DNA of 30,051 nucleotides, taken from the IMG/VR virus record IMGVR_UViG_3300049856_000226, positions 1 to 30,051 of that record, one strand, 5' to 3'. Source of the stretch: a virus. The position numbers and the translations under genes are program-made. This document shows, piece by piece, positions 1 to 30,051 of this stretch; within the stretch, counting starts at the first letter, position 1; the number at the start of each line of letters is the position of its first letter. Below the pieces are notes generated by a model. The model did no database searches. It was not told the DNA's origin and saw only the letters and a list, made by a program, of their open reading frames with translations.

Positions 1-2
1 GG

Positions 3-203
3 TTTGTTGATTTATTGATTTTTGCTCATACAAAAATAGTTGAAGGAGCAACAAAAACCTGCCGCGATATTGTTCATTCGTATGGGATTGACTATAGCCT
101 GTCTACTCGTGGCCGCAAACGCTCCCATTTCTCTATTCTTCGTGATGTGTACGCCTGGCGTCTGGCCCACTCTCATGAATATAAAGAAGCCACCCATGCC
201 TAG
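3..203 (+). CDS. 3' end of a cut gene, unknown product
   Basis: This reading frame is open from the window edge and ends at a TAG that overlaps the ATG of the helicase gene (ATGCCTAG, ATG at 196). The visible 66 residues are mixed alpha-type sequence with a basic stretch (STRGRKRSH) and an aromatic, charged C-terminus (ILRDVYAWRLAHSHEY). The real start probably lies outside the window; a TTG at 15 exists but has no ribosome binding site. The stop/start overlap with the helicase suggests translational coupling in one early operon. I do not recognise the family. Basis: seen in sequence; function unknown. Confidence 0.5.
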   Translation, partial: FVDLLIFAHTKIVEGATKTCRDIVHSYGIDYSLSTRGRKRSHFSILRDVYAWRLAHSHEYKEATHA

Positions 204-1986
204 CGCCCTCCTCCTCGACCCCGAACTCCTGGCGGAACGTGCCGCTATCCTGGCCGTCGAGAACGACTTTCCCGACGAAGAGGCCGAAGCGCTGTCCTGG
301 TTCTGGCATAGCTGGGCACCCTCGCCACCTATGCCTTCCAGACTCACCTACACTGACTGGCCCCTGCGGCCTGCCTGGCCGCAGACGGTCTTGCAGCTCT
401 GCCCCTACGTCTCGCCTGTTGTACTCCGTCCGTACCAGAGTGACGCTGTGGATGCTGCCTATACTGCCTGGCAGGAAGGAGAGTCTGTGGTGCTGGATCT
501 GGCCACAGGCGCCGGCAAGTCCCTGGTCATTGCTGAACTGTGCAAACGTATCCCTGGCCGCATCCTCGTCATTACGCATCGGGCGGAATTGCTGGAGCAA
601 AACAGTGCAGAGCTGGCCTTGCTCATGGGCCCAAGCGTGGACTACGGGTTGTATTGTGCCGGGTTGCGCAAGAAGCAAGGGGGAAACCGCGTGGTCTTTG
701 CGTCGATTGCCTCTGCATACCGCAGTGGCGATACCCTATGGAAGGCTGGCCCCTTTACGGCCATCCTGATCGATGAGGCGCATAGAGTCCCATTACTGCA
801 CGACGCAAAAGGCGTCCCCCTCGCATCCATGTACCGGAGCTACTTTGATGCCATGCCCGAACGCCCGCCCCTGATCGGCTTGACTGCCACCCCAAGCCGC
901 ATGGGGACGCCGATCTATGGCCATCCTGATGCCTGGTTTGCGCGAGTGGCCAGCCGTGCCAGCATGCGCGACTTGACACCAGGATACCTCCTCCCACTGG
1001 TCCCGATACAGGGTATCGTGACGATTGATACCAGCAAAGTACATACCGTTGGCGGGGAATACAACACGAGGGAACTGAGCAACGCCGCGAGTGAAGAACG
1101 CATCGTCGAAGCGGCTGTCGAGGAGATATGCACCCATGCGCCACAGGTCGGCTGCAAGAGCTGGTTGGTTTTTTGTGTCGATCAGCGGCACTGTCATATC
1201 GTCGGGGCCGCGTTTGCGCGTCGCGGGGTGTCAGTCGGGGTGCTCACGGACCAAACCCCACGCAAAGAACGGGCTCAGCTCTTGGCCGCAACGAAGTCAG
1301 GCGGGCTGACGTGCTTAGTCAATTGCGAGATTGCCACGACGGGCAGTAATATCCCCCGACTTGATTGCCTAGTCATCCTCCGCCCGACAAAATCCAAGGA
1401 GCTTTTCATTCAGATGCTCGGGCGAGGGACGCGGCAGTTCGAGGGGCTTAAGCGCTGCATTGTGATGGACTATACCGACAATTCGGAGCAGCATGCGCCG
1501 TTGGAAGGCGTACCAACGCTTCGTGGGAATCCCACGTTGGAAGCAGCACGGGAAGCCGAAGAAGAGGCAGCACGGGAAGCCGTCCGCCAGAGAGAGGAGG
1601 AACGCCGGGCAAAGCACGCGGCGACCCTCGCGGGCAAACAAGACCCATCGCGCGCTCGCTATCAGGTCGAAAGCGTGCAGTATAGCGTGTCGCGGACGAA
1701 GGACGACACGCGGGATATGCTTGTGGTCGATTATCAATGTCCAGCGAGGCTTCGCGGAAAACGCCTACGTATCTGGGTGTGTCTCGAACACAAAGGCCGC
1801 GCTTTGCAGGCAGCAAAGCAGTGGGTCATGCGTCGGTGGGAGTCAGAAGAGGATGCCCAGCACGCCCTCGGCATGTCTCTTGTGGCACTTGCGCATCATT
1901 TACGCCACCGATGTCTCGCGCCGCAGACTATTGTCGTCGATGAGACTGATGCATTCCCCCGCGTATTAGAGGAAATATGGGCTTGA
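196..1986 (+). CDS. SF2 DEAH-box DNA helicase, phage replication type
   Basis: A 596-residue ATP-dependent helicase of superfamily 2 (ResIII plus Helicase_C organisation). Counting from the ATG at 196, Walker A ATGAGKS is at about 103-109, DEAH at 193-196, motif III LTATPS near 229-234 and motif VI QMLGRGTRQ at 406-414. A charged Glu/Arg coiled linker (about 440-500) leads to a C-terminal domain with VSRTKDD, LVVDYQCP and WVCLEHKGRALQAAKQWVM, a tail seen on phage replicative helicases. Upstream in-frame starts (TTG at 40, ATG at 175) are possible. I prefer 196 because it has AAAGAAG upstream and overlaps the previous stop codon. Likely role: unwinding at the phage origin or during recombination. 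Its stop codon lies inside the -35 box of the next promoter. Confidence 0.88.
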   Translation: MPSALLLDPELLAERAAILAVENDFPDEEAEALSWFWHSWAPSPPMPSRLTYTDWPLRPAWPQTVLQLCPYVSPVVLRPYQSDAVDAAYTAWQEGESVVLDLATGAGKSLVIAELCKRIPGRILVITHRAELLEQNSAELALLMGPSVDYGLYCAGLRKKQGGNRVVFASIASAYRSGDTLWKAGPFTAILIDEAHRVPLLHDAKGVPLASMYRSYFDAMPERPPLIGLTATPSRMGTPIYGHPDAWFARVASRASMRDLTPGYLLPLVPIQGIVTIDTSKVHTVGGEYNTRELSNAASEERIVEAAVEEICTHAPQVGCKSWLVFCVDQRHCHIVGAAFARRGVSVGVLTDQTPRKERAQLLAATKSGGLTCLVNCEIATTGSNIPRLDCLVILRPTKSKELFIQMLGRGTRQFEGLKRCIVMDYTDNSEQHAPLEGVPTLRGNPTLEAAREAEEEAAREAVRQREEERRAKHAATLAGKQDPSRARYQVESVQYSVSRTKDDTRDMLVVDYQCPARLRGKRLRIWVCLEHKGRALQAAKQWVMRRWESEEDAQHALGMSLVALAHHLRHRCLAPQTIVVDETDAFPRVLEEIWA

Positions 1987-2012
1987 CATGTGTGCTCTTT
2001 TTGTGGTACGAT
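1983..2012 (+). promoter_or_regulatory. sigma70-type promoter with extended -10
   Basis: A perfect -35 hexamer TTGACA (1983-1988) is followed by an 18-base spacer and TACGAT (2007-2012), with TGG directly before the -10, i.e. an extended -10 element. The -35 overlaps the stop codon of the helicase gene. Transcription would start near 2019, giving a leader of only about 17 bases before the ATG at 2036 of the ribbon-helix-helix gene. It would drive the regulator, the RDF-like gene and the small genes behind them independently of the helicase. Confidence 0.65.
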
Positions 2013-2035
2013 ATCCCCATGAAAGGAGCGCATAC

Positions 2036-2227
2036 ATGGCCCGCATGAAACATTGCTCGGTGCGTTTACCCCACGAGTTGTACGCCTGGCTGTTGGTTGG
2101 TGCGCAGGACGGAGCCTGCACCATGGGGGCAATGATTCGTCAGCATCTTACGCGCCAGCGCCAGGCCGACCGTGAAGCGCAAGCACTGGCGACACGGAAG
2201 CCCGCTGTCACCACCAAAGGAGCCTAG
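2036..2227 (+). CDS. small ribbon-helix-helix-like DNA-binding protein
   Basis: A 63-residue basic protein. After MARMKHCSVRLPHELYAWL, a short beta strand followed by a helix, comes a turn (DGACTMGAMIRQ) and a second helix ending in basic residues. This is the layout of CopG/Arc-type ribbon-helix-helix repressors, which bind DNA as dimers through the N-terminal strand. The ATG at 2036 is chosen because AAAGGAG lies at 2022-2028; an upstream in-frame ATG at 1988 lies inside the promoter. As first gene after a strong promoter it is a candidate autoregulator of the early operon. The family call rests on pattern only, so other small DNA-binding folds remain possible. Confidence 0.7.
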   Translation: MARMKHCSVRLPHELYAWLLVGAQDGACTMGAMIRQHLTRQRQADREAQALATRKPAVTTKGA

Positions 2228-2230
2228 TCT

Positions 2231-3238
2231 ATGGCCCGTACTCTTCCTCTGCGTCAGTCGTTTGCCCTCCTCGGGCGTATTCGTATCGGCGCGTCCGACA
2301 AACGCGAGCGCAACGGCAAGACCGTCAAAGTGCCGAGGCGCCTCGACAGCTTCCGGCTTACCTCCCAAGACAAGGCCGTGATAGATAAAGCCGCCCAGCT
2401 CTACGGTGGAGACGTCCAGGCTTGGCCCGACGCTCCGCAGGGTATTCCGCAGTGGCAGGTCATAACGACGGCCAACGCCATGCGCGTGATCGTGCAAGGG
2501 ACGGCCAGTATGCGCGCCTTCTACGAGGTCTGGGACGGGGAGACGTGTTCACAACGGTGTGACGGGTGCTACATTCTGAAGGACGTGGCCCACCCTGAAC
2601 GCGTGGGAGGGGAATGCACGTGTGAGGACGGGCAGGAGAGCGCGAGCAAATTAGTCACGCGGCTCGATTGCACGCTTCCTGACGTCGCGCCCTACGGCCT
2701 GTGGCGCTTGGCGTCGCACGGCATCAATGCCACGGCGGATATGCTCGGAACAGCGCGGCTCCTCGAAGCACAAGGGCAAGCGCCCACGCAGCCCTTTGAG
2801 GCCCTCTTGCGGCTTGACCAACGCCGCTCTGGGGGTCGCCTGATCCGCGTGCCCGTGCTGCATCCGCTCATGGGCCAGTCCGTTCCAGCTCCGCGGCTCG
2901 CCACCCCACTGCAGGCAGACGATGCGGCACGTGATCTGTTCGGGGATCATGTGCAGACTCTCGCGCCCGCGCTGCCTACCGAACCCAACGCCGAGGAGCG
3001 TGTGGACATTGATGACCTCATAGAAACCATTGAGGCGCTACTGAGAGACGGCGGGCTTGACCCGGCGCGCTACTGGTCGCGGTTGTGTGACCACTGGGCG
3101 ATTGAGCGCCCGCAGCATTTGACGAGCGGGCAGCTCCAAAATGTGCTTGGGAAGCTGCGGAGTGATCTAGCGCAACGGGCGAGCCAGGTGACCGCCGTCG
3201 AGGACGTGAGCGCTGAGGGTGATCATGTTCCATTCTGA
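2231..3238 (+). CDS. phiC31 gp3/RDF-like zinc-binding protein
   Basis: A 335-residue protein whose N-terminal half resembles the recombination directionality factor-like family typified by phiC31 gp3. It has FRLTSQDKAVIDKAAQLYGG at 41-60, then W..ITTANAMRVIV, a Cys cluster C106, C110, C113, C129, C131 suited to binding zinc, and LPDVAPYGLWRLASHGINA (about 149-167). Phage members of this family partner a large serine integrase and switch it to excision. The C-terminal third (about 230-335) is less typical, with an acidic helix and a small helical segment. AAAGGAG lies at 2216-2222, upstream of the ATG. It directly follows the ribbon-helix-helix gene. No integrase is present in the window, so the excision role is inferred; many relatives are simply uncharacterised. 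Confidence 0.6.
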   Translation: MARTLPLRQSFALLGRIRIGASDKRERNGKTVKVPRRLDSFRLTSQDKAVIDKAAQLYGGDVQAWPDAPQGIPQWQVITTANAMRVIVQGTASMRAFYEVWDGETCSQRCDGCYILKDVAHPERVGGECTCEDGQESASKLVTRLDCTLPDVAPYGLWRLASHGINATADMLGTARLLEAQGQAPTQPFEALLRLDQRRSGGRLIRVPVLHPLMGQSVPAPRLATPLQADDAARDLFGDHVQTLAPALPTEPNAEERVDIDDLIETIEALLRDGGLDPARYWSRLCDHWAIERPQHLTSGQLQNVLGKLRSDLAQRASQVTAVEDVSAEGDHVPF

Positions 3239-3255
3239 AGAGACAGGAGACGACG

Positions 3256-3486
3256 ATGTCGACACAATGTACCCATGTGTGCGTGAGGCGACACGGGGAA
3301 CTCCTGCTCTACACACGCTTTATGTCCTGGCAGGAGGCCAAAGACCACCAGGAGCAGAGAAAAGCGCATGGGGCCCATGTCTGGATTTGTCAAACGTCCC
3401 GCGCGGCGCAACAGTGGCTCGCTGAGCAGAGTGCCCGTGATGCCGCAGAAGAGATGCTGCAGAAGAACGGAGTCACTGATGGATAA
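3256..3486 (+). CDS. small Cys/His-containing protein, unknown
   Basis: A 76-residue protein with CTHVC near the N-terminus, an aromatic segment (LLYTRFMSW) and an amphipathic, Glu/Gln/Lys-rich second half ending in a helix (AAEEMLQKNG). AGGAG stands ahead of the ATG. It follows the RDF-like gene by 17 bases and overlaps the next gene by eight bases, so it is probably cotranscribed. The short CxxxC pair alone is not enough for a metal site. I do not recognise the family. Confidence 0.6.
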   Translation: MSTQCTHVCVRRHGELLLYTRFMSWQEAKDHQEQRKAHGAHVWICQTSRAAQQWLAEQSARDAAEEMLQKNGVTDG

Positions 3487-3670
3487 TCCTATGCACGCTT
3501 CGGCCTGCGCACTCTATCTCGTGCGCTTTCACCTGTCGCAGGCTATCCAAGACCTCCTGATCGATTCCCCCGCACTGACGGCGGGGGAGGTGGCAGACTA
3601 TGTGACGGAGGTGCTTGACGATGCTTACGACGACGCGGTCGAGAGCCTCAGGCTCTCCCCACGGCTCTAA
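3479..3670 (+). CDS. small acidic helical protein, unknown
   Basis: A 63-residue acidic protein with predicted helices (CALYLVRFHLSQAIQDLL and VADYVTEVLDDAYDDAVES). The frame is open further upstream, but the ATG at 3479 has GGAG at 3469-3472 and overlaps the previous gene, whereas longer versions would be embedded in that gene. An internal ATG at 3491 is a weaker alternative. The pattern is compatible with a small dimerising or protein-binding phage protein. No family recognised. Confidence 0.6.
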   Translation: MDNPMHASACALYLVRFHLSQAIQDLLIDSPALTAGEVADYVTEVLDDAYDDAVESLRLSPRL

Positions 3671-3682
3671 AGGAGTGCCCCG

Positions 3683-3850
3683 ATGGACATGAGACCCCGC
3701 GAGACGGCGCCTGGAACCCCCAAACCGACCTTTACCCTGTGCCCCACGTGCGGCAAAATGTGCTTAAAAGGCCGCACGTCTGAGGAGGGATTGCGCACAG
3801 CAGCGCTCGGGTTGCCGCATGTGTGCGTAATCGATGAGGAGCCCGTGTGA
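3683..3850 (+). CDS. 55-residue zinc-ribbon-like protein
   Basis: A short gene with a good ribosome binding site (AAAGGAG at 3669-3675) and an ATG at 3683. The 55 residues hold a Cys knuckle, CPTCGKMC, and a second His/Cys motif near the C-terminus (PHVCV), which together could bind one zinc ion. Its stop codon overlaps the GTG start of the next gene (GTGTGA). Small zinc-ribbon proteins are common in phage early regions, but this one has no assignable job. Confidence 0.6.
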   Translation: MDMRPRETAPGTPKPTFTLCPTCGKMCLKGRTSEEGLRTAALGLPHVCVIDEEPV

Positions 3851-4215
3851 CAGACAAAGAAATACTCATACAAGACCTCTCGAAAGCCTATGCTGCGCGG
3901 AAACATTTGGAGGAAAAACTTGAGACCTTGCAGGGACACACGCGTGCCTTAGAGCATGATGCCGGACTGGCGCTATCGCCGCTGCCGCTGGGGACGCGCC
4001 TTCAGTCTCATGGGCGACAGCCCAAACGGTATGAGTTGGTTGATGTGCGGTATGCATGGTCCTGCTTCACCGGCTACGAGCCTGGGACGTTCATTTTTTA
4101 TCTCATGCGCGTCAAAAAAAATGGCGCGTTGTGGAGCGGAAAGCCAACCACTTTTTGCGACATCTTCGCGGTGACGTACGATTTTGATGTTATTGCGCAG
4201 GAGGGATCACCATGA
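3847..4215 (+). CDS. protein with N-terminal coiled coil, unknown
   Basis: A 122-residue protein starting with GTG at 3847, overlapping the previous stop. Residues about 3-38 form a strongly charged heptad-like helix (LSKAYAARKHLEEKLETLQG). The rest looks like a compact beta domain with many aromatics (RYELVDVRYAWSCFTGYEPG, FIFYLMRVKKNG). The arrangement suggests an oligomer with a small globular head. No match to a family I can name. It overlaps the next small gene by four bases (ATG at 4212), again suggesting coupling. Confidence 0.65.
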   Translation: MTDKEILIQDLSKAYAARKHLEEKLETLQGHTRALEHDAGLALSPLPLGTRLQSHGRQPKRYELVDVRYAWSCFTGYEPGTFIFYLMRVKKNGALWSGKPTTFCDIFAVTYDFDVIAQEGSP

Positions 4216-4334
4216 AAGATCACCTGCTCCTGCCGTGGGAATCTCCCGCGCGCAGCTACCCGCTGTGGGGGCGTGTGTGCTATTTTCTGCTGGGGCTTGC
4301 CGTAGGGCTCCTGACGCTGGCGGTATGGCGATGA
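4212..4334 (+). CDS. 40-residue single-pass membrane peptide
   Basis: ATG at 4212 is preceded by GAGGGATCACC. The peptide has a polar, Pro-containing N-terminus and one hydrophobic segment of about 20 residues (from about 20 to 39, CYFLLGLAVGLLTLAVW) ending in Trp-Arg. It overlaps both neighbours: its ATG lies inside the end of the 3847 gene and its TGA overlaps the next ATG (ATGA at 4331). Basis: seen in sequence; function unknown. Small membrane peptides in phage early operons can be host-interaction or superinfection-exclusion proteins, but nothing here shows that. Confidence 0.5.
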   Translation: MKDHLLLPWESPARSYPLWGRVCYFLLGLAVGLLTLAVWR

Positions 4335-4603
4335 GTGCTCCTACGCTTCCCGACGACGAAGCGGTGCTGACTGCGGTGCTGACTATGGATGGTCCCGAAT
4401 CTGCCGGGGCGAGAAAGTTTTGGACGGACGCACGAATATTCGCGGCCTTCCTGGCCTTTTATCGTGAGCACGCGCGCTGGCCTGTGTATGGAGACCTTGT
4501 AGCATACTGGGGTACGCTGCCCAGCCACACCACGCTTCGCCGCCGTGGTGGGCTCGTCGCCATACGGCTCGCGGCACAACACCTGATGGAGCAAGAGCCA
4601 TGA
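4331..4603 (+). CDS. homing-endonuclease-associated-repeat-like small protein
   Basis: A 90-residue protein (start at 4331, overlapping the previous stop as ATGA; ATG at 4325 is also possible). The second half, FLAFYREHARWPVYGDLVAY followed by LPSHTTLRRRGGL, has the pattern of the short helix-turn-helix repeat often attached to HNH homing endonucleases (EHGRWP...GLPSYSTLRRRFG). No HNH or other nuclease motif is present, so on its own this is probably a small DNA-binding protein. It overlaps the nuclease gene that follows (ATGA at 4600), so the two proteins may be made together. Confidence 0.6.
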   Translation: MSAPTLPDDEAVLTAVLTMDGPESAGARKFWTDARIFAAFLAFYREHARWPVYGDLVAYWGTLPSHTTLRRRGGLVAIRLAAQHLMEQEP

Positions 4604-5052
4604 GCCGCGCAGACCGCTGGAGCGAAGCTGACCTCGCTGATGTGCTGAGCCGCAGCCAGTCTCGTGTGCTGTCCGCGCATCGCGGACTTCCGCGCCTGAG
4701 CGCCGCGCCTCTCGTCACCGCACCGATAGTTCCAGATCGGTACAAAAGCGACACCGAGCGTCGTTTTGCTACGGAGAATCTTGAGTCGTGGAAGCGCCAG
4801 GGGCAAATTGAGGAGTGGTGGTACGAGCCCATGAAGGGACTCTACCTCGCACCAGAGGCCACGTATACGCCGGACTTCATGACCTATCGTGTTGGGGAGG
4901 GCTGCGTGGTCTACGAGGTGAAGGGCGCGTTTATCCGGGAGAAAGATCGGCAAAAGTTGAAGCTCGCCGCTGCGGTCTATTGGTGCTTCCCCTTTCTATT
5001 GGCACAATGGAAAGAAGCGCAGTGGCACTATACCAGGATGCCAAGCGCATGA
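4600..5052 (+). CDS. PD-(D/E)XK nuclease, DUF1064-like
   Basis: A 150-residue protein with the core of a small PD-(D/E)XK nuclease: an early Glu in KSDTERRF (E53), then YTPDF (P91-D92) and YEVKGAF (E106, K108), followed by a basic helix (REKDRQKLKLAAAVY) and a hydrophobic strand. Phage proteins of this build (DUF1064, related to VRR-type and Holliday-junction-resolving nucleases) are found next to replication genes and are thought to process branched DNA. Its length is normal for the family. Start and stop both overlap neighbouring genes. The endonuclease call is firm at fold level; the substrate is inferred. Confidence 0.75.
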   Translation: MSRADRWSEADLADVLSRSQSRVLSAHRGLPRLSAAPLVTAPIVPDRYKSDTERRFATENLESWKRQGQIEEWWYEPMKGLYLAPEATYTPDFMTYRVGEGCVVYEVKGAFIREKDRQKLKLAAAVYWCFPFLLAQWKEAQWHYTRMPSA

Positions 5053-5348
5053 GGCAACAACAGATAGAACGTGACATCGACCATTTTGTTGGGAGCCCTG
5101 CCACCGAGGTTGATATTGACGCCTGGGTTGTCCTCGATGCGGCCTGGCGTGCGTATGAAAACATGATGGAAGATGATACGGCCTATAGCCAAAGGAACCA
5201 ACGCATCGATACGGCGGTTGATGAGGTCGAATCTGTGCTTGAGACAAGGCTTTCCATGGCAAATGGATCATTGATAACGGACATTCTTGAATCGCTGTAT
5301 AGGGTGGCATTCCTTCATGGGGTCTGTCGAGTGAGGAGTAGGCTATGA
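5049..5348 (+). CDS. acidic helical protein, unknown
   Basis: A 99-residue protein beginning at the ATG at 5049, which overlaps the nuclease stop. It is acidic in its centre (YENMMEDDTAY) and probably all-helical; the C-terminal half is VDEVESVLETRL and ITDILESLYRVAFLHGVCRVRSRL. The frame is open upstream, but that part lies inside the nuclease gene. Its last four bases overlap the next gene (ATGA at 5345). No family recognised. Its place beside the nuclease suggests a partner or another replication accessory protein. Confidence 0.6.
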   Translation: MRQQQIERDIDHFVGSPATEVDIDAWVVLDAAWRAYENMMEDDTAYSQRNQRIDTAVDEVESVLETRLSMANGSLITDILESLYRVAFLHGVCRVRSRL

Positions 5349-5554
5349 CGAGCCATTGCACCGGCAAGGCACACTACCCGAGCGCCGCCGCCGCGTGGCA
5401 CGCGCTGACGAGACGGCTACACCGGGCCACGCAGCTCACGAGCCAGGCACGCTTGCAGGCTAGGCATCACCAGGGGCACCGCGTGGGCATGCTGCGAGCG
5501 TACCGCTGCACGTGTGGTGGTTGGTGTCTCGGCCATCAGCCGGTCAAATACTAG
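5345..5554 (+). CDS. small basic Cys protein, zinc-finger-like
   Basis: A 69-residue, very basic protein with Cys5 near the N-terminus and a C-terminal knuckle YRCTCGGWCLGHQ. Small phage and actinobacterial proteins with an N-terminal Cys and a terminal YRCxxCGxWHxxH-type motif are common; the spacing here is C-x-C rather than C-x2-C. A middle helix rich in Arg, Gln and His (LHRATQLTSQARLQARHHQGH) could contact nucleic acid. ATGA overlap with the previous gene supports the start. Function unknown. Confidence 0.6.
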   Translation: MTSHCTGKAHYPSAAAAWHALTRRLHRATQLTSQARLQARHHQGHRVGMLRAYRCTCGGWCLGHQPVKY

Positions 5555-5576
5555 CCTACGCCAGAGGAGCACCAGT

Positions 5577-5792
5577 ATGATTGAAACACATAATTATATG
5601 AAGGTCTACGAGGAATACGACATAGAGACCTTTGGCAAGGCCAAGGGGGTGGCCCTCACAATACGAAACCATGGAACGAATCGTTTCATGGTCATTCTGG
5701 AAATGGCGACGGAGACGATTAATTTTCGGGTGACCGTGCTCGGCGCGGATGTTATGACAGCCGTAAACAACGCCTTGCACAGTAATAGGTAG
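5577..5792 (+). CDS. 71-residue protein, unknown
   Basis: ATG at 5577 has GAGGAG at 5564-5569. The protein has a mixed strand/helix pattern (MKVYEEYDIETFG, VALTIRNHGTNRFMVILEM, INFRVTVLGADVMTAVNNAL), as expected for a small alpha/beta fold. It is noticeably richer in AT than its neighbours, which may mark a recent insertion. It is followed by about 130 bases without a clear gene. No family recognised. Confidence 0.55.
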   Translation: MIETHNYMKVYEEYDIETFGKAKGVALTIRNHGTNRFMVILEMATETINFRVTVLGADVMTAVNNALHSNR

Positions 5793-5921
5793 GCGCCGCC
5801 CCGCGTTGGAGCGGCTGCCCTAGTAGCATGAGGGGCTCGACGGCGCGAGCGTCCTGAGCACGCGATGGCCCTGCCCCATTGCGCCGCGCATCTACACTAA
5901 GCAGGAAGGAGGAATGTGTCT
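5793..5921 (+). other. short intergenic stretch, no gene seen
   Basis: A gap of about 130 GC-rich bases. It contains a weak hairpin (GCTCG at 5835-5839 and CGAGC at 5846-5850) and the strong ribosome binding site AAGGAGG (5906-5912) of the next gene. No convincing promoter or terminator was seen; only 9-11 codon ATG frames occur. Confidence 0.4.
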
Positions 5922-6158
5922 ATGCCAAGTCCTACCGCGATTGTTACCTGCGAGGGCTGTGTCTATGCTGGGCGCCCGTGGCCTGTGACGTATACGCCTG
6001 CCAATGACCTATGGATCTGTGCCGAAGGCCACCAGCGCAATAGCGCCCAGGTGGATGCTCAGGAAGTTCCGTGGCATCAACTCACCACCTCGCCCTGGCC
6101 GTGGCTCATTTCCTGGCATCTGGGATTGCCAGAGGACGGCTACAACCAACGCAATTAA
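5922..6158 (+). CDS. small Cys-rich Trp-rich protein, unknown
   Basis: A 78-residue protein with C-x2-C (CEGC, about 10-13) and C-x3-H (CAEGH, about 35-39), suggesting one zinc site, then a Trp-rich tail (VPWHQLTTSPWPWLISWHLG). AAGGAGG at 5906-5912 sits nine bases before the ATG at 5922 and only three before an in-frame GTG at 5916, so I choose 5922. It is the last + strand gene of the left arm and ends three bases from the stop codon of the convergent late operon. Its strong ribosome binding site stands out among its neighbours. Confidence 0.6.
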   Translation: MPSPTAIVTCEGCVYAGRPWPVTYTPANDLWICAEGHQRNSAQVDAQEVPWHQLTTSPWPWLISWHLGLPEDGYNQRN

Positions 6159-6161
6159 CCG

Positions 6162-6671
6162 CTAGTCTGCCGGGGGTGTCTCGTCAGAGCACCCCTGGCG
6201 CTGCCACCCGGCTACCAGCACCACGCTCTCCTGGAGAGCGTGGTGCTGGCGCGCTAATGCACAAAGGTCGTCTGTCAATCGTTCCCGCTGGTGTCGCTCT
6301 CCGAGAAGCTGATCTTGGAAGTGCTGCCGTTCCCGCTCCAACCGCTCCGCTATCTCGCTCCGCTGCCGCGCTTCGGCTCGCCGTGCCGCATGACACCGTG
6401 CTATTTCGGCCTCTTGTGCTCCGATCCTGGTGTGCAGCGCGTGCAGTTCCTCGACGACGGACGCCAGCCCGCGCGCGTTGTCTTTAGCGAGCACGGTCGC
6501 GGCTTCCGCTTCGGCTTGCGCTAATACATTCGCCTGCTCTGCCGCCTGCGTCTGACGCCGGTTGTGCACGGTCTGCCAGACCATCACCGCCAGCGTCCCT
6601 ACGCCCACTGCGCCAGCCGTAGTGCCATCGGGCAGGGCTACCCATGCGTCCTGCAGCCAAGTCGAGAGCAT
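6162..6671 (-). CDS. N-terminal membrane anchor plus long coiled coil (spanin-like topology)
   Basis: A 169-residue protein. A hydrophobic stretch (about 18-34, TAGAVGVGTLAVMVWQTV) is followed by over 100 residues of Ala/Glu/Arg/Gln-rich coiled coil (ANVLAQAEAEAATVLAK, EIAERLERERQHFQDQLL). This is the topology of an inner-membrane spanin or another envelope-anchored lysis accessory protein. The frame is open 98 codons further upstream, but that part covers other minus-strand genes; the ATG at 6671 has GGAGG close upstream and overlaps the stop of the gene before it (TGATG). No outer-membrane spanin partner was seen, so a simple coiled-coil phage protein is the alternative. Confidence 0.6.
   Translation of the reverse strand: MLSTWLQDAWVALPDGTTAGAVGVGTLAVMVWQTVHNRRQTQAAEQANVLAQAEAEAATVLAKDNARGLASVVEELHALHTRIGAQEAEIARCHAARRAEARQRSEIAERLERERQHFQDQLLGERHQRERLTDDLCALARQHHALQESVVLVAGWQRQGCSDETPPAD
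6215..6249. repeat. palindrome with 17-bp perfect arms at the convergent junction
   Basis: Left arm 6215-6231, centre base T6232, right arm 6233-6249. The arms are exact reverse complements (left arm starts CCAGCACC, right arm ends GGTGCTGG). It lies inside the 3' part of the minus-strand coiled-coil gene, about 57 bases beyond the stop of the last + strand gene. No T-run follows on either strand, so it is not a classical intrinsic terminator, but a hairpin this strong could block transcripts from both arms. Confidence 0.8.
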
Positions 6672-6847
6672 CACCGGCCTCCGTCTTTGGCGCCGAAGAG
6701 CCCGGCACTCACCAGGAGCCCGCCAAGGATCGTCAAATCCTCGCTCGTAATCACATGCGTGACTCTCAGCGCCACGAGGAGGCCCAGTAGCACGCCAGGC
6801 CAGGTCGTGCGTGGGTTGCGTGCCCACTGGCGGATAACACGGAGCAT
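6671..6847 (-). CDS. holin-like two-helix membrane protein
   Basis: A 58-residue protein reading MLRVIRQWARNPRTTWPGV, then a first membrane segment (about 17-33), a short polar turn (ITSEDL), a second segment (about 39-52, LTILGGLLVSAGLFG) and a charged end AKDGGR. Two short membrane helices with a TTW-G start and a terminal G-x-x-AKDG is a pattern shared by many small phage holin-like proteins. The start has AAGGAGAG upstream; the stop overlaps the next ATG. It sits in a cluster of membrane proteins at the end of the late operon, where lysis genes are expected. Confidence 0.6.
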   Translation of the reverse strand: MLRVIRQWARNPRTTWPGVLLGLLVALRVTHVITSEDLTILGGLLVSAGLFGAKDGGR

Positions 6848-6868
6848 AGAGGTCTCTCCTTGACTCTC

Positions 6869-7192
6869 CTAGTATGCCGTCACTCGCCGGAGGACGGCAT
6901 ACGCTAGCAGTGCCTGCGTAGCGCACAGCAGCGCGCGGCCTATGAGCCGTCTGCCCGCACTCCACAACGACAGCGGGATAAATTCAAGCGTAAAGGCGAG
7001 GTCGCTGACGGCCATGACGATGAGCGTCAGTGTGAGCAGCCAGACAACGGCCCGCGTCAATCGTGGGGGGAGTTTCACAGGATGACGGCAGAGCGTCCAA
7101 AGCGTGAGGGTCCCAAAGAGCACTGCCGCATAGGTGAAAAGCGTCCCCAAGCTATGCAGCAGCGCCCATTCGAGGAGCGGTGCGGTTTCCAT
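6869..7192 (-). CDS. multi-pass membrane protein, possible holin
   Basis: A 107-residue hydrophobic protein with three likely membrane segments (about 14-33, 47-66 and 84-102: GTLFTYAAVLFGTLTLW, AVVWLLTLTLIVMAVSDLAF, LIGRALLCATQALLAYAVL) and Arg-rich loops. The open frame extends upstream but overlaps the neighbouring gene; the ATG at 7192 overlaps that gene's stop (TAATG). Position and topology suit a holin or holin regulator; no family recognised. Confidence 0.6.
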   Translation of the reverse strand: METAPLLEWALLHSLGTLFTYAAVLFGTLTLWTLCRHPVKLPPRLTRAVVWLLTLTLIVMAVSDLAFTLEFIPLSLWSAGRRLIGRALLCATQALLAYAVLRRVTAY

Positions 7193-7482
7193 TACGGTTT
7201 CCTCTCCAGAATCTGTCCAACGCGTACCAACCACGGTAGTAACGCCAGCACCGCGCCGATCACCAGGACGATGCCGATCCCGACGCCATAGAGAATACTG
7301 CGGAGCGTTTCCAGAGGCGCGATGCGTTGCGCCAGTGCATCGACGGCCTGCTGGAGTACGACCGCGTGCGTTTCGACACACGCATGAAGATGGCGCTGTT
7401 CTGTTTGCAAGAGGCGCACCTGGTCCCATAAATGCGCATGCCAGGCATCAGGCGCCTGGGGGGCATCGTCATGCATGGGCAT
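7192..7482 (-). CDS. XhlA-like coiled-coil protein with C-terminal membrane anchor
   Basis: A 96-residue protein (ATG at 7482; ATG at 7476 or TTG at 7524 are alternatives, none with a strong ribosome binding site). A polar His/Asp-rich start is followed by a helical region (LWDQVRLLQTEQRHLHACVE, VVLQQAVDALAQRIAPLETL) and one long hydrophobic segment near the C-terminus (LYGVGIGIVLVIGAVLALLPWLV). This order, coiled coil then terminal membrane helix, is that of XhlA-type haemolysin/holin partners, which cooperate with small holins. The next two genes encode membrane proteins, which fits. Confidence 0.6.
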   Translation of the reverse strand: MPMHDDAPQAPDAWHAHLWDQVRLLQTEQRHLHACVETHAVVLQQAVDALAQRIAPLETLRSILYGVGIGIVLVIGAVLALLPWLVRVGQILERKP

Positions 7483-7514
7483 GAAACGCTCTTGGTTGTG
7501 AGATGTACATGCTT

Positions 7515-8402
7515 TTAGCTCCAACTAATCCCAAAGGGCGAGGCGCATGCCCCGCCCACACTGTTGAGGTCGGTACCGCTCAGGGCCGTGGTGTAGCAAA
7601 TGATTTCCGTGAGCCTGCCATCATGGCCTGGCCCGCCTGAACTATTCCCCATGCGCAGCGCTGCTGCCAGGGACGCGCTTGTCCCCGCAGTAATCGAATT
7701 GCCCGCCGTCTGCGAATTGGCGTACACTTTCAGTGTCGTATCGCTCGAATCATGTCGCCACACGCCCACATAGGGCGTACTGAGACTGATCCCCACTGCG
7801 GCAATGAGATACGAGGAGGTAAATACAGAACTTTGTAAGTTAGGGGTCGTATCAACAGCAAATGAGGCATTCTCTCCCACTTGCGCCCAGACCTTGCGCC
7901 CGACCCCGCCAGAGCCGGTGCCCCCGCTATCGGCCAAAAACACCGAGAAGACCGTGCCGTTCGTCGTGGTGATAAACGTACTCATATTGACGGCAGAGTT
8001 GAGAAGGAACGAGCCGGTAAACTCCAGCGCCGGATAATTCCCCAAGTCCACGAAGTAGGCCCCGCTACTCAGAAGCTGTGGCTGTGTGCCCGCCGTCGCA
8101 TTGCTGACATTCCGACTGTTGCCCGACTGATCGTACCAGGTATCGATAAAGCCGCTATTGGCGCCCACAAACGCACTGAGCGCGGGAAAGTCCAGCACGT
8201 AGCCACTGAAACCAATGTCGAGTGTCGTGTTGTCGCTTGAGCGTCGCACCTTGAGGCATGGACCAGCATACGCGGCTGCCAGCTTGCGCAGAGACCAGGC
8301 ACCCGTCGCACCCGTCACCAGATCGAGCGGGTACGTCTCCGCTCTGAGGCTGTACAATTGCCCAGAGGGGAGCAGCATGGGGAACGAATAGATGTAGGAC
8401 AT
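7515..8402 (-). CDS. LamG/arabinofuranosidase-like tail protein, receptor-binding candidate
   Basis: A 295-residue protein. Its start (SLRKLAAAYAGPCLKVRRSS at about 37-56, then LDIGFSG and FIDTWYDQSGNSRN) matches the opening of the fungal-type alpha-L-arabinofuranosidase B/LamG-like jelly-roll domain that phages use in tail fibres and spikes. The C-terminal half is all beta, with Ser/Thr/Gly-rich strands and ends LTEIICYTTALSGTDLN, typical of concanavalin-like folds. It is the last structural gene, directly behind the fibre gene, where receptor-binding proteins usually lie. Whether it binds or cuts a glycan cannot be read from the sequence. GAGGGG precedes the ATG. Confidence 0.72.
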   Translation of the reverse strand: MSYIYSFPMLLPSGQLYSLRAETYPLDLVTGATGAWSLRKLAAAYAGPCLKVRRSSDNTTLDIGFSGYVLDFPALSAFVGANSGFIDTWYDQSGNSRNVSNATAGTQPQLLSSGAYFVDLGNYPALEFTGSFLLNSAVNMSTFITTTNGTVFSVFLADSGGTGSGGVGRKVWAQVGENASFAVDTTPNLQSSVFTSSYLIAAVGISLSTPYVGVWRHDSSDTTLKVYANSQTAGNSITAGTSASLAAALRMGNSSGGPGHDGRLTEIICYTTALSGTDLNSVGGACASPFGISWS

Positions 8403-8410
8403 CGCCCCTC

Positions 8411-9655
8411 TTACGCGTCGGTGTCGGCATTCGTTGTATAGTATATTTCGATACCGATCATTTCAGCCGTAGCCGCGAGTGTGTCGCTCCCATTGGTGGG
8501 GTCACGGTAGACGCGCCAGTCGATCATGTCGCCTGCTGCCGGGGTCCCTGCAATCGTCAGCGCACTACTGGTGGCGCTGGTGTGCTGTTTGTAGGCTGTC
8601 GTTCCGAGGCCAGCGTCCGTAATGGTGATGGCAGTGCCGTAGGCCACGTCCATCACGTCACCGTCAGAGGTCGCCACGGCCTGCAAGCCAAAGACCACGC
8701 TATTGGTGCTGGTACTATTGAGTGTCCAGCGGACACGATAGGTGACGGTCCCAAGATTCCACGCTTTGGGGAACGCAAATTGAAAGCAGGCATATTTGAG
8801 CGCGGCACCATCGACAAACGACAACGCCTTCACGTTGTTTTTGTTCGTGGCCATTTCGACTTGACTACCCCCGGCGCCGTTGGTGACGGATGGAGTCATA
8901 GCCGAGGCCGGGACATAAATCGTATGCAGCCCTTGCGTTGAACCGCCCGGTGTCGCCCAGGTGGCATCGCCCCGTAAAAACTTGGTCGTATCGTTGGGGG
9001 CTTTGGGCACCAGGCCGTGCCAGACCGTCGTCACATCCGTGGTCAGTGCTTCAAGCGTCCATGTCGTATTGGCCGTGGTGCAGCGCAGGACGACGCTGTT
9101 GTAGCGCAACACCCCCGCGTAACTGCCGCCTGTGCCCACCGTGGTACTCACGTCACCGCTGACGATACTCTGACTGGCATTTTGCGCAATCGTCCAGCCG
9201 CCTGCCCCCTTGCCGATCACGATAATCACATCACCGAGAAGCGCTGTGGTAGGGAGTGTGAGCGTCACCAGACTGGCGTTATTGGCGATATAGCCGTTCT
9301 GGCTCACCATCGTTTGCGATGTGCCAGTCACTTCGGTCCAGGTAAGCTTGATATCGGCTGTCGGGAGATTGATGGCCGTGCCCTGCCAGCCGCTGGTAGC
9401 GCCGCTGGGCTCATAGCTCCCGAGCGTGCCATCAAAATCCCGTGGGCGGCGCCAGTAGTAGCGGATATCCCCAGGGGTCAAACCCGTGTGCGTATACGAT
9501 TGCTCAAGGGCTTGCTGTCCCACGGGGGCAGCCAGGAGCGCCGCCGTCGAACGATCGTTGACGCTGGCGACCCACACCTCGGTATTGCAAAACGTATCCG
9601 TGTTGGGATTCGTCCAGTCAATCCGTATGGCGCGATAGATCCCCGTGGCACTCAT
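8411..9655 (-). CDS. tail fibre/appendage protein
   Basis: A 414-residue beta-rich, Thr/Ala/Gly-rich protein. The first about 85 residues resemble a fibronectin-III-like module (EQSYTHTGLTPGDIRYYWRR). A middle domain has LPTTALLGDVIIVIGKGAGG and WTIAQNASQSIV, seen in fibre shafts, followed by KFLRGDATWATPGG, a motif typical of phage fibre and collar proteins. The last about 170 residues form a separate beta domain (YKQHTSATSSALTIAG, YRDPTNGSDTLAATAEMIGI). It starts by ATGA overlap with the tail-tip gene, as expected for an appendage attached to the tip. Probably trimeric; inferred. Confidence 0.75.
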   Translation of the reverse strand: MSATGIYRAIRIDWTNPNTDTFCNTEVWVASVNDRSTAALLAAPVGQQALEQSYTHTGLTPGDIRYYWRRPRDFDGTLGSYEPSGATSGWQGTAINLPTADIKLTWTEVTGTSQTMVSQNGYIANNASLVTLTLPTTALLGDVIIVIGKGAGGWTIAQNASQSIVSGDVSTTVGTGGSYAGVLRYNSVVLRCTTANTTWTLEALTTDVTTVWHGLVPKAPNDTTKFLRGDATWATPGGSTQGLHTIYVPASAMTPSVTNGAGGSQVEMATNKNNVKALSFVDGAALKYACFQFAFPKAWNLGTVTYRVRWTLNSTSTNSVVFGLQAVATSDGDVMDVAYGTAITITDAGLGTTAYKQHTSATSSALTIAGTPAAGDMIDWRVYRDPTNGSDTLAATAEMIGIEIYYTTNADTDA

Positions 9656-12000
9656 GACGCCACCTGGTTCACGGCATAGCCCGCCCCGAACGCCGTCACT
9701 TGCGCCACTTTGTAGTAAAGCGTGGCCTGCGTACTCCCGAAGTCAATCACCTGTTCTGCAGCACTATAGACCACGCCTTTTCCAGAGGTGGCGTCAAGAA
9801 TAGTATCGCCAGAGGTCACGATCACACGCTTGACGGTCACATAAGTATTGCTGCTGTAAATGGTCACTTCAAAACCGCTATGGTCTACGTCAAACCCTTC
9901 TACAAAGCCATCAACCCAGTCGCCCCCGAAGCGTGGGCGGTACTGCCACAACACCTGCCAGGTCCCATCTGTCAGCTTTTCCGCTGCCACATACCAGGCC
10001 GTAAATGGTAGCATGTTAGCCGCTGTGGGCGCAAAGGCTACGCCGGTCACATCTGCAATGTTCTGCCCAAACGTGACGGGCTTGAACATCCGCGAGATGC
10101 TAGCATCTGTGACGGCCATGTCGACGGCCTTGGCTCCCAGATCGAGTAGGGCCAAGCGCTCATTGATGGCATGAGTTGCCTGGAGATGTTCCGTCCCACG
10201 CCTGCCACGATACAGGTGGGTCAGCTCGTAGGTGTTCGCAGCAATTAGGGTCACGGTGCCGACAGAAAGTATCTCGCTCCCCAGACTAAAGAGGTTCTGC
10301 CCAGCCAGGAGCGCTGCATCCGTCACCGACGCCAGCGTTGCGCTATTTTGCATAATCACAGTGATCACGGTCGTGTTGTCAAAGGCGTGGGTGACGCCCA
10401 CAGGGGTCGCCAGCGCGACTGTCCCCGTCACCACCTCCACAGTATTGATCGACACCTGCTGATAGGTTGCCTCGCTATCGTCAGAGCGATAGAGGGTTGC
10501 CCCGTCCCATTGCCCGGCGCCCGGTAAATAGCCCACATGGTAACGGGGAGTCGTATCATTCGCCCCAAGGGCCGGGAGATTCAACAACACGGCGGTGCTC
10601 GATGCTGCATCCACAAGCGGCGGTATCCAGGGGTCGGGTGATCCTGGAGGATCACCAGCCGCGTCGGTGACAAAGGCTGCGTCAATCGTCGCCTGCAACT
10701 CCAGAATGCCCGGATGCCCGTAGCTCGTCTCTGTCACCACCAAGTCGTAGGTGATGGCCCTGCCGGTGATGGTGATACGGTCGCCGGGCTCCAGGGTCGC
10801 ATATTTGCGAGAGAGCGTCGTGCTCATGGTTTCTCGCTGTGTCCACGCTTCGTTGAGTGATTCAAGCGCCAATTGTTTGGCCTGGGCAGGCAGCAGCGCC
10901 AGGGACGTGCTGATATTACGCGGGTTGGGGGCTAACCCCACTGCCCGTGCCAGGATGAAGCGCTGCACGCTACTTTGATAGAGCAAGTCCTTGTCGATAG
11001 AGGACACGTCCAGGTCTGTCGGCAGCCCTGCGGTATCGAGTCGCTCAATCTGCAGCCCGCCGTCTGTGTGCGTATCCTCGCCTGCCGCGATGTCGTCTTC
11101 CGGGATAGTCGCCACCACGCTCCCGGCACCCTTGCGCCGGAAGACCAACTTTGTCCCTGACTCAATACAATAGAGGCGGTACGCGCCCATCACCTGTTCT
11201 ATTGGCGCCCGTGCTTGCTCGATGTTCACGATAGCCATGGAGAGCGGGATGCCCGTGTCGATGGCCGCAATGTCCACTTGCGAGGACGGAACGCCCGCAG
11301 CCCCACACACCGCCACTAAGAACGGCGCTACCACGTTATCCCCAGCCCGCGCCACCTCCACCTTGTAAATATGCGACTGTCCTGCTTGCCCCAGATCGTC
11401 ATTTACCACCACCACATACGCCCGGTAGCGATAGCCAGGCACATTGCCCGCGCCTTCCGCCGCTTCAATGGTGGGGTCTGCCGTCTGCGTCGAGCTGCCA
11501 GGGTAAAACGTCCAACCGGTGGGGAGCGTGGGGCCAGTCTGCGCACGGTCATAGATCACGGTGTTATCACGCCAGATTTGGACAACGAAGTCCATCGGTC
11601 CCGTAATCCGCGTATCACAGAGGCACATGGCGAACGATTGCGTATACGTTTTGGTGATCGACACCACTTTCTTGCCACCGCCCTTCCCGCTCTGGGACGA
11701 ACGATGCTGGACTTCCACCTTACTCCCAGCCCAGATAATGTTGCCGCTGATCGGGTACGCGCCCCACACCTGCGGAATAGCAAGGCCGTAGGTAGACGTT
11801 TGGATAGTTTGGTCTGCAATAGACTGTTGTTCAATGCGCGTGTCTTTGGCCGTGAGCGTATCATAGAGCCCCCCGCCAAGTCCACCTACGAGACCGCCGA
11901 GACTGGCGCCGATGAGTGTGCCAGCCCCTGGCTCGATAATCGTTCCGACGGCAGCGCCGATGACCGTCCCTGCCAGGCTCCCTATCTGTGCGCCACCCAT
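9652..12000 (-). CDS. tail tip/host-specificity protein, GTA ORF15-like
   Basis: A 782-residue protein starting at the ATG at 12000, which overlaps the peptidase stop (TAATG). Residues about 4-45 are a glycine-zipper stretch (IGSLAGTVIGAAVGTIIEPG) common at the N-terminus of this family. Next comes a domain with the IPQVWG pattern, the phage-tail_3-like central region (MSTTLSRKYATLEPGDRIT, about residues 393-411), and a C-terminal part with LTHLYRGRRGTEHLQATH and INERLALLDLG, a signature of the gene-transfer-agent tail tip protein. This protein forms the distal tip and holds the fibres. It lacks the long glycoside-hydrolase-like TIM barrel seen in Rhodobacter GTA ORF15, so it is the shorter form. 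Confidence 0.85.
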   Translation of the reverse strand: MGGAQIGSLAGTVIGAAVGTIIEPGAGTLIGASLGGLVGGLGGGLYDTLTAKDTRIEQQSIADQTIQTSTYGLAIPQVWGAYPISGNIIWAGSKVEVQHRSSQSGKGGGKKVVSITKTYTQSFAMCLCDTRITGPMDFVVQIWRDNTVIYDRAQTGPTLPTGWTFYPGSSTQTADPTIEAAEGAGNVPGYRYRAYVVVVNDDLGQAGQSHIYKVEVARAGDNVVAPFLVAVCGAAGVPSSQVDIAAIDTGIPLSMAIVNIEQARAPIEQVMGAYRLYCIESGTKLVFRRKGAGSVVATIPEDDIAAGEDTHTDGGLQIERLDTAGLPTDLDVSSIDKDLLYQSSVQRFILARAVGLAPNPRNISTSLALLPAQAKQLALESLNEAWTQRETMSTTLSRKYATLEPGDRITITGRAITYDLVVTETSYGHPGILELQATIDAAFVTDAAGDPPGSPDPWIPPLVDAASSTAVLLNLPALGANDTTPRYHVGYLPGAGQWDGATLYRSDDSEATYQQVSINTVEVVTGTVALATPVGVTHAFDNTTVITVIMQNSATLASVTDAALLAGQNLFSLGSEILSVGTVTLIAANTYELTHLYRGRRGTEHLQATHAINERLALLDLGAKAVDMAVTDASISRMFKPVTFGQNIADVTGVAFAPTAANMLPFTAWYVAAEKLTDGTWQVLWQYRPRFGGDWVDGFVEGFDVDHSGFEVTIYSSNTYVTVKRVIVTSGDTILDATSGKGVVYSAAEQVIDFGSTQATLYYKVAQVTAFGAGYAVNQVAS

Positions 12001-12434
12001 TATCGGACCCCCGGATAGGCATACGTGCAAGCCCACCTAGCGCACCAGTCCCCCGTAAACCCATGGTGCACCACGCGCATGTCCTGGAGCGTGGCATGAA
12101 TGAGTCTGGCATCATCCATCAGTATCCCCGCGTGGGACGCCACCCGGCCAAACGTCATCAGTACAATATGCCCGCTGTGTGCCTGTTCCTGGGGAATCAG
12201 CACCCCCCCGAGCGCTTCAATGGTCTGCTCTAAGAGCGGCTCTGTGCGGTGTAAGTGCCACTCAGGAGAGTAGTGAGGTGGTCGCCAGCCCGCCCCAACA
12301 ACGCCACACGCAATGCCTATGCCGACCAGGAGCATGGCACAGTCAACGCCCACCTGACACAAGCACGCCTCGTGATGGTAGGGTGTGCCCACCCAGCGCA
12401 GCGCTTCCGCGCAGATGTCCGCACGCGTCGTCAT
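12000..12434 (-). CDS. NlpC/P60 tail-associated peptidase
   Basis: A 144-residue cysteine peptidase of the NlpC/P60 family. The nucleophile lies in GVDCAMLL (C32), the catalytic His in SHAGIL (H101), and a third polar residue is likely H113 in LIHA. In gene transfer agents and lambda-like phages this enzyme sits in the tail tip and cuts peptidoglycan cross-links during DNA entry. It lies between the DUF2163 and tail-tip genes, as in the GTA gene order. Length is normal for a stand-alone member. Start and stop overlap the neighbouring genes. Confidence 0.88.
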   Translation of the reverse strand: MTTRADICAEALRWVGTPYHHEACLCQVGVDCAMLLVGIGIACGVVGAGWRPPHYSPEWHLHRTEPLLEQTIEALGGVLIPQEQAHSGHIVLMTFGRVASHAGILMDDARLIHATLQDMRVVHHGFTGDWCARWACTYAYPGVR

Positions 12435-13321
12435 GGGATCACCTGCGGCAAGCCGAAGATTTTGTCACGCCCTGGCACAGTCGGTTCCCCGCCATAATTG
12501 ACGAGATTATTGTACACGTCCTTGCACACGCCAGGATTCTTGGGATCACCCCGTACGGCTCGGTACGTGTGCCCGATGGCTATCACATACGGAAATGGCC
12601 TCCCAAACGTCAACACCGGCGGCGCCCAAATGGCCACTTCCCGCGTGATGCCACTATTTGCGCCACTCGTAAACGTCAAGAGCCCGCCGTCCTGGTAGTA
12701 CGCGGATACCTGCGTCGAGGCGCTATCGCTCGCAATCAATCGCGGGTTCGCGCCCACACTGGTGATGCTGCCGTCATGAATATGGCTGGTGAGCACCGCG
12801 CCACACCATACATCCGCCTCGTAAGTCGTGCCGTTCCAGCGCGCATGGCGGTAGCGACAATTCCAGGAGTATTGCGCGCCAATACGGTTGTTCAGCGTGT
12901 GCGAGAGTCCACGGATTTCCGCCAGGAGTTGCAGGTCTTGGCGCCGCATAACGCCAAGCGTTCCATGCAGGATCACATGGCAATCCGTATCAAACAGTAC
13001 CGCTGGGAGGTTGCGCCAGTTCGCTTCAAAAAGCGTGACGGTCGCATCATCCCACACCCCAGCAGCAATGGCGGCCTCGGTGCTGGCGTCAAGAAACACC
13101 GTCACATCCATCGTGTTGACGCGCATATCGTCCGTATGGTGTACTGTGGTGGTTTGTAAGCCGCTTGTCGCTGAGAAGACTACGCTGTCTATGGCCTGGC
13201 TCACATCATGCGAGGTCCAGCCATAGACAGCGCCATCGACACGCACCACATGGAAATAGCTCGCGATAGACGTGCTCGGAAGCGCAAAGTGGGCTGTCAG
13301 TGCTGCCGAAATCACACGCAT
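12431..13321 (-). CDS. DUF2163/BR0599-type tail tip protein
   Basis: A 296-residue protein matching the phage-conserved DUF2163 family (GTA ORF13). It starts MRVISAALTAHFALPSTSI, followed by YFHVVRVDGAVYGWTSHD, where the WTSHD element is characteristic, and the C-terminal section has TCNY-like features of the family (NSGITREVAIW; CKDVYNNLVNYGG). These proteins bridge the distal tail ring to the tip. The open frame extends 73 codons upstream, but the ATG at 13321 overlaps the previous stop (TGATG) and matches the family start, so the longer version is rejected. Confidence 0.85.
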   Translation of the reverse strand: MRVISAALTAHFALPSTSIASYFHVVRVDGAVYGWTSHDVSQAIDSVVFSATSGLQTTTVHHTDDMRVNTMDVTVFLDASTEAAIAAGVWDDATVTLFEANWRNLPAVLFDTDCHVILHGTLGVMRRQDLQLLAEIRGLSHTLNNRIGAQYSWNCRYRHARWNGTTYEADVWCGAVLTSHIHDGSITSVGANPRLIASDSASTQVSAYYQDGGLLTFTSGANSGITREVAIWAPPVLTFGRPFPYVIAIGHTYRAVRGDPKNPGVCKDVYNNLVNYGGEPTVPGRDKIFGLPQVIP

Positions 13322-13932
13322 CAGGTGAGGTCTCGTGTTTCCATGAGTTGTATCGACGGCCAAGTATAGGCCGTTGGCCCCTGCACCGAACGCAAGGGCA
13401 TTTTGTCTGTCATGAACTGCACAGGCACGTCGAAGGTACACGACGCGGTAATCACTACGCCGCTCCCCGGCGCGCTCGTCACGATGCCCGTGGTGGTATC
13501 GACGGTAAACGCTGTTGTCGGTGTGCCATTGAACGCACACGTCACACTGCCGATCACGGGTTTACTGATAATCCGTGAGAACGTCGAGCTACCGATAGTA
13601 TAGATTTTAAGCAGCTGGAATGCCGTCGCGCTGCCATTGCCTACGCCTATCTGGGCGTTCACGCTGGTCGATTGCCCAGGCGCCCAGTCGCGCATGCGAA
13701 ACCTGTTGAGGCGGCCCTTAGCTACCGCATAGAAGAACGCAAAGAGGTCTTGAACGAACGCATCTTCTTTGTTTTCGAGACTAATCATATACGCATGCAG
13801 CGGGTAGGCCCACTCCTCGTTGGCTTGCGTGTGCCCCGAACGAAGCTGGACTACCGTGGTCGAAAACATCGGCCCCCCTTCGGCTTCAAGGGCGATGCTG
13901 TCGGGCAGCGAAGGTGTTTCGACAAAGGACAT
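13321..13932 (-). CDS. DUF2460 distal tail protein, GTA ORF12-like
   Basis: A 203-residue protein of the DUF2460 (TIGR02217) family. Visible elements are VETPSLPDSIALEAEGGP near the start, NEEWAYPLHAYMIS (about 39-52), FFYAVAKGRLNRFRMRDW (about 66-83) and the C-terminal VPVQFMTDKMP. In gene transfer agents and HK97-like phages this protein forms the distal tail ring after the tape measure. Gene order (tape measure, two extra genes, DUF2460, DUF2163, NlpC/P60, tip) follows the GTA pattern. Start and stop overlap adjacent genes (TAATG and TGATG). Confidence 0.87.
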   Translation of the reverse strand: MSFVETPSLPDSIALEAEGGPMFSTTVVQLRSGHTQANEEWAYPLHAYMISLENKEDAFVQDLFAFFYAVAKGRLNRFRMRDWAPGQSTSVNAQIGVGNGSATAFQLLKIYTIGSSTFSRIISKPVIGSVTCAFNGTPTTAFTVDTTTGIVTSAPGSGVVITASCTFDVPVQFMTDKMPLRSVQGPTAYTWPSIQLMETRDLT

Positions 13933-14570
13933 TACGGCCCTTCCATTCTGAGCGAATCGAAGAGGACGCCAAAATCACTCCCGGCGCCAAAATCGCCCGC
14001 AAAGCCGCCCTCATTATTCGAGGTGGTGAGCGGGGAAGACAAATCGAGATATTCCGCCACTTGTACGAGCGCGGTAAAATCTGTACTGACGGCATGATAC
14101 GCCGCCAGGTACGTCCCACCAAGCACACTCTGTTGATCAGCCACCCACAGGAGCTGAATAACAGACGGATTGCCCCACGGAGAGGCCATCCCGGTATTGT
14201 AGGTAATGAGCAGCGTGGGTGAGGCCGTGAGCCCGGAACTAAATTTCACGATGTCGATTTGTGCACCCCGCATACGCAGCCCATACGCAGCGCCCGCCCC
14301 GCCGCTCATGTCGTCCTGGCTCATCATGCAGAGCAGCCCAAACTGATGCGAGTTACTGTCAAAGCCCAGCGCTTGCGTTTTACAGCGGAGTCGCCCGCGC
14401 GCCACACCATTCGTGAGCCCAGCACCGGCAGCCCAGTTGAGGTACGTCACACTAGCGCCACTCACACGACGAATGTTAAGCGACGAGACCCCGACCAGCA
14501 CGTTAATGGGATCAAGGAATGCGGCAATCTGGGCACTGCTAGCATGATAATCAAAGTCTGTCCAGGCCAT
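13932..14570 (-). CDS. probable lectin-like (jelly-roll) tail protein
   Basis: A 212-residue protein with no clear family. The alternating hydrophobic and polar pattern (NSHQFGLLCMMSQD, YGLRMRGAQIDIVKFSSGL, SVIQLLWVADQ, TYLAAYHAVSTDFTALVQVA) and the C-terminal GGFAGDFGAGSDFGVLFDSL resemble a concanavalin/LamG beta sandwich. Similar folds in tails bind glycans. It lies between the second tail-protein copy and DUF2460, a place where gene transfer agents carry nothing, so it is an insertion relative to that plan. The fold call is pattern-based only. TAATG overlaps at both ends suggest it belongs to the operon. Confidence 0.6.
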   Translation of the reverse strand: MAWTDFDYHASSAQIAAFLDPINVLVGVSSLNIRRVSGASVTYLNWAAGAGLTNGVARGRLRCKTQALGFDSNSHQFGLLCMMSQDDMSGGAGAAYGLRMRGAQIDIVKFSSGLTASPTLLITYNTGMASPWGNPSVIQLLWVADQQSVLGGTYLAAYHAVSTDFTALVQVAEYLDLSSPLTTSNNEGGFAGDFGAGSDFGVLFDSLRMEGP

Positions 14571-15127
14571 TAGCTTTCAAACTCTTCCGTGTAGTACGTT
14601 GTGACGTTTTCTAATCCGCCCCACTCGAATTCTTCGGTATAGTAGGGAGTCACGTTTTCCAAGCCATCCCACTCGAATTCTTCCGTATAGTACGAGACTG
14701 CATCGGTATTGGTGACGGCCATCGTCCCCGTGAGACGGGTTGTCAACTCTGCCATCACAAGCACGTCCAGTGGCTTCGTGACTAACAGCCGTTGGGCAAA
14801 CCCGTCTGACTGCCAGCGCACCGAGAACGGCTCCGTTGGTGGGCGCGGGAACGTGATGCGTATCGGCTCTATCGGCCCTTTGATCGGCGGGATCTCGTTC
14901 GGATCAAACTGAACGACAAGGATCAGGTCCGTGCCGCCGATGAGTTTCCCTGGTCTGAACGTCGCATTGGCAATCTGGCTTATGCCCGGCTGTGCTGTTT
15001 GCTGATGCGCCGTTGCCAGCGCGCGCCGGGCAAATGGCCCGAGGCGCCAGTGCACAATATGCGCCGTAAATCCTGACGTAAGGAATTCGACGTTCCCGCC
15101 GATGGACGACAGAGGGATCGTCATCAC
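14570..15127 (-). CDS. second major-tail-protein-like protein with C-terminal repeats
   Basis: A 185-residue protein. Its first about 145 residues align with the major tail protein encoded at 18959-19384: both have LATxHxQTAQPGxxQxxNATF, then PGK(L/I)I, FDPN-x2-PPI, ITxP, and a final LDxx strand. It is thus a paralogue of the tube protein, placed after the tape measure rather than before it. The C-terminus adds a tandem repeat (YYTEEFEWDGLENVT, twice, then YYTEEFES; about 145-185) missing from the other copy. A distal-tail adaptor role is the simplest reading, because tube and distal ring proteins share a fold. ATG at 15127 and ATG at 15124 are both possible; ATGA overlaps the tape measure stop. 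Confidence 0.7.
   Translation of the reverse strand: MMTIPLSSIGGNVEFLTSGFTAHIVHWRLGPFARRALATAHQQTAQPGISQIANATFRPGKLIGGTDLILVVQFDPNEIPPIKGPIEPIRITFPRPPTEPFSVRWQSDGFAQRLLVTKPLDVLVMAELTTRLTGTMAVTNTDAVSYYTEEFEWDGLENVTPYYTEEFEWGGLENVTTYYTEEFES
14573..14692 (-). repeat. 48-bp tandem repeat, 2.5 copies, coding
   Basis: Two complete 48-bp units (14645-14692 and 14597-14644) and a half unit (14573-14596) encode YYTEEFEWDGLENVTP, YYTEEFEWGGLENVTT and YYTEEFES. The copies differ at synonymous and a few amino-acid positions, for example D/G and P/T, so they are not brand-new. The repeat is acidic and aromatic, at the very C-terminus of the tail-protein paralogue. Confidence 0.85.
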
Positions 15128-18100
15128 ATCCCCCGCTGCATACCGCGCAAAAGCCGCGCGCCTTGCGCTTCGATTTCGCCCCGGCTGCGCTGGAAGCTCC
15201 CAGCGTCTTGGGCCTGCACCACCATCAGCGGGCCGTTTACCGTCACACCACCACTGCCGCGTGTGCCGCCTGCGGACGTACTGCGGCCTGCTGCACTCAG
15301 GCTATCGAGCACCGCTTGTGTGGCTGCATGGGGAAGGACCGTGCCATCCGTGCGTGGGAAGATCAATTCCGCGCCACGTTCTCCCGCGAGAAATGGCATA
15401 CCAACGCTAAAATCACCGCCGCTGGCCATGCCTAACGTCGAGCCAAACAGCGCGCCCTCTCCCGCTGTGCCTGCTGCGGACGCAGACGACACGCCTCCGG
15501 AAGCACTGAATGCACTGATTACGAGTTGAATCCCCTGATCAAAAAGGCCCGTCAGGCTTTGCCGTAGCCCCGACGCATCCACCATCATCTGCAGCGCCAT
15601 CCGGCCAAACGCTTGACCGAGCCGAGCCAGGCTGACTTCGCCCCCGGTGGCCATATCAATAAGCGAATCGGTCACGAAATTGGCCACCTGTGAGGCATCC
15701 CGGAGAATAGTATTTTGGCGTTGGAGTGCTACCATTTGATCCGCGATACTTTTCGAGACCTGGTTGCGCGTAAGCTGCTGACGTAACAGCTCTTCATTGG
15801 TCAGTACAAGCTGGTCGCGCTCCTGGGCCATTGCGTCTGCAAGTTGGACGATATTCTGCGCCTGAGCGAGGATTTGCTGCTCTTGCTCCTTTCGAGTCTG
15901 CAGATCGTTCGCCCCTGGCGGGAGCTGTGCCGTGCGCAAGCCTGCCTCGGCAAAGAGTTGTTGCAAAAGGTCTGGTGCAACACGTGTCTCGCGGGTGGAA
16001 ACCATTTGTGCACGCCCCACAGCATGTTGTGCCGCAAACCGTTCAGCCATTGCAACAGGCGGCTCTCGCATCACGCGCCCCAGCTCTTCAAGCATCGGGG
16101 CTTCCTTTTCAGCCAGCAGTGCCGCGCGCTCTTCCCGGAGCGCGCGGTAATGCTCTGCACCATACGGTCCTACACCTTGGAAGCGCATAAGCCCGCGCGG
16201 CTCAGCTTTGGCCATCGCCTCCCCAAGCGCCTCAAAGGCCTGCGCTTCGGCTTCAGTACCAGTGATCATGCGTGCGCGGTCGTCCTGGTTCGTCACGAGC
16301 AGATCATGGAGGCGACGCAAGTCGTTTATTTGCCCCAACACCCCACCTGCGGCCCCACCAACGCCGCCACGTAACTGTGCATAATTTTCCTGCACACGCT
16401 TGAGGAAGTCCTGTGTTTCGGCTGGGAGATGGCTCATTCTGTCCCCGGCTACCCCATTCATCCCGGCGTTATACCCTGCAATCTGCCGCTGGAGGTCCCC
16501 CGGATAGCGCCGTTGTAGGTCACGTATATACATGGAGCCGCCGATAATGCTTTGTTCCGGGTCGTATCGGTTCGGTGTTCCGTAGTCTGCCGCTGTCCCT
16601 GGCATGAGCTGCATCAGCCCTTGCGCGCCGACTTTTGAGGTCGCCTGTGGATTAAAAGCGGACTCTTGCGCCATGAACGCTGCCACCAGCACGGGATCAA
16701 CCCCCACCTGTCCTGCAATCCGTTGAATGCGAGGAATCTGCGCGTGCCACATTTCCTGACTGATGCCCCGGATGGGCACCTGCAGATTGCCTCCCCCGAG
16801 CATAGACACCAGCGGTTGTTTGTCTAGTCGAGCTAAAATGCCTTGCATCTCTAACAGGGCCTTATTAAGCGCTTCAACCTTGTCTTTCTGAATCTCGGTG
16901 CTGTCTGCCCCTAAGAGCTGTCGCCTATCGAGGGTGGCAAGGGCGCTGGTGACGCCAGAGATGCGTTGCGCCAGTTCGGCCTGAAGCATGGCGGCTTCTT
17001 CCAGCGCTTTCGGGCCAGTTACGCCCGGACTTGCTTGTGCCGCTTGTTGAGCGTTCTGTTGGGAGATTTCCCCGATTTTCCTCAGTGATTCATATTGGAC
17101 GCTATAGAGATAATTGAGCCGCTCAAGATCGTCTTGAAGTTCTTTTTGGAGTGCCTGCATCGTGGCAGACCCAGCAGCACCCGGCAGAGCCGTTATAGAG
17201 GCGAGTTGTTCGGCAATCCGTGCGCGTTCTGCCACAGTCGCCGCTAAGGCTGCTACGGCGGGATTCCCAGTAATTGCAGCGCCAGGAAACTGCTTCTGTA
17301 AGGCTGTAGCCTCAGCAAGGGGCGCCTGGGGACCAACGCCAAGCGCCCGCTGGGCATCGCCTACGAGGAGTTTTCCGCCCTTCGCGGCATCTGCCATCCT
17401 ATCAAGCACCCAGCGCGTTGTGGCTGAGGCTCCAAACGTATCGAGCGCTTCATTAAGTTCTGTCACCGAGTTTTTCAGGCCCGCCCACGACTTCGCCAGA
17501 CTCGTGACGCCCTCAGAGCCCTTTCGCCCTATTTCGTCGTACATCTGCTGCGCGATTTTGGCCAGGTCGCTCGTCATGAGCTGCCCGGCTTCCCGCATGT
17601 TCACGAACTCGTGCGTGGTAATCCCGAGCGCCCGCGCCGAAATCCCCAGCGCGCCAGGAAAGCGCTCCGCAATCTGGTTAAAATCCTGAGCGAGCAGTTT
17701 GCCTTTGCTCATCGCTTGCTGGAACGCTAGAAACACGCCATCTGTTTCGGCACTCGTTTTCCCCAGCGCCGACATGGAGGCCGTGACGTTCTTAAACATC
17801 TGATCGGCGGCTCGACCTTCCAGGACGGTGCCCTTACTGGCCGCAGCTATTTGAATATAGGATTGCTGGAGGGCGCCAAACTCTTGCCCAAGCTGCCGCG
17901 CCGTCTGCCGTACAAAGGCGAGCGATTCTGCCCCCGCTTCCGCGCTGCCTTTGAGATTGGTAAACATGCGCTGCGTCTGCTGGAGGGCATCGCCGGCCAC
18001 CACGACCGCGGTAATCCCGCGCCGCAGCAGCTCTATCGTCGCTATGCCACCGACCAGGCCAGCAAGCGCTGTGCCTAGGCCGCTAATCGTGCCCTGCACC

Positions 18101-18213
18101 TGGGTAACGCTGGCGCGCACGTCCTGCATGCCACGTCGAGCACGCTGCATGCCCGCGTCAAAATCCTGCGTCTGTGCCTGCAAGCTGACAGAAAGTGACC
18201 CCACAAGCGCCAT
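15124..18213 (-). CDS. tail tape measure protein with lytic transglycosylase domain
   Basis: A 1029-residue protein that sets tail length. Residues 1-55 are helical; about 75-260 match the tape-measure N-terminal domain (LQQSYIQIAAASKG, QAMSKGKLLAQDFNQIAERF). A long helical section (about 300-470) precedes an SLT-type transglycosylase (about 485-600) with catalytic E517 in AFMAQESAFNP, GLMQLMP (532-538) and AGYNAG (579-584). Further coiled coil (about 730-840) leads to ASGGDFSVGMPFLAGERGAE and LIFPRTDGTV near the C-terminus, usual for this family. The enzyme domain probably opens the cell wall during injection. The start overlaps the stop of T (TAATG). Confidence 0.93.
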   Translation of the reverse strand: MALVGSLSVSLQAQTQDFDAGMQRARRGMQDVRASVTQVQGTISGLGTALAGLVGGIATIELLRRGITAVVVAGDALQQTQRMFTNLKGSAEAGAESLAFVRQTARQLGQEFGALQQSYIQIAAASKGTVLEGRAADQMFKNVTASMSALGKTSAETDGVFLAFQQAMSKGKLLAQDFNQIAERFPGALGISARALGITTHEFVNMREAGQLMTSDLAKIAQQMYDEIGRKGSEGVTSLAKSWAGLKNSVTELNEALDTFGASATTRWVLDRMADAAKGGKLLVGDAQRALGVGPQAPLAEATALQKQFPGAAITGNPAVAALAATVAERARIAEQLASITALPGAAGSATMQALQKELQDDLERLNYLYSVQYESLRKIGEISQQNAQQAAQASPGVTGPKALEEAAMLQAELAQRISGVTSALATLDRRQLLGADSTEIQKDKVEALNKALLEMQGILARLDKQPLVSMLGGGNLQVPIRGISQEMWHAQIPRIQRIAGQVGVDPVLVAAFMAQESAFNPQATSKVGAQGLMQLMPGTAADYGTPNRYDPEQSIIGGSMYIRDLQRRYPGDLQRQIAGYNAGMNGVAGDRMSHLPAETQDFLKRVQENYAQLRGGVGGAAGGVLGQINDLRRLHDLLVTNQDDRARMITGTEAEAQAFEALGEAMAKAEPRGLMRFQGVGPYGAEHYRALREERAALLAEKEAPMLEELGRVMREPPVAMAERFAAQHAVGRAQMVSTRETRVAPDLLQQLFAEAGLRTAQLPPGANDLQTRKEQEQQILAQAQNIVQLADAMAQERDQLVLTNEELLRQQLTRNQVSKSIADQMVALQRQNTILRDASQVANFVTDSLIDMATGGEVSLARLGQAFGRMALQMMVDASGLRQSLTGLFDQGIQLVISAFSASGGVSSASAAGTAGEGALFGSTLGMASGGDFSVGMPFLAGERGAELIFPRTDGTVLPHAATQAVLDSLSAAGRSTSAGGTRGSGGVTVNGPLMVVQAQDAGSFQRSRGEIEAQGARLLRGMQRGM

Positions 18214-18506
18214 TAGTTCAGTGCTCCTGACGTGCGGAGAAAGAGGCCCATGATAGCCTTGGCTTGTTCAGGGGTTTGCTGGGGGCGTGCGGGCGCGTGG
18301 GGCAAAAAGTCTCTGATCCCGTAGGAGCGGCTCGGTTTGCCGCCACCGAGACGAACGATGAGGCTCATGATGTTGGCAAGGAGTGTCGCTACTGTTGCCA
18401 TACGGACATCCTCCCGGTGTTCGCCCCAGGGCTCGTGTTCAAAGAGGGCCATCCACTCATGCAGTTCGCGCCGATCCACTTCCTGCTGGCACCGGCGTAC
18501 TGACAT
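18213..18506 (-). CDS. tail assembly chaperone T part, likely made as G-T fusion
   Basis: Reading-frame segment of 97 residues with the T-type chaperone sequence MSVRRCQQEVDRRELHEWMA, FEHEPWGEHRED and VATLLANIMSLIV. The -1 frame is open upstream of this ATG back to the frameshift site and reads RRPERRFWFRLAAHLGM, which continues the same domain. The true product is therefore probably G-T (about 245 residues, 18949 to 18213 with a -1 slip) rather than a free T. Such fusions recruit tape measure to the growing tail and are absent from the finished virion. Stop overlaps the tape measure ATG. Confidence 0.8.
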   Translation of the reverse strand: MSVRRCQQEVDRRELHEWMALFEHEPWGEHREDVRMATVATLLANIMSLIVRLGGGKPSRSYGIRDFLPHAPARPQQTPEQAKAIMGLFLRTSGALN

Positions 18507-18520
18507 CCCGAGGTGTGCGG

Positions 18521-18949
18521 CTAGGCGGAACCAGAAACGACGCTCAGGACGCCGTTGGAGTTTTTTTCGGCATCTTCCAGTACCGTCGCTACTTGCTGAT
18601 CGAGTCCGTTGACTCGACGCACCTGCACGGCTATCTCATTGAGCACTTTATGCTCTAAGTTGCCCAGCGCGTCAAGCTGTTCTGGTGTCGTACACAACAG
18701 ATGCCCGGCCTCATCACAAAGCGAGAGTGCGACCAGGCGAATCGTGTAGCGCTTAATCCAGAAGCGTCTATCTTCCTGGGGCTGCCCGTCATAGGATTCG
18801 ATCAAGCGGCCTTCAAGAAGCATCTCCTCAAGTTGGTCTTGCGCTGTCCCGGAAAACACACGCAAGCACACCGAGTCATGCAGGCTCTCGATGTGCACGT
18901 GCTCTAGCGTGACGGGCAAGGTCACAAGTTGATCAAATGATGTAATCAT
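18521..18949 (-). CDS. tail assembly chaperone G
   Basis: A 142-residue protein in the position of lambda G, directly between major tail protein and tape measure. It has mixed strands and helices (LPVTLEHVHIESL, LEEMLLEGRLIES, YTIRLVALSLCDE) and a C-terminal helix (ALGNLEHKVLNEIAVQVRRV) leading into the slippery site. It binds the tape measure during tail assembly. GAGGG is immediately upstream of the ATG. Most ribosomes would stop at 18521; a minority would slip at the site listed separately to make G-T. Identification is by position, size and frameshift rather than by a strong motif. Confidence 0.8.
   Translation of the reverse strand: MITSFDQLVTLPVTLEHVHIESLHDSVCLRVFSGTAQDQLEEMLLEGRLIESYDGQPQEDRRFWIKRYTIRLVALSLCDEAGHLLCTTPEQLDALGNLEHKVLNEIAVQVRRVNGLDQQVATVLEDAEKNSNGVLSVVSGSA
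18560..18566 (-). other. programmed -1 frameshift site A AAA AAC
   Basis: On the minus strand the zero-frame codons GAA AAA AAC (18568-18560) contain the canonical slippery heptamer A AAA AAC. The -1 frame is open from here through the T segment (stop 18213). T is offset by -1 from G, as lambda-type G/GT requires. The zero frame stops at 18521. The slip would give a fusion of about 130 + 115 residues. Downstream secondary structure was not computed. Confidence 0.85.
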
Positions 18950-18958
18950 AGTCCCTCG

Positions 18959-19384
18959 TTACGATTCCGCCGTGCGTGTCCATGCGCCTGCCACTTTGAG
19001 CATGAATGAGCATGTCTGCACGGTATCAAGCGCGCCGGTGACAGAATAGTTCTCCATGAACCCAAGGCCCGACCAGGTGCCTGCCACCGAGCTACCGTCT
19101 GCTTTCGGCCAGGTAATCGTAATCGTTTCTGCCGTTTGCGCGATAGGCGGGGCATCGTTGGGGTCAAAATGTCCCTCAATCTGCAGCCCACCGCCGTCAA
19201 TGATTTTACCAGGGATAAACGTCGCATTATTGAGTTGTCCCGCGCCAGGCTGTGCCGTCTGCATGTGGGACGTTGCAAGGGCGGGACGGGAAATCCCCTG
19301 AACGCCAATGTTCGTGACATTGGTGGAAAACCCACTGGTGCCAAACGTCATCGCAAACAAATAGGCAACACGGGCCGTGGTCAT
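18959..19384 (-). CDS. major tail (tube) protein
   Basis: A 141-residue beta-rich protein just upstream of the chaperones, which is the normal place of the major tail tube protein. Its pattern is N-terminal GFSTNVTNI, SRPALATSHMQTAQPG, NNATFIPGKIIDGGGLQIEG, FDPNDAPPI, ITITWPK and C-terminal LDTVQTCSFMLKVAGAW, all beta. It has a related second copy at 14570-15127, which argues that the gene was duplicated. GGAGG is well spaced from the ATG at 19384. The name rests on position and fold; direct family recognition is weaker. Confidence 0.78.
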   Translation of the reverse strand: MTTARVAYLFAMTFGTSGFSTNVTNIGVQGISRPALATSHMQTAQPGAGQLNNATFIPGKIIDGGGLQIEGHFDPNDAPPIAQTAETITITWPKADGSSVAGTWSGLGFMENYSVTGALDTVQTCSFMLKVAGAWTRTAES

Positions 19385-19394
19385 AGGACACCTC

Positions 19395-19814
19395 CTACGT
19401 TAGGGCAGGCTGGGGCTCAACGGCCCAGATATCGACATCGGTACTCACGACATAATCGACGTTCTCGCTACCATCCTCGCGGGGCTCGGTATCGACGGAA
19501 CGCCGATCAATAATGGCCCGGAAGATGACGGTCGCTCCTGACGTATCCCGCCACACTTGCAAAGCTCGACGCACAATAGCCCCCAGCTCCCGCGCTTGCT
19601 GGTGCGTGTGGGCGTAAAGATTGAGCTGATAGGACGCTCGAAACACGTTTTCCACGCCCTGGAAGTGCGGCACCTCCAGATAGGCAATCTCGTTATACAC
19701 GAGGTACGGCATGGCTGCCCCGTTGGGCGCTAGTAAGGGATAGATGCGCGTGCCCACCACGCCCAACGTTGGGATACTCACGAGATAGGCGCGTAGCGCG
19801 GTATCCAGGCTCAT
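19395..19814 (-). CDS. DUF3168-like tail completion protein
   Basis: A 139-residue protein with the DUF3168 pattern: IPTLGVVGTRIYPLLAPNGA near the start, PYLVYNEIAY, ASYQLNLYAHTHQQARELGA and the closing strand YVVSTDVDIWA. This family (SPP1 gp17-type) closes the tail where it joins the head. It lies between the gp10-like gene and the major tail protein, as usual. A weak AGGGG is upstream. Confidence 0.87.
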   Translation of the reverse strand: MSLDTALRAYLVSIPTLGVVGTRIYPLLAPNGAAMPYLVYNEIAYLEVPHFQGVENVFRASYQLNLYAHTHQQARELGAIVRRALQVWRDTSGATVIFRAIIDRRSVDTEPREDGSENVDYVVSTDVDIWAVEPQPALT

Positions 19815-19817
19815 GGA

Positions 19818-20387
19818 TTACCCCTGTCGCAGGTTCTCACGGGCAATGCCTGCCCGGATAGATGCCTGTAATTGATTGAGCACTTCCAGCTCTCGACTCT
19901 TGAGGGCAGGGCGTAAAAACGGGTGTGGTGGCGTACGTCTCGATCCAAGCTCTCGCTGGGTCAGTGCCCGTGCATTGGCCCGTGCCCGTCCGTGGCCTGG
20001 GGCGGCATGGCCTTTTTCCACATGCGCCGGGTAGTAATAGCGGTCTGCTGCGTCAATGCCCAGTTCCGCCCGTGTGCCGGTGATGACACGGTAGCCCACC
20101 CGGCCTGTTTTGCGCTTCAGGGCCACCACGTGCAGATGATTACGCAGTCTGGCAATATGTTTCAAGGTAAACCGTCTCGCCTCCCGTTCTCGCCGTTTAT
20201 TCCCACGCTGCCCAGGAAAGAGCTTTGTGCGTGGGGCACTGATGTTCTGCTGCGCGGCTCGTAGCACGCCCGTCGCAGCCTGGCGGAACGCGCTAGCAAG
20301 CACTTTACGTTCAAGACGGTCAGTAAGCCCTGCCAACGTTTTCTCTAGCTCTGTATCACCCAAAAGCTTTATATCAAATCGTCCCAT
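19818..20387 (-). CDS. HK97 gp10-like head-tail/tail completion protein
   Basis: A 189-residue protein of the HK97 gp10 family: DTELEKTLAGLTDRLERKVL at the N-terminus, a very basic middle (PGQRGNKRREREARRFTLK), YYPAHVEKGHAAPGHG, and RTPPHPFLRPALKSRELE near the end. The VEKGH and PHPFLRPA elements are typical. It is slightly long because of the basic insert. Its start overlaps the end of the gene before it by 14 bases. It helps join tail to head. Confidence 0.85.
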   Translation of the reverse strand: MGRFDIKLLGDTELEKTLAGLTDRLERKVLASAFRQAATGVLRAAQQNISAPRTKLFPGQRGNKRREREARRFTLKHIARLRNHLHVVALKRKTGRVGYRVITGTRAELGIDAADRYYYPAHVEKGHAAPGHGRARANARALTQRELGSRRTPPHPFLRPALKSRELEVLNQLQASIRAGIARENLRQG

Positions 20388-20715
20388 GATGCCATCGCTC
20401 CCTCGTCATCACCCCTTCTACACGATAGGAGCACGCATTTTGCTCACATGCACACACATGGAGAGGGTCACACAAAATAATGGCATATCTCTTTAAGATA
20501 TGCATTTCTCTCACATAGCGAAGGGGTATCCCATCCACGGCAAACCGCCACTCTGGCCCTGTTTCAGACCACAAATAACTGGTATGCCCTTCACCATCAG
20601 GGGATGAAGCCAGGTCCAGGGACGGATCACATGATGCACAACGACAACGATGTTGCAGGGAGTGTTCCATCCATGGCAATGTACTAGACTCGTATTCCGT
20701 GACTGGGGCTTCCAT
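20374..20715 (-). CDS. small Cys-rich protein, unknown
   Basis: A 113-residue protein with a Cys pair CRCASC (about 24-29) and a second Cys group DPLHVCACEQNAC (about 83-95), which may bind one zinc ion, flanking a beta segment (EWRFAVDGIPLRYVREMHI). GAGGGAGA is upstream of the ATG. It is more AT-rich than its neighbours and contains a perfect 8-bp hairpin (20483-20490/20496-20503). Together with the + strand ORF next to it, it breaks the usual order of head completion genes and could be a moron. No family named. Confidence 0.6.
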   Translation of the reverse strand: MEAPVTEYESSTLPWMEHSLQHRCRCASCDPSLDLASSPDGEGHTSYLWSETGPEWRFAVDGIPLRYVREMHILKRYAIILCDPLHVCACEQNACSYRVEGVMTRERWHHGTI

Positions 20716-20753
20716 GTCGCCGTCTCCCTCTCTCGTGTTGAAAGGGTCTCTCT

Positions 20754-21083
20754 ATGAGTGATCGCATTGCCTGCCTCGCGTTTATTCCGGCATCACTAGA
20801 ACCGTGGGGCTGGGCTGATGGTATATTGCATCCTGGCTCGACACTGCACGAGCTGGAGGCTGTCGCTGCTACATGTGCCTGGCAATCTCCGCTCAAAATC
20901 TCGGTTGCAAACATGAACCGCCTTCCATTTGCGCTGATCGCTCTCCAAGCACTCTGGGAAAGAGAGTATTCCTATGAAGAGAGAAACTATACAATCCGCG
21001 AGGACGCGCGAGCCTCGCCCACAGATTCCAGCATTACGGGACAACCTGCCCAGACACAAACGGGCCACCAGAGGGCATCGTGA
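20754..21083 (+). CDS. oppositely oriented ORF in the late operon, moron candidate
   Basis: A 109-residue ORF on the + strand with AAAGGG seven bases before its ATG, in the only real gap (20716-21033) of the minus-strand late operon. The first about 70 residues read like a real protein (IACLAFIPASLEPWGWADG, LHELEAVAATCAW, PFALIALQALWE); the last about 30 residues are polar and overlap the 3' end of the minus-strand cement-like gene by 50 bases. The composition is more AT-rich than the surroundings. I found no clear promoter. A minus-strand alternative (20684-20914) looks less natural. It could be a moron or a false ORF. Confidence 0.4.
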   Translation: MSDRIACLAFIPASLEPWGWADGILHPGSTLHELEAVAATCAWQSPLKISVANMNRLPFALIALQALWEREYSYEERNYTIREDARASPTDSSITGQPAQTQTGHQRAS

Positions 21084-21459
21084 GCTTATTCCCCGTCGTC
21101 CCCACTCCGACAATCGTTGCATAGTAGCCTGTTGCCAAGTCTGCTGCCGGAGCAATGCCGCCTGCAGTGGCACTTTGAATATAGATCGTTCCCACCGCGG
21201 GTGCGGCACCAGCACCCAGTGTGGGCGTTCCCCGCCGTTGGACGGCTAGCGGTTGCCCCGTCAGTGCAGCATGCAAGGCAATCCCCATCGTCACCGCCGT
21301 GAGGGCACTGGCGTTGGCATCAGCCAGCTTAATCAAGTTCGTGCTGGTATCAAGGTAGACCGTCTGCCCAGCAGTCACCGTGGCTCCAGATGTCCCGCGA
21401 AAAATATCCCCAGTCGTATCGGGCAACACCTGCGAGGCAGTAATGGTAAGATCAGCCAT
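21034..21459 (-). CDS. capsid decoration/cement-like structural protein
   Basis: A 141-residue Ala/Thr/Gly-rich beta protein: MADLTITASQVLPDTTGDI, GATVTAGQTVYLDTSTNLIK, LADANAS, GIALHAALTGQPLAVQRRGT, IYIQSATAGGIAPAADLATG and YYATIVGVGTTGNKL. This order of GATVTAGQ, LAD, GIAL.A..GQPLAV and AGGI.P..DL.TG is that of small phage head proteins thought to decorate or cement the capsid. AGGAGG is well placed before the ATG. It lies in the head-completion block. Confidence 0.72.
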   Translation of the reverse strand: MADLTITASQVLPDTTGDIFRGTSGATVTAGQTVYLDTSTNLIKLADANASALTAVTMGIALHAALTGQPLAVQRRGTPTLGAGAAPAVGTIYIQSATAGGIAPAADLATGYYATIVGVGTTGNKLTMPSGGPFVSGQVVP

Positions 21460-21471
21460 AGTTGCACCCTC

Positions 21472-21795
21472 CTAGAGAGCTGGTATAGTCTCTATCGCCA
21501 AGATATTCAGTTCTATCCCGCGCTCCGCAGGATCAAGCACACTACTGGGATACAAAAGCCGCGTTCCGAAGCGGAGTCGATAGCTCGGGGGCAAGGCGCG
21601 CCCGCGCATGGTGACGCGGTGCGTCAGATTGGCATTGATCGACGCGGCTAACTCTTTTTCACGCATGTTCAGCGGCTCAATGCTGGCCCATACAGTGTCT
21701 CCCGCCACCCACGTCTCCACAGCACCTCCGTCATCAGCCATACTCTGGGCGGGTGCTTCAATAATCACGCGGTGCCGAAGTCTTCCTGCGCGCAT
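21472..21795 (-). CDS. phage head-tail adaptor (head closure)
   Basis: A 107-residue protein of the Phage_H_T_join family: MRAGRLRHRVIIEAPAQSMA, VETWVAGDTVWASIEPLNMRE, INANLTHRVTMRGR, YRLRFGTRLLYPSSVLDPAE, and GIELNILAIE at the end. It is a typical length and follows the connector gene by two bases. It forms the ring closing the head below the connector. Confidence 0.9.
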   Translation of the reverse strand: MRAGRLRHRVIIEAPAQSMADDGGAVETWVAGDTVWASIEPLNMREKELAASINANLTHRVTMRGRALPPSYRLRFGTRLLYPSSVLDPAERGIELNILAIETIPAL

Positions 21796-21797
21796 AG

Positions 21798-22406
21798 CTA
21801 CACCTCTTCAAGGCGGTGCATGCCCGCGAGCACGCACACCCCTTGGGGGATCGTCACCAGGGCTTTCTCGACGGTCTCTTCACGGTTCTCGTAGAAATGC
21901 CCGATTAGGAGGAGCAGAGCTTGCTGGAGCCCTCGCGGCATCAGTTCGGGGTCTGTCCACCCGGCTTTGTAGACAATCTGGACTGCGTTCCGGCGCATAT
22001 ACGTCGAGGGCCACACGGCCCCCTCGACAAGCTCTATGGCTCCTGGCTCTGTGAACGTATCTACCAAGTAGTTCGTGCTGGCCAGCGTCGTGAGAGCGTT
22101 GGACGAATCGTAATACTGCACATTGGTTATGCTTTGCAGGGGAGGACGTGGGAGCACGAGACGCGGTGTCCATGCGCGCCCCCACTGCCCCGCCCCGCTG
22201 GCAGACGGGAAGCACTCTAACGTATAGCGGAGTGTCGCCGTCATCCACTGCCGCCGCGTGAAGTGCTCCAGATGATCCCGTGCCGCTGGGAGGTAGACAT
22301 TCGCGAGCAGCGTATCGTCCGCATCAGTATCAATACGGCAATGGGCCTTCACGGTGCCTAAGTCCAGCGGTTCGTCAGTGGAGGGTGTCACCATTTGCCA
22401 GGGCAT
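21798..22406 (-). CDS. head-tail connector (gp6-like)
   Basis: A 202-residue protein matching the phage connector/gp6-like (phiE125 gp8) family: LDLGTVKAHCRIDTDADDTL, LPAARDHLEHFTRRQWM, LVLPRPPLQSITNVQYYDSS, NAVQIVYKAGW and LQQALLLLIGHFYENREETV. All are hallmarks of this family. It binds the portal underside and begins the neck. Ribosome binding site: AGGATAA. Neighbours are a head-fibre-like protein upstream and the adaptor downstream. Confidence 0.9.
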   Translation of the reverse strand: MPWQMVTPSTDEPLDLGTVKAHCRIDTDADDTLLANVYLPAARDHLEHFTRRQWMTATLRYTLECFPSASGAGQWGRAWTPRLVLPRPPLQSITNVQYYDSSNALTTLASTNYLVDTFTEPGAIELVEGAVWPSTYMRRNAVQIVYKAGWTDPELMPRGLQQALLLLIGHFYENREETVEKALVTIPQGVCVLAGMHRLEEV

Positions 22407-22409
22407 GGG

Positions 22410-22754
22410 TTATCCTGTCACGCCTAGCGCCGCGAGTTTCGTCTCAACTTGCGCTAGGCGTATCTGTAAATTACGAATCACGGTTAGGACTGTTCGTGCC
22501 TCTTCTGCATCGGCAAACCCAAATGGGACAGTCTGTGTCACATCCTGCACAGCATAGTCTGCTACGCTGGGCGCAGTCACGGTTATCGTCGTGAGCGCCG
22601 CTGTGAGTGTCGCAGGCGTGCCGAACGATCCCGCGATAGCACCAAGCGTTTGCGGCGCCCACGTCCCTACGGCCGTACCTACCAATACTTCGCCTGCAGT
22701 CGGCGCCCGTACTGACACCTCGCGGCCATCAGTGAGTAAGTGATGGTCAGCCAT
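22410..22754 (-). CDS. small head-fibre-like structural protein
   Basis: A 114-residue protein with a beta-rich first half (APTAGEVLVGTAVGTWAPQT, ITVTAPSVADYAVQDVTQTV) and a C-terminal coiled coil (LTVIRNLQIRLAQVETKLAALG). This combination is seen in small virion appendages or trimeric fibres attached to capsids or tails. It lies between the structural protein at 22758 and the connector. The family is not firmly recognised. The stop of the previous gene is just upstream of the ATG. Confidence 0.62.
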   Translation of the reverse strand: MADHHLLTDGREVSVRAPTAGEVLVGTAVGTWAPQTLGAIAGSFGTPATLTAALTTITVTAPSVADYAVQDVTQTVPFGFADAEEARTVLTVIRNLQIRLAQVETKLAALGVTG

Positions 22755-22757
22755 GGG

Positions 22758-23246
22758 TTAATCTACCTTGGGATCAGGCAGGATAGCCGGATCGCCTTTG
22801 TAGCGCAGCCCGTAGAGGATCGCAATCACGGATATCAGGTCCGCATTGGCGCCAGGGCTCGCAATGTCCAACCCCACGCAATCAAACCCGCCTGCGCGGT
22901 CCAAGTCGGCAGAGCTTACCTCCACAAACGTCACCGTATTTGCGGTTGTTCCAAGGTTAAATGTGTCACTCGTCACTGCCGCAAGAACGTTCACGGTCCC
23001 TGTAATCGCGACTTTGCTATAACGCTCCGTAAAACTCAGGGCTTTAGCCCCCGTCCCGGCCACTGCCGTCGCTTGTTTCAACGTCACGGCAGGCGTGCCG
23101 CCCGCCCACGCGCCCTGAGCGATAACGAAGAGAATCCCTTGCGCATCCTTGAGGCTGTAATAGTCGCCTGTTCGTGCCGCGCCTGTCGTATCAATCGGTA
23201 CGTTGCTCACTTCAATAATATTCCGGCTGAGAAATTCACGAGACAT
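22758..23246 (-). CDS. beta-rich structural protein beside the capsid gene
   Basis: A 162-residue protein using ATG at 23246, with AAGGAG at 23260-23255, eight bases away; a GTG three codons further upstream lies on the ribosome binding site and is rejected. The sequence has repeated strands (VPIDTTGAARTGDYYSLKDA, GILFVIAQGAWAGG, VTLKQATAVAG, YSKVAITGTV) and ends with LISVIAILYGLRYKGDPAIL. Similar proteins lie next to major capsid genes, and a virion role is likely; no confirmed family name. Confidence 0.65.
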   Translation of the reverse strand: MSREFLSRNIIEVSNVPIDTTGAARTGDYYSLKDAQGILFVIAQGAWAGGTPAVTLKQATAVAGTGAKALSFTERYSKVAITGTVNVLAAVTSDTFNLGTTANTVTFVEVSSADLDRAGGFDCVGLDIASPGANADLISVIAILYGLRYKGDPAILPDPKVD

Positions 23247-23276
23247 GACACCCACTCCTTTCCAGAGTTGGGACAG

Positions 23277-24716
23277 TTAGGCGCGAGTATCAAGAACAAT
23301 AAAGTGCGACAACACGCTTGTGCCTTGCTCAGGCGTAATAGCTGTTTGCAACCACGCTTCCCCGTTCACCGCGATAATATACCGGAAACAGATCCGGTTC
23401 TTATCAAACTCTAAGTGCATCGACATATCTTTCTGAATCCCCGGCTCCCCGTCCACCGTGCCTGCATCGCCGCGCGCCCGGTAGGCCATAGCGTACCCAC
23501 TCATATTGGCGAGCACGATGTCCCCTTGCGTCCCCAGCGTTGCGCACTGCTCCAAGCGCCGAGTAGGGCGCCCTTTGAGCATTTGCGGGCCAGGAACAGC
23601 CATGGTCGGGTAGCCATTGACGTTCGCCAGCATAACCGGAATCGTCCCAGACACACCAGTCGCCGCGAGTGCGTCAAGTTCTGGCACCGCGTCACGGTTG
23701 ATAAGCCAAATGGCGTTTTCTTCATCGAGACACCGTGCCCACATTTTATGCACATTGTCGTCAACGATCGTATTGGCTGCCTGGCCAGACTCTTTCGCAA
23801 TAGAGACAAACGAGCCCCCGCTGGAGCCCGTGAAAAATCCTTTCGGCTTGGCAACGCCATCGCCACGTAGGATGGCGTTATTGATCGTCTGGATCTGGTC
23901 ATCCACGGCGGCACGGTCGAGATACGCTTCAAGCGTATCGGCATTTTGGAGCAGCGTGTTATTGACTTTGACGAACGTGGCAAGTTGCCGTGGCCGTAGT
24001 TCCAAATTGCGCACTTTGGGCTGAGAATCGGTCATGGCGGTGCCGTCCTCTACCCACGCAGAGCTAATGCCGCCCCACCGTGAACCAGGCACCCGCGACG
24101 TTTCGGCATTAGCCGTAAACTCAATACTAATCGCCCCGATAATAGGGTACAAATCGCACATGGCCATGAGGTTAATTCGCGAGCCCATCATGTGGGTATA
24201 AATATTCCGGTTGAACACCGGGGGCATCAGAAACCCGCCCGTCTGTGGAGTATTGTGATCCATGGCTGCCTGAAAACCGAGAATCCGTGACAGCCGATCA
24301 TCAACCATGCCGTTCACCGCCTGCTGATAGACGGCCATCGCAAAGTCACCATGGCCCCGAAATTCCCACTGGGGATCTTCGGTCCAATTTGCCTTCATAC
24401 GTGTGACACGCGCATTGACCCCACGTGTCAGCACATCCTGTGGCGTAGGGATACTGTTAAAGTCCTGGCGCACCGAGGCCGCTGCCTGGCGCCGGGCTTC
24501 CGTTTGCATCCGACGCTGCTCAAATTCATAATCTTTCTTGAGGTCGCTCGCTTCGCTGACGAGGTCGTTATAATGCGCCTCTTCCTCTTCGGTCCATGCG
24601 CGGTCTTCTGCGTCAATGCCCGCTTGCAGTTCCTCGGCTTCCGTCAGCTTTTGCGCAGCCGCTTCCCGCATACCCTGCAGGGTTGCAATCGTCTTGGTTT
24701 TGGCCTGTTCCGCCAT
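23277..24716 (-). CDS. HK97-fold major capsid protein
   Basis: A 479-residue major capsid protein of the HK97 type. The first about 95 residues are a helical, Glu/Ala-rich scaffold (delta) domain (MREAAAQKLTEAEELQAGID, DLVSEASDLKKDYEFEQRRM) normally cut off by the prohead protease. Then comes PQTGGFLMPPVF, E-loop/P-domain features (ISIEFTANAETSRVPGS, WVEDGTAMTDS, RNLELRPRQLATFVKV) and the A-domain (NAIWLINRDAVPEL, VNGYPTMAVPGPQML, GDIVLANMSGYAMAYRARG). ATG at 24716 has GGGAGG nine bases upstream; ATG at 24725 is too close. The first 104 bases overlap the protease gene in another frame. Confidence 0.93.
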   Translation of the reverse strand: MAEQAKTKTIATLQGMREAAAQKLTEAEELQAGIDAEDRAWTEEEEAHYNDLVSEASDLKKDYEFEQRRMQTEARRQAAASVRQDFNSIPTPQDVLTRGVNARVTRMKANWTEDPQWEFRGHGDFAMAVYQQAVNGMVDDRLSRILGFQAAMDHNTPQTGGFLMPPVFNRNIYTHMMGSRINLMAMCDLYPIIGAISIEFTANAETSRVPGSRWGGISSAWVEDGTAMTDSQPKVRNLELRPRQLATFVKVNNTLLQNADTLEAYLDRAAVDDQIQTINNAILRGDGVAKPKGFFTGSSGGSFVSIAKESGQAANTIVDDNVHKMWARCLDEENAIWLINRDAVPELDALAATGVSGTIPVMLANVNGYPTMAVPGPQMLKGRPTRRLEQCATLGTQGDIVLANMSGYAMAYRARGDAGTVDGEPGIQKDMSMHLEFDKNRICFRYIIAVNGEAWLQTAITPEQGTSVLSHFIVLDTRA

Positions 24717-25794
24717 ACGTGACATCCTCCCACGCTGCGCGCACCTGCGCGACACTGAGCCGTCCCGCTGCTGCCATCCGGCGAGGTTGCCGCATGCGCG
24801 CCGCGTCGTTTACTGCCTGGTCAAAAGACATGATCCCATCAATCAACCCCAACTCTTTGGCTCTCTGGGCTAAAAAGACCCTCCCGTCTGTTACCGCTTT
24901 GAGTTGTGCGTTGCTCATCTTGCGCCCACGTTGTACCGCCTCAAAGAAAAACGTGCCCATGCTCTGCACCATGTCCCCCAGATAGGCTAAATGCTCTGGC
25001 AGTACCGGTGCCCCCGGAATCCCGACAGCCTTGTACGGGCTCGTCGTGACCACATGCACCGTCACGCCATCGCGCGCCGCTTTGCCTGACGTATCCTCTA
25101 GGGCTGCCAGCACACCAATGCTGCCAATTTGCGCAGAGCGATTAGACGTAATCCGTTGTGCCTGGCTGCCAATCCAATAGGCCGCGCTCGCGCCTAGATC
25201 CTCAATATGGGCCACTACTGGTTTGCTCAGACGCGCCCGGACCACTTCGTCCGCAACATCCTGGATACCGTCTACTTGCCCGCCAGGGGAATCAATGGCC
25301 AGGAGGAGGCTTTTCACCTGTTCGCTTGCGACGGCTTGCCGGATAGCACGCCTGGTCAAGATCGCGGACGTGCCGCCAAACTTGCTCACACCTTTCGTAA
25401 GCCCCCCCACAATACGGATAATCGCCACCCCATCTTCTGTCGTGGCATAGAGTGCCCCAGTGCCGCCAGGGCCATCGCCCATCGCAGCGACAGGCTGCAT
25501 GGGCCACAAGCCGCGCTGAATGGCCAGGACGGCCTCACGTATCCAGTGGGGCTCAATCGCCCAGAGCCCGAGATGCGCCCGGAAACAGGCCACGGTATCG
25601 AGTGCTTCTGGGCGTAACTGCCCCTGTGATGTCGGCGCGCTCGGATTCTCCGGATGCTCGGCATCCCAGGCCCGATAACACACCGCGTTCCTTTGGGCAA
25701 TGTTGGGATAATCTTTCGCCATCGTGGCGTCCCCCATGCAGCGCGAATGGTAGACATCTTTGTGTTCATTTTTGCGCGGCTTCGGGTTTGACAT
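24613..25794 (-). CDS. S49 (SppA-like) prohead protease
   Basis: A 393-residue serine protease that matures the capsid. An N-terminal Cys module (about 1-45: SRCMGDATMAKDYPN, AQRNAVCYRAWD) common in phage protease genes precedes the S49 core. The core has LLLAIDSPGGQV (DSPGG at 168-172), the nucleophile S203 in GASAAYWIG, GSIGV and catalytic K255 in SPYKAVG; the 52-residue Ser-Lys spacing equals that of Bacillus SppA. VTDGRVFLAQRAKELGLIDG closes the domain. The last about 34 residues (Gly/Asp/Ser-rich, two Cys) lie inside the capsid gene. Portal stop and protease ATG are two bases apart. Confidence 0.9.
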   Translation of the reverse strand: MSNPKPRKNEHKDVYHSRCMGDATMAKDYPNIAQRNAVCYRAWDAEHPENPSAPTSQGQLRPEALDTVACFRAHLGLWAIEPHWIREAVLAIQRGLWPMQPVAAMGDGPGGTGALYATTEDGVAIIRIVGGLTKGVSKFGGTSAILTRRAIRQAVASEQVKSLLLAIDSPGGQVDGIQDVADEVVRARLSKPVVAHIEDLGASAAYWIGSQAQRITSNRSAQIGSIGVLAALEDTSGKAARDGVTVHVVTTSPYKAVGIPGAPVLPEHLAYLGDMVQSMGTFFFEAVQRGRKMSNAQLKAVTDGRVFLAQRAKELGLIDGIMSFDQAVNDAARMRQPRRMAAAGRLSVAQVRAAWEDVTYGGTGQNQDDCNPAGYAGSGCAKADGSRGTASGH

Positions 25795-25796
25795 GG

Positions 25797-27149
25797 CTAC
25801 CGCTCCACCAGGCTATGCTGGCCGTTGCGTGCTGCTGGCGCTATATCAGCAGGACTCACCGGGCGAGTCGTCAACCGCTTCGCTTGGGCCGTGCCATCGA
25901 CAATCTTCCGCACGGGCGCCATATTGAGCTGCATGAAGTGCTCATCGCCGCCCTCGTATCCGTTCATATCCTCAAGCTCAAGCACATCGTTGGGGCTATA
26001 AATCCCGTTGGCAATCATGGTACGGAAAAACTCCGCCCGTGCCGCACTATCCCCACGCATGAGCGCATTGACCGTATGCTTGGCGTAGTACGGAGAGTCT
26101 ACGCCTAACAGTTTCACCTGTATTTCTTGCTCAATCAACGTCAGCCATGCGCCCAACGTGTCCGTAGCATAGGCAATATTTTCCTGCTCCATATTAGCAT
26201 AATGCGCGTATTCCAGATCCCCGACCTTCGTAAGGGGCATGCGAAACCAGCGGGCAATCTCACGGACCTGAAACGTTCGCGTACTGAGGTACTGCGCTTG
26301 CTCAGGGGGGATAGCAATCGGGGAAAACTCAATGCCGTTCTCCAGCAGCAAATATTTCCCCGCATTGCTAGGGCCTCGGTAGCTCTCCATGCTCTTGCGC
26401 AGGTTATCCTTGCTCGGATCACTCAGGGCAGTCGGCACTGTGAGAATCCCGCCTGGCGTGCTGGCATTGCCGAAAAACGACGCGCCATAGTCCTGTGCGG
26501 CAATCGAGAGCCCCATGCTTCGCGCCGCAATTTGCAAAATACTCATGCCCGTGAGGCCATCCTGCGACAGCCCTTTGAAATGGAGCATATCGGACGCAGG
26601 GACGATCTGTGTCGGATGCCCGCGTTGCGTGATATCGTAGAGGAGCTGCCCATCAGTGCCGCGTCGTGCCGTCACGCAGGAGGGATACAGCGGGTGCAGG
26701 CCAGTCGGTTGGCCTTCCTGTCCGGGTATCATGCTCTGATCCCGCAGAATGAGCGCATAGGCGTTACCCCAGCCGAGCACGTGATACATGAGCAAGCGCC
26801 GCAAGACAAACGCGGTCATGTCGTCGTTAGCTTGGCGATTGAGGACCGTCCAGAGCCCGTGATCCCGGCGCTTCTCGCGCCTGCCGCCCACCTCCTGATA
26901 GATCGGTAACGGCAATTTCGCAACATCTTCCGCAATAGAGCGGATGCAATCATAATAGGCGGCAAGGCCGAGCATCGTTTGATGTGAAACAGACACGCCC
27001 GCGCTGACCTGCTGCCCCCCGAGAGACCACTGGCTCACCCACGCAGTCGGATTCGTCAGGTCACTCAGCGCACTAGCAGCCCGAAGCTGCGTCGGCAGCA
27101 ACAGCCCACCGCTTGACTGCTCATAGCCTGGGGGAATCGCCTGATCCAT
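25797..27149 (-). CDS. HK97-type portal protein
   Basis: A 450-residue portal protein (Phage_portal family) forming the dodecameric DNA gate. Typical segments are GLAAYYDCIRSIAEDVAKLP, LPIYQEVGGRREKRRDH, MYHVLGWGNAYALILRDQS, LHFKGLSQDGLTGMSILQIA, LLENGIEFSPIAIPPEQAQY, REIARWFRMPLTKVGDLEYA and NIAYATDTLGAWLTLIEQEI. Length is normal. Its short leader holds GTGAGGCAGG before the ATG and, further up, a terminator-like hairpin (27163-27206) and a promoter candidate. Confidence 0.94.
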   Translation of the reverse strand: MDQAIPPGYEQSSGGLLLPTQLRAASALSDLTNPTAWVSQWSLGGQQVSAGVSVSHQTMLGLAAYYDCIRSIAEDVAKLPLPIYQEVGGRREKRRDHGLWTVLNRQANDDMTAFVLRRLLMYHVLGWGNAYALILRDQSMIPGQEGQPTGLHPLYPSCVTARRGTDGQLLYDITQRGHPTQIVPASDMLHFKGLSQDGLTGMSILQIAARSMGLSIAAQDYGASFFGNASTPGGILTVPTALSDPSKDNLRKSMESYRGPSNAGKYLLLENGIEFSPIAIPPEQAQYLSTRTFQVREIARWFRMPLTKVGDLEYAHYANMEQENIAYATDTLGAWLTLIEQEIQVKLLGVDSPYYAKHTVNALMRGDSAARAEFFRTMIANGIYSPNDVLELEDMNGYEGGDEHFMQLNMAPVRKIVDGTAQAKRLTTRPVSPADIAPAARNGQHSLVER

Positions 27150-27162
27150 CCTGCCTCACAAC

Positions 27163-27206
27163 AAAAAAGGCGGCACCGGAAGTCTTGAAGACTTCTCAGT
27201 GCCGCC
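27163..27206 (-). terminator. intrinsic terminator-like hairpin before the portal gene
   Basis: On the minus strand an outer 8-bp stem (GGCGGCAC, from 27206, with GTGCCGCC ending at 27169) and an inner 7-bp stem (GAAGTCT/AGACTTC) are followed by TTTTTT (27168-27163). This is the classical GC-stem plus U-run layout. It lies between the 75-residue gene and the portal ATG, downstream of a promoter candidate, so it could stop terminase-region messages or attenuate the portal message. Confidence 0.8.
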
Positions 27207-27239
27207 ACATGGGGTAGGCACACAGTACATTATTGCACT

Positions 27240-27268
27240 AGCATACCAGGACTATAACACTAATTCAA
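27240..27268 (-). promoter_or_regulatory. promoter candidate with extended -10 before the portal gene
   Basis: On the minus strand TTGAAT (27268-27263) is separated by exactly 17 bases from TATGCT (27245-27240), with TGG directly before the -10 (extended -10). Start of transcription would be near 27233, before the terminator-like hairpin at 27206-27163. The -35 overlaps the end of the 75-residue gene. Match to consensus is moderate (four of six in each box). Confidence 0.5.
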
Positions 27269-27479
27269 GGCTCACCTTAACGACATTGCGATGGTAGCGC
27301 AGATGCACCGCGCCTGCCCGGTGCCGCGCCAGAGTTGTCTCATGGGCCAGCAGCGCTTCAACCAGCACACGCACCTGTGGATGCAGCGCGTCGAGACACA
27401 GCAGGCCGGGAGAGGGCTCGGGATACTCAAGCACGTCTGCGACAGGCTCTATTTCCCCATTGCTCCAGCGCTTCGCCAT
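27252..27479 (-). CDS. 75-residue protein, unknown
   Basis: ATG at 27479 with TAGGAG eight bases upstream. The protein has an acidic N-terminus (NGEIEPVADVLEYPEPSPGL) and a helical, His/Arg/Ala-rich second half (VRVLVEALLAHETTLARHRA) ending in strands (VHLRYHRNVVKVSLELVL). The frame extends another 34 codons upstream, but that part lacks a ribosome binding site and resembles intergenic DNA. It lies between large terminase and portal, where some phages have small head proteins. No family recognised. Confidence 0.6.
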   Translation of the reverse strand: MAKRWSNGEIEPVADVLEYPEPSPGLLCLDALHPQVRVLVEALLAHETTLARHRAGAVHLRYHRNVVKVSLELVL

Positions 27480-27653
27480 AGTGGTACTCCTAGCCAGAGA
27501 GAGGAAATACAGCGATAGGCGGGCGATGGCCGTTAGCGCGCAAGGGAAGCCACCATCTCTATCCAGTGGGGCCACCGCCATCCCTCATGGCATCCCCATT
27601 GCGAGGGCCGCAACCCCCTCGCTCTCTCTGTATTCCCCATCAAACTTTTAGTA
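27480..27653 (-). other. gap between the 75-residue gene and terL
   Basis: About 174 bases, one of the longer gaps in the late operon. A 7-bp GC hairpin (on the minus strand GCGAGGG and CCCTCGC around an 8-base loop) lies near 27600-27625 without a T-run, so it is at best a weak terminator. An in-frame extension of the downstream ORF crosses part of the gap without a ribosome binding site. No promoter was convincing. Confidence 0.4.
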
Positions 27654-29435
27654 CTAGAGGATCAGCGGCCCTGCTGTATCGTACAGGGTGCTCGCCATGT
27701 CAATCGGCCTAGCCATCGCTCGCCCCAGCGCCATAATAGCCGCCACAATCGGGTCAATTTTATCGCTCGACTTCTGCTTGTCCGGCTTCACGGTGCCTGC
27801 TGGCCCTTGCTGCACGTACACATTGCCTGCTGCCCAGCGGACAAGCCGATTGCCCCCATGATGAAACTCCCCACGATTCACGAGCCGCCCCAGTTCGTCC
27901 GTGGGCGCCGCCATGGACTGAAAGCCCTGCCCAAACGTGACTACCTGAAATCCGTCAGCTAGCAACTCCTGTGAGAGTTGCGCACCCTGGAATTTACGAT
28001 CGACCGCAAGTTCCATGATGCCGTAATCGTCTGCAATCGCATTGAGCGCAGCTCGAATGACTCCGTAATCGGTCTCGTTGCCCTCAGTAGTGAGCAATTC
28101 CCCGCGTGCGAGCGCATCGAGATAGACATTGTCGCCCTTCTGGGCACGCTTTTTTGCCGTGTCTGCGGGCGCCCAGTTCCACCAGCGCGCCGCGTAGCTC
28201 CCGTCATCGTTCGGAAATACCAAGCACAGGGACGTGAGGTCAGACGTTGCCCCGAGATCCAGCCCGCCCCAACAGGTACGCCCCAAGAGGTCGTCTGGCG
28301 CTTCATGCCCCGCTGATGCGTCCCACCGAGCCATATCCAGCCACAGCGCGGCCTGTTTCGTGCGGACATTCAGGTGTAAGCGTAAAAATGTCGGCAAATA
28401 GGCCGGGATGGCTTGCGCCCGCTGCGCTTCAGCTCGCAGGTAATCCAGGGACACACTCACGCCTAGGTTTGGGTTGGCAATCGCCCAGAGCTTTTCATCC
28501 TGGTATACTGCCGGGTCGGTATAATCCAGCTCCATGCCCTTGTAGAGCCGTGGCGCTTCGTAAATCACGGGCAAAAACGCCGTGTTGGCCCGCCCATCAC
28601 GTACCTGGCAGGCATAATCGTACAGTTCGTTGCAGATCGAGGGCCGGTCAAAGTCTGCCGTGGTGATGTAAATGAGGAGCGGCTGTTGCCTGTTCGCGCT
28701 GGCGGTGGAAGTCCGCAGCACATCGACGAGATTACGGTCAGGCTGCACGTGTAGCTCGTCAATAATCCCCAGATGCGTATTCCCGCCGTGCTTGGTCTCT
28801 GCATCGGACGAAATGACCCTTAGAAAGCTGTAGTCCTGTTCAATCACGATGCTTTTCGACTGTCCTGCTGCCGCGTTCCCCCCATAAATCTTACAGCGTC
28901 GCTTAAGGTCAGGGTCGTTCTCGACCATGCCTTTGCAGTAGCGGAATAGGTTTCCAGCCTGCTCTCGCTCGCCCGCCGCCACGTAGTTCTGCTGGCCTAT
29001 TTCATTGTCGCAGAACAGTACCGCCATGCCGAGCCCCGCTACAATAGGGGACTTCCCGTTCTTGCGTGGCTCATAAATGAGTACTTCTCGGTAGCGCCTT
29101 ACTGTGCGTCCTAGTGCATCGACACGTTGCCAGCCGAAAATGTTGGCAATGACGGCCTGCTGATGCTTCTCCAAGATGAACGGCTGCCCGGCCTTGGCGC
29201 CCTCGATATGGTGCAGGCACTCGGGGAAAAAGTCGAGGTAGCGTTGCGCTATGGTTTCCTCGAACCACGCATCTTCCCGCGTGGCAATGGCATCATAGCC
29301 TGGGATCAGGCGCAGCAGGGGGGTCATGGAGCGCCAACGTGTGCCGTGGTACCAGCCAGGCTTCGTCGCAGGCTTAGGCGCTGTCACGGAAAAACCGCTG
29401 TTTACTTTTTTTGGCCGTGGGGTCAGTGTCGGCAT
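27654..29435 (-). CDS. terL: large terminase subunit
   Basis: A 593-residue DNA-packaging motor (start ATG at 29435 with AGGAAAG upstream). The ATPase half has Walker A PRKNGKS (123-129), Walker B IIDELH (224-229) and a coupling motif IYITTADFD. The nuclease half has GGLDLGATSD (D393, D399), LAVDRKFQG (D479) and SSDKIDPIVAA (D558, D561), completing an RNase H-like two-metal site. It is of the HK97/phage terminase-1 type, with normal length. It overlaps terS by 62 bases in another frame; an ATG at 29327 would avoid the overlap but lacks a ribosome binding site. Confidence 0.94.
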   Translation of the reverse strand: MPTLTPRPKKVNSGFSVTAPKPATKPGWYHGTRWRSMTPLLRLIPGYDAIATREDAWFEETIAQRYLDFFPECLHHIEGAKAGQPFILEKHQQAVIANIFGWQRVDALGRTVRRYREVLIYEPRKNGKSPIVAGLGMAVLFCDNEIGQQNYVAAGEREQAGNLFRYCKGMVENDPDLKRRCKIYGGNAAAGQSKSIVIEQDYSFLRVISSDAETKHGGNTHLGIIDELHVQPDRNLVDVLRTSTASANRQQPLLIYITTADFDRPSICNELYDYACQVRDGRANTAFLPVIYEAPRLYKGMELDYTDPAVYQDEKLWAIANPNLGVSVSLDYLRAEAQRAQAIPAYLPTFLRLHLNVRTKQAALWLDMARWDASAGHEAPDDLLGRTCWGGLDLGATSDLTSLCLVFPNDDGSYAARWWNWAPADTAKKRAQKGDNVYLDALARGELLTTEGNETDYGVIRAALNAIADDYGIMELAVDRKFQGAQLSQELLADGFQVVTFGQGFQSMAAPTDELGRLVNRGEFHHGGNRLVRWAAGNVYVQQGPAGTVKPDKQKSSDKIDPIVAAIMALGRAMARPIDMASTLYDTAGPLIL

Positions 29436-29886
29436 ATATCTTTCCTGCCGCAGCATTGAGGAGACCAATACCCGCCCGTGCAGACGGGCTCAGACCAAAA
29501 CTGTGTTCGAGTCGGTGAAGTTGGGCTGCCAGGTTGCTCGCAATATACGTCTGCGGGAAAGCCTGGAAGCCGTATACGTCTCCCTCTTTGTTTTTGAGCG
29601 GGTAGGTCTCCCCGTACTGCTTGATAAACGATTCGGCTTTGACCCACCGTTGGTGTAAACGCACGTAGCGCCCGAGGGCAAGCCCATCGAGCTTCGCCAG
29701 GATGCCAATTGCGGCTAACTCCGTGCACAGAAAGTCCCACACTGGACGCACTTCCGCGTCGAGCCATGCTGGAAAGTCGGGCACGCCCGGCGCTGGCATG
29801 GGTTCGCGCTTGCGATAGGTGGCGTCCTTGGAGTGACGGAGTTGCAGTATTTTTGTTGGCAACGGTTTTGCGCCACGAGCGCCCAT
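29374..29886 (-). CDS. terS: small terminase subunit, P27 family
   Basis: A 170-residue DNA-recognition subunit of the P27 (Terminase_4) type. It starts MGARGAKPLPTKILQLRHSK, where G.RGPKP..T is the family hallmark, followed by P.P..PDFPAWLDAEVRPVWD, LAAIGILAKLDGLALGRYVR and AAQLHRLEHSFGLSPSARA, all usual. AAAGGAA is six bases before the ATG. It binds the packaging site and hands DNA to TerL. It is the first clear gene of the late operon in the window. The segment after it, up to the window edge, is described separately. Confidence 0.92.
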   Translation of the reverse strand: MGARGAKPLPTKILQLRHSKDATYRKREPMPAPGVPDFPAWLDAEVRPVWDFLCTELAAIGILAKLDGLALGRYVRLHQRWVKAESFIKQYGETYPLKNKEGDVYGFQAFPQTYIASNLAAQLHRLEHSFGLSPSARAGIGLLNAAAGKIYADTDPTAKKSKQRFFRDSA

Positions 29887-30024
29887 CTAGGTTCCTTTCT
29901 CTACGAGGTGCATGCCATATTCATTGATCCCCTGGGGTATCTCGACTCCAGGCTTCAACCTGAGCTTATTGGACCGGAAGCGCGAATAGTCTACCTGGTG
30001 TTGCAGGGTGCCCTTGCAGCTCAG
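29887..30024 (-). other. coding-like stretch upstream of terS without a start
   Basis: On the minus strand, one frame is open from 30024 to the TAG directly before the terS ATG. It reads QVDYSRFRSNKLRLKPG and VEIPQGINEYGMHLVEKGT, which looks like real protein, but it begins after a TAA (30027-30025) with no ATG, GTG or ribosome binding site. It could be a 3' gene remnant, a frameshifted gene or a chance frame. A + strand frame over the same bases (ending at 30051) also exists and is less protein-like at its start. Confidence 0.3.
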
Positions 30025-30051
30025 TTACTGGGATGCGTCGAAACTCTGTGA

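Follow-up and report, generated by a model that had tools for sequence, protein, structure and literature searches.

A diverged duplicate of the tail tube gene in the tip gene block of a phage with a GTA-type tail

Gene content of the tail region

This study focused on two related tail genes in a virus record of 30,051 bases, which in its entirety is referred to here as the window. The record represents a tailed phage with an HK97-type portal and capsid, and no close relative of it was found. The late genes are on the minus strand and run from the terminase (29468) to the tail genes (about 7500). All of the tail genes share this strand, in the order terminator, major tube protein (A), chaperone, gpT-like protein, tape measure, a second tube-like protein (B), an orphan gene, DUF2460 protein, hub, peptidase and megatron (Table 1). 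The real start of the hub gene is probably inside the listed ORF, and the SLT domain of the tape measure protein, a lytic transglycosylase domain, occupies residues about 497-588. Three further genes were assigned by similarity. Between the portal and capsid genes, positions 24613-25794 (minus strand) specify a peptidase of SppA type (ClpP fold), which presumably acts as the protease of capsid maturation. Downstream of the tail block, the product of 7515-8402 (minus strand) showed a partial match to the alpha-L-arabinofuranosidase B catalytic family (PF09206, E=2.9e-7), and may be a tail part that binds or cuts glycans. The gene at 2231-3238 (plus strand) matched the Gp3-like recombination directionality factor family (PF18897, E=6e-24).

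Table 1. Tail genes and associated features of the window
Feature	Position	Strand	Basis or remark
Tail terminator / tail completion gp17-like protein	19395..19814	-	Precedes A
A, major tail tube protein, 141 aa	18959..19384	-	Usual position; strong ribosome site AGGAGG
Tail assembly chaperone	18521..18949	-	phrog_344
Lambda gpT-like tail protein	18213..18506	-	PF06223
Tape measure protein	15124..18213	-	TMP_3 and SLT transglycosylase domains
B, tube-protein paralogue behind the tape measure, 185 aa	14570..15127	-	GTG 15127, ATG 15124
Segment for B residues 34-61, putative beta2-beta3 ring-docking loop	14945..15028	-	Loop placement from models and PMC8718954, PMC7296036
48-bp tandem repeat, 2.3 copies	14583..14694	-	Encodes acidic B C-terminal repeats YYTEEFEWDGLENVTP / YYTEEFEWGGLENVTT / YYTEEFES
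Orphan gene between B and DUF2460, 212 aa	13932..14570	-	Starts at B stop (TAATG)
DUF2460 protein, counterpart of RcGTA distal tail protein g12	13321..13932	-	PF09343, E=1.1e-47
Hub protein, GTA g13 counterpart	12431..13540	-	Phage_phiJL001_Gp84_N / BR0599
NlpC/P60-type peptidase, GTA g14 position	12000..12434	-	Sequence and position; relative in L015
Megatron-like protein	9652..12036	-	Phage-tail_3, Rcc01698_C

The gene for A follows the terminator and precedes the chaperones and tape measure, as is usual for a major tube gene. A itself gave weak matches to phage major tail families, namely phrog_1407 (E=6.5e-4) and phrog_10528, and its relatives were recovered from 12 viral records; members of this family matched Phage_TTP_11/12 (PF16460, PF16461), phrog_158 and phrog_1407. 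Wherever the corresponding neighbours were detected in these 12 records, the relative of A was a single gene located after the terminator, ahead of the gpT-like gene, or both. Judged by these family matches, A is a member of the lambda-like tail tube protein family (Phage_TTP_11/12, phrog_158/1407/10528), and its predicted structure (mean pLDDT 71) resembled tail tube and Hcp proteins. No relatives of A or B were found by tblastn in 50,697 phage records, or by two pattern scans of 84,980 bacterial and archaeal genomes.

B is encoded between the tape measure and the DUF2460, hub and megatron genes, that is, within the tip block and not in the major tube gene position. Its start overlaps the stop of the tape measure gene (ATGA, with the ATG at 15124) and its stop overlaps the start of the next gene. 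Its ribosome site is the weaker of the two, GGGGGA only. The core of the protein is basic, with a pI of 9.7 compared with 5.1 for A and 4.1-4.4 for the other tube proteins of the family, and is extended at the C-terminus by some 45 residues that have a net charge of -13 and are built on the repeat unit YYTEEFEW(D/G)GLENVT. No convincing match to this repeat was found, the hits being at E=0.7 only. B was without a Pfam hit, including to PF09343, the family of its DUF2460 neighbour, and weak NCBIfam and phrog_5300 matches were dismissed as being at chance level. Scans of IMG/VR with B alone, with the tape measure and with the orphan gene gave no relatives, nor were relatives of B found in plasmids.

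The position of B is unusual for a tip of this type. The DUF2460 gene directly followed the tape measure gene in 13 of 13 annotated DUF2460 phages inspected, a sample covering phages of Alteromonas, Xanthomonas, Desulfofustis, Microcystis, Paracoccus, Rhodobacter, Sphingobium, Caulobacter, Roseobacter and Dinoroseobacter hosts together with two environmental records, and in an IMG/VR relative (L015) the two ORFs overlap. This agrees with an earlier reading of the sequence by itself, according to which gene transfer agents have no gene of this kind between tape measure and DUF2460, and it means that B and the orphan are two inserted genes in the present phage. All libraries and collections searched were without a relative of the orphan; visual inspection of its sequence hints at a beta-rich, lectin-like product. 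In a search for other phages with the same duplicate behind the tape measure, 40 viral records matching the tube, DUF2460 or portal proteins, many of them fragments, each contained at most one tube copy. As no second phage with a B gene was found, the arrangement is known from this phage alone.

Relationship and origin of A and B

Although B had no tube-family match of its own, it aligned with A over 122 residues without a single gap, at 39% identity and 55% similarity (BLASTP, E=2e-29). The local alignment score of 224 compares with a mean of 29 and a maximum of 62 for 2000 shuffled sequences (z=39), and the two were the sole paralogous pair among 23 late-region proteins tested, no other pair reaching E<0.01. 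The sequence-only reading had proposed this relationship from four shared blocks (LATxHxQTAQPG, NATFxPGK, FDPNxxPPI and ITxP), all of which were found, collinear, in the two minus-strand ORFs it had named. Its title and coordinates correctly placed the copy after the tape measure at 14570-15127. In its text, however, this copy was described as the one in the normal tube position, but the operon runs from right to left and the normal one is 18959-19384, so the labels had been swapped. The similarity is thus far above chance, and neither protein proved to have closer relatives in an unrelated family. On this alignment, A and B are true paralogues.

Identities at the three codon positions were 61, 76 and 42 of 122. 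Third positions are saturated, which means that the identity of A and B reflects constraint at the protein level and not a recent copy, so that, as far as the codons tell, the duplication is old and has been kept at the protein level. A duplication artefact of assembly was ruled out, half of the bases being different between the copies.

Predicted structures point the same way, at low to moderate confidence. The B model (mean pLDDT 61) has the same core and predicted strand order as A, and its best Foldseek match was lambda gpV, followed by, among others, tube and baseplate proteins of contractile systems, the RcGTA and R4C tube proteins and Hcp; comparison with BFVD likewise returned tube and baseplate proteins. 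Both models show the expected strand-loop-helix order, at pLDDT values of 61-71 and with whole-chain TM-scores against solved tubes of only 0.3-0.5; both appear to be of tube/Hcp type, and no different folds were seen. At such low TM-scores the structural matches would support a tube fold for B only jointly with the sequence homology. VgrG and flavin reductases also occurred among the VIA-align rows, with Z of about 6-8.5, and were not taken as kinship at such values.

No tube protein closer to B than A is was found, A being the best match of B anywhere. The two share a seven-residue insert (TAQPGIS/TAQPGAG) in the putative ring-docking loop that is absent from seven of the eight other family members. 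B probably arose by duplication of the tail tube gene of this phage, or of a close ancestor, and moved into the tip gene block. Phylogenetic support for a sister grouping of A and B was weak (57/54), and a grouping of A with L007 was not rejected (p-AU 0.54) and fits equally well, so that a sister relation is no more than possible. This leaves room for an origin of B outside the lineage, by transfer from the tube gene of another phage, but the common insert and the standing of A as best match speak against it, and we regard such an acquisition as unlikely. The terminal branch of B is long, at 2.4 changes per site compared with 0.79 for A.

Conserved loop and possible function of B

Divergence between the two proteins is uneven. 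Within residues 34-61 of B, 20 of 28 residues are identical to A (71%), compared with 31 of 111 (28%) in the remainder (Fisher p=4e-5). In the models the second strand precedes this segment and the helix follows it. In MTP folds, a long loop between beta2 and beta3 makes most of the contacts between rings (PMC8718954, PMC7296036), and in RcGTA this loop also contacts the distal tail protein (PMC7296036). Only nine of the 20 identical codons in the segment also agree at the third position. Recent gene conversion was therefore rejected as the source of the conserved loop, the synonymous positions not being especially alike, and selection on the protein is indicated. Retention of the loop would be just as compatible with B forming a proximal ring or mixing into the tube.

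Position, conserved loop and diverged body make a distal ring between A and the DUF2460 protein the most likely role of B. The favoured explanation, to which we assign a probability of about 0.6, is that B is a low-copy distal tube ring produced by a lineage-specific duplication, comparable to T5 p140, T4 gp54 and lambda gpM. B would be made in few copies and would assemble into one tube-fold ring, placed after the final ring of A and before the distal-tail ring of DUF2460, where it would serve as a tube initiator or adaptor. The ring-docking loop would have been kept, while the sandwich would have altered to fit a new neighbour. The acidic, repeated C-terminal tail would probably face outward and may bind an additional tip protein, for which the product of the orphan gene is the obvious candidate. 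We infer the formation of a ring, the place of B in the virion, its copy number and its partner. Of the earlier proposal that a duplicated tube protein serves as a distal ring, the duplication in the tip block is upheld by alignment, synteny and fold, and the ring is plausible by analogy only.

A second possibility is that B is a tube subunit that intermingles with A throughout the tail, in which case its C-terminal repeats would decorate the tube surface. Retention of the ring-docking segment would fit, as would the C-terminal location of the extra part, which is where decorated tube proteins carry theirs. SPP1 is comparable. Its tube protein occurs in two forms, one of them extended at the C-terminus, that come from one gene, whereas the present phage has two separate, diverged genes; two major tail proteins of SPP1 are named in the title of Auzat et al. 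2008 (cited in PMC8718954). Set against this, the strands of B beyond the loop share only some 25-30% identity with A, the core of B is basic where A and the family tube proteins are acidic, and B is encoded in the tip block behind a weaker ribosome site. Together, these make a mixed tube improbable.

The overlap of the B and tape measure genes suggests coupled translation, and would suit a tube-fold assembly factor, a chaperone of the tape measure or tip that is absent from the mature virion or active only when tube polymerisation starts. This role is distinctly improbable for B, as the usual chaperone pair is already encoded upstream (18521-18949 and 18213-18506) and the conserved inter-ring segment suggests a structural contact. 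That B is merely a drifting, dispensable duplicate under little selection might be read from its long branch, low-complexity extension and want of an orthologue, but is very improbable, given a frame intact over 185 codons (though third positions are saturated, with the codon identities of 61/76/42 given above), a conserved block that is a single functional loop and not a set of random residues, and gene starts and stops that overlap as in an active operon.

Comparison with known tails and significance

Tube-like proteins encoded behind the tape measure gene have counterparts elsewhere: the lambda gpM gene directly follows it, as does B, and in T4 the genes for gp54 and gp48 follow that of gp29, the tape measure protein. 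In lambda, gpM has the same topology as gpV and connects tube and tip, and like B it is a single tube domain (PMC10721106). It differs in being itself the distal ring, in contact with gpL and gpJ, a role for which the present phage has the DUF2460 protein besides B, and in its length of 109 aa without a repeat tail, compared with 185 aa with one. In T4, gp48 and gp54 form tube-like hub rings for tube polymerisation, but the tail is contractile, gp54 has also been suggested to help start the sheath (PMC8718954, PMC10038345), and the sequences are remote.

T5 p140 offers a further parallel. It forms a tube-like ring between pb6 and pb9, is held to derive from pb6 by duplication, and contacts the collar protein p132 through its C-terminus (PMC10038345). 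Both p140 and, by prediction, B are tube-fold proteins beyond the major tube protein that are attributed to tube-gene duplication; the single-ring site is known for p140 and putative for B. T5 combines a double-domain tube with pb9, whereas the present phage combines a single-domain tube with DUF2460, and the p140 gene apparently lies next to pb6, ahead of the tape measure (judging from gene numbering and size), and not behind it as B does. The tip module itself is shared with RcGTA, including the order of DUF2460-type distal protein, hub, peptidase and megatron, but there one g12 hexamer sits directly on five g9 tube rings, with no extra tube-like ring (PMC7296036). Since the DUF2460-type protein alone suffices as the distal ring of RcGTA, B would by analogy not be needed.

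A bolder, and doubtful, extension of the distal-ring reading is that a T5-like extra ring was built independently into a GTA-type tip by duplication of the tube gene, with the acidic tail anchoring the newly acquired orphan. A collar bearing fibres or lectins would then have originated a second time, with the duplication still visible in the sequence.

The tube gene of this phage has a genuine, diverged duplicate among the tip genes of a GTA-type tail, of a kind already known from other phages. A single ancestral gene is believed to underlie the tube, terminator, stopper and distal proteins of long tails. Such paralogues are usually less than 20% identical (<19% in RcGTA, PMC7296036; 9% between T5 p140 and pb6, PMC10038345), so that duplication has to be deduced from folds. 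With A and its tip-located copy at 39% compared with the 9% of the T5 pair, it can be seen which parts were kept, such as the putative ring-docking loop, and which were changed as a tube subunit became a tip part. The case also shows that extra parts can be accepted between tape measure and distal ring in a GTA-type tip, which had the same layout in all of the 13 phages inspected.

Follow-up and report, generated by a model that had tools for sequence, protein, structure and literature searches.

Morons are extra genes lodged between two genes that are direct neighbors in related phages, with a deviating base composition and with their own promoter and terminator. They are expressed from the prophage, are dispensable for growth, and are known from lambdoid and other temperate phages; Juhala 2000 is reportedly the reference for them.

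The late operon of Pseudomonas phage JBD26 contains tab, a backward gene for an orphan of 83 aa that has its own promoter and is made by the prophage (PMC10884400). Tab acts via the tape measure protein and keeps invading phages from assembling their tails, and the product of a small late-strand gene beside it, anti-Tab, inactivates Tab and is presumably produced from the late transcript. The pair is located between the small and large terminase genes and is not present in all related phages (PMC10884400). Among the published arrangements found, Tab/anti-Tab comes closest to the locus presented here. A bS21 gene on the reverse strand is mentioned in a second source (PMC9723584).

The window analyzed here, meaning the whole stretch of DNA, is a linear IMG/VR record of 30,051 bases (IMGVR_UViG_3300049856_000226) from a tailed phage. 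Its open reading frame (ORF) listing and family profiles place the late genes on the minus strand. The head part of the late order runs TerL, portal, S49 protease, HK97-type capsid, connector, head completion protein (hcp) and cement-like protein, as far as the segment 20388-21033. This is followed by a gp10-like neck protein, tail terminator, major tail protein, tape measure and a tail tip with DUF2460, Gp84/BR0599 and Rcc01698 domains. Early-type genes lie on the plus strand within ~1-5.5 kb. The relevant features are as follows.

40-1986, plus strand: helicase gene, early-type
2231-3238, plus strand: Gp3-like gene, early-type
4600-5052, plus strand: resolvase-like gene, early-type
19818-20387, minus strand: gp10, an HK97-gp10-like tail completion or neck gene, after the insert in the late order (phrog_5, E 1.7e-9)
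20374-20715, minus strand: cys, a Cys-rich orphan of 113 aa on the late strand and candidate partner of orfP
20388-21033, no strand assigned: putative inserted unit of 646 bp, present in the window but missing at the corresponding gene junction of every relative read
20716-20753, no strand assigned: 38-bp head-to-head spacer between cys and orfP, read from the sequence
20754-21083, plus strand: orfP, a candidate cargo (moron) gene opposite to the late genes, an orphan of 109 aa from an ATG, called from its open frame and codon use
21034-21459, minus strand: cement-like or decoration protein gene, before the insert in the late order (Phage_cement_2, E 3.6e-4)
21472-21795, minus strand: hcp, head completion protein (Phage_HCP) gene, preceding the cement-like gene (PF05521, E 1.8e-18)

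The explanation that we favor as a whole, with a probability of roughly 0.5, is that the segment is a cargo unit holding the backward orfP and the late-strand cys, a candidate blocker and its antidote. Taken separately, the proposal that a small cargo unit, 20388-21033, has entered the late operon at the border of the cement-like gene and gp10 has a slightly better than even chance of being correct.

The Phage_cement_2 match of the cement-like gene falls below Pfam's cut-off, and the protein reaches 41% to p009 of Rhizobium phage 16-3 and up to 57% to viral contigs. Elsewhere on the minus strand, a 109-aa ORF at 27252-27581 has TerL on one side and portal on the other, separated from them by gaps of 72 and 102 bp; it is without a family match, and its codon score clearly exceeds that of shuffles (z 3.0). 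Close to where the operon ends in its tail genes, 7515-8402 on the same strand matches an alpha-L-arabinofuranosidase catalytic domain (PF09206, E 2.9e-7), and its product is possibly a sugar-binding or sugar-degrading tail protein. A 185-aa gene at 14570-15127, also on the minus strand, lies 3' of the tape measure gene. Its product matches a stretch of the closest relative (37.9% identity, E 8e-22) that is also matched by the major tail protein of the window, which suggests that this phage has two major tail protein-like genes, the second of them among the tail tip genes.

Gaps of more than 20 bp among the listed late genes measure 85, 318, 21, 102 and 72 bp. The 318-bp gap, 20716-21033, had been described by the first-pass annotation as the only real gap of the late operon and one without a good minus-strand gene, which agrees with the largest other gap being 102 bp and with the low scores of the minus frames. 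It was also correct that a plus-strand ORF fills this gap and overlaps the cement-like gene tail-to-tail, the overlap being 50 bp. The start assigned to that ORF, 20716, is the edge of the gap; orfP itself begins at 20754.

Several lines of evidence suggest that orfP probably encodes a protein. A codon model trained on 25 late genes gave its frame a score of -0.09, while the remaining five gap frames scored between -0.33 and -0.46, and it is the single plus-strand ORF of the gap that scores as coding. Plus-strand ORFs of at least 109 codons arose in 2.8% to 3.6% of dinucleotide shuffles (two runs), and those that also had a codon score equal to or above that of orfP were found in 3 of 10,000. 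Codon use alone gave z 2.1 (p 0.014). As yardsticks, tab reached 3.1 with its own phage's codon table, and two genes of the related locus L238 (IMGVR_UViG_3300031673_001225) reached 4.0 (X) and 2.1 (an Arc-like gene). Eight ORFs antisense to real genes ranged from -1.3 to 3.6, with three of them at 2.0-3.6. Because of the shuffle figures and codon yardsticks combined, orfP is likely, not certain, to be a coding gene.

Database searches with OrfP returned no significant match in PHROGs, Pfam, NCBIfam or PADLOC. The best values were E 0.11 against PDB sequences, E 1 and 6 against phage and plasmid records, and E 0.065, not significant, against six genomes reached through the loci. Searches of 398 and 198 sampled genomes gave no relative, an empty answer that shows little without a positive control. 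Pattern scans of IMG/VR matched a pattern in seven stretches, and none of these was confirmed; since such scans need exact short peptides, diverged relatives would escape them. Cys likewise had no convincing relative (best E 0.24 in the profile searches). Neither protein thus has a significant homologue in the collections searched. AlphaFold models made without an alignment had pLDDT values of 50.6 for OrfP and 49.0 for Cys, below useful confidence.

A different explanation, which we regard as somewhat unlikely, is that only cys is cargo and the 318 bp are an untranslated spacer or leader brought along with it, so that the plus-strand ORF is a chance open frame. The locus would then be nothing more unusual than a Cys-rich gene that was inserted together with a long leader. 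The frequency of equally long ORFs among shuffles is compatible with this, as are the 36 plus-strand ORFs of at least 100 codons in 6101-29900, orfP among them, the majority of which are antisense to late genes. Signals around the gene point the same way: its ribosome site is ordinary, and it has no promoter match, terminator or homologue. The first-pass annotation had credited orfP with its own ribosome binding site, and the site does pair with the anti-Shine-Dalgarno sequence (-4.5 kcal/mol), but 108 of the 317 plus-strand ATGs of the late region pair equally well or better. A sigma-70 scan of the 154 bp before orfP found no match of at least 8/12, whereas equally long stretches picked at random from the late region contained one in 190 of 400 cases. 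However, the same scan likewise finds none in the region upstream of tab in JBD26, and the missing match is therefore uninformative. A terminator search gave nothing beyond chance, with two terminator-like sites compared with a mean of 3.5 in shuffles; one of the two is a hairpin at 20483-20503, inside cys. Against this explanation stand the rarity of shuffles that combine the length and codon use of orfP, and the size of the gap, which no other listed late gap approaches. Furthermore, 20300-21200 has no match in Rfam up to E 5, and the predicted RNA fold of the gap is no better than shuffles on either strand (z 0.50 for both).

The cys gene overlaps gp10 by 14 bp and has a strong Shine-Dalgarno sequence (anti-Shine-Dalgarno pairing of -9.1 kcal/mol, compared with -4.5 for orfP); taken alone, its codon use does not stand out from shuffles (z 0.7-0.8). 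Both genes had been called visibly AT-richer, as foreign cargo would be. This stands for cys, with a GC content of 50.3% and only 4 of 780 overlapping windows equally low; for the gap with orfP the deviation is mild (54.7%, 81 of 781 windows as low; late region 58.6%). The 646-bp unit as a whole has a GC content of 52.6%, and 7 of 770 overlapping windows are as low. Several candidate identities for cys were rejected. A Lar restriction alleviation protein was discarded because neither Pfam nor NCBIfam gave a match of cys to the Lar profile (PF14354) at E 1. Matches to PDB entries (E 0.0022 and worse) are to designed beta-trefoils and were given no weight, and a weak match to the closest relative at contig positions 19027-19176 (E 0.010) was attributed to chance, since it falls within a tail gene of 476 aa but in another reading frame.

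Comparison with relatives, which the first-pass annotation had proposed as a test, supports an inserted segment. The closest relative found is the L150 contig (also L256), with identities of 68% for TerL, 49-51% for gp10 and 54% for cement. There, the genes run connector, cement, cement, hcp, a 76-aa gene and gp10, and neither orfP nor cys matches its hcp-gp10 junction. The 76-aa gene is AT-rich (47.2% GC compared with 59.7%; 3 of 310 windows equally low). The L139 locus has hcp, cement and gp10 in direct succession, with an overlap of 1 bp between cement and gp10. The same two genes adjoin in L315, at a distance of 11 bp, and the cement protein there is 56% identical to that of the window. 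The DNA of 20388-21033 was common to no relative read.

The relatives also supplied some observations on neighboring genes. Two tandem cement-like genes occupy 3001-3859 of L150. Another stretch of the closest relative, L229 6914-9177, has a pair of DUF2460-type tail genes, and between these lies a small ORF rich in Cys (8341-8562). In L151, a cement-like gene (1761-2183) lies 3' of the major tail protein gene, outside the head block; the position of the cement-like gene shifts among phages.

Two broader surveys covered the junction. A scan of 80 loci with hcp found gp10 in 77, and hcp and gp10 lay within 60 bp of each other in 73 of these. The four exceptions are the L150 contig (76-aa gene), L285 and L289 (a Lar gene), and L315 (cement). 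Among the three loci without gp10, L262 and L311 end at most 234 bp from hcp, and in L296 no gp10 was found. A further set comprised 51 loci with gp10 and an upstream gene, which was hcp in 35, cement in 12, connector in three and the small gene of L150 in one. L001, which is the window, and L228-L230, L235 and L239, which are copies of contigs already included, were left out of this set. With hcp upstream, 29 of 35 lay within 60 bp. Of the other six, L238 has a backward gene pair separating hcp and gp10; L232 and L249 have the two genes adjoining if the ORF start is used instead of the match start; L217 has a 76-bp spacer; and L148 and L154 have their gp10-like match past the tail genes, with the terminator gene directly after hcp. 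Where cement is upstream, it adjoins gp10 in L139 and L220 (the gp10 match of L220 being weak, E 1.4e-5), and by profile an hcp gene lies between cement and gp10 in nine loci (L159, L175, L176, L178, L180, L215, L221, L222 and L223); the 12th, L224, was placed in neither group. These counts are not independent events, since the 51- and 80-locus sets can share contigs and L285 and L289 have the same sequence. The junction before gp10 is thus usually tight, with different small genes in a few phages, backward in one of them.

The backward pair of L238 occupies 3395-3957, between hcp and gp10. Its first product belongs to no assigned family and has 121 aa from an ATG at 3917, or 135 from an upstream TTG; the second is an Arc-like ribbon-helix-helix protein (phrog_6506, E 0.0015). 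The pair overlaps the preceding gene by 23 bp at its tail, has a head gap of 68 bp and is preceded by a 19-bp perfect palindrome, and it looks like autoregulated or toxin-antitoxin-like cargo. It resembles orfP in its place before gp10, its opposite strand and its tail overlap. In contrast to orfP, it has two genes, one of them Arc-like, a palindrome ahead and no late-strand partner; unlike the insert in the window, it is GC-richer than its locus (63% compared with 58%) and sits after hcp, with no cement there. L238 is the only backward insertion recognized at the junction, which is why we do not call it a hot spot. The Lar gene of L285 and L289, at 3318-3512 between hcp and gp10, is comparable with cys instead: it is small, Cys-rich, on the late strand and in the place of cys, and, judged by its position, this anti-restriction gene would be made late. 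It differs in its clear family match (PF14354, E 1.1e-12, tested on L285), where cys has none.

The segment 20388-21033 looks like an inserted cargo unit because its flanks adjoin in relatives, the closest relative is without both orfP and cys, and other small genes occur at the junction. Within such a unit, the two candidate orphan ORFs lie back to back, with cys overlapping gp10. We infer that orfP would be transcribed on its own, outside late expression, and that OrfP would work inside the cell to hinder competing phages. Its most likely mode of action would be to disturb virion assembly, as tab of JBD26 does. Cys would be made with the late message and could neutralize OrfP, as anti-Tab neutralizes Tab, so that the phage's own particles still assemble. 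This mechanism, in which OrfP blocks rival phages and Cys is a late antidote, is drawn by analogy and is, on its own, tentative and on balance unlikely.

Other roles for orfP have also been considered. It could be an early-strand gene of a non-lysogenic phage, for example for host takeover or anti-defence, with its own early promoter, cys being unrelated late cargo. The gene does share its strand with the helicase, Gp3-like and resolvase-like genes, and profile searches recognized no integrase or repressor among the window ORFs scanned. However, it lies ~15 kb from the early block with opposite-strand genes between, and PADLOC and PHROGs give nothing for OrfP, which makes an early gene quite unlikely. 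A part in an autoregulated or toxin-antitoxin-like unit, as the L238 pair seems to be, is suggested by the position and orientation of that pair at the same junction, by its Arc-like repressor and by its palindrome. We consider this very unlikely for orfP: it has no ribbon-helix-helix match among PHROGs and Pfam profiles, there is no second plus-strand gene in the gap, and 20691-20780 holds no perfect palindrome with arms of at least 5. Searches for a type II toxin-antitoxin system likewise gave no toxin or antitoxin family match for orfP and no adjacent same-strand partner that scores as coding. A minus-strand gene broken by a frameshift or assembly error is extremely improbable and was rejected, since the minus ORFs that overlap the gap (20684-20914 and 20796-21215) score like shuffles (z -1.2 and -0.5) and none of the six gap frames matches the relatives' loci at E 0.05.

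Returning to the favored cargo unit, its likeness to morons is partial. The segment is inserted between genes that adjoin in relatives, and its base composition deviates clearly in cys but only mildly in the gap with orfP, whereas the promoter and terminator that a moron has of its own are not detected for orfP. The designation of orfP as a moron candidate is supported with respect to the insertion and, as likely, to coding; it finds no backing in a promoter match, in a terminator beyond chance or in an integrase or repressor recognized among the window ORFs scanned. If the unit is real, the virion operon harbors, as optional cargo, a protein for which no relative was detected, in a layout like that of a proven assembly-blocking defence. 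It would also suggest a search rule, in which a lone backward ORF together with an orphan late-strand ORF in a late operon points to prophage defences missed by sequence searches.

The comparison with Tab/anti-Tab is one of layout. OrfP and Cys have no sequence similarity to Tab and anti-Tab, the best pairwise blastp match being OrfP with Tab at E 2.1 over 13 residues. The sites differ, being between the cement-like gene and gp10 in the window and between the terminase genes in JBD26. Furthermore, in JBD26 it is the antidote gene that overlaps the tail of the blocker, whereas in the window the conserved cement gene is found there and the orphan cys lies on the start side. A reading by analogy, which we consider quite unlikely, would make orfP and cys an equivalent of Tab/anti-Tab that evolved independently, with unrelated proteins and at the neck-gene junction. 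If it were true, a backward blocker with a late antidote in the virion operon would be a recurrent strategy that can be found from gene layout alone. The dimensions of the two loci are close. In the JBD26 record (JN811560), tab shares 47 bp with the gene at its tail and is separated at its head by 30 bp from the next late gene, compared with 50 and 38 bp for orfP. The GC content of tab (54.4%) and anti-tab (57.5%) is below that of the stretch around them (64.7%), just as orfP is mildly, and cys clearly, AT-richer than its surroundings. In both phages, the late operon contains a small backward orphan that is flanked on one side by a small orphan of the late strand.
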